A stretch of DNA of 64,000 nt from Crocinitomix sp. (GTDB lineage Bacteria; Bacteroidota; Bacteroidia; Flavobacteriales_D; Crocinitomicaceae), in assembly GCA_013138735.1 (NCBI GenBank), contig WTCE01000009.1, forward strand, positions 1 through 64,000, given 5' to 3'. Every line of letters begins with the position of its first letter. Within the stretch, counting starts at the first letter, position 1. Positions 1-64,000 of this stretch are shown one piece after another. A model generated the notes under the pieces. That model ran no database searches, was not told where the DNA came from, and was given only the letters and a program-made list of their open reading frames with translations. Both the position numbers and the translations under genes were made by a program.

Positions 1-111
1 AAATATCTACAGAACTATTTGAACGAATTCTGTTATAAACTTAATCGCAGATACTTTGGTAACAGAGTCTTTGATAGGCTTACACTTGCCGTAGCCAAAT
101 CTTACTGGTAA
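1..111 (+). CDS. IS1595-type transposase, C-terminal end (partial)
   Basis: The window opens inside a reading frame that runs 36 codons to a TAA at 109-111. The readable tail includes YLNEFCYKLNRRYFGNR and FDRLTLAVAKSYW, which resembles the conserved C-terminus of IS1595/ISXO2-like DDE transposases in Bacteroidota (the family's EFCxxxNRR and FDRL pattern). The rest of the gene lies outside the window, so I cannot say whether the element is intact. The bases just after the stop (about 112-140, a G-run then GGATCAGTTAAGC) are where a terminal inverted repeat would be expected, but the other end is not visible. It places a mobile element about 1.3 kb from the CRISPR locus. Confidence 0.75.
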   Translation, partial: KYLQNYLNEFCYKLNRRYFGNRVFDRLTLAVAKSYW

Positions 112-225
112 TTAATGGGGGGATCAGTTAAGCTAATTAGAATTGTCCTGCATTAAATTATTCTAGCATTAATTGTTCCTAATTTGGCAATAAGGGGTTC
201 CATCCTTTTTCTCTCAATTTTTACC

Positions 226-256
226 TTGCTTTATTTGTTTCAGTCTTATATGTTTG
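226..256 (+). promoter_or_regulatory. Bacteroidota promoter upstream of the SUMF1-domain gene
   Basis: TTG at 226-228 is followed after 20 bp by TATGTTTG at 249-256, matching the Bacteroidota TTG/TAnnTTTG pattern. Transcription would start near 262, giving a leader of about 45 nt before the ATG at 309. Confidence 0.55.
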
Positions 257-308
257 GCTGAGAATTGTAACCAATTTAAGTGTCTAAATTATATCCACAA
301 AAACCAAA

Positions 309-1142
309 ATGAAACCCCTCTTTATTTTATTGATTCTCTTCATTTTTTCTGCTTTAGATGGATATACTGCGGACATGGCGAGCAAAGCCTTACACAGCTC
401 ATCTAAAAAAGAAATTGTGCCACCTGGAACTGTTAAATTTAATGAAGGACTTTATGTTGATATGACTGAGTTATCTAATTTTAACTGGCTTGAATATATG
501 AGCTGGATGAAAATTAACTATGGCAAAACGTCCAAACAATATGCTGCAGCATTGCCAGATACACTTATCTGGAGGAAAACAAATATTGTATTCGAAGAAT
601 GGTATTTACGCCATCCTTCCTATCATAATCACCCCGTAGTTGGCGTCTCCTATGAGCAAGCTATTGCCTATTGTGCATGGCGATCGGATCGGGTAAATGA
701 AATGCTTTTCGCAAAAAATAATACGATTGAATATCACTTTTATAAAGAAGACGCTACCTTTTGCAAAATCCCCAAAATTTGTACTTATCGACTACCAACA
801 GAAAAAGAATGGGAAAGTTTTGCTATAGCTCCCTTTTCTAAAAAAGTCTTGCGTAAGCAGAAAGATGACCGCATCTATAACACCGTTTTTAAACCAACTG
901 AAATTGAGCATAATGATGACGACTCCGAAATAATCGCACCCGTCATTTCGTACTGGCCAAATAGTTTTGGAATGTACAACCTCATAGGAAACGTTGCTGA
1001 AATGACGGCAGAAAAAGGGAAATCTAAGGGTGGCAGTTGGTCTCATACATTGGAATCCTCCTCAGTAGATAGTTCGGTTGCCTATACCACACCAACTAAC
1101 TGGTTAGGGTTTCGTTGCGTTTGTGAAGTAAAGCTACCTTAA
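309..1142 (+). CDS. Secreted SUMF1/FGE-domain protein (GldK/GldJ-like fold)
   Basis: A 277-residue protein with an N-terminal signal peptide (MKPLFILLILFIFSALDG). It then carries the SUMF1 (formylglycine-generating-enzyme-like) fold: HPVVGVSYEQAIAYCAWRS in the middle, YRLPTEKEWESFA, NSFGMYNLIGNVAEM, a KGGSW motif and a terminal GFRCV. In Bacteroidota this fold is common in gliding/type IX secretion lipoproteins (GldK, GldJ) and in uncharacterised exported proteins. No lipobox cysteine is visible after the signal, so it is probably periplasmic or surface-exposed rather than a classical lipoprotein. The paired active-site cysteines of true FGE are not evident, so enzymatic activity is doubtful. 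It is monocistronic, and the stop codon lies in the 31-bp direct repeat that flanks the CRISPR locus. Confidence 0.75.
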   Translation: MKPLFILLILFIFSALDGYTADMASKALHSSSKKEIVPPGTVKFNEGLYVDMTELSNFNWLEYMSWMKINYGKTSKQYAAALPDTLIWRKTNIVFEEWYLRHPSYHNHPVVGVSYEQAIAYCAWRSDRVNEMLFAKNNTIEYHFYKEDATFCKIPKICTYRLPTEKEWESFAIAPFSKKVLRKQKDDRIYNTVFKPTEIEHNDDDSEIIAPVISYWPNSFGMYNLIGNVAEMTAEKGKSKGGSWSHTLESSSVDSSVAYTTPTNWLGFRCVCEVKLP

Positions 1143-1169
1143 TTTAAAATCACGTATTTATACCCTTGT
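1139..1169. repeat. 31-bp direct repeat, left copy flanking the CRISPR-Cas locus
   Basis: This 31-bp segment (TTAATTTAAAATCA, one variable base, GTATTTATACCCTTGT) recurs at 10142-10172 with one mismatch (C here, G there). The two copies are in direct orientation 9003 bp apart and enclose exactly the tracrRNA, cas genes and array. It overlaps the stop codon of the preceding gene. Confidence 0.85.
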
Positions 1170-1383
1170 ATTACTTAATGATTTGTGCAAATTTTGATTC
1201 AGCAAGACGTAATGTCATGTACAATACTAAGATCCATTTGTTCTTTCTATAATCCAATCAGCCAGTTAAATCTCCATTTGGGAGTTAAAACATCAGGTTT
1301 TAGCCATAATCGTTGGTCGTTAATCCAAAAGATTATAATTTGTCAAAGGGATTGCTTTGCTTTTGATTTTAAACAATTTTAAA
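1170..1383. other. Non-coding stretch before the tracrRNA terminator
   Basis: The gene-free region from 1143 to 1517 holds the direct repeat (1139-1169), this 214-bp AT-rich stretch and the divergent tracrRNA. I see no credible gene here: the short frame at 1185-1382 has no recognisable composition or domain. Confidence 0.5.
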
Positions 1384-1408
1384 CAAAAAAATCCCACCGA
1401 AGCGGGAC
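1384..1408 (-). terminator. tracrRNA intrinsic terminator
   Basis: On the minus strand the RNA ends TCCCGC-TTCG-GTGGGA followed by seven U. This is a six-pair stem (one G:U) with a UUCG tetraloop, a classic intrinsic terminator and the usual 3' end of a type II tracrRNA. Confidence 0.85.
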
Positions 1409-1470
1409 TAAAGATTTTCATCTACGGCATATAGCCTTATTGTGATAAGATTAAAGAATAATTTCTTATT
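1384..1470 (-). ncRNA. tracrRNA of the type II-C CRISPR-Cas9 system
   Basis: On the minus strand the anti-repeat is TTCTTTAATC, then an unpaired TTAT, then CACAAT (plus coordinates 1439-1458). It pairs with the crRNA repeat start GTTGTGGTTTGATTAAAGAA: six lower pairs (one G:U), a 4x4 internal bulge, ten upper pairs. Downstream come AAGGCTATATGCCGTAGATG and CTTTAGTCCC, the nexus-like and terminal hairpins, ending in the 1384-1408 terminator. A promoter matching the Bacteroidota consensus lies at 1475-1506 and predicts a start near 1469, right at the anti-repeat, so the RNA should be about 85 nt. It is divergent from cas9. Because the anti-repeat complements the GTTGTG form of the repeat, it also fixes the array as transcribed from the minus strand. 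The exact ends need RNA data. Confidence 0.9.
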
Positions 1471-1474
1471 GGGT

Positions 1475-1506
1475 CAAATGTATAAAAAAAATTGACTACG
1501 ACAAAA
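1475..1506 (-). promoter_or_regulatory. tracrRNA promoter
   Basis: Reading the minus strand, TTTTG (1506-1502) is followed after exactly 19 bp by TACATTTG (1482-1475), a perfect TAnnTTTG. This agrees fully with the Bacteroidota -33/-7 consensus. It lies only 12 bp from the cas9 start, so the two transcription units share one short control region. Confidence 0.85.
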
Positions 1507-1517
1507 TATATTTTAAA

Positions 1518-4500
1518 ATGAGCAAAACATTAGGATTAGATTTAGGGACAAATAGTATTGGTTGGGCGGTTGTTGATGACCAATCAGATACACCAATTGT
1601 CGAGAAAGGTGTAATTGTTTTTCCTGAAGGAGTGAAAATTGAAAAAGGAACGGAAAAATCAAGAGCTGCGGAAAGAACTGGTTTTCGAGGGACGCGGAAA
1701 TTAAAATTCAGACGGAAGTTAAGGAAATACGAAACACTTAAAGTGTTGTCTAAATTTAATCTTTGTCCATTAACGCTTGTTGAAGTTGAAGATTGGCGGA
1801 AGTCGAATTTTAAGGAATACCCAAATAAGCCTGCTTTTATTGAGTGGTTGAAAACAGATGACAAAACAAATAAAGTTCCTTACTTTTTCAGAAATAAATT
1901 TTCGCGCGAAGTTTCCGCTTGGGGAAATGATGAAACACTTCGCCACCAACTCGGCAGAGCCTTTTACCACTTGGCACAACGACGTGGATTTAAGAGTAAC
2001 CGACTTGAGCAATCAGATGAAAACCTTATTTCTGACGTAAAGGAATTCATACAAGACGCTTTAGCTGATTCACAAAATGGAGTTGAATTATTGATTCAAC
2101 TCGCAACTATATTTGAAGAATATAATTTTGACACGCGCAAGGCAGATGAATTAGATAGCACCGAACAAAAACTAAAATCAATACGCAAGTATATCTTTGG
2201 TGTTTTAGAAAATAAAATTAAGAACAAAGATTATTCAAGCTATCAAACTGCAAAAAAAGAGATAGACAGATACATTAACAGACCAGAAAATTTGGGTGCT
2301 GTTAAAGGAGGGATAAAAGAACTTAGTAAAAAAATAGCTGAGAAAGATTGTCAATCTTTAGGGCAATATTTTTGGTTGCTTTATCAAAAAGACAGAAAGG
2401 TCGAAAATCATAAAATTCGTTCTAATTACACTTCACGAGAGGAGCATTACGAAACAGAGTTTAATCTTATTTGCAAAACACAAAACATCTCTGACAAACT
2501 TAAAAAGATGCTATATCAAGCCATCTTTTTTCAACGTCCTTTGAGGTCACAAAAAGGATTAGTAGGCAAATGCACCTTAGAAAACAATAAGGCAAGATGT
2601 CCCGTTTCTAGAACGGAGTTTGAAGCATTCAGAATGTGGTCCTTTCTTAATTCGATCAAAATAAAAACTAAAACTGATACTAGTCTACGCGAACTTACCA
2701 TGGTTGAAAAGGAATTATTAATTCCTAAATTTTATCGGCGCAAATCAACTTTCAAGTTTGACGATCTTGCTCAAACTTTATCAAAACATTATGGTGATAA
2801 GTTTGTTCATTTTAAAGATACGGTGCCAAATGGTAATACCAACCTAATCAACTTCAAATTAAATACAACCGTAAACGGCTGCCCAGTTTCGGCTATGTTT
2901 AATTATTTTTTTGGTGCCAATTGGGAAACAAAAAAATTTATTTATGAAACATTAGATATTGATGGATTAAAGCAGGTACATGAAATTGATTATAAAGATA
3001 TTTGGCATGTATTGTCCACATTTGACGACGACAAAAAGCTTTATAGTTATGCAATAGAAAAATTACGCTTGGAAGAAAAGGAAGCTAAAAAATTCTCAAA
3101 ACTATCCTTCCAACAAGGCTACGCGAATTTAAGTTTGTCAGCTATAAATAAGATTTTAGCTTGGTTAAAACAAGGTTTAAAATATCCGCATGCTGTTTTT
3201 TTAGCGAATATGGAAAAAGTTGTAAGGCCTGAAATATGGTCTGACAAAACGGATAAAAAAATGCTTATTGATGCTGTTGGAACAATTTTAAATGAGCATT
3301 CTTTTGAGAAAAAAAGGAATAGGACCATCAATGCTTTAATTGCTCAATACAATGCAGAAGTTAATCAGGTTCAAATGTCAGAAGAATCAAGCCCAATAAT
3401 TAAAAATGAATTGAAAGTATTATTATCCAAAACATTTGGACAATCCCTATCAGACCCAATATTGGATGATGCTTTTAACTTGCTAAAAAAACAACTTGAA
3501 AAGGATAGTTTCTCCATTGCTTTTATTCCAGACAAACGCTTGGACGAAATGTTGCACGAGTTTTTAGAATCAAATAATCTCATTAAAGATACGAATAAGT
3601 TAAAAAAGCTTTATCACCCTTCAGATTTGGAAAGCTTTCAGCCAATAAATGCAAAAAACAGAGCTGGTGAATATATACTGGTTGATAATGAACCTTTAAA
3701 AATATTAAACAGCCCAAAAACTGGCGCAATTAAAAATCCGGTTTTAATGCGAACCATGCATCAGCTTAGGAATTTGATTAATGAATTGTTGCTACAAGAA
3801 AAAATAAATGCAAAAACACGTATTCATATTGAATTAGCTCGAGAAGTTAATGATTCTAATAAAAGGGCTGCATACAAAACTTGGCAAGATCAAAAACAAG
3901 CGGAAAATGAAGAAATAGCCAGTATAATTAGAGAATTATTTAAAGAATCTGGAAAAAAGGAAGTAACAATTGGATCTGAAGATATCAAAAAGGTAAAAGC
4001 ATGGACAGAACAGTTAAAGGATGAAAACGAAAAACCTGTGGATGTTTTTGAATTAGGAAAGACTAAAAAGGAAATGGTTCAAAAATACAAGTTATGGAAA
4101 GAGCAAAAAGGCTATTGCATTTATACCGGTAAAACTATTAACCTGACACAATTATTTGAAGGCACAGCTTTTGATATTGAACACACGATTCCGCGGAGTG
4201 TTTCTTGGGATAATTCAATGGAAAACAAAACAATTTCTGACGCTACATACAATCGAGAAACCAAACGCAATAAAATTCCTTCAGAACTTGATGCACATCC
4301 AGAAATCCTGGGGCGTATTAGACACTGGAAAACACATTGGAAAAAATTAGACGACCAAATTAAAAGGATTAATACAGCTACTATTATTGATAAAGAAGCG
4401 AAAGACCGAATGATTCGTAAAAAACATCTTTTAAGATTTGAATACGACTATTGGTATCAAAAATACGACCGCTTTATAATGCGTGATGTACCGTCAGGTT

Positions 4501-6116
4501 TTAAGAATAGCCAATTAGTAGACACTGGACTTATAACACGTTACGCTAAATCATATTTAGGTAGTTTATTCCAAAACAAAAATGGCAATAGCAATGTAAG
4601 TGTTGTAAAAGGAAGTGTTGTTTATGAATTTAGAAAAGCGTGGGGTGTCCAAAAATTACAAGAAAAAAAATCGCGTTCAAATCACATTCATCATTGTATA
4701 GATGCAGTGACAATTGCCTGTATGACAAGATCAAAATATAACACATTTGTTCAAGCATGGAAAGAGAATGAGGAAGGTAGCAAACTTCTGACAAGAGATA
4801 CCACCCCTATTAAAAAACCTTGGGTAACATTTACGGAGGATTTATTAAAAATTGAAACTGAGGTGGCAATTGTACGAGCATTCCGAGACAACAAATCTAA
4901 TCAAACAAAAAAGAAGGTTCGAAAAAGAGGAAAGATCGAATACAAAATAGAATTCGAAAAGGATAATGATGCCGTTTATTTACGCGCAGATGACGGTAAC
5001 AAGATTCCTGTCTTAGATCAGAGCGGTAATCCTAAAAAAATAGTAGATAGAGACGGCAAGGCTATTCCTAGATATGAAACGGGTGATACAGCTAAAGGCT
5101 CTTTACATCAAGACACTTTTTATGGCGCTATAAAAACAGCCAAACGGGACAAAAATAATATCCCACTTAGAGATGAAAATGGAAATTTTGTGTTTGAAGC
5201 GGATAAAAAAGGGAATCCGCTCATTAATTATGTGATAAGAAAACCTTTAGATAGTTTAACAGACGCTGACTTGAAAAAAATTGTTGACCCTACAACTCGG
5301 GAAATTGTCATAAAAGCCAGAGCAGAAGAAAAAACATTAAAAAAAGAACTAGATTCTTTGAAAAAGGAACTGAAAAAAGAGCTTATTGAGATTGAGGTAA
5401 AAGAACTGTCCGAACGAATAGAAAGATTAGAACAAAAAATTAAAAATGATTTATATGTTATTCCTCCCAAAAAAGGAAAGCGAATAATTACGCCCATTAG
5501 AAAAGTACGCATCAATGCAAAAATGACAGAACCGTTACCTGACTTTAAGAAGCACAAGGATATTTCTAAGCACCCACACAAACGGGAGTATTATGTTCAA
5601 AATGATGAAAACTATTGTCTGGCTTTATTTGAAAATAAAGCTAATAAGAAACGGAAAGCAGAAATTATTAATTTAATGAATGCCGTTAATTATTTCAAAA
5701 AAAGCAATTCGAAAGAGAATCACGTTTTAATTCCGGAATCCAAAAAAGGATTTGAATTATGTGGGATTTTAAAACCTAATACAATGGTTTTATTTTATGA
5801 GGAGTTACCCGAGGAAGTTTGGGATTTAGATAAAACCGAGCAGCTGAAAAGGCTTTATTATGTTAGAAAGATGTCTAAAGACGGCAGAGCGACATTTCAA
5901 TTTCATCAAGAAGCGCGTATTGATGAGCAACTCAAACAAGATTATTTAAAGCAAAATAACGTAGAAGCCCCTAAGTCTTTGACTAATGGTGAATCGAAAA
6001 TAGATTTTTCAAACCTGCCCACACCCAAATTTCTTCTGAGCCCTAACAATATGCAGTTTCTAATTGAAAATGTTGATTTTAAAGTTTCGGTGACTGGGGA
6101 GATCATCAAACTCTAA
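1518..6116 (+). CDS. cas9: CRISPR-associated endonuclease Cas9, type II-C, large Bacteroidota form
   Basis: RNA-guided double-strand DNA nuclease of 1532 residues. RuvC-I is at the N-terminus (LGLDLGTNSIGW, catalytic D8), followed by an arginine-rich bridge helix (about 50-75). RuvC-II is IHIELAREV (E772). HNH is FDIEHTIPRS...NK...YNRE with H889, N903 and N912 spaced exactly as H840, N854 and N863 of the Streptococcus enzyme, and E888 replacing the metal-binding Asp. RuvC-III is HHCIDAV (H1058, D1062). All nuclease residues are therefore present. It is longer than Neisseria/Campylobacter II-C Cas9 (about 1000-1100 aa) and fits the 1400-1500 aa Bacteroidota branch. About residues 1270-1312, between RuvC-III and the PAM-interacting end, are strongly coiled-coil. 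It leads the cas9-cas1-cas2 operon (31-bp gap to cas1). Confidence 0.97.
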   Translation: MSKTLGLDLGTNSIGWAVVDDQSDTPIVEKGVIVFPEGVKIEKGTEKSRAAERTGFRGTRKLKFRRKLRKYETLKVLSKFNLCPLTLVEVEDWRKSNFKEYPNKPAFIEWLKTDDKTNKVPYFFRNKFSREVSAWGNDETLRHQLGRAFYHLAQRRGFKSNRLEQSDENLISDVKEFIQDALADSQNGVELLIQLATIFEEYNFDTRKADELDSTEQKLKSIRKYIFGVLENKIKNKDYSSYQTAKKEIDRYINRPENLGAVKGGIKELSKKIAEKDCQSLGQYFWLLYQKDRKVENHKIRSNYTSREEHYETEFNLICKTQNISDKLKKMLYQAIFFQRPLRSQKGLVGKCTLENNKARCPVSRTEFEAFRMWSFLNSIKIKTKTDTSLRELTMVEKELLIPKFYRRKSTFKFDDLAQTLSKHYGDKFVHFKDTVPNGNTNLINFKLNTTVNGCPVSAMFNYFFGANWETKKFIYETLDIDGLKQVHEIDYKDIWHVLSTFDDDKKLYSYAIEKLRLEEKEAKKFSKLSFQQGYANLSLSAINKILAWLKQGLKYPHAVFLANMEKVVRPEIWSDKTDKKMLIDAVGTILNEHSFEKKRNRTINALIAQYNAEVNQVQMSEESSPIIKNELKVLLSKTFGQSLSDPILDDAFNLLKKQLEKDSFSIAFIPDKRLDEMLHEFLESNNLIKDTNKLKKLYHPSDLESFQPINAKNRAGEYILVDNEPLKILNSPKTGAIKNPVLMRTMHQLRNLINELLLQEKINAKTRIHIELAREVNDSNKRAAYKTWQDQKQAENEEIASIIRELFKESGKKEVTIGSEDIKKVKAWTEQLKDENEKPVDVFELGKTKKEMVQKYKLWKEQKGYCIYTGKTINLTQLFEGTAFDIEHTIPRSVSWDNSMENKTISDATYNRETKRNKIPSELDAHPEILGRIRHWKTHWKKLDDQIKRINTATIIDKEAKDRMIRKKHLLRFEYDYWYQKYDRFIMRDVPSGFKNSQLVDTGLITRYAKSYLGSLFQNKNGNSNVSVVKGSVVYEFRKAWGVQKLQEKKSRSNHIHHCIDAVTIACMTRSKYNTFVQAWKENEEGSKLLTRDTTPIKKPWVTFTEDLLKIETEVAIVRAFRDNKSNQTKKKVRKRGKIEYKIEFEKDNDAVYLRADDGNKIPVLDQSGNPKKIVDRDGKAIPRYETGDTAKGSLHQDTFYGAIKTAKRDKNNIPLRDENGNFVFEADKKGNPLINYVIRKPLDSLTDADLKKIVDPTTREIVIKARAEEKTLKKELDSLKKELKKELIEIEVKELSERIERLEQKIKNDLYVIPPKKGKRIITPIRKVRINAKMTEPLPDFKKHKDISKHPHKREYYVQNDENYCLALFENKANKKRKAEIINLMNAVNYFKKSNSKENHVLIPESKKGFELCGILKPNTMVLFYEELPEEVWDLDKTEQLKRLYYVRKMSKDGRATFQFHQEARIDEQLKQDYLKQNNVEAPKSLTNGESKIDFSNLPTPKFLLSPNNMQFLIENVDFKVSVTGEIIKL

Positions 6117-6147
6117 TCAAGAATATTTCATTTAACCCCAAAATAAA

Positions 6148-7041
6148 ATGCTAAAACGAACCCTTCTATTCAGCAACCCTTACCACCTGAGTACGCGGAA
6201 TTTGCAATTGCAAATAGCGGAAAAGGATTCGGGTGAAATAAAAACGGTTCCTATAGAGGATGTTGGCTATATCGTTTTTGAGCACCCACATATTACGTTT
6301 ACACAAAGTGTGATGCAGCTATTGGCGGAGAATAATACAGCCGTAATTTTTTGCGATCAAAAATTTCACCCCTCCTCTATGCTCTTGCATTTAGATACGC
6401 ATAACATACAATCTGAACGATTTAAACACCAAGTAAATGCCAGCGAACCTTTAAAAAAACAATTGTGGCAACAAACTGTTAAACAAAAAATTATTAATCA
6501 GGCAGATTTGCTAAGCATGCAAGAAAAAGATGCTGAGGCCCTTTATTATAAAGCCAAACAAGTTAAAAGTGGCGACACCACAAACGAAGAAGCAAAAGCT
6601 GCACGCGCTTATTGGAACAGATTATTTGGCAAAGATTTTAGGCGAGAACGAAATGGGCAAGCCCCGAATCCTGCATTAAATTATGGCTATGCCATTTTAC
6701 GTGCTGCAACTGCGCGTGCATTGGCCGGAAGCGGTTTGTTGGCAACTTTAGGAATTCACCACCGCAATAAATACAACTCGTTTTGTTTGGCAGATGATAT
6801 TATGGAACCCTATCGCCCGTTGGTTGACGAAACAGTATATGAAATGTATCACGGTGGATTGGATTGTGAAAACTTGGGCAAGGTTGAAAAAGCAGAACTA
6901 CTTAAAATATTGACAAAAGATGTCATCATGAATGAGCAAGTTAGTCCATTAATGATTGCTTTAAACAAAACATCCTCCTCACTAGCCCAATGTTTTGAGG
7001 GCAAAAAACGAACAATCTATTATCCAACCTTTCGGCTATGA
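6148..7041 (+). CDS. cas1: CRISPR adaptation integrase Cas1
   Basis: A 297-residue Cas1, the metal-dependent integrase that with Cas2 inserts new spacers. It has the N-terminal beta domain (MLKRTLLFSNPYHLSTRN, VPIEDVGYIVFEH) and the helical catalytic domain with LNYGYAILRAATARALAGSG, the GIHH histidine motif and LADDIMEPYRPLVD carrying the acidic metal ligands. Its length is usual for type II Cas1. It lies 31 bp after cas9 and its last four bases overlap the cas2 start, so translation is probably coupled. No cas4 or csn2 is present, which is what defines subtype II-C. Confidence 0.96.
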   Translation: MLKRTLLFSNPYHLSTRNLQLQIAEKDSGEIKTVPIEDVGYIVFEHPHITFTQSVMQLLAENNTAVIFCDQKFHPSSMLLHLDTHNIQSERFKHQVNASEPLKKQLWQQTVKQKIINQADLLSMQEKDAEALYYKAKQVKSGDTTNEEAKAARAYWNRLFGKDFRRERNGQAPNPALNYGYAILRAATARALAGSGLLATLGIHHRNKYNSFCLADDIMEPYRPLVDETVYEMYHGGLDCENLGKVEKAELLKILTKDVIMNEQVSPLMIALNKTSSSLAQCFEGKKRTIYYPTFRL

Positions 7042-7376
7042 GTCAAGGTCGTTTAAATGCATATAGAATTATGTGGTTATTTGTGTTTTTTGATTTGCCT
7101 ACCAATACGAAGAAAGAAAGGCGTACCGCTCAACAATTTCGGAAAAAGTTGCTAAAGGATGGATTTACAATGATGCAATTTTCAGTTTACACCAGACATT
7201 GTGCTAGTTTTGAAAGTGCCACCGTTCATATAAATCGAATTAACAGTTTTATTCCAAATGCTGGACAAGTTAGCATCATGCAAATTACCGATAAACAATA
7301 CGGCAATATTCAAAATTATTGGGGTATTTCGCACGCCCCGTTGCCAGGAACACCACAGCAACTGGAGTTATTTTAA
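7038..7376 (+). CDS. cas2: CRISPR adaptation protein Cas2
   Basis: A 112-residue Cas2, which dimerises at the centre of the Cas1-Cas2 integration complex. The ferredoxin-like fold is visible: beta-1 IMWLFVFFDLPT with the conserved Asp, a basic helix (KKERRTAQQFRKKLLKDGF), MMQFSVYTRHC, and a C-terminal strand QVSIMQITDKQYG. Its ATG overlaps the cas1 stop by four bases. It is the last cas gene, and a hairpin terminator follows at 7388-7435 before the array. Confidence 0.95.
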   Translation: MSQGRLNAYRIMWLFVFFDLPTNTKKERRTAQQFRKKLLKDGFTMMQFSVYTRHCASFESATVHINRINSFIPNAGQVSIMQITDKQYGNIQNYWGISHAPLPGTPQQLELF

Positions 7377-7387
7377 CATATAGAAAT

Positions 7388-7435
7388 AAAAAAAAGTGGA
7401 ATCTAGGCAATTTATTTCCTGAAAACCACTTTTTT
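7388..7435. terminator. Hairpin terminator between cas2 and the array
   Basis: AAAAAGTGG (7391-7399) and CCACTTTTT (7426-7434) form an inverted repeat with A- and T-runs on opposite sides and a loop holding a smaller AGG/CCT pairing. It could stop the cas transcript on the plus strand and the pre-crRNA arriving from the array on the minus strand. Confidence 0.6.
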
Positions 7436-7489
7436 AAAAACGACATTCCTTTGTAAAAACGTCATTACTAGCAATATATGTCGCGCGGT
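7436..7489. promoter_or_regulatory. Cas2-proximal array flank (candidate integration leader)
   Basis: These 54 bp touch the first repeat copy. CGACATT at 7441-7447 is the exact reverse complement of the repeat end AATGTCG. CGTCATTAC at about 7460-7468 pairs with the repeat junction GTAATGTCG with one mismatch. If spacers are added at this end, as reported for other II-C loci, these dyads would sit at the integration site. This is inference. Confidence 0.35.
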
Positions 7490-10026
7490 AATGTCGTAAT
7501 ACTCTTTCTTTAATCAAACCACAACTAGATTCGTTAGTTATAATGAACTTACACGAATGTCGTAATACTCTTTCTTTAATCAAACCACAACTCTGAACCA
7601 ATAACCCAACTGTTACTACCCAATGTCGTAATACTCTTTCTTTAATCAAACCACAACAGCTTCAGATAAGAATACAAATTCTAGCTTAATGTCGTAATAC
7701 TCTTTCTTTAATCAAACCACAACTCGTATTGCTTTACGGCTTCATCCATTTTTAATGTCGTAATACTCTTTCTTTAATCAAACCACAACTGTAACTTTAC
7801 TGTTCCTTTAAAAGTTAGTAATGTCGTAATACTCTTTCTTTAATCAAACCACAACTGTATGAATCTAATGATAACAATTAAAGCTAATGTCGTAATACTC
7901 TTTCTTTAATCAAACCACAACCCAAGATAGTCACTGAATGCTTTCGCGTCAAATGTCGTAATACTCTTTCTTTAATCAAACCACAACTCCAATAGTCGTA
8001 AAACTCTCTTAACATTGAATGTCGTAATACTCTTTCTTTAATCAAACCACAACCCGTGAATTGAAAAATATAATCTGAAATATAATGTCGTAATACTCTT
8101 TCTTTAATCAAACCACAACTTATCATTTTAGGATCTAGATTCATTTTTGAATGTCGTAATACTCTTTCTTTAATCAAACCACAACTGATGTCCTTGATGG
8201 AGCTTTCAAAATCTAAATGTCGTAATACTCTTTCTTTAATCAAACCACAACTGAATGTCTGCAATCTTCTCGTCATACTCTAATGTCGTAATACTCTTTC
8301 TTTAATCAAACCACAACTGACCTCCAGCATTAGCCTTTTGATTTTTGAATGTCGTAATACTCTTTCTTTAATCAAACCACAACTCAACACCCAAATTGGA
8401 ATGTAAGGTTGCAAATGTCGTAATACTCTTTCTTTAATCAAACCACAACCCGCGTAAAGCTGGACTCCGATTTTGCATTAATGTCGTAATACTCTTTCTT
8501 TAATCAAACCACAACTTGTTGGTCGATTTGATAATGAACATTTTTAATGTCGTAATACTCTTTCTTTAATCAAACCACAACTTTAGCTAACTTCTTTAGT
8601 TGCTCTAATTGAATGTCGTAATACTCTTTCTTTAATCAAACCACAACCTGTGTCACCTGTTTTCGAATTTCGCGCACAATGTCGTAATACTCTTTCTTTA
8701 ATCAAACCACAACCCAGCAATAACAATATTTAAAGGAGGATTCAATGTCGTAATACTCTTTCTTTAATCAAACCACAACTAGATCTATTCATTTTATGCC
8801 GTTGCTATTAATGTCGTAATACTCTTTCTTTAATCAAACCACAACTTAAGTGCTGTAACCTAATCATTGAAGGCAAATGTCGTAATACTCTTTCTTTAAT
8901 CAAACCACAACATTAAATCGTTTTTGGTGTTCCATTTGTATAATGTCGTAATACTCTTTCTTTAATCAAACCACAACCAGCTGGGATACTAAATCAGATC
9001 ATGTGCTAATGTCGTAATACTCTTTCTTTAATCAAACCACAACTTACCTCATTGAATCTATCCTCAAAGGTTTAATGTCGTAATACTCTTTCTTTAATCA
9101 AACCACAACAAGGTCATACCAATAACGCGAGTCGGGTTTAATGTCGTAATACTCTTTCTTTAATCAAACCACAACATAGCATTAAAAATTGTCTCGGTCA
9201 TTGAAAATGTCGTAATACTCTTTCTTTAATCAAACCACAACTCCATCTAGCGGTGGATGAGGGATTGATAAAATGTCGTAATACTCTTTCTTTAATCAAA
9301 CCACAACTATATTTGGGGTTATGGCGCGTTGTAACGAATGTCGTAATACTCTTTCTTTAATCAAACCACAACAAACATCTTGAAAGTGATCGCTCCATAT
9401 TCAATGTCGTAATACTCTTTCTTTAATCAAACCACAACTACGGCTTAGACTGTTCACGACCTGTAACAAATGTCGTAATACTCTTTCTTTAATCAAACCA
9501 CAACTTTAATTATCTTATCAATTGCGTTTAATACAATGTCGTAATACTCTTTCTTTAATCAAACCACAACTGTTAAAGTGCGCACCGTCTATTTGTTTAC
9601 AATGTCGTAATACTCTTTCTTTAATCAAACCACAACTAGACGAAATGACTTGGGACGCTGCAACTAAATGTCGTAATACTCTTTCTTTAATCAAACCACA
9701 ACTTATGCTAGTGACCTAAGTTATGAGGGAATAATGTCGTAATACTCTTTCTTTAATCAAACCACAACCGGATGGGGTCATTTTGTTAAGGTTGCACAAA
9801 TGTCGTAATACTCTTTCTTTAATCAAACCACAACTGATAAGGTTGCGAAATTTGCAGGTACTTAAATGTCGTAATACTCTGTCTTTAATCAAACCACAAC
9901 TTCCTAATGTGATGGCTAATGATTGCATGTAATGTCGTAATACTCTTTCTTTAATCAAACCACAACTGTAATGTGAAGTTACTTTGAACTGCAATAAATG
10001 TCGTAATACTCTTTCTTTAATCAAAC
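7490..10026 (-). CRISPR. Type II-C CRISPR array, 39 repeats and 38 spacers
   Basis: A 36-bp repeat begins GTTGTGGTTTGATTAAAG and ends AGAGTATTACGACATT in the transcribed (minus) orientation. It recurs with a 66-bp period: 30-bp spacers except one of 29 bp at 9308-9336. I traced 39 copies. All inspected copies are identical except a T-to-G change (plus strand) in the copy at 9865 and the last copy at 9997, which matches only 30 bases before diverging. Orientation is fixed by complementarity to the tracrRNA anti-repeat, so transcription runs right to left, toward cas2. The degenerate copy is then at the 5' end of the transcript, as described for other II-C arrays. Short open frames inside the array are repeat artefacts. 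I could not test spacer targets. Confidence 0.97.
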
Positions 10027-10141
10027 GAATGATAATTATTTTCAATACGCCATCTGCGTTTTCTGTTTAACAGTAATTCCGTCTATGTCAAAGAACAATC
10101 CACACTAATTTACGATTAATTCCGATATGATCAAAAAACCA
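10027..10141. other. Promoter-side flank of the CRISPR array
   Basis: These 115 bp lie upstream of the array in its transcribed direction and should contain the pre-crRNA promoter, but I found no good TAnnTTTG match on the minus strand. No gene is visible. Confidence 0.3.
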
Positions 10142-10172
10142 TTAATTTAAAATCAGGTATTTATACCCTTGT
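10142..10172. repeat. 31-bp direct repeat, right copy flanking the CRISPR-Cas locus
   Basis: Matches 1139-1169 at 30 of 31 positions in the same orientation (TTAATTTAAAATCA, G instead of C, GTATTTATACCCTTGT). It lies 115 bp beyond the last CRISPR repeat and about 95 bp before the start of the next gene. Confidence 0.85.
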
Positions 10173-10267
10173 TTTGGGGATTCATTTTCCCGATTTTTGA
10201 TAATGCGTTACCCATCTATGGTTGTTGCCCAAAACACATTTCCTTGAGAAAAGTAGAGATAGCAAAT

Positions 10268-10621
10268 ATGACTTGGTTTATTTTTGGCGGTTTAATTATC
10301 GCCTTAGAATATATTATCGCCAGTATTTTTCTCTTATTTACGGTCGTTGGTGTTTCATTTGCCAAAGAAACGCTTAAAATAGGCTCGCTAAATTCAGGCC
10401 CCTTTGGAAAACGTGTTTACCAAAGACGCAACTTTGGTCAACCTTCCATCTTCTTAAATATCATTTGGATTTTATTCGGAGGAATATGGATTGCCTTGTC
10501 TCATTTGATTTTAGGAACTGCATTTGCCATTACCATCATTGGTTTCCCTTTTGCACAAAAACATTATAGAATGGCTGCCATTGCGTTAAAACCCTATGGT
10601 GTAGAAATAATGGACGATTAG
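10268..10621 (+). CDS. YccF-domain inner-membrane protein
   Basis: A 117-residue protein made of two YccF domains, each a hydrophobic segment followed by a short loop: TWFIFGGLIIALEYIIASIFLLFTV then GVSFAKETLKIGSLNSGPFGK, and IIWILFGGIWIALSHLILGTAFAITI then GFPFAQKHYRMAAIALKPYG. The repeated W...GG, G.PFA and PFG/PYG signatures are typical. Function is unknown in the family; it is an inner-membrane protein. I chose the ATG at 10268 because it starts at the first domain. The frame is open back to a TTG at 10169, but that extension would run into the direct repeat and adds an unrelated sequence. Confidence 0.85.
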   Translation: MTWFIFGGLIIALEYIIASIFLLFTVVGVSFAKETLKIGSLNSGPFGKRVYQRRNFGQPSIFLNIIWILFGGIWIALSHLILGTAFAITIIGFPFAQKHYRMAAIALKPYGVEIMDD

Positions 10622-10974
10622 CAAAACCCTCTCCCCTACAAAGGGTCAACTTTACAGAAAAATATAACGGAAAAAGTATTATTGCACCTACTTGCAACAA
10701 ATGGCAAAGTAGACATGCATTTATTGTGTAACATATATTCACCCACTACATTTGCTATTATTTTAAAAATAGCGAGATTGACTGTGCCCGTTCAAAAAAC
10801 TACAAAACCATTTCTTATACCATTCAAATATTGAATAAAATGAAGCATCAATCACACATTCCCCTAAATTGTGCTTAGCTTTGTTTGCGAGGGATTGAAC
10901 CAATATTTGTGTTGAACTGTTTTAAGAAAGCAGTGCCACAAGTTAAGGCATTTCAATTATCAGAATAATAAAGA
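10622..10974. other. Intergenic stretch before the shikimate genes
   Basis: About 350 bp with no plausible gene. It contains a weak hairpin (GCTATT/AATAGC around 10754-10773) and, closer to the next gene, a perfect TAGCTTTG -7-like element at 10876-10883 without a clear -33 TTG. The second half is AT-rich and probably the leader of the downstream operon. Confidence 0.4.
10876..10883 (+). promoter_or_regulatory. Candidate -7 element for the aro operon
   Basis: TAGCTTTG matches TAnnTTTG exactly. No TTG is found 19-21 bp upstream, so it is only a candidate. It would give a leader of roughly 85 nt before the start at 10975. Confidence 0.35.
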
Positions 10975-12033
10975 ATGGAAGTATTAAAAAATATCAAACG
11001 CCCAATTATAATTTCAGGCCCTTGTAGTGCTGAAACTGAGGATCAAATGATGCAAACCGCCCGTGATTTAAAGGCTACGGGGAAGATTAATATTTTACGT
11101 GCAGGAATTTGGAAACCGCGCACGCGCCCCAATTCTTTTGAAGGGGTTGGTGAGATTGGTTTAGAATGGCTGATAAATGCAGGTATAGAAACAGGACTAC
11201 CTGTTATTACTGAAGTTGCAAATGCCAAGCACGTTGATGCGGCTTTAAAGGCTGGATTTAAAATGTTATGGATTGGCGCTCGAACAACAGTTAATCCATT
11301 TGCTGTTCAAGAAATTGCGGATGCTTTAAAAGGCACAGGGATTGAAATGCTTGTAAAAAACCCTATCAATCCTGATCTTAATTTGTGGATTGGTGGAATT
11401 GAACGGATGAAAAATGCTGGCTTAGAAGAAGTACATGCGATTCACCGTGGCTTTTCGTCAGTTAAAAGTAAAACTTACCGGAACGAACCCATGTGGGAAA
11501 TCCCCTTGGCTTTAAAACAAGAGTTTCCCAACATAAATTTAATTTGCGATCCCAGTCATATTACTGGAAGACGAGCTTTATTACAATCCGTTTCTCAAAA
11601 AGCCATGGATTTGATCTATGATGGATTGATGATTGAATCGCACATTGATCCAGACAACGCTTGGAGTGATGCAAAACAACAAATTACGCCAGCGGTTTTA
11701 AACGAACTACTTGGAAATTTGATTCTGCGTACAGTAAACACAGATAATCTTGAAGTCAATCAAAATTTGACCGAATTGCGAAATTCGATTGACGGAATAG
11801 ACGCCGAACTCAACGAATTAATTGCCAAACGAATGGCCGTTGCTACAGAAATAGGGAATTATAAAAAGGAACATAACATCACTATTTTGCAACCAAAACG
11901 TTGGGAAGAAATTCAAAAAAGACAATTAAAACTAGGATTAGAACATGGTCTTTCTTCCAAATTTATTGCAAAGTATTTAGAAGCAATTCACCAGGAATCA
12001 ATCCGTCATCAAACAGCGGTAATGAATAAATAA
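10975..12033 (+). CDS. Bifunctional DAHP synthase / chorismate mutase
   Basis: A 352-residue enzyme joining the entry step of aromatic amino-acid synthesis to the step leading to prephenate. Residues 1 to about 250 form a beta-type DAHP synthase barrel (IISGPCSAETEDQM, GIWKPRTRPNSFEGVG, WIGARTTVNPF, LVKNPINPD, HRGFSS, CDPSHITGRR, ESHIDPD). It condenses phosphoenolpyruvate with erythrose 4-phosphate. Residues about 262-345 are an all-helical AroQ chorismate mutase (LTELRNSIDGIDAELNELI, KRMAVATEIGNYK). Fusion with the mutase at the C-terminus is the standard Bacteroidota arrangement. The stop shares one base with the ATG of aroA (TAATG), so the genes are translationally coupled. Confidence 0.94.
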   Translation: MEVLKNIKRPIIISGPCSAETEDQMMQTARDLKATGKINILRAGIWKPRTRPNSFEGVGEIGLEWLINAGIETGLPVITEVANAKHVDAALKAGFKMLWIGARTTVNPFAVQEIADALKGTGIEMLVKNPINPDLNLWIGGIERMKNAGLEEVHAIHRGFSSVKSKTYRNEPMWEIPLALKQEFPNINLICDPSHITGRRALLQSVSQKAMDLIYDGLMIESHIDPDNAWSDAKQQITPAVLNELLGNLILRTVNTDNLEVNQNLTELRNSIDGIDAELNELIAKRMAVATEIGNYKKEHNITILQPKRWEEIQKRQLKLGLEHGLSSKFIAKYLEAIHQESIRHQTAVMNK

Positions 12034-13268
12034 TGGAAGTATTTATCGACGCAAATCAGATTATAACTGAGGTTAATATTCCACCTTCAAAAAGTTATGC
12101 GCAACGCGCTATCTTGGCTGCGGCTTTATCCTATAACACAAGTCTTTTACAAAACGTTGGTTCAAGTGCAGATGTTTTAGCCATGATTGAGGTGGCTAAG
12201 AAATTGGGAGCTAAGGTTGAAATTCAAGATCCAAACATAAGCATAACGGGATCAATCAATCCGATAGAGCGGAATTTAAATGTTGGCGAATCCGGTTTAG
12301 GAATGCGATTAGTAACGGCGATTGCTGCGGTTCTTGATGGCGATTTCGTATTAGCAGGAGAAGGCAGTTTGATGGATCGGCCAATGGACGAGTTTGCACG
12401 CATATTACCTCAATTGGGCGTGGCGTATGAGCAAGTTAAGGATGCAGGACATTTTCAAATTTTTGGAAACGCACATCCTTCAAAAATAGAAATGGACGGT
12501 GCATTAAGTTCTCAATACCTTTCAGGATTATTAATGGCATTGCCTTTACTAGAAGGTGATTCTCACATTTTTGTGCATAAGTTAAAAAGTAAACCCTATA
12601 TCAATATTACGCTAGATGTGATGGAAGCTTTTAGCGTACATGTGGAACATAAACAATTTTCTCATTTTAGTATTTCGGGGAATCAAAACTATCAGCTTGA
12701 GCAAACCTTCAAAATTGAAGGTGATTATAGTGGCGCATCAATTTGGATGGTCCACGGCGCATTAAATAATGGTATTTTAATTAAAGGATTAAACCCGCAA
12801 TCTGTTCAAGGAGATAAGCAAATGTTGCAGGCGCTTACTGTAGCAGATGTCAACTATAATTGGACGAATGATGGTCTAAAAATAATTAAGTCAACCATAA
12901 ACCCGTTTCATTTTGACGCTACCGAATGTCCCGACCTTTTTCCTTCATTAGTTGTGTTAGCCGCTGCGGCCAATGGTATTAGTAAAGTCACTGGCACACA
13001 CAGATTGATTCATAAAGAAAGCAATCGTGCACTGGTATTGCAAAAAGAATTTAGGGAATTGGGTTTAGATATTGAACTCAAGGCCGACTCAATGATAATT
13101 CATGGAACTGGAACATTAAAGGATGGAAATATACATTCGAATAATGACCACAGAATTGCTATGGCTGGTGCAATTGCTGCCTGCTTAACAAAAAATGGAA
13201 TCACAGTTGTGAATAGCGAAAGTGTTGCGAAGAGTTATCCTGAATTTTGGCAAAATTTTGAACTTTAA
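12033..13268 (+). CDS. aroA: 3-phosphoshikimate 1-carboxyvinyltransferase (EPSP synthase)
   Basis: A 411-residue cytosolic enzyme that transfers enolpyruvyl from phosphoenolpyruvate to shikimate 3-phosphate. Visible motifs are the substrate lysine in PPSKSYAQRA, GESGLGMRL in place of the enterobacterial GNAGTAMR loop, DRPMDEFARILPQLG, SSQYLSGLLMALPLL, GDYSGASIW, TECPDLFPSLVVLAA, HKESNRA, NDHRIAMAGAIAA and the terminal SVAKSYPEFW. It is somewhat shorter than the E. coli enzyme (427 aa) and the phosphoenolpyruvate loop is divergent. It starts at 12033, overlapping the previous stop by one base, so both shikimate genes form one operon. Confidence 0.93.
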   Translation: MEVFIDANQIITEVNIPPSKSYAQRAILAAALSYNTSLLQNVGSSADVLAMIEVAKKLGAKVEIQDPNISITGSINPIERNLNVGESGLGMRLVTAIAAVLDGDFVLAGEGSLMDRPMDEFARILPQLGVAYEQVKDAGHFQIFGNAHPSKIEMDGALSSQYLSGLLMALPLLEGDSHIFVHKLKSKPYINITLDVMEAFSVHVEHKQFSHFSISGNQNYQLEQTFKIEGDYSGASIWMVHGALNNGILIKGLNPQSVQGDKQMLQALTVADVNYNWTNDGLKIIKSTINPFHFDATECPDLFPSLVVLAAAANGISKVTGTHRLIHKESNRALVLQKEFRELGLDIELKADSMIIHGTGTLKDGNIHSNNDHRIAMAGAIAACLTKNGITVVNSESVAKSYPEFWQNFEL

Positions 13269-13347
13269 CAGGTTGAATTAATTCGCCACAACTAACTTCT
13301 ACATTCCAAATCAAACTGAATTACAAGCATAAGTTGATAATTTAATC

Positions 13348-13355
13348 TAAATTTG
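13348..13355 (+). promoter_or_regulatory. -7 element of the sensor kinase gene
   Basis: TAAATTTG, an exact TAnnTTTG. It predicts a transcription start near 13361, which is 19 nt before an ATC codon at 13380 and 196 nt before the first conventional start. No good -33 element was found. Confidence 0.45.
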
Positions 13356-13379
13356 CGCAACCAATAAATCCAAAAAAGT

Positions 13380-14579
13380 ATCGCTAAATCGAATAACTAT
13401 CAACTAGAATTAGACGCCTCACTTGATCAGGCGCGATACAATCTATCTAAAAACCTAACCTTATTATCAACTGGTTTATTACTTATAATTGGCGTTATCT
13501 ATTTCTTTGAGAATGACTTATCGGCATACTTAATTATTGCTGGCGGAATAATTTCTTTGATTTCCTATATTGCAACAGTGCGTACTAAAAAATACCGCAC
13601 TCCCGTCATGGTTAGTTTAATTCTATTGACCATGCTCAATGTTTTTAACCTATCGTTGACATCCAATTTTTATCATATTGGTGATTATTTTTGGGTAATT
13701 TGTATTGTAACATCAGGGTTTTTCATTTTAGGCAAAAATTGGGGAATTCTCCTCATCATTGTTAACCTTTCAGTTATATACGTCATTTTCTATATGATTC
13801 GAATTGAGATGGTAGAACAAATACCAAAGCCGTTCACAGATTTTAGCCAAATGAACTTTTTCATTAATTTATGCATGGGTGGTGTCCTATTTTCATTTTT
13901 AATTATTCAGTTTTTAAAGGAGAATAAGGAAATGGCGCAGAAATACCTCCTCGCAAATAGTGAATTGCAATTAATGAATGAAGAAAAAACGGTGATGCTT
14001 AAAGAAATTCACCACCGCGTTAAAAACAATTTACAAATAGTAACAAGTTTGTTACGCTTACAAACGAGTGACGTTGATGACCCCAAAGTTCTCAATGAAT
14101 TTTCCGAAGCCATAGATCGTATTTCTGCTATTGCTAAAATTCACGAAAAAATGTACAATAATAAGTCACTCAATCAAATTGATTTATCCGAATATTTAGA
14201 AGATTTAATTACTGACTTGCTCACTTCTTATACAGACAAAAACACGATTCAAGCTGAAATCAACTCGAACATTAATTTTATTCCGCCCAAAGACCTTGTG
14301 CCAATTGCTTTAATTTTTAATGAATTAGTGACCAACTCGGTAAAGCACGCATTTAAAAATCAAGAACACAGCAAAATAATAATAGACGCATTTATTACAG
14401 ATGAAAATCGCGTAAAACTCTCCTATTCGGACAATGGAAGTTGGGCTGAGCCAAAAAAAGTATCCCAAAGCATTGGACTAGATTTAATTGAAAGTTTTGT
14501 TGAGCAATTAGATGGCACTTATGAGATTGATAAGACCAACGGCACTAAATATGTGATTCATTTTGTAATTAAAGAATAG
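13380..14579 (+). CDS. Membrane sensor histidine kinase, HisKA_2 type, start codon unclear
   Basis: The conserved part has several transmembrane helices, then a helix leading to [22 protein letters not shown], the HisKA_2 dimerisation/phosphoacceptor motif, then HATPase motifs ([41 protein letters not shown]). It would autophosphorylate on the histidine of EIHHR; no partner regulator lies nearby. The first normal start is a TTG at 13557 in the middle of a hydrophobic helix. The frame is open upstream from 13368 and reads [18 protein letters not shown] then a complete transmembrane helix ([16 protein letters not shown]), so I extend it to the ATC at 13380. No ATG, GTG or TTG exists in that extension. 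Either a rare start codon or a lost start is possible. Confidence 0.75.
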
Positions 14580-14628
14580 GTGTTAGTCATTTGTCAAAAA
14601 AAATAAAATTACTCATTGATAATTGCTT

Positions 14629-15495
14629 TTAATCTTTTAAGTCTGTGAAAATCTCCTCAGCATGTTCGAAGATAATCAAATGGCCTTCTTCAGGAAACAA
14701 CTTCAATGTTGCATTTGGAATTTCATTTCTCATCAATTCAGCCCATTTATGAGGTACATTATTATCTTTTTCTCCTTGCCAAAATGCAATTGGTACCTGA
14801 ATTTTATTCAAGTTGAATTCCCAATCTCTCACTAATAACCGCGAAATTTCATAGGCCACACCTTCGCTTCCATTTCTAAAAGCTTCTGTAAACATCTGTT
14901 CAATAATACCCATGACTGCGTCATTTTGCAAGATTTCCTGATCTGGTTCACTCATGATTTTTAAAAACCCTTTAAGTGCCTTTTTTGGATTTTTCGAGAG
15001 TTGTTTCGCTTGAATTCTGAGCATTAACCTCAATAAAAAAGGAAAACGTCTAGCAAGGTTAAGCATGATTTTCACTTCTTTTGAAAGGTGCTTTTTACTC
15101 TGGTCATCATAAGGAGCAAAACCACTGATTATTGCGGTTTTGCGGACGTTTCTTGGAAATAAATAGGCGATTCCAAGCGCAAAAGGAGACCCTGCAGACA
15201 TTCCTGCAGCTGAAAAAGATTCAATTTTTAAATGTTCCGTTAATTGCTTTACGTCCTTTGCAAAATCAAGAATGGTGCCGTCTGGATTAAAATCCGAAAT
15301 TCCATGACCTGGGCGATCAATTGTTATTATTCTTAAATCGTTCTCAATAGCAAATGACATATCATAATGCATTTCTAATCTGGAACTTTGAGAACCGTGA
15401 CAATAGACAATCGGATAACCCTTAAGATTTCCGTACTCCGCAAATCCTAATTTCCTGCCATCTTTTAAAATGATTTGTTGGTTAATAATACTCAT
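14629..15495 (-). CDS. Alpha/beta hydrolase
   Basis: A cytosolic alpha/beta-hydrolase fold protein of about 288 residues. It has the HGSQSSRLEMH oxyanion region, DRPGHGISDF, the nucleophile elbow GMSAGS, FWQGEKDNNVPHKW supplying the acidic residue, and GHLIIFEHAEE with the catalytic histidine. Substrate cannot be inferred. A longer start at 15510 adds MNIAT; I prefer the second ATG at 15495 because alignment to this family normally begins near the IILKDGRKLGFAEYG strand. It converges on the sensor kinase gene, with 49 bp between them. Confidence 0.85.
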   Translation of the reverse strand: MSIINQQIILKDGRKLGFAEYGNLKGYPIVYCHGSQSSRLEMHYDMSFAIENDLRIITIDRPGHGISDFNPDGTILDFAKDVKQLTEHLKIESFSAAGMSAGSPFALGIAYLFPRNVRKTAIISGFAPYDDQSKKHLSKEVKIMLNLARRFPFLLRLMLRIQAKQLSKNPKKALKGFLKIMSEPDQEILQNDAVMGIIEQMFTEAFRNGSEGVAYEISRLLVRDWEFNLNKIQVPIAFWQGEKDNNVPHKWAELMRNEIPNATLKLFPEEGHLIIFEHAEEIFTDLKD

Positions 15496-15628
15496 AGTTG
15501 CTATATTCAATATCTTATCAGCGTTAAATAAATATAAGCATTTAGCTTGTTTTCGCTATGCGCCGATATTTATTTTGCGCTAGGCATAGTTATTCGCTAG
15601 TATAGTTTTAAAAGATATATGTCTCCGT

Positions 15629-15844
15629 TTACAATTGGCTCCAGTCTGTTGACACAATAATTACAATTTGTAAGATTGTAAGTGCCAAAACGCTCCATGC
15701 CATAATTCGACCTGATTTTGATTTGGGTATCTTAATCCAGAATAATACAACAAAACAATACATGAACATGAAATTTGAGTTCGATATATTCTCAATTCCT
15801 TTCACATTTTCCTTTTGCCACATTCCTGTATAATTCGGGCGCAT
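15629..15844 (-). CDS. Small hypothetical membrane protein
   Basis: A 71-residue frame with two hydrophobic segments (FMFMYCFVVLFWI and MAWSVLALTILQIVIIVS) separated by a basic loop KIPKSKSGR. I recognise no family. It sits alone between the hydrolase and the exopolysaccharide-type operon, all on the minus strand. The clear two-helix hairpin makes it a plausible gene, but nothing confirms expression. Confidence 0.45.
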   Translation of the reverse strand: MRPNYTGMWQKENVKGIENISNSNFMFMYCFVVLFWIKIPKSKSGRIMAWSVLALTILQIVIIVSTDWSQL

Positions 15845-15969
15845 TTTTATAGGCTTTGAAGGATGCAGTGCGTTATAGGTTTTCCAGTTTAAAATGACCT
15901 TAATAAGATGAATAATTAGGATGAAAATAAAATTTTACATTAATCCATTGATAATTGCACATTCAATTT

Positions 15970-17280
15970 CTAAATCCCCAAATGCTTGGCATGGACAGAA
16001 GTCTTCCTCGGGTTCCAAGGATCTTGATAGGACTTTTTAAAGAACAATTCTTGAATGTAGGCAACGGTTCTAACAACCCTTAAATAAATCCCGAAATAGA
16101 ATACCATGCAAGGCAAATAGATTAAGAAATAAGACATGGAGGCATGCGCTTTTTCGCGATAGAGAGAGTACACGATAAACTTAACAAAATTAGTAGCGGT
16201 ATACAGTAAGATATTGGTAATGAAAATGTTTAAAAACAAGGGGCGATAAAAACTAAGCATGATTAATAGGTACACGTACCACTTAAAGTTTAGAACCACA
16301 TTATACATTATATTTTCAAAAGCCGAGAAAAAATCTAACATTTTAAAAGATGCTGTTGGCATTAACACATCCTTATGCTTTCGCATTCTAAAACGCACCA
16401 AAGATTTATCCCAACGCAAACGTTGCTTTATTAATTTTCTAAAAGTGTTTGGCACAGATGTTAAACAATTGGCATCTTGCGCAAATTTAATTTTGTAGCC
16501 TTTTTTACGAATTTTCACCGTTATATCTCCATCTAATCCAGGACCAATATCCCACCCCTTTAGTTGATCAATTACATCTGCTCGGAACGCACCAAAGGCT
16601 CCTGAAATAATTCTGTAGATCCCCAAATAAGATGTCACTGTTCGGCCGGTTGTAATTGTATTGAAATATTCAACACCTTGCAATGTCGTAACCAAACTTT
16701 CTTTATAATTCCTCACACTCACATTACCACCTACACCACCAACACGTTCATCTTCAAAAAATGGAATTAGAATTTTCTCCATGGCATCATTGTCATAAGA
16801 GCAATCGGCATCTAAATGAATGATGTATTTACCTTTTGCGAATCGCAAAGCTGTATTTGCGGCAGAAGCTTTCCCCCCTCTTACTTCATTCCGAATAAAC
16901 ATGTCGATTAAACCTGCTTTTTCAAGCGACCGCCCAATGATAGGTGTATCGTCATCAGATCCATCACAGACCACAATAATTTCAATATTTTTATAGGTTT
17001 GTTCCCCTAATGAATTCACCAATTTAAAAAGGTGTTTCCCTTCATTTTTACCGGGAATTAAAATCGAAACTAAGGGGTTTTCCATGAAGAGCCTTCGGCG
17101 CGCATCCTCTTTATGGGGTTTATTAAAAACCGCCCTAATTTTCGCCAAATTAAGAACGATAAACTCCAATAAAAAATAACGAACGAATTCGAAAACAAAA
17201 TAAAACCAGAAAAGTTCTACAAAGTAAGCAGGCGTTAAGGTAGCCAGAAATCTTATATAATTATCTAAGAGTTCGTCCAC
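15970..17280 (-). CDS. Processive family-2 glycosyltransferase (PgaC/IcaA-like)
   Basis: A 436-residue membrane glycosyltransferase. It starts with a hydrophobic segment, then the GT-A domain (VSILIPGKNEGKHLFKLV, VVCDGSDDDT, the DxD in HLDADCSYDNDAM, the acceptor-site region GPGLDGDIT, and the QxxRW motif as QRLRW). Three or four C-terminal transmembrane helices follow. QxxRW is characteristic of processive enzymes such as those making cellulose, hyaluronan or poly-N-acetylglucosamine, so it probably polymerises a sugar at the inner membrane and extrudes it. It is the last gene of a four-gene minus-strand operon, 6 bp after the TackOD1-like gene. The product polysaccharide is unknown. Confidence 0.88.
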   Translation of the reverse strand: MDELLDNYIRFLATLTPAYFVELFWFYFVFEFVRYFLLEFIVLNLAKIRAVFNKPHKEDARRRLFMENPLVSILIPGKNEGKHLFKLVNSLGEQTYKNIEIIVVCDGSDDDTPIIGRSLEKAGLIDMFIRNEVRGGKASAANTALRFAKGKYIIHLDADCSYDNDAMEKILIPFFEDERVGGVGGNVSVRNYKESLVTTLQGVEYFNTITTGRTVTSYLGIYRIISGAFGAFRADVIDQLKGWDIGPGLDGDITVKIRKKGYKIKFAQDANCLTSVPNTFRKLIKQRLRWDKSLVRFRMRKHKDVLMPTASFKMLDFFSAFENIMYNVVLNFKWYVYLLIMLSFYRPLFLNIFITNILLYTATNFVKFIVYSLYREKAHASMSYFLIYLPCMVFYFGIYLRVVRTVAYIQELFFKKSYQDPWNPRKTSVHAKHLGI

Positions 17281-17286
17281 CGTAAA

Positions 17287-18708
17287 CTAGCTAAAATCAG
17301 TAATTAATTCTTTTAAATGTGCCTCATGTGTTTTAGCATAATCAAGCGCCACTACTTTTGTATCAAACAATACGTCTAAATCTTCAAAACTTGTCTTAAT
17401 TAAGTCGTTCAGTAATGAAACCATTTCGCCAATAATCTTCTTCGCAATTTTATTTGGAATGGCATTCATAGACATTACAATTGTTGAAGAACTCTCAAAT
17501 GCTATCACATCTGATGAGCGAATATTACTTCTGATTACGGAAACCAAATCTTTCAATAAACCTCTTTGCAAATCACTTCCCAACTTAGAATAAACCTGAG
17601 ATGAATTACTAATGTTAATCGCACAAATATTACTTTGACCCTCCGTTTGTTTCAGACGCTCAATTTCATATTTAAGCATTGTCTTAAAGGTGTCGTATTT
17701 AATTGTACCAATTACCTCATCAATATCTTTGGTAGTTGTGACAAATCCTTTAATGGCTGCCAATTCTCCTTTTTTCGTTAAGCGGTATGATTTTATTTCA
17801 GTTGGTTTTAAAGTCTCCACCGATTTATCAGAAAGACATGAAAGACATTTCGCATTCACATGATAATCCTGAAATTTATGATGACAGTTATTGCAATCAT
17901 GAATTACGGATGGCTTGTCATAATCAACTCCAATATGCTTTAAACGCTTATTACATTTTGGACAATCTAATTTATCATCAATTTCATTCTTAAAATCTTG
18001 CATTGGTCCAACGTATCCGCACGGAAAGTGATGGACTATGTCATCTGGTGTTGTATTTGAACTGCTACATTTTGGACAAACCTCGCGATAACTCAAGTGA
18101 TTACTAGAACAAGATGAGCAAAGGTATACGCGATCATAATAATCTGATCGTAAGATGCCTTCTTCCTCAGCAATTTTTAAAATATCAAGTGCCACTGTTT
18201 CCTCAGTCCGTTGAAAATTAACCGATAATAGCGGGTAATAATAACCAATATTAGAATAAACATATGGAAACGGATCAACCGTTTTTTGCTCTTTTGTATA
18301 AAGTAGGGTAATTAATTTCGTTATAATTTGTGCTTCAAATGAAATTGAATTCGTAAACGTCAAATCTTGAACACGCGTTGAAATGCGTTCAACAGTTGGA
18401 ACTACGAGATCTAATTCATCCAATCCTTTTATTGAGCCGTCAGCCAATTCATCCATTACCGCATCATCATATGTATCCTTTTTGAGAAGGAAGATAGGTT
18501 TTAAATAAATATCGGGACTAAGATTTGCTCTGATACTCGAAACCATAAGACGGACGAAGTCATAGTTTTTCACTTCTATGATTACAGCACTGTGGTACTG
18601 CACCTCTTCTACCGGGATAGGGCTTAAGTTCCGAATATACAAGAACGAGAAACCAGCGTGCTCTATAATAGATTCCGCATTGTCCTTATGTTCTGCAATA
18701 TGCTTCAT
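17287..18708 (-). CDS. TackOD1-like multi-cysteine protein with degenerate GGDEF-like domain
   Basis: 473 residues in three parts. Residues 1 to about 115 look like a pseudo-receiver (alternating strands and helices, no phosphoacceptor I can assign). Residues 197-291 hold paired cysteines: C197/C200, C211/C214, C230, C249/C252, C272/C275, C288/C291. This resembles the predicted metal-binding TackOD1 domain. Residues about 340-473 follow the order of a diguanylate cyclase fold (ICAINISNSSQVYSKLG, SDVIAFESSSTIVMSM), but ESSST occupies the GGDEF position, so it should not make cyclic di-GMP. No membrane helix is seen. Its stop is 6 bp from the glycosyltransferase start and its ATG overlaps the upstream adaptor gene end. 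A cytosolic regulator of the glycosyltransferase is the likely role (inference). Confidence 0.75.
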   Translation of the reverse strand: MKHIAEHKDNAESIIEHAGFSFLYIRNLSPIPVEEVQYHSAVIIEVKNYDFVRLMVSSIRANLSPDIYLKPIFLLKKDTYDDAVMDELADGSIKGLDELDLVVPTVERISTRVQDLTFTNSISFEAQIITKLITLLYTKEQKTVDPFPYVYSNIGYYYPLLSVNFQRTEETVALDILKIAEEEGILRSDYYDRVYLCSSCSSNHLSYREVCPKCSSSNTTPDDIVHHFPCGYVGPMQDFKNEIDDKLDCPKCNKRLKHIGVDYDKPSVIHDCNNCHHKFQDYHVNAKCLSCLSDKSVETLKPTEIKSYRLTKKGELAAIKGFVTTTKDIDEVIGTIKYDTFKTMLKYEIERLKQTEGQSNICAINISNSSQVYSKLGSDLQRGLLKDLVSVIRSNIRSSDVIAFESSSTIVMSMNAIPNKIAKKIIGEMVSLLNDLIKTSFEDLDVLFDTKVVALDYAKTHEAHLKELITDFS

Positions 18709-19760
18709 TAAAAAGTTCTTTTTGTTAGTTCAACGCTTAACTTATAATATCTTTTCCAAAGGTCCAAGTCACTTCCTTCTGCAGGTTTAATATCAACGGC
18801 TATTGTTCGCTTTACAGGTTCAAATTTCTTTTGAAACTCCTCCGGCATCAATACAGTAGACGAATAAAAACGGTCAATGACACCCTCACTCTCTTGTCCA
18901 TCTGGAAAAAGTATGTTTACATGGTCATCAACCTTTACGTATTTTAAATCTTTTTGTTCGAAATATCCTTTGATATGAACAGAGTCTGCTTGGTGAATTT
19001 TTATAATCATTTCACTTTTTAAAGCAACTTCAAATGGTTCTTTATATATTCTAGAAATGTATCCATCAATCGGCGATACATATGTGCGGTAAGGCGAGTA
19101 CTCTTGGGGCGCAGCAGTAATAGCGTCTGCAGTTTCATTTGCCCCTGTTTGCAGGGCCATTAATTGTTTGTTTAATACGCCGTTTTCTGATTGCGTTAGA
19201 CTTATTGACGTTTCTAGCTTACTAATTTGATACTCTAAGTTTTGCAAATCTCGTTCATTCGCTGCTCCTAAAATAACTTCGTTTTCTAATTGACCTAATT
19301 GTGATTTGTAAGAAGTTAAGAGTTGTCGATCTCCTCTAATTTGACTATTATTTAAGTCAATACTCTTTTGCAATGAATACATTTCACGTTCCGTCCAATT
19401 GCTTTCATTGCCAGTATTCGCCAAAGGATCAATTCCAACAGCAAATGCAGGATCTTCAATCAAATAGGAGAACAATGTATCTCCAACTTTTATATTATCC
19501 CCTTCATTATAGTAAAATTTCTCAATTCTAATATCTTCAGTTTGACTGATGTCAACATTGTCAAAAATTACTTGACCGTTTGCAGTGATATAGAAATTGC
19601 TCAAGAAAAAATAACGTAAAACAAAAAATACAATAAGCGCCAAAATAGATAAATAGACTACCCTATCCCAATTAAATCGGGATCGCTTCTTACCAGTTAC
19701 TTTTTCTTCTAAGTAACGAAGCTGGGAATTCTCTTTTCTTTTAAAACTAAGACTCTTCAT
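18708..19760 (-). CDS. HlyD-like periplasmic adaptor (membrane fusion protein)
   Basis: 350 residues: a basic cytosolic start, one transmembrane helix (VVYLSILALIVFFVLRYFF, about 33-52), then a periplasmic adaptor. The latter has a split biotinyl-lipoyl-like domain (ITANGQVIFDNVDISQ, FYYNEGDNIKVGDTLFSY, later YRTYVSPIDGYISRIYKEPFEVALKSEMIIKI), a coiled-coil hairpin (about 130-205) and a beta-barrel (VDDHVNILFPDGQESEGVIDRFY). The family bridges inner-membrane transporters to TolC-type channels. No ABC or RND pump is encoded nearby, so the partner is probably the downstream glycosyltransferase. One base separates it from the TolC-like gene upstream; its end overlaps the next start. Confidence 0.85.
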   Translation of the reverse strand: MKSLSFKRKENSQLRYLEEKVTGKKRSRFNWDRVVYLSILALIVFFVLRYFFLSNFYITANGQVIFDNVDISQTEDIRIEKFYYNEGDNIKVGDTLFSYLIEDPAFAVGIDPLANTGNESNWTEREMYSLQKSIDLNNSQIRGDRQLLTSYKSQLGQLENEVILGAANERDLQNLEYQISKLETSISLTQSENGVLNKQLMALQTGANETADAITAAPQEYSPYRTYVSPIDGYISRIYKEPFEVALKSEMIIKIHQADSVHIKGYFEQKDLKYVKVDDHVNILFPDGQESEGVIDRFYSSTVLMPEEFQKKFEPVKRTIAVDIKPAEGSDLDLWKRYYKLSVELTKRTF

Positions 19761-21797
19761 TTATTGTCTTCCTCTTTTATCAAAGCTAATTATTCGTTGT
19801 AAATCATGATAAGCAAATTCGTCAAGATCTAATCTTTTCTGTAACTCATCAATCTTATTCTCCATTTCTAGGCGGTTATTGAAATCCTCTGTACGTAATG
19901 CAATCACAACTTTGTCCGCATATTCTTCCATAAATGGCGATATTTTCCGCACTAAGAAGTCTGTATCTACGTTTTCGTAGCACATAAAATAAACTTTGTC
20001 TACTAACTGAAAAAGTTGATTCATTATGAACGTATCATAATGTTTCGGAACAGAAATCTCTAATTTTAAGTCGTTCTTTTTACAAAAACGGCTTACTTCT
20101 GCCACTAGTACCACATATTTATTCAAAAGGTTCCTTCTATCTTTTTCCCAATTGTCAAACGTGTGCGGCTCAATATCTAAATGAATTCCAGTAGGTGTTG
20201 TTTTATCATAGTTCTTTAAAACGCGCTCTAAGTATCCTGTAATATCGGTATTATAAAACAACTTATTATTACCCAGCATGAAATAAACTTCACTGCTTTC
20301 AGAAGCGTATTGCATGAATAATTTCTTTTCTTTCGAAACATCCTTATCACTAACCGCTACAATCATTTTACCAAACTCATTATAAACGGCATACTCAGCT
20401 AAAAAGTCTCCTGTGTAATTTTCAAAAGTTTTACTCCAAATATAAACGTCTCTTTTCCTAGTTTTAACGTATTCAAACAAATCACCTGCAGACTGACTTT
20501 TGATAATATCATCAATTTTTACACCCGGAATTTTTGTATGAATCTTAAGCGCTTTTAAATACAAACCTTGCAATAATTCAAGCAACTCAATATCAGACTC
20601 CATTAGTTCATCTAACAAATCTAAACCCTTAAATGGGTCACCTGATATTTCACTTAATCGCATTTTCGCTTTTTCTATTCTAAGGCGTTCGCTTATTAAC
20701 TTTCGAGTTTGATAATTGTCCACAAATCGTTTCATTTGGTAACGAAACTCATAAGCAGTATTTAAAACATCTTCATGTAACTGAGCGCGATCTCTTGTAA
20801 ATCGTTCATTTTCATATTTCCATTTTTCATGCTCCACCTCATTGTTCAGCTTTGTGTTAAAACTCAATGGCACAGTTACATTCACTCCCGCAGAAAAATA
20901 CTGTCGATTATCTCCAGTAATAATGTCATAGTAGTTGTAACGCGCAAATGGACGCAAACCAACTTCATGGTACCATTTAAAATATTCAAGATAATCAACC
21001 CCCCCCGCTAACAAACTATCGGTTTGTACACCTACAAGTTTAAAAATGGCATCATAATCTAAATCAATTAAAGGCAAGTCTTTCGACATAAAATCAACTG
21101 AATCCGCCTCTATACCCAAATAATCATTATAACTTTTATAGACGTTAATTAAACTCTCTACCTCTGCAAGACGTATCTCTACCTTAATTAGCTGCTCCTT
21201 TTTTAGTTTTTTCAGAAACACAAGGTCACGAACCAAAGAATGCTGCTTTTCTAGCTCTACCAGCCTTATTTCTAAAAGATTCAACTTCATTCGGTTAAAT
21301 GCGAAAACCGTTTGATCGAAACGTTGCACATAATATTGACTTTCCTTGGCGATATCATTGCTCAATTTTTCGCGTAAAATACGGTCATCAATCATCTGGG
21401 CACGCACCCTGTTTTCAGAGTATCCACCACTTAAGACCTCCCACTCAACACCCGCTTGAACGCGACGTTGGTAACCAATATTATTCTCTAATCCTTCTGA
21501 CGGATCTGCATTAAAATTTTCGACATAACTTCCCGCAGCATTTAAGCCAATGTCCTTGCGCAATTGCTCAGCTCGTTTTTGCAAATAGACTGCTCGATCT
21601 GGAAATTGATTTAGATCCTCTATGTTTGAAATTTCACGGATTAGGACTAAAGACGTATCTTTAAATTCCATTGGCGTATACTCATACTCCTCAAAAAGAA
21701 TTTTTAGCTCCGCTATTTTTGATAAAAGCAGGGAGTCTCTTTGAGTAAATGCTGTTCCACAGCAAAACATAAATATGAGCAAAAAAATTCTTTTCAT
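19761..21797 (-). CDS. TolC-like outer-membrane protein fused to a glycosidase-like domain
   Basis: About 678 residues. A signal peptide (MKRIFLLIFMFCCGTAFTQ) precedes a long helical TolC-like region: VQAGVEWEVLSGG, an alpha-hairpin, then YFSAGVNVTVPLSFNTKLNNE. After about residue 440 the protein changes to a separate alpha/beta domain of some 230 residues with GIHLDIEPH, LKLEISVPKHYDTF, VYFMCYEN and VVIALRTEDF. This looks like a TIM-barrel glycoside hydrolase, the LDIEP strand recalling the catalytic strand of GH18-like enzymes. Such a fusion is unusual and recalls PgaB, whose barrel cleaves exported poly-N-acetylglucosamine. I moved the start from 21827 to 21797 because a perfect -7 element (21815-21822) overlaps the upstream start and the signal peptide begins here. 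Confidence 0.75.
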   Translation of the reverse strand: MKRIFLLIFMFCCGTAFTQRDSLLLSKIAELKILFEEYEYTPMEFKDTSLVLIREISNIEDLNQFPDRAVYLQKRAEQLRKDIGLNAAGSYVENFNADPSEGLENNIGYQRRVQAGVEWEVLSGGYSENRVRAQMIDDRILREKLSNDIAKESQYYVQRFDQTVFAFNRMKLNLLEIRLVELEKQHSLVRDLVFLKKLKKEQLIKVEIRLAEVESLINVYKSYNDYLGIEADSVDFMSKDLPLIDLDYDAIFKLVGVQTDSLLAGGVDYLEYFKWYHEVGLRPFARYNYYDIITGDNRQYFSAGVNVTVPLSFNTKLNNEVEHEKWKYENERFTRDRAQLHEDVLNTAYEFRYQMKRFVDNYQTRKLISERLRIEKAKMRLSEISGDPFKGLDLLDELMESDIELLELLQGLYLKALKIHTKIPGVKIDDIIKSQSAGDLFEYVKTRKRDVYIWSKTFENYTGDFLAEYAVYNEFGKMIVAVSDKDVSKEKKLFMQYASESSEVYFMLGNNKLFYNTDITGYLERVLKNYDKTTPTGIHLDIEPHTFDNWEKDRRNLLNKYVVLVAEVSRFCKKNDLKLEISVPKHYDTFIMNQLFQLVDKVYFMCYENVDTDFLVRKISPFMEEYADKVVIALRTEDFNNRLEMENKIDELQKRLDLDEFAYHDLQRIISFDKRGRQ

Positions 21798-21814
21798 TTG
21801 ATTAAGTAGCCTCG

Positions 21815-21822
21815 CAAATATA
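21815..21822 (-). promoter_or_regulatory. -7 element of the exopolysaccharide-type operon
   Basis: On the minus strand TATATTTG, an exact TAnnTTTG, predicting a start near 21809 and a leader of about 12 nt before the ATG at 21797. This decides the start of the TolC-like gene. Confidence 0.5.
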
Positions 21823-21960
21823 AGCATTTTGGTACAATCGCTTGTTCTTACAACTTGTCCCCTCTTGAATTAAATACTGCACGACTATATCGCTACAATT
21901 ACCTTTTAATTCTCCCCTACTCCAATATGAACTTAATAATACCGTATAAAAACCTAGTAA

Positions 21961-22122
21961 ATGCAATACATTATAATAGATATTGGCTTACGCGACACTT
22001 ATAAATTAGTTACAAAAGAGGAAGTAGAAAATGCCAGTTATTTGGATGTTGATATCGTAATTCGCTGTTTGTGTGCCAATTATAATGCTTTAACATCAAT
22101 TTTATACCCACAATCAAAATGA
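21961..22122 (+). CDS. Possible small protein (53 aa), unrecognised
   Basis: An ATG-initiated frame of 53 codons reading MQYIIIDIGLRDTYKLVTKE and ending at a TGA at 22120-22122. It occupies the gap between the TolC-like gene and the GT9 gene and overlaps the 3' end of the latter by 43 bp on the opposite strand. The composition is protein-like (charged helix after a hydrophobic strand), but no family, promoter or ribosome site supports it. It may be a remnant of a longer gene. Confidence 0.25.
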   Translation: MQYIIIDIGLRDTYKLVTKEEVENASYLDVDIVIRCLCANYNALTSILYPQSK

Positions 22123-23069
22123 CCTTGGGGACAGGCTTTATGTCCATGTAAGCCGCATGGACGGCAATTTAGCTCTTCCTTGACCTCTATAATTTGGGCA
22201 TCAGAAGATACTGGGCCAAATCCAAACGAAGGGACTGTTGAGCAGAAAAAGGCCGTAACTGGAGCATTAACTGCACTAGCCAAATGTAAGGGGGCAGAAT
22301 CGTTGACATATGTTCTGTCCGCCCGAGCGATTAAAGCGGCAGAATCAAGTAAATTTAATTGCCCCGCCATATTGATGATATGATCTGATTGACTTTCGTC
22401 TATAATTCCTTGTAGGTATTCCTCATCCGCCGGTGCTCCAATGAGATAAATGGTGAATTTCGCCTCTTGTAATTGAATCAGCTCAATCCATTTTTCACGT
22501 GGAAGTTGTTTCGTAAACCAAACTGACGCTGGCGCCATAACAAGAATATGACGCTTGTTTGCAACGATTTTGTCCACCTTCAAACTGTTTGCTGGAGTAG
22601 GATATAATTTTGGAGGCTCCGTCTTCAATTCCTGTCCAGTTGATGCAACTTTTAGCAAAGCTGCATTGCGATCAATTTCATGCAAACCCCCTCCAACATC
22701 ATGTTCAACTTTATGATCGAACAACCGTGAAAACGGATTTGATTTAAAACCAACCTTCAATTTTGCCTTGCTTCGCACTGTCAAAAAACCTGTTGACGCG
22801 AAGCGCTGCAGATTATAGACTATATCATAATTCGCATTTCTAATTTGCTTCGAAAGCGCCAATAAATTCTTGTACTTATGCGTCTTTTTATCCCAAACTA
22901 AAACAGCATTGATATAAGGGTGATTCTCTAACAAACTCTCATTCCCTTTTCGCACAAGCACGTCTAATGAAACTTCGTTTCCATATTGGACACGAATGGT
23001 TTCAACCATTGAAGTTGCTAAAATAACATCCCCAATAAAAGCGGTTTGTATGATAAGTACCTTCCTCAA
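22080..23069 (-). CDS. Glycosyltransferase family 9 (heptosyltransferase-like)
   Basis: 329 residues with the ADP-heptose:LPS heptosyltransferase pattern: N-terminal VLIIQTAFIGDVILATSMVE, a central linker, VMAPASVWFTKQLPREKW, and YVNDSAPLHLASAVNAPVTAFF near the C-terminus. It would add a heptose (or related sugar) to the lipopolysaccharide core at the cytosolic face. It is last in a minus-strand operon after a GT4 transferase and a thioesterase, with gaps of 5 bp and zero. The acceptor cannot be inferred. A conserved cysteine cluster at the end (CRPCGLHGHKACPQGHFDC) is seen in many members. Confidence 0.88.
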   Translation of the reverse strand: MRKVLIIQTAFIGDVILATSMVETIRVQYGNEVSLDVLVRKGNESLLENHPYINAVLVWDKKTHKYKNLLALSKQIRNANYDIVYNLQRFASTGFLTVRSKAKLKVGFKSNPFSRLFDHKVEHDVGGGLHEIDRNAALLKVASTGQELKTEPPKLYPTPANSLKVDKIVANKRHILVMAPASVWFTKQLPREKWIELIQLQEAKFTIYLIGAPADEEYLQGIIDESQSDHIINMAGQLNLLDSAALIARADRTYVNDSAPLHLASAVNAPVTAFFCSTVPSFGFGPVSSDAQIIEVKEELNCRPCGLHGHKACPQGHFDCGYKIDVKAL

Positions 23070-23074
23070 TTTTA

Positions 23075-23467
23075 TTATTTTAAATGCACATATTTATCGC
23101 GTACTTGTTGATCAATTGGAATGGACTTTCCTTTTTCATTTACCCGTACAAAAATAAATATTGTTGAACAAACAATTTCCTCTTCTCCCGAATAAAAGTC
23201 TTTATTTCTGGCCTCAATATAAACCGTGAGGGATGATCTCCCCATGCGTTTAACCTCCCCATAAATTAGAACCTGATCTCCGTTTTTCACAGGCCGTTCA
23301 AATATCATTTCATCAATTTTGGCAGTTACCATATATGGGTTTTGACAAACGCTACAGGCCCATGTTGCCGCAGCTTCATCCAACCATGCTAACATATTTC
23401 CTCCAAAAAGATTGCCATGCACGCCAATATCTTTAGTCATGCATAATTTGATCGCTAATTTCTCCAT
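23075..23467 (-). CDS. Acyl-CoA thioesterase, hotdog fold (YciA-like)
   Basis: A 130-residue single hotdog domain. The central helix motif HGNLFGGNMLAWLDEAAATWA, with the conserved Asp for thioester hydrolysis, is clear, followed by PVKNGDQVLIYGEVKRMGRSSLTVYIEAR. The family hydrolyses acyl-CoA thioesters in the cytosol, acting as hexamers. It lies between two glycosyltransferase genes with no spacing on either side worth noting (zero and 5 bp), so it is co-transcribed. A link to lipid A or cell-envelope acyl supply is only a guess. Confidence 0.9.
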   Translation of the reverse strand: MEKLAIKLCMTKDIGVHGNLFGGNMLAWLDEAAATWACSVCQNPYMVTAKIDEMIFERPVKNGDQVLIYGEVKRMGRSSLTVYIEARNKDFYSGEEEIVCSTIFIFVRVNEKGKSIPIDQQVRDKYVHLK

Positions 23468-24514
23468 TTATTTTCTGTTAATCTCTAAAATTCGTTTGGC
23501 CCATTGATCTGTGGTATATGACATGCCAATTTCATGACTCGCTTTTCCTTTCTCAATCAACTCTGTATCATTCATTACTATTATTTGCTCCATTGCTCTT
23601 TTAATAGCGTCAACACTTCCTGCTTTAAATGAGCTCCCGTTCTCTTTCAAAAATTGTTCTTTTGCTCCAATTTCATCACTTAAAAGTAATGGAAACCCAG
23701 CTATAGCAAATTCTTGAACACTTACACCCCATGGCTCAAATTTACTTGGCAAAATATATACGCCCGTTTCGCTAATATATTGATTCAGGTCAGCAGGTTG
23801 TACAAAACCAAAATGTTTAATTTTTTCGTGCTCAAGTCGATTTTCCCATTGGTCCCCAGTTCCTAAACACCATAATTCCCACTCGTTTGGATTTTCTTTT
23901 TGCAATTGTGCGAATGCCTCCCATAATTCAAAAATTCCTTTATGTTCAACATAGCGCCCAACGTATAAAAACCGCTTTGGAAAATTCTTTTCTTTTTCAG
24001 CAAATGTCTCCTCAAACTTCTGGTTAAAAAGAGCATTGTCGGCGCAATAAAATCCGCGAATTATTTGCGACTCAAATCCTAGCTTCTTAGCATATTCCGC
24101 TTGCGGAGATCCAGGCACCCATGCATGAGTAAATATTTTTTTAAGGTAAAACGGCGAAATGAATGAAGCTACTTTCTGTTTTAAAGTTCCATTCCAATGG
24201 TTATCCAATGACAAAACACGCTTGACATTTTTATCCAATCCTTTAACCAATTTCAAATAATCTTTATCCATCCAACCACTGCAAACCACAATATCAGGAT
24301 TAAATTCAGCCAGTAATTCATTTAATTGGGGAACAGTATAATCTGATTTCGTGACCACATTTAGCTGGTCTGATTTTTCAAATTCAAAGGGAGCCTCTGC
24401 ATTTGTGGGCCAACGAACAACCAAGACTTCAGCCTCTTGAGACAAGGATTGAACACAAGCCATAAAATAACCCGCTACTTCACTGTATAAAAATGCTATT
24501 TTTGTCCCTGTCAT
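23468..24514 (-). CDS. Glycosyltransferase family 4 (GT-B fold)
   Basis: 348 residues with an N-terminal Rossmann-like domain and a GT1/GT4 C-terminal domain: RFLYVGRYVEHKGIFELWEAFAQL, WELWCLGTGD, FGFVQPADLNQYI, and the donor-binding motif PSKFEPWGVSVQEFAIAGFPLLLSDEIGAKE (E-x7-E type). It transfers a nucleotide-sugar-activated hexose at the cytosolic membrane face; the acceptor is unknown. It is first in the minus-strand operon with the thioesterase and GT9 genes. A perfect minus-strand -7 element lies 19 bp upstream (24533-24540). Confidence 0.88.
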   Translation of the reverse strand: MTGTKIAFLYSEVAGYFMACVQSLSQEAEVLVVRWPTNAEAPFEFEKSDQLNVVTKSDYTVPQLNELLAEFNPDIVVCSGWMDKDYLKLVKGLDKNVKRVLSLDNHWNGTLKQKVASFISPFYLKKIFTHAWVPGSPQAEYAKKLGFESQIIRGFYCADNALFNQKFEETFAEKEKNFPKRFLYVGRYVEHKGIFELWEAFAQLQKENPNEWELWCLGTGDQWENRLEHEKIKHFGFVQPADLNQYISETGVYILPSKFEPWGVSVQEFAIAGFPLLLSDEIGAKEQFLKENGSSFKAGSVDAIKRAMEQIIVMNDTELIEKGKASHEIGMSYTTDQWAKRILEINRK

Positions 24515-24532
24515 TAATCTTATTTGCTATTG

Positions 24533-24540
24533 CAAAAGTA
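24533..24540 (-). promoter_or_regulatory. -7 element for the GT4-thioesterase-GT9 operon
   Basis: On the minus strand TACTTTTG, an exact TAnnTTTG, 19 bp before the ATG at 24514. A possible -33 (TTTG at 24564-24567 complement) is 23 bp away, a little far. Confidence 0.45.
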
Positions 24541-24552
24541 CGTTTTTGATTT

Positions 24553-25260
24553 ATGTATACTGCCAAACATACCTTTTTTTGTCAATCCTTGGATGGAGGA
24601 ATTCTTTCTGAGGAAGAGTCTAACCATGCCGTCCGCGTATTGCGGCTTCAAGAAGGAAATACAATCACATTGATTGATGGGAAGGGACAAACGGCTTTAG
24701 GCGAAATTACTGTTGCCAATAAAAAACAACTGCATTTTAACATTACAGAACGGCAACAGTTGCCTGCCAGACCAAATCAAATTCATATTGCAATTGCTCC
24801 AACAAAAAACATGGACCGTTTTTCATTTTTTATTGAAAAAGTCATTGAAATTGGTATTGATCGAATCACCCCTATAATTACAGTTAATTCTGAACGAAAA
24901 GTGCTAAATGAGGAGAAAGTACGTAAAAATGCTATTTCGGCCTTAAAGCAATCTGGAAATTTATTTTTACCAAAAATTGATGATTTAACTACTTTTAAAG
25001 AATTTATTTCTGACCAGTCAAATCATAATCAACGGTTTATAGCACATTGCGATAGTGATACCGATAAAATAGAATTGAAACAAGCAGTAGATCCAAAAAA
25101 AAATGTTGTAATTTTAATAGGTCCTGAGGGAGATTTTACCTTGGAAGAAATTAATTTAGCAAAACAAAATAAATTTAATCCTGTTAGTTTAGGTGAAAGT
25201 AGACTTAGAACTGAAACAGCAGGAATTGTAGCATGTCATACCGTACATCTCATATCGTAG
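24553..25260 (+). CDS. rsmE: 16S rRNA (uracil-1498-N3)-methyltransferase
   Basis: A 235-residue SPOUT-class methyltransferase that methylates U1498 of 16S rRNA using S-adenosylmethionine. It has an N-terminal PUA-like domain (EESNHAVRVLRLQEGNTITLIDGKG), then the knotted domain with KNMDRFSFFIEKVIEIGIDRI, NSERKVLNEEKVRK, IGPEGDFTLEEI and GESRLRTETAGI. Length and motif order are standard. Its 3' end overlaps the next gene by 28 bp. Confidence 0.95.
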   Translation: MYTAKHTFFCQSLDGGILSEEESNHAVRVLRLQEGNTITLIDGKGQTALGEITVANKKQLHFNITERQQLPARPNQIHIAIAPTKNMDRFSFFIEKVIEIGIDRITPIITVNSERKVLNEEKVRKNAISALKQSGNLFLPKIDDLTTFKEFISDQSNHNQRFIAHCDSDTDKIELKQAVDPKKNVVILIGPEGDFTLEEINLAKQNKFNPVSLGESRLRTETAGIVACHTVHLIS

Positions 25261-25910
25261 TTTTAATTGTGTTCTTAATGAACATGAATTGGACTTTTTC
25301 TCAGGATCAAGCTTCCTATCAAGTTGCCGTGCTTAAATATAAAGGTGGCGGAGATTGGTATGCCAATCCAACAGCACTTCCTAATTTAGTGAAGTTTTGC
25401 AATGAAAACTTGGGAACTTCGATCTCAACGGATGTGGCAACCGTCGACATTAGCGATCCAGAAATATTTAACTATCCTTTTGTACACATGACTGGGCATG
25501 GGAATGTCGTTTTTACAAGTGAGGATGCTGAAAATTTGCGTAATTATTTATTGGGAGGTGGATTTTTGCATATTGATGATAATTATGGCATGGATCAATT
25601 CATTCGCTCAGAATTGAAAAAAGTCTTTCCAGCTGTTGATCTTGTCGAACTACCCAACAATCATCCAATTTTTAATCAAACCTATAAATTTCCAAAAGGA
25701 TTGCCAAAGATTCACGAACACGACGATAAAGACAGTCAGGCATTCGGCGTGGTATATCAAGGTCGGTTAATTTGTCTTTATACTTATGAGACAGATTTAG
25801 GTGATGGCTGGGAAGATCCAGAAGTGCATGGTGATAGCCCAGATAAAAGGTCTGAAGCGTTAAGAATGGGTGCAAATATTATTGAGTATGTTTTCACAGC
25901 TGTTCACTAA
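25233..25910 (+). CDS. Exported DUF4159-domain protein
   Basis: 225 residues with a signal peptide (IVVLIVFLMNMNWTFSQ), then a single DUF4159 domain: VAVLKYKGGGDWYANPT, FPFVHMTGHGNV-like strand (PFVHMTGHGNVVF), LRNYLLGGGFLHIDDNYGMD, NHPIFNQTYKF and GDGWEDPEVHGD. The fold resembles a class I glutamine amidotransferase, but function is unknown. DUF4159 proteins are widespread in Bacteroidota. It overlaps rsmE by 28 bp and the next gene begins inside its last codons, so three genes are coupled. Confidence 0.88.
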   Translation: MSYRTSHIVVLIVFLMNMNWTFSQDQASYQVAVLKYKGGGDWYANPTALPNLVKFCNENLGTSISTDVATVDISDPEIFNYPFVHMTGHGNVVFTSEDAENLRNYLLGGGFLHIDDNYGMDQFIRSELKKVFPAVDLVELPNNHPIFNQTYKFPKGLPKIHEHDDKDSQAFGVVYQGRLICLYTYETDLGDGWEDPEVHGDSPDKRSEALRMGANIIEYVFTAVH

Positions 25911-26937
25911 AGTACTAGCCATAGCTGTTTTGACATTTATGTCCTTTGAGGCGTATGGTCAAAACGATTCGCTCGTGCGTCCATCTTCGCCTTATCGTAC
26001 AGAATATAATCCTTGGTTCAAATTAGGAACATTTAAGCGTGGCTTTCACAGTGACTCATTAACGAATAACCTCGATCTACTTGAAGCTAAACCAAGAGAA
26101 GAATGGAGTCGAAAAGATAGTTTAGATTTTGCTCAAGCTTCATTACATACTGGAAACACTCCTTTATCCGAATATTATTTTGAGAGTCTCGTTTTGGATT
26201 ACAACCGTGATCAAGATTTTTGGTGGGACCAAATGATGATTTATATCCTAAACAAAGACTATGAGTTAGGTATCGAAAGTATTCATAAATCAAGTCCTGG
26301 GATTTTAGAGTTTTCTAAAATCTATTTTTTAGATAAAATTTTACTCGCTTATATTGCCAACGAAAAAAACAGTAAGTGGTATAAAACCGGTAAGGTTTTT
26401 AATTGGGATGTGGACTCTAGCCTATTTAATATCGACAAAAGCAGCCCTCGATTTCAAGCTGAAGTAGTTGATCCTTTGCGAAATTTAGATTTTGTATTGC
26501 GAGAACTCATCCATTTTGTGCACGAAGATGACCCTGTGATTTCAAAAGCTTGTTTTGAAATGGGAATTATATTTGAAAACCATATATCGCTCACTCAGGC
26601 TTATATTGCCTACAGTCTTGGTCGCCAATATAATAAATCAGATAAAGACCTCCTAAATAGTGTAAAGCAAGTTAAGGCCAAGCTGACACAAAAAAAATAT
26701 AAGATTCCAAACTTCAGAAAATACTTTCCTAAAATAAAACAATGGCGTTTTGAATATGAAGTATTAAAAGAAAAAATCTATTTACAACAAACCGATACTA
26801 TTCCAGATGTACCGCCCGTATTAATGGTCCCAACCGAAGAAGTTGAACTTCCATTTAAACCAGAACTAATCGTAGTAGCTGGAATTTTTCTATTATTTAT
26901 TCTTGTACTTTTCTTCTTAAAAACTAAAAAAACATAA
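25888..26937 (+). CDS. Hypothetical exported protein with C-terminal membrane anchor
   Basis: About 349 residues: a signal peptide (MFSQLFTKVLAIAVLTFMSFEAYG), a soluble helical region with TPR-like character (LDLLEAKPREEWSRKDSLDFAQASLHTG; ACFEMGIIFENHISLTQAY), and a C-terminal membrane helix (ELIVVAGIFLLFILVLFFL) with basic end. I know no named family. I prefer the ATG at 25888 to a GTG at 25870 because the signal peptide begins there. The start lies inside the DUF4159 gene, so translation is probably coupled. Confidence 0.65.
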   Translation: MFSQLFTKVLAIAVLTFMSFEAYGQNDSLVRPSSPYRTEYNPWFKLGTFKRGFHSDSLTNNLDLLEAKPREEWSRKDSLDFAQASLHTGNTPLSEYYFESLVLDYNRDQDFWWDQMMIYILNKDYELGIESIHKSSPGILEFSKIYFLDKILLAYIANEKNSKWYKTGKVFNWDVDSSLFNIDKSSPRFQAEVVDPLRNLDFVLRELIHFVHEDDPVISKACFEMGIIFENHISLTQAYIAYSLGRQYNKSDKDLLNSVKQVKAKLTQKKYKIPNFRKYFPKIKQWRFEYEVLKEKIYLQQTDTIPDVPPVLMVPTEEVELPFKPELIVVAGIFLLFILVLFFLKTKKT

Positions 26938-26939
26938 CA

Positions 26940-27386
26940 ATGAAATTATATACATTATCTCTCTTTGCAATTATTGCATTATTAGTAAGCTGCACAAACG
27001 CTAAAGAACTAGAACCTGATGCTGACAAACCGGAAGACACTAATGTCTTAAAAGGAGTTTTAGTTACTGACATGAGCACATATGGTTCAGACCCAATTGG
27101 GATTACCAGTGTTGTTATTGACAAGAACAAAATGCGCATTGGCATTAAATATAGTGGTGGTTGTAAAAAACATGAATTTGAATTATTGGGACATAAAATG
27201 ATCTCAAAATCTATTCCGCCACAACGCTCAATAAGACTTTTCCACCATGCCGACAAGGATGATTGTAGAGAATTGATAGAAGAAATAATAGTTTTTGATA
27301 TCTCTGCCTTTGCCGTTGGTGAAGGAGAGGTAACTTTACGATTAGACGGCTGGGAAACGCCACTTTCTTATCTTCCGAACCTCTAA
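26940..27386 (+). CDS. Hypothetical lipoprotein
   Basis: 148 residues with a lipoprotein signal ending in a lipobox (IIALLVSC, Cys at position 18), then a small beta-rich domain with IKYSGGCKKHEFELLG, SIPPQRSIRLFHHADKDDCRE and a C-terminal LRLDGWE. The SGGC...H and DDC motifs recur in uncharacterised Bacteroidota lipoproteins. Function is unknown. It follows the anchored hypothetical protein by 2 bp, so it is part of the rsmE operon, and converges on hemB. Confidence 0.7.
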   Translation: MKLYTLSLFAIIALLVSCTNAKELEPDADKPEDTNVLKGVLVTDMSTYGSDPIGITSVVIDKNKMRIGIKYSGGCKKHEFELLGHKMISKSIPPQRSIRLFHHADKDDCRELIEEIIVFDISAFAVGEGEVTLRLDGWETPLSYLPNL

Positions 27387-27396
27387 TAAACGTTGA

Positions 27397-28371
27397 CTAA
27401 CCTTGATTATAAAGTCGACCAAAATCCTTAGCGAAGTAAGTTAAAATAACGTCTGCACCAGCGCGTTTAAGACTTAATAGCATTTCAGGCATGGCTAATT
27501 CATAATCAAGCCAACCCTTCTCACATGCGGCCATTAACATGGCATATTCTCCGCTAACATTATACGCTGCAATTGGTAAATTACTATGCGTCTTTAAGCT
27601 TTGAATAACATCCATATAACACAGCGCCGGTTTTACCATTAAAAAATCGGCTCCTTCTGCTTCATCCAAAGTTGCTTCAATCAAGGCCTCTCTTTTATTT
27701 GCCGGATTCATTTGGTACGTCTTTTTATCCCCCCCCTTAGGTGCCGAATCTAATGCCTCTCGAAAAGGGCCGTAAAACGCGCTAGCATACTTCGCGGTAT
27801 AAGCCATAATTGATGTGTTTTCGAATCCTTTATCATCTAAAGCATCACGAATAAAGCCTACGCGGCCATCCATCATATCTGAAGGACCTATAATATCAAA
27901 GCCAGCTTGCGCTTGTGCCACTGCCATATTGCCTAAAATAGGTAAAGTCCTATCATTTAAAATGTTCCCATCCTCCACATATCCGTCGTGACCGTCAGAA
28001 CTATAAGGATCCATTGCCACGTCACTCATCAAAACAATTTCTGGGAATTTTACTTTGAGTTGACGGACTGCTTCTAAATAAAAATTATCTGCTTGAACCG
28101 AATATGTCGCCGTTTTATCTTTGTATTTTTCCGGGACAGCTGGAAAAAGCACAAAACTTGAAACTCCAACTGCAATAGACGCTTCAACTTCTTGACATAA
28201 ATCATTTAAATTCATACGGAAAATCCCAGGCAATGAAGTAATTGCTTGTTTGCCCAAATTACCCTCCAATAAAAATAACGGATAGATCAAGTTTGTCGGG
28301 CGTAATAACGTTTCCTCAACCATGTTTCTTATCAATTGATTCTTTCTATTTCTTCTTGGTCTGACGCGCAT
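27397..28371 (-). CDS. hemB: Porphobilinogen synthase (delta-aminolevulinate dehydratase)
   Basis: A 324-residue TIM-barrel enzyme that condenses two 5-aminolevulinate molecules in heme and siroheme synthesis. Both Schiff-base lysines are visible (IMAYTAKYASAFYGPFREA and FLMVKPALCYMD), with the flexible lid between and RRNRKNQLIRNMV at the N-terminus. The zinc-binding cysteines are replaced (LMSDVAMDPYSSDGHDGYV), which places it among the magnesium-dependent enzymes. It is monocistronic. A perfect -7 element lies 17 bp upstream (28388-28395). Confidence 0.95.
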   Translation of the reverse strand: MRVRPRRNRKNQLIRNMVEETLLRPTNLIYPLFLLEGNLGKQAITSLPGIFRMNLNDLCQEVEASIAVGVSSFVLFPAVPEKYKDKTATYSVQADNFYLEAVRQLKVKFPEIVLMSDVAMDPYSSDGHDGYVEDGNILNDRTLPILGNMAVAQAQAGFDIIGPSDMMDGRVGFIRDALDDKGFENTSIMAYTAKYASAFYGPFREALDSAPKGGDKKTYQMNPANKREALIEATLDEAEGADFLMVKPALCYMDVIQSLKTHSNLPIAAYNVSGEYAMLMAACEKGWLDYELAMPEMLLSLKRAGADVILTYFAKDFGRLYNQG

Positions 28372-28387
28372 ATTATTCCTTTTTTAA

Positions 28388-28395
28388 CAAAATTA
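28388..28395 (-). promoter_or_regulatory. -7 element of hemB
   Basis: On the minus strand TAATTTTG, an exact TAnnTTTG, predicting a start near 28382 and an 11-nt leader. No convincing -33 element. Confidence 0.45.
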
Positions 28396-28528
28396 GGATT
28401 AAACTCGAAATAAGTCGCATTGAATATCGCTAAACTGTTAGTAACTTTATTCACAACTTTTCCTTTATATACCGCTATTTTTTGCCGAAAATCGAATTAT
28501 TTTTTTAGTTTTGAATTAAATTAGCGCT

Positions 28529-29443
28529 ATGAAATTTGCCTATATACTTTTTTTACCTTTAATTCTTGTCTTTGCCTTGGTTTCATGTGGCGGAGAAGGT
28601 GTTGATGTTAGTGTTGATCAACCTGACACAAACGAATTGGTAATCGTTACTAATGATGTCCTTGATTCAGCCCAGTCAATGAATACCAATATCAACGGTA
28701 AAATATTTAGTATACCATCTCCAATTCAAATGGTTTCATTACTAAAAAGTCAAGATGACGTTTTTAATGAATCTGTTTTAACTGACCCTAAAAATGTAGA
28801 AAATTTCACGACTACTTTTAAGCGCGCAATTAATATGGGCGTTTATGGAGCAGATCTTGGTTATGCCACAATCTATGAGAAAAACATCCAAGCCGTGTCA
28901 TATTTAAGCTCCGTTGATAAGCTCTCTAATGAACTAGGGATTTCTGGAGCATTTGATGCTTCTTTAGTTGAACGTTTTATTGATAATGGCAGCAATCAAG
29001 ACTCCATGTTGGTAATCATGTCAGAAGGATATCGCAAAGGAGATCAATTCTTAAAAGACAATGAACAACATGATGTTGCGTCTCTCATTCTTACTGGAGG
29101 TTGGATTGAGTCACTTTTCTTCGCAGCAACCATCTTTGAGAAAACACAGGATCAAGAAATCGCAAACAGAATTGGTGAACAAAAAACTGCTCTAAAAACT
29201 ATTATTGAACTATTGACAGACTTTAATAAGGAAGGTACGTATACCAAATTGATAGATGACTTAAATGATTTAAAAACCGATTTTGATCAAATTAAGTTCA
29301 ATTATCAATTCATTGAGCCAGTAACAATAGCCGATAAGTTTCAGACAAATATTAAAAGTAAATCATCAGTACAAGTTGAGCCAGAAGTTTTAAACAGCAT
29401 TGTTACTAAAATTAAAGCTATCAGAAACGAATTAATCGGATAA
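28529..29443 (+). CDS. Hypothetical lipoprotein, helical
   Basis: 304 residues with a lipobox (LVFALVSC, Cys at 20) and a mostly alpha-helical mature part (LIDDLNDLKTDFDQIKFNYQFI, VLNSIVTKIKAIRNELI). No family is recognised. It is first in a likely operon with a small secreted protein and a large ABC transporter (gaps of 2 and 12 bp), so it may be a partner of the transporter at the outer membrane or periplasm. This is inference. Confidence 0.65.
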   Translation: MKFAYILFLPLILVFALVSCGGEGVDVSVDQPDTNELVIVTNDVLDSAQSMNTNINGKIFSIPSPIQMVSLLKSQDDVFNESVLTDPKNVENFTTTFKRAINMGVYGADLGYATIYEKNIQAVSYLSSVDKLSNELGISGAFDASLVERFIDNGSNQDSMLVIMSEGYRKGDQFLKDNEQHDVASLILTGGWIESLFFAATIFEKTQDQEIANRIGEQKTALKTIIELLTDFNKEGTYTKLIDDLNDLKTDFDQIKFNYQFIEPVTIADKFQTNIKSKSSVQVEPEVLNSIVTKIKAIRNELIG

Positions 29444-29445
29444 AA

Positions 29446-29877
29446 ATGAAAAAACTACTCGGAATATTTACCTTATTATTAGTCTCTGGTTTTGTGAATG
29501 CACAAGAATGTGATTCATTGGCGAACGTTTGTTATAAACACTTATCCGCTGATGCAAGCGTTGGAAAAATTTTCATCTCAGATGGTCAAGTTTACAAGGC
29601 CTTTGTTGATGCCGAACAAGCTGCCGAATTTAAAGTAACACTCTATGGTGGATCTTTATATCGAATTGCTGCAACTGCCGGTGAAAAGGAAAACTATGTC
29701 ATCTTCAATGTATATGACAAAGAAAGAAATTTACTTTTTTCAAATCAAGAGTATGAAAACAAACCTTATTGGGATTTCAAAATAGACAACACCCTCGATT
29801 GTTATATTGAGGCGTATTTAGATATTGATAAAAAAGTTTCCGGTTGTATCGTTGTACTTCTCGGTTTTCAAAAATAA
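29446..29877 (+). CDS. Small secreted hypothetical protein
   Basis: 143 residues with a signal peptide (KKLLGIFTLLLVSGFVNAQ) and a beta-sandwich-like mature domain (GGSLYRIAATAGEKENYVIFNVYD, CYIEAYLDIDKKVSGCIVVLLGF), including a few cysteines. Not recognised. The position, 2 bp after a lipoprotein gene and 12 bp before a large ABC transporter, suggests an envelope role linked to it. Confidence 0.65.
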   Translation: MKKLLGIFTLLLVSGFVNAQECDSLANVCYKHLSADASVGKIFISDGQVYKAFVDAEQAAEFKVTLYGGSLYRIAATAGEKENYVIFNVYDKERNLLFSNQEYENKPYWDFKIDNTLDCYIEAYLDIDKKVSGCIVVLLGFQK

Positions 29878-29889
29878 GTACTCGCTTAG

Positions 29890-32800
29890 ATGAGTCAAAG
29901 GATACTAAAAGCACTCATGCAACTCTTCGCAATTATTGCGAGAGTTGATGAAGAAATTGACATACAAAACCCTGTCACTCAAGGCGCAGGTCGTAATATT
30001 GTACAATCATTTCTGAATCAAGAGCTAGGGTCTGCTGCCGTTGAAGAATACTTAAAACTATTTGACGAATTCTTAATTGCCTACCAAGGAAAATCCACTA
30101 AAAAAGACGGAAGAAGAAAAAAAACTTCAGTACATTCTGTAAAAGTATTGCGCATTTGCACGCAAATCAATGAAGAATTAACGCAACGTCAAAAAATGAT
30201 TGTGTTGGTTCGAATTTTAGAATTTATCAATGCAAATGAAATAGTTAACGACCAAGAGCTTGAATTTGCTGCAACTGTTGCAGACACGTTTAACGTCTCA
30301 ATGGAAGAATACAAGGAAATTAGAAGCTTTGTAGAAGCTCCGATCGAATCAATTATTGACGATTCCAACTTGCTTTATGTTACGTCTAAAAAAGAAGAGT
30401 CTTTCGAAAAAGCGAAACATATTTTTTCAGAAGGAATCGAAGGACAAATTCGTGTCCTAAAAATTGAAAGTGTAAATTTCCACTTTTTCAAATACTTAGG
30501 CAAGGCCGAGTTAAATTTAAACGGACAATCTGTTCGTCCAAATCGACACTTAATCCTTAATCAGGGAAGTTCTATTCGATCTTCAAAAGTTACGCCAATC
30601 TATTATAGTGATATCATTGGCCAATTTCTTTCAGATGAAACGCAGAAGAAAATTGTATTCAAGGCAGATAATGTCATCTACAAATTTAAAAGCGGTAAAA
30701 TTGGACTGCATAATTTTAATTTTGCTGAAGAATCAGGCTCCCTATTAGGCATAATGGGAGGGTCAGGCGCTGGAAAATCTACCCTACTAAACGTATTAAA
30801 TGGCAATTATGCTCCCGCCGAAGGAGCTGTAACTATTAATGGTGTTGACATACACCATGATAAAGGAGCTATTGAAGGAGTTATCGGCTATGTTTCTCAG
30901 GATGATTTATTGATTGAGGAACTAACCGTTTATCAAAACCTCTTCTACAATGCCAAGCTTTGCTTTGGCAGCCTAAACGACCGCGTTATAGCCAAAAAGG
31001 TATTAAAACTCTTAATCTCTTTAGGCTTATATGAAACACGAGATTTAAAAATTGGAAGTCCTTTAGAGAAAACGATCTCTGGTGGCCAAAGAAAGCGGTT
31101 GAACATTGCCCTTGAATTAATCCGTGAACCTTCTGTATTATTTGTAGATGAACCGACATCAGGTCTTTCTTCAAGAGATTCAGAAAACATCATGGACCTT
31201 TTGAAAGAATTAGCCTTAAAAGGTAAACTCATTTTTGTGGTGATTCACCAACCGTCATCCGACATTTTTAAAATGTTCGATAAGTTGTTGATTCTTGATG
31301 TGGGTGGTTATCCAATTTATAATGGAAATCCAGTTGATGCAGTAATGTATTTTAAAAACCTCATTAATCACGCCAAGAGTAATGAGAGCGAGTGCCATGT
31401 TTGTGGTAATGTAAACCCCGAACAGATTTTCAATATTATTGAATCAAAAGTTGTTGATGAATACGGAACATTAACACAATACCGCAAGGTATCCTCTGAA
31501 GAATGGAACAAACATTATTTAGAGCTCTTAGAAAAAGATCCTAATCTTATTGAAAGTGAGGACGAAATACCAGAAAGCACATTTAAAAAACCAAATGTTT
31601 TCAAACAACTCGGTGTATTCTTTACAAGAGATGTTTTATCGAAATTGACGAATAAACAATACATGATAATTAACCTCCTAGAGGCACCTGTATTGGCTTT
31701 CGTTCTTTCGTTTTTTGTCAAGTTTTACAATAGTAATGCTGGTGATACCTATTCATTTAGTGAAAACCAAAATATTCCGCCATTCTTATTTATTGCAGTA
31801 ATTGTCGCCTTATTCATTGGGTTAACTGTTGCCGCCGAGGAAATTATTAAAGATCAAAAAATATTAAAACGTGAATCATTTTTGAACCTAAGCAGGAGCT
31901 CCTATTTAGTCTCAAAAATATCGATCATGTTTATGATTTCTGCCGTGCAAATGTTACTATTTGTACTAATCGGTAATTTTATTTTGGAAATAAAAGGAAT
32001 GTGGCTAGAGTATTGGCTCATCCTATTCAGCCTATCGTGCTTTGCCAATCTGTTGGGCTTAAATATTTCTGCAAGTTTCAATTCTGTAAAGGTTATCTAC
32101 ATACTAATTCCAATTTTAATCATTCCGCAACTCCTATTTAGTGGAGTGATTGTGAAATTTGACAAGCTCCACCCACTATTTGGAGATGAAAGTGCTGTAC
32201 CACTGATTGGTAACGTCATGGCTTCGCGCTGGGCTTATGAGGCATTGGCTGTCACACAATTCAAGGAAAATGAGTACAATCAAGTCTATTTCGAGTTTGA
32301 AAAAAACAAAAGCTTTGCTACCTGGAAAAAAGATTATTGGTTGCAAGAAATAACTGCCCAATTAGATTTTGTAAAAACCAATTTTGACAATGACGAAAAG
32401 CAGTCAGAAGTAGAAGCTTCCTTCGCATTACTCCGTGGCGAAATAGAACGAGAACATAACTTCATACAAAACGTCAAATGTGAAGGATGTATTGAAGGTT
32501 TAACAACTGAAAATTACTCTGAAGCGACATATTCAGATGTTAAAAATTACATGGGAATTTTAAAGACACATTATAAATCCGTTGTCGATAAAAACCGTGA
32601 AAAAATTGATAACAAAACGCAAGAAATTATTAAAAAGTATGACAAGGAACGTTATTTAGCGCTCAAACGTGATCATACGAATGAAGCATTGACGCAATTT
32701 GTTACAAATAAAACGGATCTTTCTAAATTAGTACATTCTGGTGATCGATTAATTCAAAAGTCTGACCCCATTTATTTAGATCCATACGACGTTGGTTTCT

Positions 32801-32991
32801 TTGGCGCACATTTCTATGCACCTCGTAAAAAGCTCTTCGGAAGTTATATCGGAACATTTGCTGGAAACCTGCTTGTTATATGGGGAATGTCAATATTTTT
32901 GATCTTAACACTCTATTTTGATTTGTTAAAGAAAATGCTTGATGGAATAGAAAAACTTTTCTCTCGTTTACGTTTTGGCAGCGATCGTTAA
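29890..32991 (+). CDS. Large ABCG-type ABC transporter with N-terminal accessory domains
   Basis: A 1033-residue half-transporter with one ATPase and one membrane domain. Residues 1 to about 150 form a helical TerB-like region (LFAIIARVDEEID). About 180-260 is a beta-rich, FHA-like segment. The ATPase has Walker A GGSGAGKST (about 292-300), the signature SGGQRKR (about 397), Walker B VLFVDEPTSGL and the switch histidine VVIHQPSS, all intact. About 570-770 holds five or six membrane helices of ABC2 type. A long, mostly soluble coiled segment follows, then a last helix. Two CxxC pairs (CHVCG, CEGC) could bind metal. Substrate unknown. Third gene of the lipoprotein operon. Confidence 0.85.
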   Translation: MSQRILKALMQLFAIIARVDEEIDIQNPVTQGAGRNIVQSFLNQELGSAAVEEYLKLFDEFLIAYQGKSTKKDGRRKKTSVHSVKVLRICTQINEELTQRQKMIVLVRILEFINANEIVNDQELEFAATVADTFNVSMEEYKEIRSFVEAPIESIIDDSNLLYVTSKKEESFEKAKHIFSEGIEGQIRVLKIESVNFHFFKYLGKAELNLNGQSVRPNRHLILNQGSSIRSSKVTPIYYSDIIGQFLSDETQKKIVFKADNVIYKFKSGKIGLHNFNFAEESGSLLGIMGGSGAGKSTLLNVLNGNYAPAEGAVTINGVDIHHDKGAIEGVIGYVSQDDLLIEELTVYQNLFYNAKLCFGSLNDRVIAKKVLKLLISLGLYETRDLKIGSPLEKTISGGQRKRLNIALELIREPSVLFVDEPTSGLSSRDSENIMDLLKELALKGKLIFVVIHQPSSDIFKMFDKLLILDVGGYPIYNGNPVDAVMYFKNLINHAKSNESECHVCGNVNPEQIFNIIESKVVDEYGTLTQYRKVSSEEWNKHYLELLEKDPNLIESEDEIPESTFKKPNVFKQLGVFFTRDVLSKLTNKQYMIINLLEAPVLAFVLSFFVKFYNSNAGDTYSFSENQNIPPFLFIAVIVALFIGLTVAAEEIIKDQKILKRESFLNLSRSSYLVSKISIMFMISAVQMLLFVLIGNFILEIKGMWLEYWLILFSLSCFANLLGLNISASFNSVKVIYILIPILIIPQLLFSGVIVKFDKLHPLFGDESAVPLIGNVMASRWAYEALAVTQFKENEYNQVYFEFEKNKSFATWKKDYWLQEITAQLDFVKTNFDNDEKQSEVEASFALLRGEIEREHNFIQNVKCEGCIEGLTTENYSEATYSDVKNYMGILKTHYKSVVDKNREKIDNKTQEIIKKYDKERYLALKRDHTNEALTQFVTNKTDLSKLVHSGDRLIQKSDPIYLDPYDVGFFGAHFYAPRKKLFGSYIGTFAGNLLVIWGMSIFLILTLYFDLLKKMLDGIEKLFSRLRFGSDR

Positions 32992-33042
32992 AATCCCTTT
33001 AATTTTTTCTTCACTTTACAATTCTATTATAAAAAAATGAAT

Positions 33043-33050
33043 TATATTTG
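33043..33050 (+). promoter_or_regulatory. -7 element of tRNA-His
   Basis: TATATTTG, an exact TAnnTTTG, 45 bp before the mature tRNA start, giving a short 5' leader for RNase P. Confidence 0.45.
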
Positions 33051-33094
33051 CCAACCCTAACGCAGAATATCGTTTCTGTATAGGACAATAAAAT

Positions 33095-33169
33095 GGTGGT
33101 TGTAGCTCAGTTGGTTAGAGCATCGGTTTGTGGTACCGAGGGTCGCGGGTTCGAATCCCGTCTTCCACC
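33095..33169 (+). tRNA. tRNA-His (anticodon GTG)
   Basis: A full cloverleaf. It has the extra 5' G-1 pairing with C73 (hallmark of tRNA-His), D-arm TAGCTCAGTTGGTTAGAGC, anticodon arm CGGTTTGTGGTACCG with anticodon GTG, and T-arm CGGGTTCGAATCCCG. CCA is not encoded. The acceptor stem has GGTGG/CCACC plus G7:C66, but positions 5:68 and 6:67 read as U-U. The 3' end recurs downstream at 178-bp spacing. Confidence 0.93.
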
Positions 33170-33176
33170 CAAAGTT

Positions 33177-33207
33177 AAAAGGTCTTGTGTATACAAGACC
33201 TTTTTTT
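33177..33207 (+). terminator. Intrinsic terminator of tRNA-His
   Basis: AAAAGGTCTTGT, loop GTAT, ACAAGACCTTTT, then a T-run. A 12-bp perfect stem. Confidence 0.85.
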
Positions 33208-33354
33208 GTACCTCAAAATTCGAGTGAAGCTTGCTTCAATGAGTAATTTGAGGTACAAAAAAAAGTCATTATAGATGACTTTTAACATTGAAGGTTCCTA
33301 CAGAAGACATAGGGATCAAGAGTTTACGAAAAATCCCGTCTTCCACCCAAAGTT

Positions 33355-33385
33355 AAAAGGTCTTGTGTTTACAAGACCTTTTTTT
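33355..33385 (+). terminator. Second copy of the tRNA-His terminator
   Basis: Same hairpin as 33177-33207 with loop GTTT, carried by the second 178-bp repeat unit. Probably redundant. Confidence 0.8.
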
Positions 33386-33642
33386 GTGCCTCAAAATTCG
33401 AATGAAGCTTGCTTCAATGAGTAATTTGGGGCACAAAAAAAAGTCATTATAGATGACTTTTAACATTGAAGGTTCCTACAGAAGACATAGGGATCAAGAG
33501 TTTATGATTAATCCCGTCTTCTACCACAGAAAAAACAGAATGCGTTTAAAACCATTAAGCTTTAATTTAAAGGATAATCCTCCAACCTTTTAGTACGCTT
33601 CCACGTCTTCTTGTTAACAGCACATTTAGTTTACATTACCCT

Positions 33643-35226
33643 ATGAAAAATATTATAACCTTACTCATTTCTTTTTTACTTACAAACATTGCGTTTTCAC
33701 AAGATGTTACCTATACATATAGTTCAGAAGAAGAGAATGCATCAATCATTATTCGTGATTTGAATGTGACTTCAGATGGATCAATTATTTATGGTTACGA
33801 TTATATGCAAACGGGAGCAGCTCCAATTGCTGGTATAATGAAGACAGATGATAATGGAGATCTTATTTGGTCGAAAACATTAACAGTTGACGGCTCTGCA
33901 GAAGATTGCACATTTGATTTTATTGAAAATTCTGATGGAAATTATTACCACTGGGGGCTGAGTAAAAAAATTGAGACAGACCATATGCGCGCTTTACTAT
34001 CTGAAATTACGCCAGACGGTGAAATTTTATGGAGCAAAGAATATAACTTCGGTATTAATCCACTTGAATGGTATACCATAAATAAAATTGAAATTTTACC
34101 AAGTGGAGATTTATCAATGATGATTGCAATCTCAAATAAAGTGATTGCTATGAAAACGGATCCACTAGGGAATATTATTTGGGGAACATACACAGCAGTT
34201 GGCCCGCCAGATGAAGGTGGAAAAAATCCGGGTTTCGAATTGTTGCCAATGCCAGATGGAGGGTGCATGGTTTCAAGTAAAATTGACAATTATTTATCCA
34301 TAGTTAGAATTGATGGAGACGGTGAATTTATGTGGAGTAAATCCCATAATATTGCCGCAACAACTGAGACTCCTTATACACATGGAAAAACAATATTCCG
34401 GACACCTACAGGTGAAATATACCTTGCTGGTTTTTTAAGAGGAGAAGATGGAAATTTGAATCCTTTTATGTCAGAGATTTCAGAAGAGACTGGAGAAATT
34501 GTTTGGATGAGAACGATAAATGATAAAATATTGGGTTTTACAGGCTCAGCTGAGTTTATGTTGGATGGTGAGGATGTTATTTTAGATATGACTATGGTTG
34601 ACCAACATCATTATATTCTAAAAATTGGAGAGTTCGGACTAATACTTTCTGCTATTAAAAGTGTGAATAAAGTCTATCCTTACGATTATAACAAACTACA
34701 TATTGCACCAGAAAACTATTATATGTTTGGAAGTATTGCAACTGATGATGGCGAATTCGAAGGTGGATTTCACAGAACCGACGAACTATTCAGTTCTTCA
34801 TGCATGTATGAAACAACAACATTACATACGTCCAGCTACTTCGATTATGTTGATTATGAATTTGAACCATTTATGGCTACTTTTTCAGATGTAACAGCAA
34901 TTGAAATTACCGCATCTGATCAACCACTAATCAAGACGGTTTTGTGCGAGGAAATAGATAATTCATCCGTCACAGAAATTGATGATAAATTAGCGCTTCA
35001 GGTTTATCCTAATCCTGCTAATGATCATATTACTGTAATTGTATCTGATGAATTAATTAATGCGGCATATTCAATCACTGATCTTTCAGGAAAAATTATT
35101 TTAACAGATAAGATGAATGCAACACAAATTAAACTTGATCTTTCAACGCTTGAAAAAGGACAGTATATTTTAGCTGTTTATGGAGAGAATAAATTCTACA
35201 CGAAGAAAATTACAGTAATGCAATAG
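33643..35226 (+). CDS. Secreted repeat protein with type IX secretion sorting domain
   Basis: 527 residues. Signal peptide (MKNIITLLISFLLTNIAFS), then a likely beta-propeller with repeated GxxxWSK-type strands (DDNGDLIWSKTL, DPLGNIIWGTY, DGDGEFMWSKSHN, EETGEIVWMRTI), each roughly 50-60 residues apart. The last 75 residues form a Por secretion-system type A sorting domain (LQVYPNPANDHITVIV, YSITDLSGKIILT, LSTLEKGQYILAVYG). It would be exported across the outer membrane by the T9SS, with the C-terminal domain cleaved. Function is unknown. Monocistronic. Confidence 0.88.
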   Translation: MKNIITLLISFLLTNIAFSQDVTYTYSSEEENASIIIRDLNVTSDGSIIYGYDYMQTGAAPIAGIMKTDDNGDLIWSKTLTVDGSAEDCTFDFIENSDGNYYHWGLSKKIETDHMRALLSEITPDGEILWSKEYNFGINPLEWYTINKIEILPSGDLSMMIAISNKVIAMKTDPLGNIIWGTYTAVGPPDEGGKNPGFELLPMPDGGCMVSSKIDNYLSIVRIDGDGEFMWSKSHNIAATTETPYTHGKTIFRTPTGEIYLAGFLRGEDGNLNPFMSEISEETGEIVWMRTINDKILGFTGSAEFMLDGEDVILDMTMVDQHHYILKIGEFGLILSAIKSVNKVYPYDYNKLHIAPENYYMFGSIATDDGEFEGGFHRTDELFSSSCMYETTTLHTSSYFDYVDYEFEPFMATFSDVTAIEITASDQPLIKTVLCEEIDNSSVTEIDDKLALQVYPNPANDHITVIVSDELINAAYSITDLSGKIILTDKMNATQIKLDLSTLEKGQYILAVYGENKFYTKKITVMQ

Positions 35227-35562
35227 GGTAAATCTAATCTAAGCGTTATACTTATAACCAAAGAGTTTACAAAATCGTCCAGCCCTATAATTTATATTCA
35301 TTGATCAAATGAAAAAATTAATTTGAATTTTCCCAATAATATTCATTCTTCAGCAATGTTATGGCGTGAATAAGAAGACCTCCGAAATAGGAATATTAAA
35401 CTATGTCTGCTCTGATAACGGTAAAATTGAAATCCTAACATATCCATGAGAATTCAAAATGGCCTTGGTAATTCATTAAATGAGCAACATAAGAATAGAA
35501 TAATGGGGAGAATTTATACCGTACTTCTAATGTGTGGTTGCATCCCGAATAATTAACAACAG
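35227..35562. other. Intergenic stretch with a decayed reading frame
   Basis: 336 bp without an intact gene. It contains the broken frame at 35309-35449 and is otherwise unremarkable; no clear terminator. Confidence 0.4.
35309..35449 (+). pseudogene. Possible remnant of a small lipoprotein gene
   Basis: From the ATG at 35309 the frame reads MKKLI, a TGA stop, then IFPIIFILQQCYGVNKK and onward for about 40 codons to another TGA at 35447-35449. The product looks like a lipoprotein signal with a lipobox-like LQQC, interrupted at codon 6. Further in-frame stops follow. It may be a decayed gene or chance. Confidence 0.3.
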
Positions 35563-36573
35563 TTAATTCCCTTTCACCCGTTCAATTAGCCCTGAAAAAA
35601 CTTCTCCTGCATTACCTACATCCGGATCGTTTTTAATGACCTCAACGTGGCCTTTATCATCCACAAGCAAGTCATACGACCATAAGAAAGGTGCTGTGTC
35701 TAAATCCATTCCAAATTGACCAAAGCGGACATCCCAAAAAATTAGTTTATCTCCGACATCTTCAATATAAAACCATCCTTCTGAAATATGAATCAGCTGT
35801 TTTATGACTTTTTGATCCTTATAAGGTTCAATCAAATGATGATTTTTAGTAAACTCTTTAGAGAACTCAATTTCTTGTGTATCGAATAAAGAATAGTATG
35901 CGGTACGATAACCATTCTCCGTTTCAACCAAAGAACTCCACAAAATGGCATTTAGTGGCGCAGGTTTGGTGTCCAATTCTATGTAAGCAATCTGCTGTTT
36001 TTCTAAACTCTCTTTAAATTCATTAAACGTAATCCACTTTAACACCAATGTTAAAAGCATATAAGTTGTACTCACAATTAAACCAGCATTATTAAATTTT
36101 CTGCGCCGTGGATTCGTCCGTTTATGGAACATTGCAATCAAGAGTAACACTAAAAAAGGTAAAGTGTACAGTGGGTCAATTACGAAAATATTTTGATACG
36201 CCAAGCGATATTCAAATGGCCAAAAGAATTGTGTTCCCCAAGTGGTATGTGCATCTAATAAAGGATGCGTAACTGTTGCCCAAAAGAAGAGCCACATCCA
36301 ATTTTTGAAACTAACTTCTTTCCGTCTGCGGTGAATTTTATGCGCGATCCAGCCTAAAATTGGGGCAATTAAAATGGCAAATGCAATAGAATGCGAAAAT
36401 CCCCTGTGCATTTCTGTTGACGTTATGTCGTCCGTTACAAACCTTAACAAAACATCCAAATCAGGAATAGTACCTGCAATGGCACCCCAAAGCATTGCAC
36501 GACTCCCTAGCTTTTTGCCAAGCACAGCTTCACCAACTGCTGCTCCTAATACGATTTGTGTTAATGAATCCAT
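35563..36573 (-). CDS. Membrane-bound metal-dependent hydrolase (YdjM/DUF457 family)
   Basis: 336 residues. The N-terminus has the conserved metal-binding pattern of the YdjM family: MDSLTQIVLGAAVGEAVLG, GTIPDLDVLL, HRGFSHSIAF and THPLLDAHTTWG, with His and Asp residues interleaved between four or five membrane helices. A C-terminal soluble part follows. The family is annotated as an inner-membrane hydrolase of unknown substrate. It is on the minus strand, separated from the secreted repeat protein gene upstream by a strong terminator at 36657-36697. Confidence 0.88.
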   Translation of the reverse strand: MDSLTQIVLGAAVGEAVLGKKLGSRAMLWGAIAGTIPDLDVLLRFVTDDITSTEMHRGFSHSIAFAILIAPILGWIAHKIHRRRKEVSFKNWMWLFFWATVTHPLLDAHTTWGTQFFWPFEYRLAYQNIFVIDPLYTLPFLVLLLIAMFHKRTNPRRRKFNNAGLIVSTTYMLLTLVLKWITFNEFKESLEKQQIAYIELDTKPAPLNAILWSSLVETENGYRTAYYSLFDTQEIEFSKEFTKNHHLIEPYKDQKVIKQLIHISEGWFYIEDVGDKLIFWDVRFGQFGMDLDTAPFLWSYDLLVDDKGHVEVIKNDPDVGNAGEVFSGLIERVKGN

Positions 36574-36656
36574 GCGTAATACTTTACTGCAAAAATAGAT
36601 ATTATCAGCTGATGTATTTATTATCTAGTCGGAAATACTTCAAAACAACTTAACAG

Positions 36657-36697
36657 TAAAAACCGCCAATCCGCCTAAGGCGGACAGGCGATTTTAT
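36657..36697 (-). terminator. Intrinsic terminator of the 36.7-kb secreted protein gene
   Basis: On the minus strand AAAATCGCC, TG, TCCGCC, TTA, GGCGGA, TT, GGCGGTTTTT: a long GC-rich stem followed by a T-run. The core CCGCC-TAA-GGCGG is a palindrome at 36671-36683. Confidence 0.75.
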
Positions 36698-36713
36698 GAA
36701 TTCAATTATTTTA

Positions 36714-38222
36714 TTAGAGTTTTTCAAACGTTTTTTTTGATTCATTCACTTGCTCAAAAGTTTTCTTTGTCAATATTTTAGGGCAAATAACACTTTCAAA
36801 GTACGGTGACTTTACAGTTTTTATTGAAGTAGGGTTGGCTTTAACGACAACTTTTCGGGAGGCTCCTTTTTTATAACGAAGCGGATATTCTACACTTTTG
36901 GCTTCACTACGATTTGATGAGCAATCTGACTTAACACTATTAAATGACTCAATCATCCAATTTAAATTATTGCCATCTTTGTTAAACATTCCGCCAGCGA
37001 CATAGCAGTTTCCTCTACTGTAAATCCGTTGTAAATATTCTTGGTTATGCGCTCCATAAAAGCGGATATCTGTGCTCATTGCTTTTTCATTTAAGCGCAG
37101 AATAAAGCCGTTGAAATTATCTACTTTTCCAAACAAACTATTTTTTACCGAGCCAGATACCGCAAAACCTTCTTCTCCAAAATCTATATCTGAACAGAAG
37201 TAACTTTCGCGTTGATACGTTTTATCTGCGCCAATATCATGTCGTGTAGACCAATTAACATTAGCTGTTTTTAAATCAATACCAAAAGTTAATATTTCCT
37301 TATATTCAGCAGTAACGCACGAACCTTTAACTTTTTTCAAGTTTGTTCCTGCTACTATAATTTCATTCTTTTTACGATTATATTCAACGGCGAAAACATC
37401 TTCATGATAAGTAAACTCTTGGTCCTTTGGTTCTAACTCATTTTCATAAATAATATTAGAAATGATTTCTCCATCTGTTGTCAAATGCACGACAACAATA
37501 TCAGAATCATCATACGGAAGATTATTTACTGATCCTACAATGACCACTTCTTTGCCATTTATTCGAACAATATCTCTCATTACTGAATTGCGATACTCTC
37601 CATGTTCAGTGTCGTAAACGTGTTTGGACCATTTAATATTTCCTTTTAAATCCGTTTTAATAATGATCCCCATTCTGCCAGCATCACGTCCAGTCCCTAA
37701 GGCAATATATCCATCATCTAACTTGACAACGCGCCGTATATCTTGAATCCTCATTTCACCATTTGGATCGTCATTTGGATAAATCTGCATCCAATCCATC
37801 TCAAACATCTGATTCTTTATGTTTTTGATTGACAATAAAAACCCTCCACTATTTTGCTGATCACTTTCATTCATAATGCCTCCAGAAATAATGAAATTAT
37901 TATCTTCGGTTTCATAAATATCAAAAGGTGTAATCTGCGTTCCAAATTGGCCTGAAGGGTTGAATTCAAATCGTTGCGTTTGCAGTACTTTAAAATTTGC
38001 ATCCGTTTTAAAAATCTGTATTCTATTTTGCTCTAAACTCGTCCCGGCCTCAATAAACGAAACCATTGCGAAACCGTTATCTTTTGTTTCGCATAGGGTA
38101 TAATTTTTCATTCCCTCCTTATCCAATCCAATTATTTTTTGATAATCATTTTGATAGGTCTGTGCGAAATTTGCACTCATACTAGCTACAAACATTGCAG
38201 CGCTTAAAATTACTTTTTTCAT
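36714..38222 (-). CDS. Secreted hypothetical protein, propeller-like repeats
   Basis: About 502 residues. Signal peptide (KKVILSAAMFVASMSANFAQ), then repeated strands like those of the T9SS cargo at 33.6 kb (LKGNIKWSKHVYDTEHG, DIYETEDNNFIISGGIM, GFAVSGSVKNSLFG), typical of a beta-propeller. No type IX sorting domain is seen; the end is basic and repetitive (KKTFEQVNESKKTFEKL). I use the ATG at 38222 instead of 38249 because the signal peptide starts there and a -7 element (38247-38254) overlaps the upstream start. Function unknown. Confidence 0.7.
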   Translation of the reverse strand: MKKVILSAAMFVASMSANFAQTYQNDYQKIIGLDKEGMKNYTLCETKDNGFAMVSFIEAGTSLEQNRIQIFKTDANFKVLQTQRFEFNPSGQFGTQITPFDIYETEDNNFIISGGIMNESDQQNSGGFLLSIKNIKNQMFEMDWMQIYPNDDPNGEMRIQDIRRVVKLDDGYIALGTGRDAGRMGIIIKTDLKGNIKWSKHVYDTEHGEYRNSVMRDIVRINGKEVVIVGSVNNLPYDDSDIVVVHLTTDGEIISNIIYENELEPKDQEFTYHEDVFAVEYNRKKNEIIVAGTNLKKVKGSCVTAEYKEILTFGIDLKTANVNWSTRHDIGADKTYQRESYFCSDIDFGEEGFAVSGSVKNSLFGKVDNFNGFILRLNEKAMSTDIRFYGAHNQEYLQRIYSRGNCYVAGGMFNKDGNNLNWMIESFNSVKSDCSSNRSEAKSVEYPLRYKKGASRKVVVKANPTSIKTVKSPYFESVICPKILTKKTFEQVNESKKTFEKL

Positions 38223-38246
38223 AATATATATTTTTGTTTTGTGGTA

Positions 38247-38254
38247 CAAAGTTA
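38247..38254 (-). promoter_or_regulatory. -7 element of the 36.7-kb secreted protein gene
   Basis: On the minus strand TAACTTTG, an exact TAnnTTTG, overlapping the upstream candidate start at 38249 and so supporting the start at 38222. Confidence 0.45.
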
Positions 38255-38582
38255 GGGTTCAACTAATCGTGAAATTTTTCATTTTTTAGGAATGGACGGG
38301 TTTGATTTAGCAACAACCCATAATTGAGTTTATTTAAGTATTTCTACTCTAGAAAAACACAAACCAATGATAAACAATTAGATAGCGAAGAAATGTTTTA
38401 TTGTTAATCCGCAAAAACTAAGTGAATACCGTGAATATTGAAACCTATTAGAAGACTTAAATCTATTCTCTTCCCCTTCATATTCCTAGGCTGACACATC
38501 TCTAATATTCAAATTTTCTTTTAGCCAAATTGAAAGCTTAAAGGCATTCATTTCGTAAATTTGTATGCAATCAAAATAAACT
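38255..38582. other. Divergent intergenic region
   Basis: About 330 bp between two divergent genes. The left end holds the -7 element of the secreted protein gene, the right end the DUF1499 promoter. The middle shows no gene, repeat or strong hairpin. Confidence 0.4.
38530..38563 (+). promoter_or_regulatory. Promoter of the DUF1499 gene
   Basis: TTG at 38530-38532 and an exact TAAATTTG at 38556-38563 (23-bp spacing, slightly long), 19 bp before the ATG. Confidence 0.45.
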
Positions 38583-39020
38583 ATGCGATACTATAAATTA
38601 TTGATCTTTCTTCTATTAAGTTCGTCATCCATATCTGGAATTGCGCAAAACAATACCCCCTTAAAACCTTGTCCTAAATCACCCAATTGCGTTTCCACAT
38701 TAGAATCAAAAGGGCGTAAAAAAATGAGTGTATTGCCTTTTATTGGTGACTTAGAAAAGTCAAAAACAAAATTGAAAGAAATTGTTCTAACCATTAAAGG
38801 AGCAACCCTTGTAGTGGAAGAGAGCAATTACCTGCACTTCGAATTTTCAACGTCCATGGGTAAATTTATTGATGATGTTGAATTCTATTTTGATGAAAGC
38901 ACACAACATATCCATTTTCGATCAGCTTCTAGAATAGGCTATGGCGATTTTGGTGCAAATAAGCGCCGAATGAAAAAAATCACCAAATTATGGAAAAGTC
39001 ACTTGAAGTATACCATCTAG
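38583..39020 (+). CDS. Exported DUF1499-domain protein
   Basis: 145 residues with a signal peptide (LLIFLLLSSSSISGIAQ), then the DUF1499 domain: KPCPKSPNCVST at its start, IKGATLVVEESNYLHFEFSTSMGKFIDDVEFYFDE, and HFRSASRIGYGDFGANKRRM. The domain binds an unknown ligand and is widespread in bacteria and plants. Monocistronic. Confidence 0.88.
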   Translation: MRYYKLLIFLLLSSSSISGIAQNNTPLKPCPKSPNCVSTLESKGRKKMSVLPFIGDLEKSKTKLKEIVLTIKGATLVVEESNYLHFEFSTSMGKFIDDVEFYFDESTQHIHFRSASRIGYGDFGANKRRMKKITKLWKSHLKYTI

Positions 39021-39148
39021 TTTAAAACAAACATTGTTGAACTAGCCAATTAGTCCATAATTAATCGATTTTCCAAAACATTATTCAGACATAGGTGTTA
39101 TTCATTTATAGCAATGATAAAAAAAAATACAGTTTTACATCCATTATT

Positions 39149-39170
39149 AATAGTAATACTATTATATTTG
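39149..39170 (+). promoter_or_regulatory. Dyad abutting the -7 element of the export operon
   Basis: AATAGTAATACTATT (39149-39163) is a 15-bp near-palindrome. It runs directly into TATATTTG (39163-39170), an exact TAnnTTTG. A protein bound here would cover the region between -33 and -7 and block transcription. Confidence 0.5.
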
Positions 39171-39192
39171 CACGAAAAGCTATAACAAATAA

Positions 39193-39498
39193 ATGAATCA
39201 AGAAAAAAAGTCATATCAGTTCCGCCTCAATATCTCGGTGATTCTCACGGCTATTCTACTTGGCGCACTTGTTATTAGCACCTTTACTGAATATTCAGAA
39301 TTAGCAGGTAATCAAACCCATATTGTCGACTGTGAAGATGATAGCGATTCGGAAGAATCCGAAATTAAAGATTTAAGTCATAGACATTCAAATGTGGATC
39401 CGTTTCTAATTGCTTACAGCGTAAATATGATCACACTTTCTATTGATTTAATCGAAATTCGATATGGTGAAATCCCTACTCCACCTCCCGAACTTTAA
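39193..39498 (+). CDS. Small membrane-anchored hypothetical protein
   Basis: 101 residues: a basic start, one membrane helix (LNISVILTAILLGALVISTF), an acidic stretch with histidines (HIVDCEDDSDSEESEIKDLSHRHS) and a short tail. No family recognised. Clusters of acidic residues and histidines could bind metal. It precedes the ABC-HlyD-TolC genes by 75 bp and is likely in the same operon, under the dyad-controlled promoter. Confidence 0.55.
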   Translation: MNQEKKSYQFRLNISVILTAILLGALVISTFTEYSELAGNQTHIVDCEDDSDSEESEIKDLSHRHSNVDPFLIAYSVNMITLSIDLIEIRYGEIPTPPPEL

Positions 39499-39573
39499 CT
39501 CAAAAAGACTCATTCTTCGAGTAATAGCAATTCTTCTATCCGAAAAATTAAATTAAACTAATTACACTAAATT

Positions 39574-41247
39574 ATGGACGTAACAACCTACAGTCCTATG
39601 CAGCGATTTTGGCTGCTATTAAAACCCGACCAAAAAGAAATTAAAAATGTATATGTCTACGCTTTTTTTTACGGGCTTGTAAACCTATCATTGCCGCTTG
39701 GAATCCAGTCAATCATCAATATAATTCAAGGTGGCCAAATCAGCACATCATGGATAGTCCTTGTCATATTTGTGATTTTGGGTGTTGCTATAACAGGAGT
39801 CCTGCAGATTAATCAATTGAAAATCACCGAAAATCTACAGCAAAAAATTTTTACAAGAGCCGCATTTGAATTTGCCTACCGCATTCCCAAAGTAAAAATG
39901 GAAGCGCTTTATAGACATTATGCTCCAGAGCTTATGAATCGGTTTTTTGATGTTATCTCAATTCAAAAAGGGCTTTCAAAAATACTAATGGATTTTTCTA
40001 CAGCGTCGATTCAAACCATATTTGGCCTGCTCCTACTCTCACTTTATCATCCCTTCTTTATTGTATTCAGTCTCATACTTATTGTATTGGTATATGCAAT
40101 TTTTAAGCTAACCTCAAAAAATGGCTTGCGCACCAGTCTGAATGAATCAAAAAGTAAATATAATGTGGCACATTGGCTAGAAGAAGTTGCTAGAACCAGC
40201 GTCAGTTTTAAACTGGCGGGCTTAACAGATTTGCCAATGGAAAGAACGAATGAAGAGGTAAATAAATATGTTGCTGCTAGAGATGCTCACTTTAAAATTT
40301 TGAAAAACCAATACATGCTAATGGTAGGATTCAAAGTTCTAGTGGCAGCCGGTCTACTAATTGTTGGTAGCTTATTAGTGATGGAGCAGCAAATGAATAT
40401 CGGTCAATTCGTGGCAGCAGAAATAATTATCCTACTCGTGCTAAGTTCAGTAGAAAAATTGATACTCAGTTTAGAAACGATTTATGACGTGCTGACATCA
40501 CTTGAAAAAGTAGGACAAGTAACGGATTTAGAACTGGAACGTAATGATGGACTTGATATTTCCGAAACTGTAAGTCAAAATGCACTCAAAGTTGAATTGG
40601 CAAATGTCAAATTTAAATATCCTTTTCAAGAGACGTTAATGTTCAATGATGCATCATTGACAATCCAAGCTTCTGAAAGAGTATTAATTACAGGGAAGAG
40701 TGATGCTGGTAAAACTACCCTGCTTTATCTGCTCGCGGGACTTTATAAAGTAGAGTCAGGTTCTATCATATTCAATGATCTTCCAATGGGGAATTTAAAT
40801 CCAAACTATTTGCGTGCTGCCATTGGAGATTGTTTTATGAACGAACTACTATTTGAAGGGACCGTACTCGAAAACATTACAATGGGTAGAGAGAAAGCCA
40901 CCTTTGAAAATGTTCAATGGGCAGTTGAGAATTTGGGTTTATCTAATTTTATAAAAAAATTACCGAATGGTTTTAATACGCAAATCCATTCGCAAGGCAA
41001 ACATTTCTCTAAAGGAATAGTCGACAAACTTATTCTCGCTCGAAGTATCGCGGATAAACCAAAATTGTTGCTGGTAAAAGATGCCTTTACCTCACTCGAG
41101 CATATAGAGCGGGAAAGGATTATGGATTTTCTGACCTCGAAATCAAATGAATGGACTTTAGTGGTTGCATCTAAAGACGATCTATGGTTTGGAAAAGTAG
41201 ATCGCGTCATCTTATCAGAACACGGTGAATTAACTGAATTAAACTAA
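39574..41247 (+). CDS. ABC transporter (TMD-NBD) with degenerate ATPase motifs
   Basis: A 557-residue type I exporter-like protein: six membrane helices in the first 320 residues, then a nucleotide-binding domain. Walker A is present (ITGKSDAGKTTLL), but other motifs are eroded. The signature is FSKGIVDKL instead of LSGGQ. Walker B is LLLVKDAFTSLE, with Lys for the metal Asp and Asp for the catalytic Glu. The switch loop is VVASKDDLW without histidine. It probably binds ATP but hydrolyses it poorly if at all. It is followed at 6 bp by HlyD and then TolC genes, as in type I secretion. No C39 peptidase domain is seen. Substrate unknown. Confidence 0.85.
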   Translation: MDVTTYSPMQRFWLLLKPDQKEIKNVYVYAFFYGLVNLSLPLGIQSIINIIQGGQISTSWIVLVIFVILGVAITGVLQINQLKITENLQQKIFTRAAFEFAYRIPKVKMEALYRHYAPELMNRFFDVISIQKGLSKILMDFSTASIQTIFGLLLLSLYHPFFIVFSLILIVLVYAIFKLTSKNGLRTSLNESKSKYNVAHWLEEVARTSVSFKLAGLTDLPMERTNEEVNKYVAARDAHFKILKNQYMLMVGFKVLVAAGLLIVGSLLVMEQQMNIGQFVAAEIIILLVLSSVEKLILSLETIYDVLTSLEKVGQVTDLELERNDGLDISETVSQNALKVELANVKFKYPFQETLMFNDASLTIQASERVLITGKSDAGKTTLLYLLAGLYKVESGSIIFNDLPMGNLNPNYLRAAIGDCFMNELLFEGTVLENITMGREKATFENVQWAVENLGLSNFIKKLPNGFNTQIHSQGKHFSKGIVDKLILARSIADKPKLLLVKDAFTSLEHIERERIMDFLTSKSNEWTLVVASKDDLWFGKVDRVILSEHGELTELN

Positions 41248-41252
41248 GAACT

Positions 41253-42599
41253 ATGCTTAATATTTCTAATTCAAGAGTTTCAAAATATATTGTACCAAAG
41301 AAATTTAGTGCTTTGGAAAACGTAGAGAAAAAAGTTTCGGGAAAAGTCTTGCCCCGTATTATCTACACCTCATTAATCCTTTTTATAATTATCCTCCTGC
41401 TACCTTGGACGCAAAATATTCGTTCCAATGGAACAGTAACTACACTAAAACCCAACGAGCGTCCACAAAGTTTAAATTCAGTAATTGGCGGACAAATTGA
41501 GCAGTGGTATGTGCAAGAAGGAGATCATGTTCGCGCTGGTGATACAATCCTTAAAATAAAAGAGGTGAAAGATGCCTATTTTGATGAGAAATTACTGCCT
41601 CGAACACAAGATCAACTTGACTTTAAAAGGGAATCGATTTTGGCATACACGGACAAGATTAAGACGTTGGAAGAGCAGTTGATAGTTCTACGGAGTCAAC
41701 GTGATTTAAAATTGTCGCAAACACGCATTAAATATCAACAAGCTGGATTAAAAGTGCAAAATGATAGCATTGGATACAGAGCGGCATTAATCAACTTTGA
41801 AACCGCTCAATTTCAATACAAACGTCAAGACAGTTTATACCGAAGCGGCTTGAAATCACTAACCGACTTAGAAACTAAAAACTTGAAGCTACAAGCCACT
41901 CAAGCTTATATGGTTGAGGCAAAAAACAAGTGGTTAAATAGTCAAAACGAATTGATTAGTCTACAATTGGAATTATCGAATGTTCAAATCAAATTTGAAA
42001 CGGATTTTAATAAAATTCAATCCGATAAATTCTCAACAATGTCCAACAAGTTAGACACAGAGACAGCCGTGAGCAAATTAGAAAACCAATATAGTAATTA
42101 TGCCTATCGAAATGGACTGTATTTCATCACGGCACCTCAAAACGGTTATATCACCAAAACAACCTCAAATGGTTTGGGTGAAACCATTAAAGCAGGAGAG
42201 GAAATTTTAACTATCATGCCGTCAAATTACAATTTGGCCGTTGAATTATATGTAGAACCTATCGACCTTCCTCTTATTAAAGTGAACGAAAAAGTACGTT
42301 TGCAATTTGATGGTTGGCCTGCAATCGTTTTCTCCGGCTGGCCTAGCGCAAGTTATGGAACATACGGTGGTAAAGTATATGCGATTGATCAGTATATAAG
42401 TTCCAATGGCAAATATCGCGTCTTAGTTTCTCCTGATCCAGACGATAACCCGTGGCCTGAAGCATTAAGATTTGGATCAGGTAGTTCAAGCATGATGCTA
42501 CTTTCAGATGTTCCTATTTGGTATGAATTATGGCGAAAAATTAATGGATTCCCTCCCAATTTTTATCACCAGCAACCCACTAAAACTACGAAAAAATGA
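41253..42599 (+). CDS. HlyD-family secretion adaptor
   Basis: 448 residues: an N-terminal membrane helix (RIIYTSLILFIIILLLPW), then an adaptor with a lipoyl-like half-motif (SVIGGQIEQWYVQEGDHVRAGDTILKI), a long coiled coil (about 115-290), the second half (YFITAPQNGYITKTTSNGLGETIKAGEEIL) and a beta-barrel. It would connect the ABC protein to the TolC-like channel. The stop overlaps the TolC start by 4 bp and the gene starts 6 bp after the ABC gene. Confidence 0.9.
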   Translation: MLNISNSRVSKYIVPKKFSALENVEKKVSGKVLPRIIYTSLILFIIILLLPWTQNIRSNGTVTTLKPNERPQSLNSVIGGQIEQWYVQEGDHVRAGDTILKIKEVKDAYFDEKLLPRTQDQLDFKRESILAYTDKIKTLEEQLIVLRSQRDLKLSQTRIKYQQAGLKVQNDSIGYRAALINFETAQFQYKRQDSLYRSGLKSLTDLETKNLKLQATQAYMVEAKNKWLNSQNELISLQLELSNVQIKFETDFNKIQSDKFSTMSNKLDTETAVSKLENQYSNYAYRNGLYFITAPQNGYITKTTSNGLGETIKAGEEILTIMPSNYNLAVELYVEPIDLPLIKVNEKVRLQFDGWPAIVFSGWPSASYGTYGGKVYAIDQYISSNGKYRVLVSPDPDDNPWPEALRFGSGSSSMMLLSDVPIWYELWRKINGFPPNFYHQQPTKTTKK

Positions 42600-43987
42600 A
42601 GCGACTAATCCTACTGTTCCTGTTGTTTCATTTGACTTCTTTTAGTCAAGACTCTATCGTGAACTTTACATTCTCTGATTTTATTGAGATTGTAAAGGCC
42701 AATCATCCTATTGCTTATCAAGCGCAGCTTCAAAGTGAAATGGGTGATGCCAAATTATTAAAAGCGAAAGGCGGATTTGATCCAAAAATTAACGGTTCTG
42801 CGAGTCAGAAATATTTTGATGACAAACAATATTATAGCCATTTGCATGCTGGATTAAAAATCCCAACATGGTTCGGTCTAAGTGCGCAAGCGGGTTATAG
42901 CAATAATTCAGGCGAACGGTTAAATCCAGAATTATATACCCCACCGAATGCAGGACTTTGGTATGCAGGGTTAACGTTAAATCTGGGAAACGGCTTGTTT
43001 ATAGACGCTAGACGCGCCGAATTAGGACAAGCTGAAATCTATCAAAACAGTTCCCGACTGGAGCAACGCTTAATTTTAAACCAATTAACTTTGGACGCTT
43101 CAATTGCCTATTGGGACTGGTTTAAAGCGTACAATAAGTATAACGTTTATACCAATGCCCTTGTCAACTCTGAAATACGATTCGACGCAGTTCGCCAAAG
43201 TGCTGCTTTAGGCGATAAAGCAGATGTCGATACATTAAAAGCTTTGCTGCAAGTACAAGAACGCTCTCTTTCTTTAGAGCAAACCAAATTAGATTTGGAC
43301 AATAAAAAGGCACTTTTAGAAGTCTATTTGTGGCAGGATGGTTTTGTTCCGCTGGAATTGGACAGTAGTATTTCTCCTAAACCCTATTCGATTGTGGCTA
43401 CATCAACACCTCCCATTTCAGCGCTGATGGATTTAGATACCATGGCAGCAAATCATCCTGAAATTGTCTTAGCTCAAAATAAAATTGCGCTTTCACAAAT
43501 CGACTACCGTTTAAAAAAGGAAGCGTTAAAACCTGTCGCTCAATTAAAATATAATGCTTTGAGCAGTCCCATCACAGATAATGTATTGGCTTCTTATTCG
43601 GTAGAGAACTATAATTGGGGCGCACACATCTCCTATCCCATTTTTACCCGAAAGGAGCGGGGTGATTTAAGGTTAACGGAACTTAAGTTGGAAGAGCAAG
43701 GCGCACAAATGCAAAATAAAACAGCTGAAATAACCTATAAAATTAAAGCGACCTACAATACTTGGTCAAGCTCGCAAAGACAAGTCCTCATCTCTACTGA
43801 AACATTAAAGAATTATACTGCATTATTCCAGGCTGAATTGACGCTATTCAATATTGGTGAAAGTTCTCTTTTCTTGGTAAACACACGTGACCAAGCCATG
43901 ATTGATTCTCAAGTTAAGTTGATCGAGAGAATTTATCAAAACCATGTTTCAAAAGCTCTATTTAATTATCAAACAGTGAACTATTAA
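42596..43987 (+). CDS. TolC-family outer-membrane channel
   Basis: 463 residues with a signal peptide (RLILLFLLFHLTSFSQ) and the helical outer-membrane efflux fold in two halves (AYQAQLQSEMGDAKLLKAKGGFDPKI; DYRLKKEALKPVAQLKYNALSS), with beta-barrel strands between (LHAGLKIPTWFGLSAQAGYSNN). It is the exit channel for the ABC/HlyD pair. The ATG overlaps the previous stop by four bases. It converges on oxyR with a 40-bp gap. Confidence 0.88.
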   Translation: MKRLILLFLLFHLTSFSQDSIVNFTFSDFIEIVKANHPIAYQAQLQSEMGDAKLLKAKGGFDPKINGSASQKYFDDKQYYSHLHAGLKIPTWFGLSAQAGYSNNSGERLNPELYTPPNAGLWYAGLTLNLGNGLFIDARRAELGQAEIYQNSSRLEQRLILNQLTLDASIAYWDWFKAYNKYNVYTNALVNSEIRFDAVRQSAALGDKADVDTLKALLQVQERSLSLEQTKLDLDNKKALLEVYLWQDGFVPLELDSSISPKPYSIVATSTPPISALMDLDTMAANHPEIVLAQNKIALSQIDYRLKKEALKPVAQLKYNALSSPITDNVLASYSVENYNWGAHISYPIFTRKERGDLRLTELKLEEQGAQMQNKTAEITYKIKATYNTWSSSQRQVLISTETLKNYTALFQAELTLFNIGESSLFLVNTRDQAMIDSQVKLIERIYQNHVSKALFNYQTVNY

Positions 43988-44027
43988 AATTTTAATCTTG
44001 TAAAAGTTCTTCATAAGGCTAAAAACC

Positions 44028-44951
44028 TTATCTCCACTTTACCCGAATGTATCTTTCATTCTTCTCAAATCTTTCTGGAATTACGGCTAATATATTTTTC
44101 CGAATGATCTCCAGTAATGCCTCTTTCGTAAAGTTTTTATGGACGATCAAACTTACTTCCCGAATCGGTTTTGGTTCTTTAAAATAAGCTATATTTTCTC
44201 CATCATTTTCACTAACAGACATTTCAGGAATAATTGTACACCCCTTATATTTATCTACCATTTTTTTTAGTGTTTCAATGGATCCACTTTGGAATTGAAT
44301 GGAACTTTTATTATTGTAATTTTTGCAAAGACTTTCTACTTGATTTTTAAAACAATGCCCGTTTTTCAACAACCATAAATTCTCAATATTGACCAAGTCC
44401 TTCAGCTCTATGGCCTCTTTTTGGATGAGTTTGTGCGACTTACTGCCATAAAAAACAAAAGGTTCATTATACAATTTCACTTCTCGAATGTCTCTATCAT
44501 CTAACGGTGTCACCAAAATTCCAATGTCTAATTTTCCTTTTTTTAAAGAATCTATAATCTGCTCAGACTCCATCTCTTCTATGATTAATTGAGTATCGTG
44601 CTGTTCCTTTTCAAAATCATGACTAAAACTGGGAATGATATAGGGTGATATGGTCGGTATAATTCCGATTTTAAAGGTTCCTTGGACACTTTCTTTTTCA
44701 TCAGAAACCAATTCCTTCATTTCCGTTACTTCGCCCAATACGCTTCTAGCCTTAGCGATTATTCTTTCACCTGCTGGTGTCACTGTTAAAGGCGATTTGC
44801 TACGGTCGAAAATTTTAATATTAATTTCTTCCTCTAATTTTTTTACCTGAATGGTAATGGTAGATTGATTAACAAAACATTTTTCCGCGGCAGTTACGAA
44901 ATGCCTATAATTGTCCAGTGCCACGAGGTATTTTAATTGTTGAAGCGTCAT
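44028..44951 (-). CDS. oxyR: Peroxide-sensing LysR regulator OxyR
   Basis: A 307-residue LysR-type activator. Winged HTH at the N-terminus (LQQLKYLVALDNYRHFVTAAEKCFVNQSTITIQVKKLEEE), effector domain after about residue 90. Two cysteines nine positions apart (C200 and C209, in NGHCFKNQVESLC) match the disulfide pair C199/C208 of E. coli OxyR, so direct peroxide sensing is expected. It is divergent from katG. A perfect dyad at 44951-44973 overlaps its own start codon, consistent with autoregulation. Confidence 0.92.
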   Translation of the reverse strand: MTLQQLKYLVALDNYRHFVTAAEKCFVNQSTITIQVKKLEEEINIKIFDRSKSPLTVTPAGERIIAKARSVLGEVTEMKELVSDEKESVQGTFKIGIIPTISPYIIPSFSHDFEKEQHDTQLIIEEMESEQIIDSLKKGKLDIGILVTPLDDRDIREVKLYNEPFVFYGSKSHKLIQKEAIELKDLVNIENLWLLKNGHCFKNQVESLCKNYNNKSSIQFQSGSIETLKKMVDKYKGCTIIPEMSVSENDGENIAYFKEPKPIREVSLIVHKNFTKEALLEIIRKNILAVIPERFEKNERYIRVKWR

Positions 44952-44973
44952 GATATTGATTTTATCAATATCA
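44951..44973. promoter_or_regulatory. OxyR-type operator between oxyR and katG
   Basis: TGATATTGA, spacer TTTTA, TCAATATCA: a perfect 9-bp inverted repeat. It lies on the oxyR start and 18 bp before the -33 element of katG, a typical site for a LysR activator. Confidence 0.75.
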
Positions 44974-44990
44974 AATATAAGATTATCTAT

Positions 44991-45021
44991 TTTGTAAATT
45001 GAATTATAAGATGGATATTTG
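44991..45021 (+). promoter_or_regulatory. katG promoter
   Basis: TTTG at 44991-44994 and GATATTTG at 45014-45021 with 19 bp between; one mismatch to TAnnTTTG. The predicted start is about 17 nt before the ATG at 45044. Confidence 0.65.
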
Positions 45022-45043
45022 TTAGAACCAAAAAAGAAACATC

Positions 45044-47245
45044 ATGTCAGAAAATACAGGAAAATGCCCCTTTAATCATGGAATAGCTTCATCAAGTGCT
45101 GGAAGTGGAACCTCAAATCGAGAATGGTGGCCCAATCAATTAAAGTTGAATATTCTTCGCCAACATACAACGAAGTCCAACCCAATGGATGAAGGATTTG
45201 ATTATAAAAAAGCATTTAGTAGTTTAGATTTAAAGTCAATTAAGAAAGACTTGAATGAACTAATGACTGATTCGCAAGATTGGTGGCCAGCGGATTATGG
45301 ACATTATGGCCCCTTATTTATTCGTATGGCATGGCATAGTGCCGGAACTTACCGAATTCAAGATGGCAGAGGTGGCGCAGTTTCAGGTTCGCAAAGATTT
45401 GCTCCTTTAAATAGCTGGCCAGATAATGGAAATTTAGATAAAGCGCGTTTATTGCTATGGCCAATCAAACAAAAATATGGCGCTAAAATTTCATGGGCCG
45501 ATTTATTAATATTAGCAGGAAATTGTGCTTTAGAATCAATGGGCTTTGAAACCTATGGTTTTGGTGGAGGACGCGAAGACATTTGGGAACCCGAAGCGGA
45601 TGTCAATTGGGGGACTGAAACTGATTGGTTAGGTGATAAAAGAAATACAGGAGAGAGAGATTTAGAAAATCCACTTGGCGCTGTGCAAATGGGTTTAATT
45701 TATGTTAATCCCGAAGGACCAAACGGTAATCCAGACCCTTTAAAATCTGCAGTTGATATTAGAGAAACATTTGCCCGCATGGCAATGAATGATGAAGAAA
45801 CCGTTGCTTTAGTTGCAGGTGGCCATACTTTTGGTAAGGCTCATGGCGCCGCCGATCCAGATAAATATGTTGGAAGAGAACCAGAAGCTGCACCTATTGA
45901 GGCACAAGGCAAAGGTTGGATAAGTACTTATGGAACGGGACATGGTGACGATACTATTACAAGTGGCGTTGAAGGTGCATGGACACCAAACCCTGCCAAA
46001 TGGGATCATGATTTTTTTAGAGTATTGTTAGATTACGATTGGGAATTATCTAAAAGTCCGGCTGGCGCTCACCAATGGAAACCGACAGCAGCATCAAATC
46101 CTGATAAGACTCCTGCTGCTCACAATTCGGATAAACTGAATGATTTAATGATGACGACTGCCGATATGGCGCTCAAAATGGATCCAGCATATTTAGCTAT
46201 TTCAACCAATTTCAAAAATAACCCAGCAGCATTTGAAAAAGCATTTGCAAAAGCTTGGTTCAAATTAACGCACCGCGATATGGGGCCAGCTGCTCTCTAT
46301 TTAGGTGAAGAAGTACCGCAAGAAGAACTCATTTGGCAGGATCCAATTCCAACGCTTGATCATGAATTGATTAACGAAAGTGATATCGCCGATTTAAAAA
46401 GCAAATTATTAGTCTCAGGTTTATCCATTTCCCAATTGGTTTCAACTGCTTGGGCAGCGGCTTCAACTTTCCGTGGTTCTGATAAACGTGGTGGAGCAAA
46501 TGGCGGCCGTATTCGATTAGCGCCTCAAAAAAACTGGAAAGTGAACAATCCAGCTGAATTAGAAAAAATAGTGATTCTCATTGAAAGCATTCAAGCCGAT
46601 TTTAATTCTGTACAAAGCGCGGATAAAAAAGTATCATTTGCCGATTTAGTTGTACTGGGCGGTGCTGCCGCGATTGAAGAAGCTGCAAAAAATGCAGGGC
46701 AAACAATTAATGTTCCGTTTATTCCAGGAAGAACAGATGCCAGCCAAGCGCAAACAGACATTGAATCTTTCGAGGCATTACAGCCTATTGCAGATGGATT
46801 TAGAAATTATAGTTATTCGAACCTTTCAATTTCTGCGGAAGAAATGCTTGTTGACAAAGCACAGTTGCTCAACTTAACTGCTCCTGAAATGACGGTATTA
46901 GTCGGAGGTTTACGTGTGTTAAATTCGAATTTCGACAAATCTAACCACGGCGTTTTCACAAAGAAAACAGGAGAGCTTAGCAATGATTTTTTTATCAACC
47001 TTTTGGACATGAGCAATACATGGAAAGCCACGACTGATGATGATAAAATTTTTGATGGAAGCAATCGTAGGACGGGAGAATTGAACTGGAAAGGGACAAG
47101 AGCTGATTTAATATTTGGTTCTAATTCAGAACTCAGAGCCATTTCAGAGGTTTATGCTTCTGAAGGATCTAATGAGAAGTTTATAAGCGATTTTGTATCT
47201 GCTTGGACGAAGGTTATGCAACTTGATCGATTTGATTTGGACTAG
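45044..47245 (+). CDS. katG: Catalase-peroxidase KatG
   Basis: A 733-residue bifunctional heme enzyme that destroys hydrogen peroxide. The distal pocket [11 protein letters not shown] contains R94, W97 and H98. The adduct residues Tyr (LIYVNPEGP) and Met ([11 protein letters not shown]) are present, as is the proximal histidine in [11 protein letters not shown] (H261). The second, non-heme repeat follows ([25 protein letters not shown]). Standard length. Transcribed divergently from oxyR, with an OxyR-type dyad between. A long inverted repeat follows the stop. Confidence 0.97.
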
Positions 47246-47267
47246 ATTTTAGATCGCTACGCTCATA

Positions 47268-47370
47268 GATTAAAGAGCAAAGATAAAAGACTACAAGTTG
47301 ACCTGTTCTTCTTTAATGTTAGAATGGTTGAGTAATTGAATCTTTGCTCTTTGATCTATGCTCTTTAATC
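47268..47370. repeat. Inverted repeat between katG and the bestrophin gene
   Basis: GATTAAAGAGCAAAGAT (47268-47284) pairs with ATCTTTGCTCTTTGATC (47340-47356) at 16 of 17 positions and also with the adjacent variant ATCTATGCTCTTTAATC (47354-47370). The genes converge, so this may end transcription from both sides; no T-run is obvious. Confidence 0.6.
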
Positions 47371-47382
47371 TTTTGTATTTAA

Positions 47383-48432
47383 TTACATTTGAATATCGTT
47401 TACATTCTCAAACGGTGCTGGTATATTTTTAGGATCTTCATCAATTATCTGCAAAATGTCACGTGTAATTCCTCTCGCTATATTTGAAATCGGCACGTCA
47501 TTTGGTGAACCTTCAAAAGGATTTTCACCTGCAAGACCAATACGAAGCATAGTATTAAAAACCCAAATTATAATCACCGTAAATGGAATATTAAACCAAA
47601 CAAAATATTCACTCATCAGAGGGTAATTTTCCGACATTTTCATTCCAACATTTGCAAACGCTGGAATGATCGATATCGGTAAAATCCACATAAATATATG
47701 TACGAAATGATATCCTATACTTCCATATTGTTTAGGATATGGAAAGTTTTTAATTCGCTCTGATTTACCCTGCAAGGCCGTTAATTCTTGTAACATTTGC
47801 TGTATGTTCAACAAGGAGAAGTCCCATAGCTTTTTTTCATCCGTCAATTTTCTTAAATGACGTGATTGTAAACTTATAATTGCGTTGGGTTTATTGTCGT
47901 TAGACATGACATATTCAAACTCTTCTGGAGAAAGGTAAGGTCTCAATTCATCTTCTAATGGACCGTTAAATTCAGGGATGTTATAGCTAAAAACATCCGC
48001 CTTATGCATTTTTTCATAAGATCCTTCCCAAGATTTTTTGGTACGCATAGCATAACGTAATGCTGTTAACCATGCAATATGTCGGTTGGTGATAATTTTT
48101 AATTCTGCTGACTCATCTTTTTTTGCTTCATTACGGTGCATATAAAAACTGTCCCTGACCGTAATAATTAAAGATCTTGATGTGTTTACAATTCCTCCCC
48201 AAATTTTCCTTGCCTCCCAAATTCGATCATAGGCTGCATTGTTTTGAAAACCGACCATAAAAGCTACGGCAGTACCAATCATTGCAGTTGCTGCCAATGG
48301 CACTTGCAACCATTTTAAATCAAAGAAATGGTATAGGACAGTAATACCTGTGACAAAAATAGTAAAGAAAATAATCTCTCTTTTCGTCCACATCAATACA
48401 CTTTTAAATGGGAACCTTCTTTGTATGTACAT
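47383..48432 (-). CDS. Bestrophin-family ion channel
   Basis: 349 residues of the bestrophin / UPF0187 membrane family: FPFKSVLMWTKREIIFFTIFV, LAATAMIGTAVAFMVGFQNNAAYDRIWEARKIWGGI (the conserved RxxE/W core), a soluble helical middle and two further helices (VHIFMWILPISIIPAF, PFTVIIIWVFNTML), ending in the conserved ENPFEG. Bacterial homologues form pentameric channels for ions, often monovalent cations. Monocistronic, 118 bp from the nuclease gene. Confidence 0.88.
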   Translation of the reverse strand: MYIQRRFPFKSVLMWTKREIIFFTIFVTGITVLYHFFDLKWLQVPLAATAMIGTAVAFMVGFQNNAAYDRIWEARKIWGGIVNTSRSLIITVRDSFYMHRNEAKKDESAELKIITNRHIAWLTALRYAMRTKKSWEGSYEKMHKADVFSYNIPEFNGPLEDELRPYLSPEEFEYVMSNDNKPNAIISLQSRHLRKLTDEKKLWDFSLLNIQQMLQELTALQGKSERIKNFPYPKQYGSIGYHFVHIFMWILPISIIPAFANVGMKMSENYPLMSEYFVWFNIPFTVIIIWVFNTMLRIGLAGENPFEGSPNDVPISNIARGITRDILQIIDEDPKNIPAPFENVNDIQM

Positions 48433-48550
48433 TTTTTATAAATTAAAATTAAACGGAACATTATTATTGAACCGCTGTGATTATTCTTAAATCTATCATC
48501 CTGCGCGCCTTCAGGCTAGCTTTCAGCGAACAAAGGAGCCTGACGAAGGG

Positions 48551-49801
48551 TTATTTGCTCAAATCTACCAATAGCTTCACCTGTTTCCCGTGCTCAATGA
48601 CCATACTCGGGGTACCTTTGTGCTCAGTAATCATTCCAGTAAAACAAACTTCCTTATCCATCAGATAAATCTCTGGTTGATAATCAAAATTATTGATATT
48701 TGAATCGAAAATTGAGACGCTAAAAATTTGATTTGGGAATTTTTTATCTAAGTTAATAAAAACATGTCCTTTTTCATGCTTTTTAGTGCTAACAACTTTA
48801 CCACATACGGTCCTTTTCTTCTCATTACCAATAAATACTTGAATTCCATCTGTACTTAATGTGTTTTTAGGCAAGCGTTTGCGGCTAATCGCAATTACAT
48901 CTCCTTTTTCCCGCTCAGATAACCAATTCTGATAATCGCATTTTGCCTCAATTTCGTTTTCAATTTGATCATCCATATTTGGAAAAAGATCATATCCTAA
49001 AACGATTTCAGCACTGTCAATACTCACCGCATAGGCTTCAATTGGTTTCATTAATTTCTCGTTGGGCATGAGATAAGCGATTGCGCGATTATTCTTTGTA
49101 TCTAATACTGCTTTAACATAGTATTTAGGGATTGACAATCCATTTACACTTCGTTCTATCCTTGTCAAATCTGCACTTAAAACTGGAGCAGTAACAACCA
49201 TTAAATGCGTCTCATTTGTTATCACATATTCTCTTAAGTTATTCTCCAATGAAGCCCACTTTTCACGATTAAATTCGGCAACTTGGGGAGACATATTTGA
49301 ATAATAATAACTTTCTGATAAGGCTGCAGAACTCCATCTAAAATCCGCCGAAGGTGCTAAATGGCCTCGATCATAACCAAAACCATCATATTTATAAGTG
49401 CTATCCGCCTTCAATGTTTTTAGAAAATAATCCTGCTCCTGTGCAGTCCCCGTTTTGACCAAATCATCTTCTCGAAAATCATTTGTTCTTGACACATTGC
49501 CTTCCATTATTGCCGGTAATATGACATGCATTACCCAATTGGCTTGCTCGTGCGCTTCATTATAGCTCAATCGCATAGCTGAATGTTTAACTATTTCTTG
49601 TGTTGATTTTCCTAAAGGAGTGCCTATTGTCGTAATCTCATCTTGAATCCATTTTAACCGAATTAATTCTAATTCACCAGTCAATTTTTGCTTCAAGTTT
49701 TCAATTGAATCAAGTTGTTGATCAATTTTTTTAAATGCAGGCCCATCTACTTGTCCGTAACAAATAGATGAAATCATGAGTAGGGCAACAATGATTTTCA
49801 T
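48551..49801 (-). CDS. Secreted DNA/RNA non-specific endonuclease
   Basis: About 416 residues with a signal peptide (KIIVALLMISSICYGQ). The beta-beta-alpha-metal nuclease core has YDRGHLAPSADF (catalytic His in DRGH), SNMSPQ and FNREKWASLENNLREYV with the metal-binding Asn and Glu. A C-terminal extension (RTVCGKVVSTKKHEKGHVFINLD...) looks like a small OB-like domain. It is a sugar-non-specific nuclease for extracellular nucleic acid. I prefer the ATG at 49801; the upstream ATG at 49837 adds a basic stretch before the signal. Confidence 0.88.
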   Translation of the reverse strand: MKIIVALLMISSICYGQVDGPAFKKIDQQLDSIENLKQKLTGELELIRLKWIQDEITTIGTPLGKSTQEIVKHSAMRLSYNEAHEQANWVMHVILPAIMEGNVSRTNDFREDDLVKTGTAQEQDYFLKTLKADSTYKYDGFGYDRGHLAPSADFRWSSAALSESYYYSNMSPQVAEFNREKWASLENNLREYVITNETHLMVVTAPVLSADLTRIERSVNGLSIPKYYVKAVLDTKNNRAIAYLMPNEKLMKPIEAYAVSIDSAEIVLGYDLFPNMDDQIENEIEAKCDYQNWLSEREKGDVIAISRKRLPKNTLSTDGIQVFIGNEKKRTVCGKVVSTKKHEKGHVFINLDKKFPNQIFSVSIFDSNINNFDYQPEIYLMDKEVCFTGMITEHKGTPSMVIEHGKQVKLLVDLSK

Positions 49802-49924
49802 GTAGAGTAGTTTTAACCTGTGTTTGAATATAATCAACGCTCACAGGTTTTTAGCAAAGATACCAAACTGTTCTCAAAATTTATTCAATTCATAAAAAAA
49901 CATCAATTTTCTAGTTGATATTAT

Positions 49925-50746
49925 TTAATGTTCCCCATGAAAATCTTCCTCGTAGTATTCATCTCCTCCTTCAAAAATTCTGTCAAAACCATTATTCTCC
50001 ATTCTATTATTTTTAAATACAAAGGTTTCATGATCGGAAATTTCCTCTTGCCAAACATCTCCTGCAATATTAGTATAAGCTCCTAATGAATTATTATGAA
50101 TGTAATTATGTTCGACGTAAATTGTACCATTCCCAGAATTATCGTGTAACCCAGCGAGTCCGCATCCATTCAGATCACAATTTACTATTGTTACATTATC
50201 GGCATTATCAAAAGCAACAACGCGGCCTGAGCAATTTTGACCTTCAGAATCACCGGGCATTAAATGCATCATATGTAAATTGTCCACTACAATATTATTG
50301 CCTGAGATCCACATTACATTGTCATACAATTTGTCTATTAAAATTGAAACTCCATCCTCCCCTACTATAACAACATTCTCACCATCAATCCAAAGCGCAC
50401 TTTCATTCACATATTTTCCAGAATCAATTAGAACTAAAACGTTACTTCTTGTTTCAGAAAAATAGTCGAAAGGGTTTTTTATTGCTCTTGTTGGACCTAT
50501 TCGTACGGAGTCTAAAATTGAAGCGCCAAAATGGATATACATTTCTGTTGTTTTCCAATCCGAAATCACATCATCCAAATGTTCAGGCACAATACTTTCA
50601 ATTAGCGTATCGCTCAATTCAATTGGTAGGATAGACTCTTCAATATCTGGCTCAATTAGTTCTGTATCGGTTTCTTGAATTTCATTTTGACACCCAAAAG
50701 AAATAGATAGAATTAAAAGAAAGAGCAATGGACTGATTTTTTTCAT
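49925..50746 (-). CDS. Lipoprotein with right-handed beta-helix
   Basis: 273 residues. Lipobox ILSISFGC (Cys 19), an acidic linker, then short repeating strands of a pectate-lyase-like beta-helix (NVLVLIDSGKYVNESALWIDGENVVIVGEDGVSI; VMWISGNNIVVDNLHM; VVAFDNADNVTIVNCDLNGCG; GTIYVEHNYIHNN). Probably surface-located and carbohydrate-related, but no catalytic residues can be assigned. The C-terminus is acidic and rich in His/Glu. Confidence 0.75.
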   Translation of the reverse strand: MKKISPLLFLLILSISFGCQNEIQETDTELIEPDIEESILPIELSDTLIESIVPEHLDDVISDWKTTEMYIHFGASILDSVRIGPTRAIKNPFDYFSETRSNVLVLIDSGKYVNESALWIDGENVVIVGEDGVSILIDKLYDNVMWISGNNIVVDNLHMMHLMPGDSEGQNCSGRVVAFDNADNVTIVNCDLNGCGLAGLHDNSGNGTIYVEHNYIHNNSLGAYTNIAGDVWQEEISDHETFVFKNNRMENNGFDRIFEGGDEYYEEDFHGEH

Positions 50747-50927
50747 GGTTTTTGAAATTATGTGAGCAAGATAGTAAATCTCTGCCCTTCACCTAGTTCC
50801 ACCGACTTTGAATCAATAAACAATCCCATAAAGAATTATTATATTTAGTTTATGAATATCGAATGTCCAATTCTCCCAAATGCATTCGTCTTAGAATCAG
50901 TATCAACTTACATAAATTATTTATTGC

Positions 50928-51365
50928 ATGAAATATTCCATTCAACACCAATTTCATATTGCGGCTGACAAGTCCAAAATATATGAAGCCCTAACATCAG
51001 TAAACGGATTACGCAATTGGTGGACGGTTTTAACTGATGGCGATCCCAATTTAAATGGAGAATTACAATTCAATTTTGGCGATTATGTTGGCCCTAAAAT
51101 GAAAGTAACTGAATTGGTGCCAAATGAAAAAGTAGCATGGATTTGTATTGACAGTAAGCATGGCTGGTTGAATCATACCTTCACTTTTACGCTAACTGAA
51201 ACTGAGGATAAAACTGCCATCACTTTTGTGCATGATGATTGGAGTGAGCAGGGAGAGTTTTACGCTCATTGCAATTTCAGTTGGGGAAGATATTTAGAAA
51301 GTTTAAGACAATATTGTCAAACTGGCAAGGGAGAATCGCACGGTTCTGCTGGATATAGAAAATAA
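50928..51365 (+). CDS. SRPBCC / AHSA1-like protein
   Basis: A 145-residue START-like (SRPBCC) domain with the conserved opening HIAADKSKIYEALTSVNGLRNWWT and closing helix HCNFSWGRYLESLRQYCQTG. The family binds hydrophobic ligands in a deep cavity. It heads a row with two YCII proteins and an ECF42-type sigma factor, so it is probably part of that regulon. The spacing to the next gene is 72 bp. Confidence 0.85.
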   Translation: MKYSIQHQFHIAADKSKIYEALTSVNGLRNWWTVLTDGDPNLNGELQFNFGDYVGPKMKVTELVPNEKVAWICIDSKHGWLNHTFTFTLTETEDKTAITFVHDDWSEQGEFYAHCNFSWGRYLESLRQYCQTGKGESHGSAGYRK

Positions 51366-51437
51366 TTTAAACAAAATGTCCTAATCTAAAAAGCTCAATC
51401 GTCTTATAGATAACAGACAAGAAAAACAGAAAATCAC

Positions 51438-51779
51438 ATGAAAGAATTTTTATTTATAATTAGAGGAGGACAGGAAAAAATGATCAATGCCTCTCCTGAA
51501 TATTTACAAGAGCATATGCAATTATGGTCCGAATGGATGGGCGGAATTGCAGAAAAAGGACAATTAGTTGGCGGTCAACCTTTAGAATATGCCGGAAAGA
51601 CATTAATTGAAAGTGGAACAAAAATCATAGACCGTCCTTTGGCGGAAGGAAAAGAACTCATTGGCGGTTATATAATTGTAAAAGCAGATTCCCTAGATGA
51701 TGCATGTGAAATTGCCAAGGGATGCCCAGGTTTTGAGCATGGAACCACACTCGAAGTGCGCGAATTAGCAGCAATGTAA
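51438..51779 (+). CDS. YCII (DGPF)-family protein, first copy
   Basis: 113 residues of the YCII/DGPF family, a ferredoxin-like dimer with a conserved His and Asp (EHMQLWSEWMGGIAEKGQLVGGQPL; DRPLAEGKELIGGYIIVKADSLDDACEIAKGCPGFEHGTTLEVRELAAM). Close to the family standard. Proteins of this kind are the typical neighbours of ECF42 sigma factors. Biochemical role unknown. Confidence 0.88.
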   Translation: MKEFLFIIRGGQEKMINASPEYLQEHMQLWSEWMGGIAEKGQLVGGQPLEYAGKTLIESGTKIIDRPLAEGKELIGGYIIVKADSLDDACEIAKGCPGFEHGTTLEVRELAAM

Positions 51780-51813
51780 ATCAGTAAATTTTAACACCTA
51801 AATATATATCAAA

Positions 51814-52137
51814 ATGAAACAATTTTTAGTAAACTATTATTCGTCGCCAGCATCAATGGCAAAAATGGCAACAGCAACTCCTGAAGAAAAAGAAGCAGGT
51901 ATGAAACCTTGGATGGATTGGGCAGAATCAATGGGTGAAAACCTTTTGAACATGGGAGCACCGTTAATGCCAGCACAAGTTGTTGGTGGTTCTTCTGCTG
52001 CAAAAGCAACTGCTACGGGTTATTCTATTATTCAAGCGGCAGATTCAAATGCTGCACATGCATTATTGGCAAACCATCCTCATTTACAATGGGACGCTGA
52101 AGCTTCAATCGAAATATCTGAATGCGCAGCAATGTAA
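51814..52137 (+). CDS. YCII-family protein, second copy (divergent)
   Basis: 107 residues, related in layout to the preceding YCII protein (EAGMKPWMDWAESMGENLLNMGAPL; GYSIIQAADSNAAHALLANHPHLQ; ISECAAM end) but lacking the DxPF-like motif. Probably a paralogue from local duplication. 34 bp after the first copy and 36 bp before the sigma factor. Confidence 0.82.
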   Translation: MKQFLVNYYSSPASMAKMATATPEEKEAGMKPWMDWAESMGENLLNMGAPLMPAQVVGGSSAAKATATGYSIIQAADSNAAHALLANHPHLQWDAEASIEISECAAM

Positions 52138-52173
52138 ATAAACTAAGATTCTATGACTACATTTAAACCGTAG

Positions 52174-53457
52174 ATGGAATCACAGAAACTAAATACAAAA
52201 ATTGACCATCTTTTCAGGAAAGAATCTGGAAAGATGGTTTCTGTTTTGGTTAATATTTTTGGTTCAAGTAATCTTGAATTAGCCGAAGATGTGGTACAAA
52301 ACACATTGATCAAAGCTCTGGAAGTTTGGAAATACAAGGGGATTCCTGATAATCCCTCGGGCTGGCTTTACCGCGTCGCCAAAAACAATGCTTTGGATAT
52401 CATTCGGCGTGAAAAACGCAGCGAATTATTTGATTTTTCTGATCCAAAACGCCAGCTTTTAACTTCAGAATATACCTTACCGGTTGTCCTCAATAATTTT
52501 TGGGAATCTGATCAAATTGAAGATGACTTTCTAGGTATGATGTTCGCCTGCTGTCATCCTGAAATATCGAAGGAAAATCAAGTCACATTTATTTTAAAAA
52601 CCTTGTGTGGTTTTAGCACAAAAGAAGTGGCGCGATCGTTTATTACGACTGAGGACATTATTTCGAAACGCATTTATAGAACGAAAGAACATTTCAGAAA
52701 AAATCAAATTTACCCTACCATTCCAACCGGAGAAGAATTGGAGAGCAAACTCGGCGTTATTTGCAGTGTAATTTACCTGATGTTTAATGCGGGATATAGT
52801 GCAAGTCATAACAATATGGAGGTGAGAGAAGAAGTGATTTCTCAGGCGCTTTTTTTGGGTAAGGCTTTATTGGATAATGAGAAAACAGCTTATCCTGAGG
52901 TATATGCCTTAATGGCCGTGATGTGTTTTCATTCTGCTCGTTTAAAAAGTCGTTCATCTGATAAAGATGAGCAAATTTTATTGGCCAATCAAGACCGCAG
53001 CTTATGGAATGTTGAACTCATTAACTTGGGGCTTTCCTATTTGGCAAAAGCCAATGAAGGAGATCGTATAAGTATGTATCATTACGAGGCATTAATTGCA
53101 CGTGAGCATTGCATCTCCCCTACTTATGAAGCCACAAATTGGACGGCAATTTTAGCTATTTACGATCAAATGTTGACACATAAATTTGATCCGATTGTTT
53201 ATTTAAACCGCACATTGGCATTGATGGAAGCCGAGGGGCCAAAAAAAGCCTTGCTTGAAATGAAAAAGGTGGCCGAAAATAAACATTTGAAAAAGTACTC
53301 CCTTTTTCACGCCGGATTAGGAGAAATTCATCTCCGTTTAAATGAATACAGAAAAGCAAAAGCCTGTTTAAATGAGGCAATTTTACTGACTAATTCCCTA
53401 ACAGAAAAAGCCTTTCTTGAGAAGAAAATAAAGGAACTCAATTCTAAGCTTTCTTAA
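52174..53457 (+). CDS. ECF42-like RNA polymerase sigma factor
   Basis: 427 residues. Sigma-70 region 2 (LELAEDVVQNTLIKALEVW, PSGWLYRVAKNNALDIIRREKR), region 4 (LKTLCGFSTKEVARSFITTEDIISKRIYRTKEHFR), then a long TPR-like C-terminal extension (about 200-420) with helical pairs. This is the architecture of the ECF42 group (DUF6596-type), which lacks an anti-sigma factor and is found with YCII/DGPF genes, exactly as here. It likely drives the YCII cluster; the extension is reported as needed for activity in a characterised Streptomyces member. Its 3' end overlaps the aquaporin gene by 14 bp, convergently. Confidence 0.9.
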   Translation: MESQKLNTKIDHLFRKESGKMVSVLVNIFGSSNLELAEDVVQNTLIKALEVWKYKGIPDNPSGWLYRVAKNNALDIIRREKRSELFDFSDPKRQLLTSEYTLPVVLNNFWESDQIEDDFLGMMFACCHPEISKENQVTFILKTLCGFSTKEVARSFITTEDIISKRIYRTKEHFRKNQIYPTIPTGEELESKLGVICSVIYLMFNAGYSASHNNMEVREEVISQALFLGKALLDNEKTAYPEVYALMAVMCFHSARLKSRSSDKDEQILLANQDRSLWNVELINLGLSYLAKANEGDRISMYHYEALIAREHCISPTYEATNWTAILAIYDQMLTHKFDPIVYLNRTLALMEAEGPKKALLEMKKVAENKHLKKYSLFHAGLGEIHLRLNEYRKAKACLNEAILLTNSLTEKAFLEKKIKELNSKLS

Positions 53458-54217
53458 TAAAACCCATCAAATAGAAGGCTACTGCTCCTCCAAAAAACGG
53501 AGATAAAATATATACAGTTAAGAAACTCAAGTTAGTTGCTGGAAATGCAGCATTCTCCCAACCACTTAGATAAGCCCAAACTCTTGGCCCAAAATCACGT
53601 GCGGGATTTAATCCCGCTTGCGTATATGGCGCAACAAGACATATAATCAAAGTCACTGTTAATCCAATCAAAGGTGGAATTAAGTTTTTGTTCAGATTTT
53701 TTAATTGCACCAACCAAAATATGGCCCCAACTAAAAGGAATGTGCCCAACGCTTCCATAGCGCAGGCTAAATAAACGGAAACATTTAACTGATCTGCATA
53801 ACCAGGGTTTGGGAAAAACTCACCAAACATCATAGCTGTGTTCTGAGATGCTAAAGTTCCTCGAATAATACCATTTGTTGTTTCAAAAGCAGCAATGTCA
53901 ACACTTAACAAGGCATATAAAGCAGCACCAGCGGCAAAAGCACCAAAGGTTTGACTGATTGTATAGGAGAGAAATTTCTTGATTGATATTTGTCTCGCCA
54001 ATGTCATGGCCAAACTCACCGCTGGATTTAAATGAGCGAAGCTAAACTTGCGGGTTGCAAAAATTGCTAAAGCCACGCCGACTCCCCAAACTATTGCAAC
54101 CTCTAACAAACTGCCTAGCCAACCAAATAAAATGGTAACACCAACTGCACCGCAACCAATAAAAACAAGAATAAAAGTTCCAATAAACTCTCCTAAAAGT
54201 TCCTTTAAGCTGCCCAT
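53444..54217 (-). CDS. MIP-family aquaporin, arsenic-operon type
   Basis: 257 residues, six membrane helices and both NPA signatures (HLNPAVSL and GLNPARDF). It is the last gene of an arsenic-resistance operon and overlaps the convergent sigma-factor gene by 14 bp. In some bacteria an aquaglyceroporin (AqpS) replaces the arsenite pump, letting As(III) made by arsenate reductase diffuse out. No ArsB or Acr3 is seen in this operon, so that role fits (inference). Confidence 0.88.
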   Translation of the reverse strand: MGSLKELLGEFIGTFILVFIGCGAVGVTILFGWLGSLLEVAIVWGVGVALAIFATRKFSFAHLNPAVSLAMTLARQISIKKFLSYTISQTFGAFAAGAALYALLSVDIAAFETTNGIIRGTLASQNTAMMFGEFFPNPGYADQLNVSVYLACAMEALGTFLLVGAIFWLVQLKNLNKNLIPPLIGLTVTLIICLVAPYTQAGLNPARDFGPRVWAYLSGWENAAFPATNLSFLTVYILSPFFGGAVAFYLMGFIKKA

Positions 54218-54218
54218 T

Positions 54219-54821
54219 CTACGCTATTTTTGAGAAAGCGTAAAATAGCTCAGTAGCAATTTGAAATGAACGATAATCGTACATACTAGACTCTAATGGC
54301 GTATCGTCAAATGCCTTAGGATCATCATATCGCAAAGAAATGCGTTGCTCGCATCCAACAACAATTGGACAGTTTTCATCTGCATGAGAACAGGTCATAA
54401 TTGCAGCAAAATTTCCCGTTGGATTTACCGGATCCTCTATTAGTTTCGAAAAAGCTGTAATGGATGCGCCTGCTGCTCCATAATCAATGCTATAGTGTGG
54501 ATTATCGCCACCACTAGAATTGACATCAAAACCAAAACGCTTTAATGATTGCACGGCTCTAGGATTCAATTCAGTCAGCTCGACTCCACTCGAATAACTT
54601 TGAATTGCAACGCCATAATAATCGGCTGCCACTTTTGCCCAAATCTGCGAAAATTGACTTCGGCGTGAATTATGTGTACAAATGAAATTTAATTGAATAA
54701 CTTCTCCTCGATCCTTTTTCCATTGAACAAAATCAATCAATAAATTAAGTTCGCCTTTGCGCGTGTCTGAAATTTCGTCGAAATTAATTTTTTCAACAAC
54801 CTGCTTTAATAAATGATACAT
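54219..54821 (-). CDS. Arsenate reductase-like low-molecular-weight phosphatase
   Basis: 200 residues with the LMW protein-tyrosine-phosphatase fold. The P-loop FICTHNSRRSQFSQIW matches CX5R-S (C-T-H-N-S-R-R-S). The family includes thioredoxin-linked arsenate reductases. It lies 2 bp before the aquaporin gene and 10 bp after the DUF6428-like gene. Longer than typical ArsC of this class (about 130-140 aa), with an N-terminal helical extension. ArsC function is inferred from the arsenic operon; a phosphatase cannot be excluded. Confidence 0.8.
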   Translation of the reverse strand: MYHLLKQVVEKINFDEISDTRKGELNLLIDFVQWKKDRGEVIQLNFICTHNSRRSQFSQIWAKVAADYYGVAIQSYSSGVELTELNPRAVQSLKRFGFDVNSSGGDNPHYSIDYGAAGASITAFSKLIEDPVNPTGNFAAIMTCSHADENCPIVVGCEQRISLRYDDPKAFDDTPLESSMYDYRSFQIATELFYAFSKIA

Positions 54822-54830
54822 TCTTAAAAA

Positions 54831-55298
54831 TTAACAACAACCAGAACCTGGTGTACATGAATTGTCATTCGTAAGATCGCTCATAGCTACTTTCACCTTC
54901 ACTTCTGGCACTCCACAATTATCTTTCGCCAAACAATCTGTTGTTTTAGAAGTCAATAAAAAATTATCGTCCTTATAATCCAAACCATATTTACCAATTG
55001 TCGCTCCTTGATATTCCACTTCAATCTCTAAATCCTCAAGATCCAAGGCCTTTTCAGAAAGTGCGATAATGTTTACTAATTTATCTGGATGTAATCGGTG
55101 GTCATAATCATCCGCCTCCCAAAGTTGAAAGTTTACAACTTTTTCTGTGCGAAGTGTTCCACCGCAATCAATAAATCGTTTGTCAATTTGCCCTACTTCC
55201 GTCACATGAAAATGTCCAGGAACTAATTGTCCATCAGGCAATTCAAACCCAATGGCAATTTTCGTTTTTAATATTTCTTTAAATTGTGATAGTTTCAT
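54831..55298 (-). CDS. DUF6428-like protein of the arsenic operon
   Basis: 155 residues. It begins LSQFKEILKTKIAIGFELPDGQLVPGHFHVTEVG and carries a beta-rich core. Its C-terminus ends NSCTPGSGCC, and earlier TTDCLAKDNC adds more cysteines, which suits thiol binding of As(III). The family is common next to arsR and arsC in Bacteroidota. Exact role unknown. It is second in the operon after arsR, 64 bp from it. Confidence 0.75.
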   Translation of the reverse strand: MKLSQFKEILKTKIAIGFELPDGQLVPGHFHVTEVGQIDKRFIDCGGTLRTEKVVNFQLWEADDYDHRLHPDKLVNIIALSEKALDLEDLEIEVEYQGATIGKYGLDYKDDNFLLTSKTTDCLAKDNCGVPEVKVKVAMSDLTNDNSCTPGSGCC

Positions 55299-55362
55299 TT
55301 TTTTAGTGTTATGTGTGTTGTATTACGTGTTATGTCTTACTCTTAATTACTCTTGCCTATTA

Positions 55363-55698
55363 TCAACAGCAACTATCTCCGCCGCAGCAACTATGTTTGT
55401 CAAACATTTCGTTAAACGTATTTTTCATATTAATCCAAACTTCAGGATTTATGCAATAGTTCATTGAAACGCCATCAATTGTTCCTTTTATTAAGCCAAT
55501 TGCCTTTAATTCTTTTAAATGCTGACTAATTGTTGCTTGTGCTAAACCTAATTCTTGAACAAGATCAGAATTAATACAAGCATCCGCTTTTAGCAAATGT
55601 TGTAAAATAGCGATCCGTGCCGGGTGCGCTAGGCACTTTGCTAGCACAGCCAATTCGTTTTGCTCAGTGGTGAATAAATCTGTTTTTGTTAACCCCAT
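55363..55698 (-). CDS. arsR: ArsR-family metalloregulator
   Basis: 111 residues, a winged-helix repressor (AVLAKCLAHPARIAILQHLLKADACINSDLVQELGLAQATISQHLKELKAIGLIKGT). The classical CVC pair of E. coli ArsR is not obvious (only one Cys, in ADACIN). The C-terminus ends HSCCGGDSCC, a four-Cys cluster that could be the As(III) sensor. It is first in the operon, with a dyad at 55708-55723 overlapping its promoter. Confidence 0.88.
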   Translation of the reverse strand: MGLTKTDLFTTEQNELAVLAKCLAHPARIAILQHLLKADACINSDLVQELGLAQATISQHLKELKAIGLIKGTIDGVSMNYCINPEVWINMKNTFNEMFDKHSCCGGDSCC

Positions 55699-55707
55699 AA
55701 TTGATAC

Positions 55708-55723
55708 ATTGCAATATTACGAT
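55708..55723. promoter_or_regulatory. Candidate ArsR operator/promoter
   Basis: ATTGCAATATTACGAT is an imperfect 16-bp dyad (six of eight half-site positions match). It contains, on the minus strand, TAATATTG, one mismatch from TAnnTTTG, and lies 10 bp upstream of arsR. Confidence 0.45.
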
Positions 55724-56002
55724 AAATAAACTAATCTGCAATTTTTTTCTTTAAAACTTGGTCAATTAAACCAATTGCCGCTCGAGTCTTTCAAATGAGA
55801 TGCGGTAAGTAAAAAATCGTTGCGACCTAATGAAACTATTAAAATTTTAGGAGGTGATAAACCTTTGATTTAAGACGATTAGACGTTTTTGTAAAAAGGG
55901 TAGGCGTAGTTCCGCCCTTTAATAAATCCGCTTTTTCATCAATTAGGAGAACCTAATTTTATTGACTAAGTTTAAGTTTAATATACACCTAAATCTTAAT
56001 TT
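55724..56002. other. Intergenic stretch between arsR and the next gene
   Basis: Together with the operator this is about 300 bp without a gene. A hairpin around 55895-55922 (AAAGGG, GGCG / CGCC, CTTT) is visible; no repeat or small gene. Confidence 0.35.
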
Positions 56003-56407
56003 ATGTCACTAAACGAACAACCTGAAGCAAACTTCCCAATTAGTCTTTCCAAAGCCATTCAATGGATTTCAAACTGGCGCAACAATTTCCATCTCGGAAA
56101 AAATAATCAAGTTGATAAAATTGAATTTAAATCTTTCTTAGTTGTCAAATCTGACTTTCAAGAAATCATGAATAATGATGATTATCAATATGTTCGAATG
56201 TATATGGCTGTTGGTCCTAATGACGAAACCGACCCAAATGGTATGGAAAGTCCTAAATTAATTATAGTGGGTGCAGATCCTAATAAACAAGATATGCTTG
56301 GTAATAATTATGACAATATCAATGAAATGACGATCCCGTGCCCTAGGATGTGTGATGACAAATCAAGTCCTTTATATACGTTGGTAATGCCCGAAGATGC
56401 AAAATAA
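56003..56407 (+). CDS. Hypothetical cytosolic protein
   Basis: 134 residues, no signal or membrane helix. It has NFPISLSKAIQWISNWR, VRMYMAVGPNDETDPNG, LIIVGADPNKQDMLG and a CPRMCDD cysteine pair followed by PLYTLVMPED. The pattern is shared with uncharacterised proteins in Bacteroidota but I cannot name a family. It precedes a membrane protein and a two-component system by 25 bp, and might be in the same operon. Confidence 0.6.
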   Translation: MSLNEQPEANFPISLSKAIQWISNWRNNFHLGKNNQVDKIEFKSFLVVKSDFQEIMNNDDYQYVRMYMAVGPNDETDPNGMESPKLIIVGADPNKQDMLGNNYDNINEMTIPCPRMCDDKSSPLYTLVMPEDAK

Positions 56408-56432
56408 AATGTAACCTTAATTCCCCTCAAAA

Positions 56433-57059
56433 TTGAATACGGTATTCGTTTTAGCTGCAAGTATTTCTATAGTTCCATCAATAATTGGACTTTATAAATT
56501 TAAAACACTCAACAGGGTTACTAAGCTTATATTGCTATACGCTTTACTTTCATTGTTGATGTCTATTATTAGTTATTTAGCGAAGATCTATTCGATAAAT
56601 AATTTACCTCTCTTCCATTTATTTACGGTTATTGAATTTGTGCTATTTGTGGAGTTTTATAAATCAATGTCGAAGCAAAAAATGCAGACTTTGCTCTTTA
56701 GTCTTCAAATATTTTTCTGTGGATTTGCTGTAATTAATGCGCTTTTTTTGGAGTCAATTTTTGAGCATAATACATACCCAGGAGCCATAGGCGGAATCAT
56801 TCTCATTTTACTGAGCTTAAAACTTTTTTATGACGTTTTTGAAAAGGAAGAAAAGGAATTCCAAACAGCCCCACTCATCTATTTTAACATTGGGATTTTT
56901 CTTTATTTCTCCGTTACGCTTCTCATCCTACTCTTGGGAAATTATTTGCTTAAGGCAAGCGACACGTTTTATTATCGAATTTGGTTAATAAGATGGATAG
57001 CTGATATTCTTTTTTATATCTTGTTAGCCATTGGCCTATGGATTCACAAGCGGAAATAA
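56433..57059 (+). CDS. Multi-helix membrane protein linked to a two-component system
   Basis: 208 residues with six or seven hydrophobic helices (VFVLAASISIVPSIIGLY, LLYALLSLLMSIISYLA, FSLQIFFCGFAVINALF, AIGGIILILLSL, IYFNIGIFLYFSVTLLILLLG, WIADILFYILLAIGLW). It begins at a TTG codon. The stop overlaps the kinase start by 22 bp, so it is co-expressed with the NarL-type two-component pair and may be its signal-receiving membrane partner (inference). Confidence 0.7.
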   Translation: MNTVFVLAASISIVPSIIGLYKFKTLNRVTKLILLYALLSLLMSIISYLAKIYSINNLPLFHLFTVIEFVLFVEFYKSMSKQKMQTLLFSLQIFFCGFAVINALFLESIFEHNTYPGAIGGIILILLSLKLFYDVFEKEEKEFQTAPLIYFNIGIFLYFSVTLLILLLGNYLLKASDTFYYRIWLIRWIADILFYILLAIGLWIHKRK

Positions 57060-57829
57060 ACATTTACTACTCCATACTCATTGCGATTGGATTGATTTTC
57101 ATTTTTGCAATTGCAGTGATTCTATTTTTTTTACGCTACCGGCGCGGATTGGTAAAAAAGCAACTCGAAATTGAACGCCAAGAAAGTGAGCACCGCCTAG
57201 TATTATTGAAAGCTACATTAGAAGTCACCGAACAAGAGCGCAAACGAATTGCTGAAGAATTGCATGATGCCATTGGTTCTCATTTAGCAGTGGCCAAAAT
57301 GTCTCTCAACGCACTTAAAGTTGCGCAAAGTAATCCAGAAGAATTGCAAAAATTAGTGGACGCAAGTAAAGAGTCGCTCAACGAAACGATCAATACCGTT
57401 CGTGAAATTTCACACGATCTTTATCCGCCAGGCTTGGCACAATTTGGTTTTGTAAATACTGTAGTTGATCTTTTTGAAAAGTTAACAACGAGCGAGGCTG
57501 AATTTCAATTTTCTTGTACTTATCAATTTTCAGATGCTGATAAAATCATTCAATTGATTCTTTATCGCATTACACAGGAATTAATTACAAACACTTTGCG
57601 GTATGCGAATGCAACTCATGTTAACTTAAACATTGTGCAGGTAGATGCTACATTAGAATTTCATTATTCAGATAATGGAGTTGGATTTGACTTAGCGGAC
57701 TCCAAGATGAAAAAAGGTTTAGGCTTTATGAATATCGAAAGTCGACTCATGGTAATAAATGGGGAATTAAATTTAGAATCCAAACCAAATGAAGGGTTTC
57801 AAGCCAACATTAAAATAAAGCGGACATGA
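57038..57829 (+). CDS. NarL-type sensor histidine kinase (HisKA_3)
   Basis: 263 residues: one membrane helix (YSILIAIGLIFIFAIAVILFFL), then HisKA_3 (EQERKRIAEELHDAIGSHLAVAKMSLN, phosphoacceptor in ELHDAIG) and HATPase_c (ITQELITNTLRYANATHVNLNI, YSDNGVGFDL, GLGFMNIESRLMVING). No extracellular sensor domain. It overlaps the previous gene by 22 bp and the regulator by 4 bp. Confidence 0.92.
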   Translation: MDSQAEINIYYSILIAIGLIFIFAIAVILFFLRYRRGLVKKQLEIERQESEHRLVLLKATLEVTEQERKRIAEELHDAIGSHLAVAKMSLNALKVAQSNPEELQKLVDASKESLNETINTVREISHDLYPPGLAQFGFVNTVVDLFEKLTTSEAEFQFSCTYQFSDADKIIQLILYRITQELITNTLRYANATHVNLNIVQVDATLEFHYSDNGVGFDLADSKMKKGLGFMNIESRLMVINGELNLESKPNEGFQANIKIKRT

Positions 57830-58494
57830 CAAAAGAAATAAAGGTTGGAATAGCAGAAGATCAAGTTCTTTTTAGAAAAGGAATTGTTTCAATACTCAAT
57901 GGATTTGATACGATTGATGTCATTGTAGAAGCTGATAATGGCAGAATTCTTTTGGATCAATTAAAAACAATTGCAAACCTGCCCCATGTCCTTTTACTTG
58001 ACTTAAAAATGCCTGAATTGGATGGGATTGAAACGACCAAAATCATTAGAGAGACCTACCCTGATATCAAAATCATCATTTTAACATCCTACAATGAAAA
58101 ACGCTTCATTTTACATTTATTAGAATGCGGAGCGCATGCCTATTTGCTAAAAGATGCCGAGCCAGAGGATCTGAAAAAAGCAATAGCGGCAGTAGCCAAT
58201 GAAGGTTATTATTTTACACCAGCCATAATGGAGGTGATTATCAATAATAAAAAAGAAAAGAAGGATAACGTCTCATTGGAACAATCCGAACAGCTCTTAA
58301 GTGAAAGAGAAATCGAAGTTATTCGTTTAATTTGTAAAGAAAAAACGGCTCCAGAAATTGGCGAACTTCTTTTTATTAGTCCAAGAACGGTGGAAGGACA
58401 CCGCAATCGAATTTTAGAAAAAACAGGCTGCAAAAATGTAGCTGGATTAGTTGTTTATGCCTTTAAAAACAACTTGGTTGAACCAACTCCTTAG
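57826..58494 (+). CDS. NarL/LuxR-type response regulator
   Basis: 222 residues. Receiver domain with the phosphoacceptor Asp in VLLLDLKMPELDG, the conserved Thr in ILTSYNE and Lys in LLKDAEPEDLKKA. C-terminal LuxR HTH (LSEREIEVIRLICKEKTAPEIGELLFISPRTVEGHRNRILEKTGCKN). Its ATG overlaps the kinase stop by 4 bp. Target genes are unknown. Confidence 0.94.
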   Translation: MTKEIKVGIAEDQVLFRKGIVSILNGFDTIDVIVEADNGRILLDQLKTIANLPHVLLLDLKMPELDGIETTKIIRETYPDIKIIILTSYNEKRFILHLLECGAHAYLLKDAEPEDLKKAIAAVANEGYYFTPAIMEVIINNKKEKKDNVSLEQSEQLLSEREIEVIRLICKEKTAPEIGELLFISPRTVEGHRNRILEKTGCKNVAGLVVYAFKNNLVEPTP

Positions 58495-58683
58495 GAAGAA
58501 AACAACCCATTAGGTAAATCTACCTCAAATAATAACTGCGTGATTCTGCGCTATCTCACCCCTTAAAGTATCCCGTACTTTGCCTTGTTCAAGAATTACT
58601 CCTGAACAATGTGGAGTTCAGCTACCACATAAAAAAAAACGGGGCTTTAGAAGCCATAAAATATTACTTAAAAATTTTAAATT

Positions 58684-59358
58684 ATGTCAAATTTACAAAC
58701 ACCTGTTGCAAAATTCGATTCAATGTGTACTTTACCCAATGGCGCAACTTATGTAACGGTTGGCCCCTTATATTATCGCTATTCGAATATAGCACAAACT
58801 TCACCGGATGCGGGATATCCACTAACAATTAAAAGTCATTTTATTTCTGCGGGGCTTACAGGAATGGAAGCCTTTTACGAAGGTTTTGATAGCATGTGTC
58901 TTTTCCCTAATGGAAAATTATACATTACAAAAGGAGGTCAATATGCTAGATTCACATGGGATGGCCTTCATTTGACACTCGAGAAAGGACCTCTATCAAT
59001 TGCCGAAAGATGGCCTAGTTTACCCCTTGAATTCCAATCAGGAATTGATACAATGTCTCTTTTGGGAAACGACAAAATTTATTTCACTAAAGGAAATCAA
59101 TACGTGCGATATACGCATGGGCCTGGTGTACACGATATTACAATGGACCCGGGTTATCCGCAGGCAATTAGTGCCGCATCTTGGGGTATTACTGCCGCTT
59201 ATTCTGATTTTTTAGCAGGGTTTGATGCAGTTGCTTTGGCAAGTAATGGCAAAACTTATGTGAGTAAAAATGGTCAATACATTCGCTATTCAGACATTGA
59301 TGCTTTTGTCATTGATCCTGGATATCCTTTAACATTGCAAAACGGTTGGGGGGTTTAA
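58684..59358 (+). CDS. Hemopexin-repeat protein (four-bladed propeller)
   Basis: 224 residues built of four hemopexin-like repeats of about 50 residues: FDSMCTLPNGATYVTVGPLYYRYS; FDSMCLFPNGKLYITKGGQYARFT; IDTMSLLGNDKIYFTKGNQYVRYT; FDAVALASNGKTYVSKNGQYIRYS. Each ends near DxGYP and a Trp. This is one complete hemopexin fold, as in photopexins and plant albumin-2. It has no signal peptide, so it may be cytosolic or exported by an unknown route. Hemopexin domains bind varied ligands; I cannot infer one. Monocistronic, with a strong terminator just after. Confidence 0.85.
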   Translation: MSNLQTPVAKFDSMCTLPNGATYVTVGPLYYRYSNIAQTSPDAGYPLTIKSHFISAGLTGMEAFYEGFDSMCLFPNGKLYITKGGQYARFTWDGLHLTLEKGPLSIAERWPSLPLEFQSGIDTMSLLGNDKIYFTKGNQYVRYTHGPGVHDITMDPGYPQAISAASWGITAAYSDFLAGFDAVALASNGKTYVSKNGQYIRYSDIDAFVIDPGYPLTLQNGWGV

Positions 59359-59378
59359 AAAATAATACCCATTAAAAC

Positions 59379-59412
59379 AGAGGCTGTTCAAATTTATTGA
59401 ACAGCCTCTTTA
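59379..59412. terminator. Bidirectional terminator
   Basis: AGAGGCTGTTCA, loop AATTTAT, TGAACAGCCTCT: a perfect 12-bp stem with T-run on the plus side and A-run on the minus side, between the convergent hemopexin and TonB-receptor genes. Confidence 0.85.
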
Positions 59413-59432
59413 TATTTGAGCCAATCACTAAA

Positions 59433-61871
59433 CTAAAACTCAAATATAACTCCTATTGTCGGTGTAATTAAAGAAGAATCATCTTGCAATAAGATTGGAA
59501 TTGCATTTGATCCATCTGACTTTAAGGCTAAACCATCTGTTGTTTCAAAACCTGAATTATCAGCTAATCTTTTAAATGTATAAACTGGTGGTGCTTGCTG
59601 TTTTGAGAACAATACATTTTGCAAATCCACATAAAAATCAAAACTCACATTCTTATAATTCACAATTTTATCCATTCTAAAGTCGAGTTGGTTAAACGTA
59701 TTTAAGCGTTCTGAATTTAATTGAGTATAATCCAAAATGCCATTGCCTAATGTTGCAAAACTTTCCTGTGAAGCAGGTAAATTGTAAGGTGTATACGGCA
59801 CACCTCCGGCCAAACGATATTTGAGTCCTAGTTTCCAACCCTTGCCAAACTTCAGCCCCAATGTAGAAGAAAGAAGGTGCTGATTGTCCCATGCCGAAGC
59901 AACCAATGCACCATCTAACCCTGAATAAAGACTTCGTACATACGTGTAACTGACAACATAAAAGAGGTTCTTTACTAGTTTTTGTTGTACAAATATTTCA
60001 AACCCATAAGTCTGTCCTAAACCTACAGATGCTAATTCTTCACTCCCGATTGACCCAAATTGTGACCCTTGATTAGCCAATGACGTACCGTTCAATAATG
60101 AAACGGGGTAATTTTTATAGTTTTTATAAAATCCTTCAACAGTAACCCGCATTCCCTTGTTGGGTAAAAACTGTGCCCCTAAAACATAATGATCGGCTTG
60201 AATGTATTCCATTGATTGATTCACCAATTCTGACATTTCATTTCGATATCCCAATGCTGTATAAGTTGGTATTTTATAATATGAACCAACAGATGCAGTT
60301 AAATCCAATTTTTCAGTTAGATGATAAGCAAACGAAACACGCGGTGAAAGTGTTTCTAAAGGATTATTGCCATTGTCTGTAAATGAATTCATATCCGACC
60401 TTACTCCTGCCGATACCAATAAACGATCGTTTAAAAAGTTTTTTGATAACTGTGCAAATGCACCGTATTTGAAAAAATCTATTTCACTCCCAAAATTCAC
60501 AACCACTTCTGGCACGACTACATTGCCCTCACCATCTGTTACGGCACTGGAAAGGCGATTAAAAATACTGGTATTGTATTTTACGTATTGCCCCATTAAT
60601 CCTGCAGAAAATTTCCAGCCGTTTACATATTTATTATAATCGAATCGAAACTTATTTTCAACTTCTTGCGAATTTAATCCCAAATTTCGAAACGCTTCAT
60701 TGTCATATTGTGCGTCCTCATATTGATCGAGCTGGTTATCAAACATGTTTCGACTAACGGCAATATTAAAGTAGCCATTTTCAATTCTTCTTTTCACTGC
60801 AACACCAACCGTATAATTCCATTGGGTAATAAATGGCAACGACCGTCTAAAAAACTCGCTTTCTGGCGTAGCATTCTTGGTTTCGGCAAAGCTAAAACGA
60901 TCCACAGCTCCTAATCCAATTGCTGTAAGTGTCGTTTTATCATCAAATCTATGCGTTACTTTGTATTGATAATCAGTAAAGTTTGGGCGAATTGGCAAAT
61001 CAATTAATGTGAACAAAAAATCGAGGTAAGATGCGCGAGCCGAAACTAAATAATCCGTTTTTTTATTTTTACCAATCGGTCCTTCAAACGTAAGCGAGCT
61101 TTCCGTAAAACTTGCTCTAATATTACCTGAAAATTTTTCACGATTCCCCTGTCGTTGCTTAATAACAAAGGTTGAAGCCAAGGCATTATCATAACGCGCA
61201 TCAAAAGCCGAGGAACTCAATTTAAGGTCTTCTATAAATGAAACATTTAAGATTCCCTGTGCACCTCCCGAAGAGCCTTGTGTTTGAAAATGGTTGAGAA
61301 CCGGAATCTCAATTCCATCTAAATAATAAACATTTTCGTTGGGCGCTCCACCTCTAATAATAATATCATTTCGAGCAGCTCCGCCTGTTGACCCGCCAAC
61401 ACCTGGCAATGTTTGCACCACTTTAGAAACATCAAAATTTCCACCTGGATTTGATTTTATTTCTTCGCTAGTCAGCTTTTGAACAGAAAGCGGCGTCACC
61501 ATATCTGTCGTTATTGCTACAGCATCATCATTAAAAATAACCTCAACAGTCTCTAAATCTGTAGTACCTGAAGATATTTCAACATTGAGGATTTGCGCAT
61601 TTCCAGAGTTCAATTCAATATTGAATTTGGTCATAGGATCATATCCTGCAAAGGATGCCCGAATAGTATAAGTACCTGTTGGAATTTCCAATTTATAACT
61701 CCCGTCAAAATCGGTTGTTGTTCCATATTCGGTGTCAGCCACAAATACCTTTACAAAAGGCAATGGTGCTTCTGTGTTTTTGTCGATAACCGTTCCTTGA
61801 ATCGTTCCTTGCGTTTGTGAAAACAAGTTCATTGAAACAAGAAGTGGTAAAATCAAAAGTAATCTTTTCAT
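59433..61871 (-). CDS. TonB-dependent receptor with CarboxypepD_reg-like domain
   Basis: An 812-residue outer-membrane receptor. Signal peptide (KRLLLILPLLVSMNLFSQ), CarboxypepD_reg-like domain (GTIQGTVIDKNTEAPLPFVKVFVADTEYGTTTDFDGSYKLEIP), plug (VSKVVQTLPGVGGSTGGAARNDIIIRGGAPNENVYYLDGIEIP) and a 22-strand-type barrel ending in a terminal Phe (GVIFEF). It imports a large or scarce nutrient using TonB energy; the ligand is unknown. No SusD partner follows, so it is not a glycan-utilisation pair. Confidence 0.93.
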   Translation of the reverse strand: MKRLLLILPLLVSMNLFSQTQGTIQGTVIDKNTEAPLPFVKVFVADTEYGTTTDFDGSYKLEIPTGTYTIRASFAGYDPMTKFNIELNSGNAQILNVEISSGTTDLETVEVIFNDDAVAITTDMVTPLSVQKLTSEEIKSNPGGNFDVSKVVQTLPGVGGSTGGAARNDIIIRGGAPNENVYYLDGIEIPVLNHFQTQGSSGGAQGILNVSFIEDLKLSSSAFDARYDNALASTFVIKQRQGNREKFSGNIRASFTESSLTFEGPIGKNKKTDYLVSARASYLDFLFTLIDLPIRPNFTDYQYKVTHRFDDKTTLTAIGLGAVDRFSFAETKNATPESEFFRRSLPFITQWNYTVGVAVKRRIENGYFNIAVSRNMFDNQLDQYEDAQYDNEAFRNLGLNSQEVENKFRFDYNKYVNGWKFSAGLMGQYVKYNTSIFNRLSSAVTDGEGNVVVPEVVVNFGSEIDFFKYGAFAQLSKNFLNDRLLVSAGVRSDMNSFTDNGNNPLETLSPRVSFAYHLTEKLDLTASVGSYYKIPTYTALGYRNEMSELVNQSMEYIQADHYVLGAQFLPNKGMRVTVEGFYKNYKNYPVSLLNGTSLANQGSQFGSIGSEELASVGLGQTYGFEIFVQQKLVKNLFYVVSYTYVRSLYSGLDGALVASAWDNQHLLSSTLGLKFGKGWKLGLKYRLAGGVPYTPYNLPASQESFATLGNGILDYTQLNSERLNTFNQLDFRMDKIVNYKNVSFDFYVDLQNVLFSKQQAPPVYTFKRLADNSGFETTDGLALKSDGSNAIPILLQDDSSLITPTIGVIFEF

Positions 61872-61988
61872 ACAATCTATTATTCAGTTCTTGGTGCTGG
61901 GTTGGATTTTTTTTTTGTAACGATAGTAACCGGCATGTTAAAATTCGCTTCTTTCCAATCAAACACCGACTATAGAACAATTTTGTCT

Positions 61989-61996
61989 TAAATTTG
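61989..61996 (+). promoter_or_regulatory. -7 element of the DsbA-like gene
   Basis: TAAATTTG, an exact TAnnTTTG, 28 bp before the ATG at 62025. No clear -33 element. Confidence 0.45.
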
Positions 61997-62024
61997 TTCA
62001 AACATATAATAAATAAACTCAAAA

Positions 62025-62654
62025 ATGAATTACGATTGGCTAAACGACGATAGGGATGCATTAATTTATGTTGGAGATGCAATGTGCTCATGGTGTCATG
62101 GAATTGCTCCAGAATTAGATCAACTTAAAAATGATCATTCAGATCTTGACTTTAAATTAGTTATGGGCGGTTTACGTCCGTATAATACGGAGAAAGCTAT
62201 TGATATGGCTGATTTCTTAAAATCGCATTGGGTAGAAATTGAAGAACGCACAGGACAACCTTTTACGCATGATATTTTAAAAGATCCCGATTTTGTTTAC
62301 GATACTGAACCTGCTTCGCGAGCCGTGGTAGTTGCACGAATGATGAATCCTGCCATTGAATATGACTTTTTCAAGGCGGTGCAAATGGCATTTTATAGAG
62401 ATAATTTTAATACCAATAATGTTGCTACTTACCTGCCCCTAGCAAGTGAGTTTGGTCTTGATCCAGTCAAATTTGAAGAATTATTTAATTCAAATGAAGC
62501 CAAGGAGCATACAAAAGGCGACTTTCAAATCACGCAACAAATGGGGATTAACTCGTTTCCTTCAATGGTTTTAAAAAAGAAGGGACAATTTACGTTAATC
62601 GCAAAAGGTTATCAAAAAGCTGCCGACATCAATAAAATAATTGCGTCACTATAA
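62025..62654 (+). CDS. DsbA-family thioredoxin-like protein
   Basis: 209 residues of the DsbA-like (FrnE-related) family. The thioredoxin fold has a CSWC redox motif (GDAMCSWCHGIAPEL), a long helical insertion (about 60-145) and a second thioredoxin half with QQMGINSFPSMVLKKKGQF, whose cis-proline is in SFP. No signal peptide, so it is cytosolic and probably an isomerase/oxidoreductase of unknown substrate. 68 bp before the carbonic anhydrase gene. Confidence 0.9.
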   Translation: MNYDWLNDDRDALIYVGDAMCSWCHGIAPELDQLKNDHSDLDFKLVMGGLRPYNTEKAIDMADFLKSHWVEIEERTGQPFTHDILKDPDFVYDTEPASRAVVVARMMNPAIEYDFFKAVQMAFYRDNFNTNNVATYLPLASEFGLDPVKFEELFNSNEAKEHTKGDFQITQQMGINSFPSMVLKKKGQFTLIAKGYQKAADINKIIASL

Positions 62655-62722
62655 AAAATCGATCCTCAATAGTTCGATTTTAAAAATGATTTTATTAAAT
62701 TAACGTTCCAAAAAAAAATATT

Positions 62723-63352
62723 ATGTCAGAACTAACAGAAGAAGAAAAAGCAAAAAAAGAAGCAAAAAGATTAGCGGATATTCAGGAAGAAATTAGAATA
62801 GCCCGAAAAAAATTAGAAGAAGGTAATGCCCGATATATAGCAGATAAATTAGATGGACAATTGCAAGATAGTGCAAGAAGAGAGCATTTAACTGGCGGAC
62901 AAAGCCCATTTGCAGTTGTTTTAGGTTGCGCAGACAGTCGTGTGGTGCCAGAACTAGCTTTTGATGCTGGTTTAGGTGAATTATTCGTGTGCAGAGTCGC
63001 TGGTAATGTTGCCAATACCTCAACAATTGCAAGTATCGAATATGCAATAGCACATTTAAAAACACGTGTGATTGTTGTAATGGGCCACGAAAGTTGTGGT
63101 GCTGTAGGTGCTGCCATGGACGGTGGTGATAATGGATACAATTTAAATCATTTATTGGCACACATCACTCCTGCTTTATGTGCTGCAAAAGAAGGTGATA
63201 CTAAAAATGATATTGTTAAATCTAACGCAAAATTAAACGCGAAAGAATTACATGATCGCTCTTCAATTATTTCAAATGCCGTTAATGGTAAAGAATTAGT
63301 CATTTGGTCTGCGTACTATAACTTAGATTCAGGTAAAGTAGATTTTATTTAA
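62723..63352 (+). CDS. Beta-class carbonic anhydrase
   Basis: 209 residues. Zinc ligands are in VLGCADSRVVPE (Cys and Asp-Arg dyad) and VMGHESCGAVGAA (His and Cys), with RVAGNVAN between. The enzyme interconverts carbon dioxide and bicarbonate in the cytosol. A charged helical N-terminus (about 1-35, KKEAKRLADIQEEIRIARKK) precedes the domain. Followed by an intrinsic terminator. Confidence 0.94.
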   Translation: MSELTEEEKAKKEAKRLADIQEEIRIARKKLEEGNARYIADKLDGQLQDSARREHLTGGQSPFAVVLGCADSRVVPELAFDAGLGELFVCRVAGNVANTSTIASIEYAIAHLKTRVIVVMGHESCGAVGAAMDGGDNGYNLNHLLAHITPALCAAKEGDTKNDIVKSNAKLNAKELHDRSSIISNAVNGKELVIWSAYYNLDSGKVDFI

Positions 63353-63371
63353 GTAAAATAATCAAGAATTG

Positions 63372-63413
63372 AATAGCTCCGTTACATTGTTGTGAACGGG
63401 GCTATTTTTTTTT
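63372..63413 (+). terminator. Terminator of the carbonic anhydrase gene
   Basis: AATAGCTCCGTT pairs with AACGGGGCTATT (one G:U) around an 11-nt loop, followed by a run of nine T. Confidence 0.85.
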
Positions 63414-63424
63414 CAATTTATAGC

Positions 63425-63446
63425 ACTTACTTACTAATAAGTAAGT
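63425..63446. promoter_or_regulatory. TetR-type operator
   Basis: ACTTACTTA, CTAA, TAAGTAAGT: a perfect 9-bp inverted repeat. It overlaps a -7-like TATATTTA (63446-63453) and lies 12 bp before the TetR start, consistent with autorepression. Confidence 0.75.
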
Positions 63447-63458
63447 ATATTTACAACT

Positions 63459-64000
63459 ATGCTCTCTACACGCAAAAAAATCGTTGTTATTGCGGATCAA
63501 TTGATTCGAATGAAGGGATATAATGCGTTTAGTTATGCGGACATTGCGTCAACACTCAATATTAAAAACGCTGCAATTCATTACCATTTCCAATCCAAAG
63601 CGGTTTTAGGTAAGGAAGTGATCATTGCTTCACGCGAAAAATTTAAGGAGAATACAACCTTGTGGAGCTCATTTTCATCATTTGATCAAGTAAATGCGTT
63701 TATTGAAATGTATAGCAATAACAGTAAAAACAATTGCATCTGCTTTATGGGCGCATTAGGCTCGTCGTACAATACATTGCCAATAGAAATGCAACAAGAA
63801 TTGACGGATGCGCATGAAGAAATTACGGTTTGGCTCATCAATGTATTAAAGCTAGGGAAAGAAAAACAAGAAATTGAATTTGACATTACAGCTGAGGAAA
63901 TGTCTGACCTCATAACATCAGGAATGTTAGCTTCATTGATTTTAGATCGCGTATCTAAACATGCGGTTTTAGACAATGTTAAGCGCACCTTATTAAAACG
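63459..64000 (+). CDS. TetR/AcrR-family regulator (3' end outside window)
   Basis: 180 codons are visible from the ATG at 63459 to the window edge, without a stop. HTH: IVVIADQLIRMKGYNAFSYADIASTLNIKNAAIHYHFQSKAVLGKEVI, the typical TetR recognition pattern (YHF.SK). The ligand-binding half follows (NNCICFMGALGSSYNTLP). The gene is cut off by the window. A perfect dyad operator sits in its promoter. The genes it controls beyond autorepression are not visible. Confidence 0.88.
   Translation, partial: MLSTRKKIVVIADQLIRMKGYNAFSYADIASTLNIKNAAIHYHFQSKAVLGKEVIIASREKFKENTTLWSSFSSFDQVNAFIEMYSNNSKNNCICFMGALGSSYNTLPIEMQQELTDAHEEITVWLINVLKLGKEKQEIEFDITAEEMSDLITSGMLASLILDRVSKHAVLDNVKRTLLK

Follow-up and report, generated by a model that had tools for sequence, protein, structure and literature searches.

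Organization of the operon

The 64,000-nucleotide stretch of Crocinitomix sp. DNA analysed here (henceforth the window) carries four minus-strand open reading frames between positions 21827 and 15970, packed as tightly as described in a first-pass annotation: in gene order, the first two abut (0 bp), the second and third overlap by 1 bp, and 6 bp separate the third from the last. They code for a fusion of a TolC-type channel with a glycosidase-like barrel (19761..21827), an HlyD/EmrA-type periplasmic adaptor (18708..19760), a regulator combining TackOD1 and pseudo-GGDEF domains (17287..18708) and a processive-type family 2 glycosyltransferase (GT2) synthase (15970..17280). This list of parts, which the annotation had given with a degenerate GGDEF domain and a QxxRW-bearing GT2, is upheld by Pfam, profile and fold matches and by conservation across phyla; as also stated there, none of the four genes codes for a pump ATPase. 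Promoter-like sites are no commoner than in shuffled sequences (28 versus 27.7), and terminator-like sites scarcely exceed them (7 versus 4.0, sd 2.1).

The TolC-glycosidase fusion

The translation start of the fusion is more likely an internal ATG at 21797 (MKRIFLLIFMFCC...) than 21827, given that the former lines up with where the homologous protein of locus L035 begins. A TolC part spans approximately residues 95-432 and a (β/α)8 domain approximately residues 451-688. The Pfam OEP model matches below its cut-off (E=0.0014) and sequence profiles of the TolC part retrieve no PDB match; the assignment is settled by fold, with the predicted structure (mean pLDDT 84.4) displaying the two-repeat α-helical barrel and short β segments of TolC/OMF channels, followed by eight strand-helix units. 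Foldseek searches with the fusion place CusC, SilC and TolC at the top (best E=2.6e-10; rmsd of about 10-13 Å over the long helices), followed by TIM barrels such as PgaB (1.9e-5) and a GH18 chitinase (4.7e-5), where the fold of each target served to tell which part of the fusion it matches, aligned ranges not being printed.

The barrel (19764..20477, minus strand) had been named in advance as a test of the annotation, and both the model and Foldseek recover it as a (β/α)8 domain with conserved acidic residues. GH18 enzymes are TIM barrels whose strands 4 and 6 bear the motifs DxDxE and MxY, respectively. The window barrel, whose sequence matches a GH18 chitinase weakly (0.0091), contains D551 and E553 (HLDIEPH) where strand 4 ends, as well as M615 and Y617 (MCY) at strand 6, and thus retains D-x-E and MxY, with the first Asp of the signature replaced by His (HLDIE). 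The idea of a hydrolase-like domain fused to the channel stands for this locus, with which the fold agrees, but the domain is not obligatory: it is found at 8 of the 13 Bacteroidota places described below and is absent or degraded at the other 5. It is possible, if somewhat unlikely, that the barrel is a domain that binds sugar or guides the chain, or a transglycosylase for chain-length control or polymer attachment, rather than a hydrolase. Its dispensability, the missing GH18 Asp and the lack of any Pfam family over cut-off in the C-terminus of the fusion would suit such roles. Against them, D551, E553, M615 and Y617 are invariant in all 14 aligned barrel tails, the motif is recognizable by eye in proteins of Aeromonas and Methylocystis, and among the 50 Foldseek matches listed the 12 that are not of the TolC type comprise 8 glycosidases, 3 designed barrels and a homocitrate synthase. 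We favor a hydrolase.

The adaptor and the synthase

The adaptor has a single N-terminal hydrophobic segment (approximately residues 29-60) and matches Pfam HlyD_D23 (3.3e-5) and, as its best NCBIfam model, EmrA/EmrK (7.9e-11), both below cut-off; compared on its own with the PDB it finds no relative worth naming (best 0.41). The GT2 protein (436 aa; Pfam PF00535, 1.8e-25) has hydrophobic segments at its N- and C-termini and the motifs DAD, GLDGD and QRLRW. QxxRW is typical of processive synthases, and its combination with DxD and membrane segments marks the protein as a processive GT2; DAD, G[LM]DGD and QRxRW recur in all 18 GT2 rows of the alignment. The best NCBIfam model is PgaC_IcaA (TIGR03937), with a score (158.1 bits against a cut-off of 422.3) that places the protein outside the PgaC/IcaA family, and Pfam detects neither a PilZ nor a PCR domain in it. 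In the PDB the GT2 also hit HIV protease, but these matches were dismissed as chance, as no single stretch passes and they are absent at 1e-10 in the profile search.

The TackOD1/pseudo-GGDEF regulator

The regulator is devoid of hydrophobic segments and consists of an N-terminal domain (residues 1-118), a Cys-rich TackOD1 domain (126-310) and a pseudo-GGDEF domain (approximately 331-470). The TackOD1 assignment (PF18551) is secure, with an E-value of 2.1e-52 and a score of 177.8 bits (cut-off 32), and, consistent with the Cys/His metal-site pattern of the family, 11 cysteines (C197, C200, C211, C214, C230, C249, C252, C272, C275, C288 and C291) are invariant in 19 of 19 sequences. The Pfam GGDEF model scores below cut-off (0.002), and the C-terminus matches GGDEF domains both by profile (7.1e-8) and by fold. 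The diguanylate cyclase motif GG(D/E)EF reads ESSST in the window protein and is absent from every aligned row that keeps the domain. The position of the I-site is occupied by RSSD (397-400). A similar RxxD is found in 20 of 21 distinct Crocinitomicaceae loci, in 2 of the 14 Bacteroidota rows outside this family that keep the domain and, by eye as RDTD, in 3 of 3 gammaproteobacterial regulators; L032 and L115, which have no pseudo-GGDEF within the aligned stretch, were dropped from the RxxD count. The N-terminal domain was considered as a degenerate REC domain and rejected as such on sequence (hhalign probability 0.1); a homolog of it exists as a small stand-alone protein encoded in six loci of the f24 family (hhalign 99.4). 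A receiver-like domain precedes TackOD1 at 6 of 13 Bacteroidota places (tested in L022).

Conservation within and across phyla

TackOD1 matches over cut-off were found at 13 places in 12 of 395 Bacteroidota genomes, and at all 13 the genes follow one another on the same strand in the order TolC-HlyD-TackOD1-GT2; conservation of gene order, likewise set beforehand as a test, thus holds. Seven genomes with sub-threshold PF18551 matches only, and two more in the Crocinitomicaceae search, were left out. The same order is seen in 6 of 6 named relatives, although in L034 the contig ends within the GT2 gene. The search of other Crocinitomicaceae gave 24 places, of which 5 without a locus were left out; 5 of the 19 remaining loci duplicate the DNA of named records (L075=L035, L077=L033, L080=L034, L083=L037 and L084=L036, the last from Crocinitomix catalasitica ATCC 23190), and the family counts are hence given for distinct loci. 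The GT2 subfamily (E ≤ 6.4e-204) is found at those 13 TackOD1 places, the next best match being at 2.3e-62.

On proteobacterial plasmids, profiles detect a GT2 and an HlyD-type protein alongside TackOD1 in 14 of 14 loci read (16 records matched; the two left out are a twin of the Aeromonas record and a weak match in Sinorhizobium with E=7e-4). The Aeromonas cluster codes for a TolC protein (Pfam OEP over cut-off) with a glycosidase domain (1.5e-6, about the first half covered), and in Methylocystis a glycosidase-like gene (1.1e-8) lies between the HlyD and TolC genes, with a divergent efflux set of MFS, HlyD and outer-membrane genes adjoining the cluster. Within the stretch read, 11 of the 14 loci have neither an annotated TolC gene nor a match to the TolC profile of the window; this profile is insensitive, since it also misses the TolC proteins of Aeromonas and Methylocystis, but such loci may obtain their channel from elsewhere. 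The gammaproteobacterial GT2s score 179-206 bits on the window profile, no better than a single GT2 from outside such loci (G096, 210 bits). Six archaeal TackOD1 plasmid records matched, of which one was left out; among the five read, Halorussus is the sole locus with a GT2 nearby (9.2e-41), which branches outside the common branch, and the annotated neighborhoods of the other four contain no glycosyltransferase. Chance is ruled out by this conservation within and across phyla.

The usual partners of HlyD/TolC pairs are ABC, RND or MFS pumps, which raises the alternative that the adaptor and the fusion belong to an ordinary efflux or type 1 secretion pump encoded elsewhere, with the GT2 making a glycolipid or cell-wall glycan unrelated to export. 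The EmrA match of the adaptor would fit this, as would an ABC ATPase gene (PF00005, 1.5e-36) that begins 2 bp past the GT2 gene in L037 and is followed by metabolic genes. We nevertheless regard it as very improbable: adaptor and regulator accompany this GT2 subfamily at all 13 Bacteroidota places and some GT2 in each of the 14 plasmid loci read, the window operon has no pump gene, and its GT2 bears QxxRW. The four genes probably constitute a self-contained synthase-dependent exopolysaccharide secretion system. Weighing against this reading are the plasmid loci with no recognized TolC, the 5 places that lack an intact barrel, the ABC ATPase gene of L037, the efflux set beside the Methylocystis cluster, and the scores and branching of the gammaproteobacterial and archaeal GT2s.

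Relationship to characterized systems

The view in the annotation that no named system is known with this combination is probably wrong, as the make-up of the operon matches that published for Shewanella mxdABC and its principle is the one proposed for the cyanobacterial XcsAB-TolC system, as far as the descriptions consulted go. Judged by these descriptions rather than by sequence, the nearest studied system appears to be the mxd biofilm polysaccharide cluster of Shewanella oneidensis, whose regulator-GT2-efflux-type order recurs in the relatives from Plesiomonas and Photobacterium; no Shewanella record is among the TackOD1 plasmid matches. We take MxdC to be a membrane-fusion protein. In the parts of the literature consulted, mxdABCD is described as coding for the regulator MxdA, the GT2 MxdB and the efflux-like MxdC (PMC3691769), mxdA and mxdB mutants as aggregating poorly, with mxdB mutants lacking three-dimensional biofilms, and MxdA as binding c-di-GMP and CheY3 (PMC3691769, PMC7666153, PMC11395469); one review assigns the c-di-GMP effect to MxdB instead (PMC8683041). 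These accounts differ from the window operon in naming no TolC gene and in presenting MxdD as hypothetical.

The proposed XcsA-XcsB(HlyD)-TolC system for cellulose likewise combines a GT2, an HlyD-like adaptor and a TolC-like channel, with a separate glucanase and no BcsB. As described, however, XcsA carries a PilZ or PCR domain, which the window GT2 lacks, the genes are scattered in T. vulcanus and a TackOD1 regulator is not mentioned; according to a 2025 review, the model lacks experimental validation and the genes are not in one operon (PMC12430437). In the rhizobial BgsBA system for mixed-linkage glucan an HlyD-domain protein adjoins the GT2 synthase, but the excerpted account describes a bicistronic operon in which BgsA is CESA_CelA-like and binds c-di-GMP by its own C-terminus (PMC9495663). 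Alginate secretion (Alg8-Alg44-AlgK-AlgE) pairs a GT2 with a membrane-fusion-type partner under cyclic dinucleotide control, but has PilZ fused to the adaptor, and AlgE and AlgK in place of TolC. The PgaABCD system for PNAG is the nearest to the window GT2 by NCBIfam, and its glycosidase-bearing PgaB is the best Foldseek match of the barrel, whereas the window operon has no PgaA-type porin, deacetylase or PgaD and its GT2 falls far under the PgaC cut-off. New here are TackOD1 as a marker for synthases of this kind, the TolC-glycosidase fusion, and a pseudo-GGDEF domain that keeps an I-site-like RxxD with no GGDEF or EAL match over cut-off in the 18 carriers searched.

A model for polymer export

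The data show which genes belong together, how widely they are conserved, their predicted folds and their shared motifs; we infer the kind of polymer and sugar, contact from GT2 through adaptor to TolC, hydrolase activity of the barrel, a ligand for the regulator and its binding to the synthase. The GT2 would polymerize a nucleotide sugar in the cytosol, most likely of the N-acetylhexosamine type, and pass the lengthening chain across the membrane by a channel of its own. At the periplasmic face, the HlyD-type adaptor would take the chain and dock on a TolC trimer, which would conduct it out of the cell, a route that fits the conserved gene order, the barrel and the absence of a pump gene. The TIM barrel, on the periplasmic side of the channel, might trim or clear chains straying into the periplasm, comparable to BcsZ, AlgL and the PgaB hydrolase. 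From the cytosol, the TackOD1/pseudo-GGDEF protein could bind the synthase, to be switched on by a ligand, a phosphorylated receiver domain or both. The locus bears on the direct feeding of an HlyD-TolC conduit by a GT2 synthase, an idea that is testable here since all parts lie in one operon and the channel is fused to a sugar-cutting domain. TackOD1, a domain whose function has been described as obscure, in turn gains a recurrent bacterial partner.

Potential inputs to the regulator

The regulator resembles PelD and BcsE in having a catalytically dead GGDEF fold with RxxD encoded alongside a polysaccharide synthase, and differs from them in its TackOD1 domain. That it is a c-di-GMP effector of the PelD, BcsE or MxdA kind in Crocinitomix too is suggested by the fold, by the I-site motif of the Crocinitomicaceae and gammaproteobacterial proteins, and by the c-di-GMP binding described for MxdA. 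However, neither GGDEF nor EAL exceeds cut-off in any of 18 carrier genomes (of 40 carriers found; controls worked), as against GGDEF in 133 of 247 Bacteroidota genomes, and RxxD is rare in Bacteroidota outside the family. This leaves room for cyclic dinucleotide synthases of other families. Shewanella, by its published descriptions, uses c-di-GMP, while the genome of the window has no GGDEF or EAL match over cut-off. With these 18 carriers, control by c-di-GMP is doubtful and we consider such an effector role unlikely, which raises the question of what ligand a conserved I-site binds where c-di-GMP enzymes are not detected. Nor is c-di-AMP a general answer, because diadenylate cyclase is confined to 6 of the 18 carriers, all of the f24 family, and is absent from all 10 Crocinitomicaceae. 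We tentatively suggest that the loci represent a cross-phylum, TackOD1-marked class of tripartite secretion systems, in which the synthase would replace the pump in an adaptor-TolC conduit and the channel would carry a glycosidase; where GGDEF proteins are absent, the pseudo-GGDEF effector might have come to respond to some ligand that is not c-di-GMP, or solely to phospho-receiver input.

The receiver-like domain ahead of TackOD1 at 6 of 13 places parallels the CheY3-MxdA contact of Shewanella. A HisKA_2 histidine kinase recognized by Pfam is encoded on the plus strand of the window at 13557..14579, and its homolog adjoins the GT2 gene in loci L033, L035, L118 and L122; this kinase is a possible input to the four-gene system.

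Organization and conservation of the TackOD1-GT2 operon

The operon comprises four minus-strand ORFs, which lie where the first-pass annotation had placed them: a TolC fusion (21827-19761), an HlyD-type adaptor (19760-18708), a regulator (18708-17287) and a GT2 synthase (17280-15970). The first two abut (0 bp), the second and third overlap by 1 bp, and 6 bp separate the third from the fourth. Clear Pfam matches were recovered for the GT2 and for the TackOD1 domain (PF18551) of the regulator, with the remaining parts matching below the cut-off only. Relatives of the regulator occur at 52-94% identity in six named records, five from Crocinitomix and one from Fluviicola, with that of C. catalasitica ATCC 23190 at 69%. 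These matches place the host near Crocinitomix and are the basis for assigning the window to the Crocinitomicaceae. We consider it likely that this operon encodes a synthase-dependent exopolysaccharide secretion machine.

Across 395 Bacteroidota genomes PF18551 exceeds the cut-off in 12, at 13 places, outside which stand 7 further genomes with sub-threshold matches only. At all 13 places the genes for TolC, HlyD, the TackOD1 regulator (Tack) and GT2 follow in this order on one strand. With a GT2 profile exactly these 13 are retrieved (E <= 6.4e-204), plus a single further match at 2.3e-62, while a profile of the C-terminal barrel of the TolC fusion retrieves 8 of the 13 along with three other proteins weakly. 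A small gene separates HlyD and Tack at 6 places, and at 4 a UDP-sugar dehydrogenase (455-457 aa; Pfam matches in 4/4) precedes Tack, 3 of these also having a 650-656-aa gene. In locus L023 the latter contains DUF4114, and the best NCBIfam match of the dehydrogenase is TviB (463 bits, below the cut-off of 592). Within the Crocinitomicaceae, where 25 of 100 genomes have PF18551 over the cut-off, 19 loci were examined, 14 of them new DNA. Tack is neighbored by HlyD in 19/19 and by GT2 in 17/19; both misses are in new DNA, one being cut by a contig end and the other having its GT2 1,025 bp further. The TolC-barrel fusion is present in all six larger stretches from this family (five new, one from the C. 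catalasitica genome), the L118 stretch leaving out its 5' end. In a further Bacteroidota family (f24) PF18551 is found in 13 of 92 genomes, and four new loci have GT2 (4/4) and HlyD (3/4) beside Tack.

Several genes flank the operon. A HisKA_2 histidine kinase lies near its 3' end (13557-14579) and adjoins the GT2 gene in loci L033, L035, L118 and L122; it could provide input to the regulator. Upstream, genes for GT9, a thioesterase and GT4 (22080-24514) are kept in close relatives (L033-L036, L119, L123) and do not adjoin the operon in L037, L038, L120 and L121. Lipoprotein-like genes directly follow GT2 in four other loci (L022:4287-5519, L026:4653-5924, L030:4636-5832 and L032:4327-6501); they apparently encode β-propellers, with a sub-threshold LVIVD match in L026 only, and are possible surface partners of the polymer. 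In L037 alone, an ABC transporter ATPase gene (7594-8466) begins 2 bp past GT2 and is followed by metabolic genes. One assembly (G000) measures 6.8 Mb, against 2.9-6.1 Mb for the other same-genus genomes listed.

The TolC fusion and its barrel domain

In the AlphaFold2 prediction for the fusion (mean pLDDT 84.4, pTM 0.59), β-pairs and two long helices, each 67-69 residues in length, occupy residues ~95-432, and eight strand-helix units follow at residues 458-685. In Foldseek, among the best 50 of 58 matches at E <= 0.001, which came without aligned ranges, SilC, CusC and TolC rank highest (from 2.6e-10, rmsd about 10-13 Å). After these TolC kin come PgaB (1.9e-5), a GH18 chitinase (4.7e-5), a GH191 enzyme (1.6e-4), SleL and TM1410, with three designed barrels and homocitrate synthase also among the listed matches. 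The predicted fold is well supported; assignment of the tail to an enzyme class is tentative. Seven positions are invariant in 14/14 aligned tails (H99, D101, E103, P104, H105, M165 and Y167 in tail numbering), of which D101, E103, M165 and Y167 correspond to D551, E553, M615 and Y617 of the whole protein, and the model places D551 and E553 after strand 4. The tail profile matches a GH18 chitinase weakly (0.0091) and an entry labeled putative GH97 at 5.3e-5.

The regulator and its possible inputs

Residues 126-310 of the regulator form the TackOD1 domain, and its C-terminus adopts a GGDEF fold (profile match 7.1e-8; Foldseek match to 3ign with a TM-score of 0.71 on the target; model pLDDT 82.0) from which the catalytic motif is absent. 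Dead GGDEF domains that bind c-di-GMP have precedents in PelD and BcsE, according to the available parts of PMC8461298. An RxxD motif occupies the I-site position in 7/7 rows from the window and L033-L038 and 18/19 rows from L075-L093, all Crocinitomicaceae; 5 of these rows duplicate the same DNA, and the distinct loci with the motif number 20 of 21 (exception, L088). It is also seen in 3/3 gammaproteobacterial regulators read by eye and, of the 14 Bacteroidota rows outside this family that keep the GGDEF-fold domain, in two (L029 and L031). At 6 of the 13 Bacteroidota places, all in family f24, a receiver-type N-terminus, checked by NCBIfam in L022, precedes TackOD1, and the counterpart of the window regulator's N-terminal domain is encoded by a small gene of its own (hhalign 99.4).

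GGDEF and EAL domains were searched for in 18 of 40 carrier genomes, that of the window among them, and neither exceeds the cut-off in any; four sub-threshold GGDEF matches are the regulator itself. The same searches recovered GGDEF in 8 and EAL in 6 of 14 named control genomes, and GGDEF exceeds the cut-off in 133 of 247 genomes across Bacteroidota. Since the listed same-family genomes without the system also lack GGDEF, its absence seems to be a property of the lineage and not specific to the system. Diadenylate cyclase is present in 6/6 f24, 0/10 Crocinitomicaceae and 0/2 other carrier genomes. In the 10 Crocinitomicaceae genomes searched, nothing matches GGDEF, EAL or diadenylate cyclase over the cut-off, yet the GGDEF-fold protein is retained, with RxxD in most. 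The input to the regulator might be a ligand other than c-di-GMP, c-di-GMP from a source of another family, or receiver domains.

Relation to known systems and the possible nature of the polymer

The system is probably related, if distantly, to Mxd. The accessible text of PMC3691769 describes mxdABCD of S. oneidensis as a putative EPS cluster encoding a GT2 (MxdB), an efflux-like protein (MxdC) and a hypothetical protein (MxdD), with mxdA and mxdB mutants deficient in aggregation. Excerpts of PMC7666153 and PMC11395469, both citing Gambari 2019, have MxdA binding c-di-GMP and CheY3, while that of PMC8683041 gives MxdB as the c-di-GMP target instead. GT2s with HlyD-type partners have further precedents in XcsAB-TolC, BgsBA and Alg44, in the portions of the sources available. 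The function of TackOD1 is called obscure in the available text of PMC5847659, the one open-licence paper found to name the domain; it mentions pilus loci and some bacteria. Among open-licence papers, by title and the start of the abstract, none treating TackOD1 together with the TolC-barrel fusion was found.

A polymer of N-acetylhexosamine type is our guess, because the GT2 is PgaC-like, the barrel resembles chitinase and PgaB, and some loci have a TviB-like dehydrogenase. In a profile search of the PDB, however, the GT2 comes closest to chondroitin synthase (1.3e-24, first half only), followed by hyaluronan synthase (1.1e-18), so that a uronic-acid polymer would be equally plausible. In loci L021, L023, L024 and L025 the dehydrogenase lies between adaptor and regulator and TolC is without an intact barrel; the enzyme may hint that the polymer of these loci contains uronic acid.

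Occurrence across phyla

A tblastn search of plasmids with the regulator matched 22 records, 16 bacterial and 6 archaeal. We read 14 of the bacterial loci, from Aeromonas, Photobacterium, Plesiomonas, Rhodobacteraceae, Alisedimentitalea, Roseibium, Palleronia, Phyllobacterium (3), Aminobacter (2) and Methylocystis (2). GT2 adjoins Tack in 14/14, with a small ORF intervening in Alisedimentitalea, and an HlyD-type gene is detected by profile in 14/14. The Aeromonas plasmid shows the order Tack-GT2-TolC-HlyD, and its TolC (694-704 aa) matches Pfam OEP over the cut-off and the barrel profile at 1.5e-6 across residues 458-561. Methylocystis has the order Tack-GT2-HlyD-glycosidase-like-TolC, all as separate genes; at the other 11 loci TolC was not seen in the stretch read. 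As the window TolC profile matches neither the Aeromonas nor the Methylocystis TolCs, these channels are alike in kind only. Given that the hydrolase-like domain is fused to the channel in two phyla and encoded by a neighboring gene in another group, we argue from these arrangements that it would be part of the machine.

The 34 bacterial GT2s associated with Tack are set apart by a single branch (96/89) in a tree of 39 sequences, the comparison comprising only five other rows, several of them long. The archaeal GT2 encoded next to a TackOD1 gene is not part of this group. On the Halorussus halophilus plasmid (L108), a TackOD1 gene is followed by a DUF2334 gene and then a GT2 (9.2e-41 with the window profile); the TackOD1-GT2 link may extend to archaea too.
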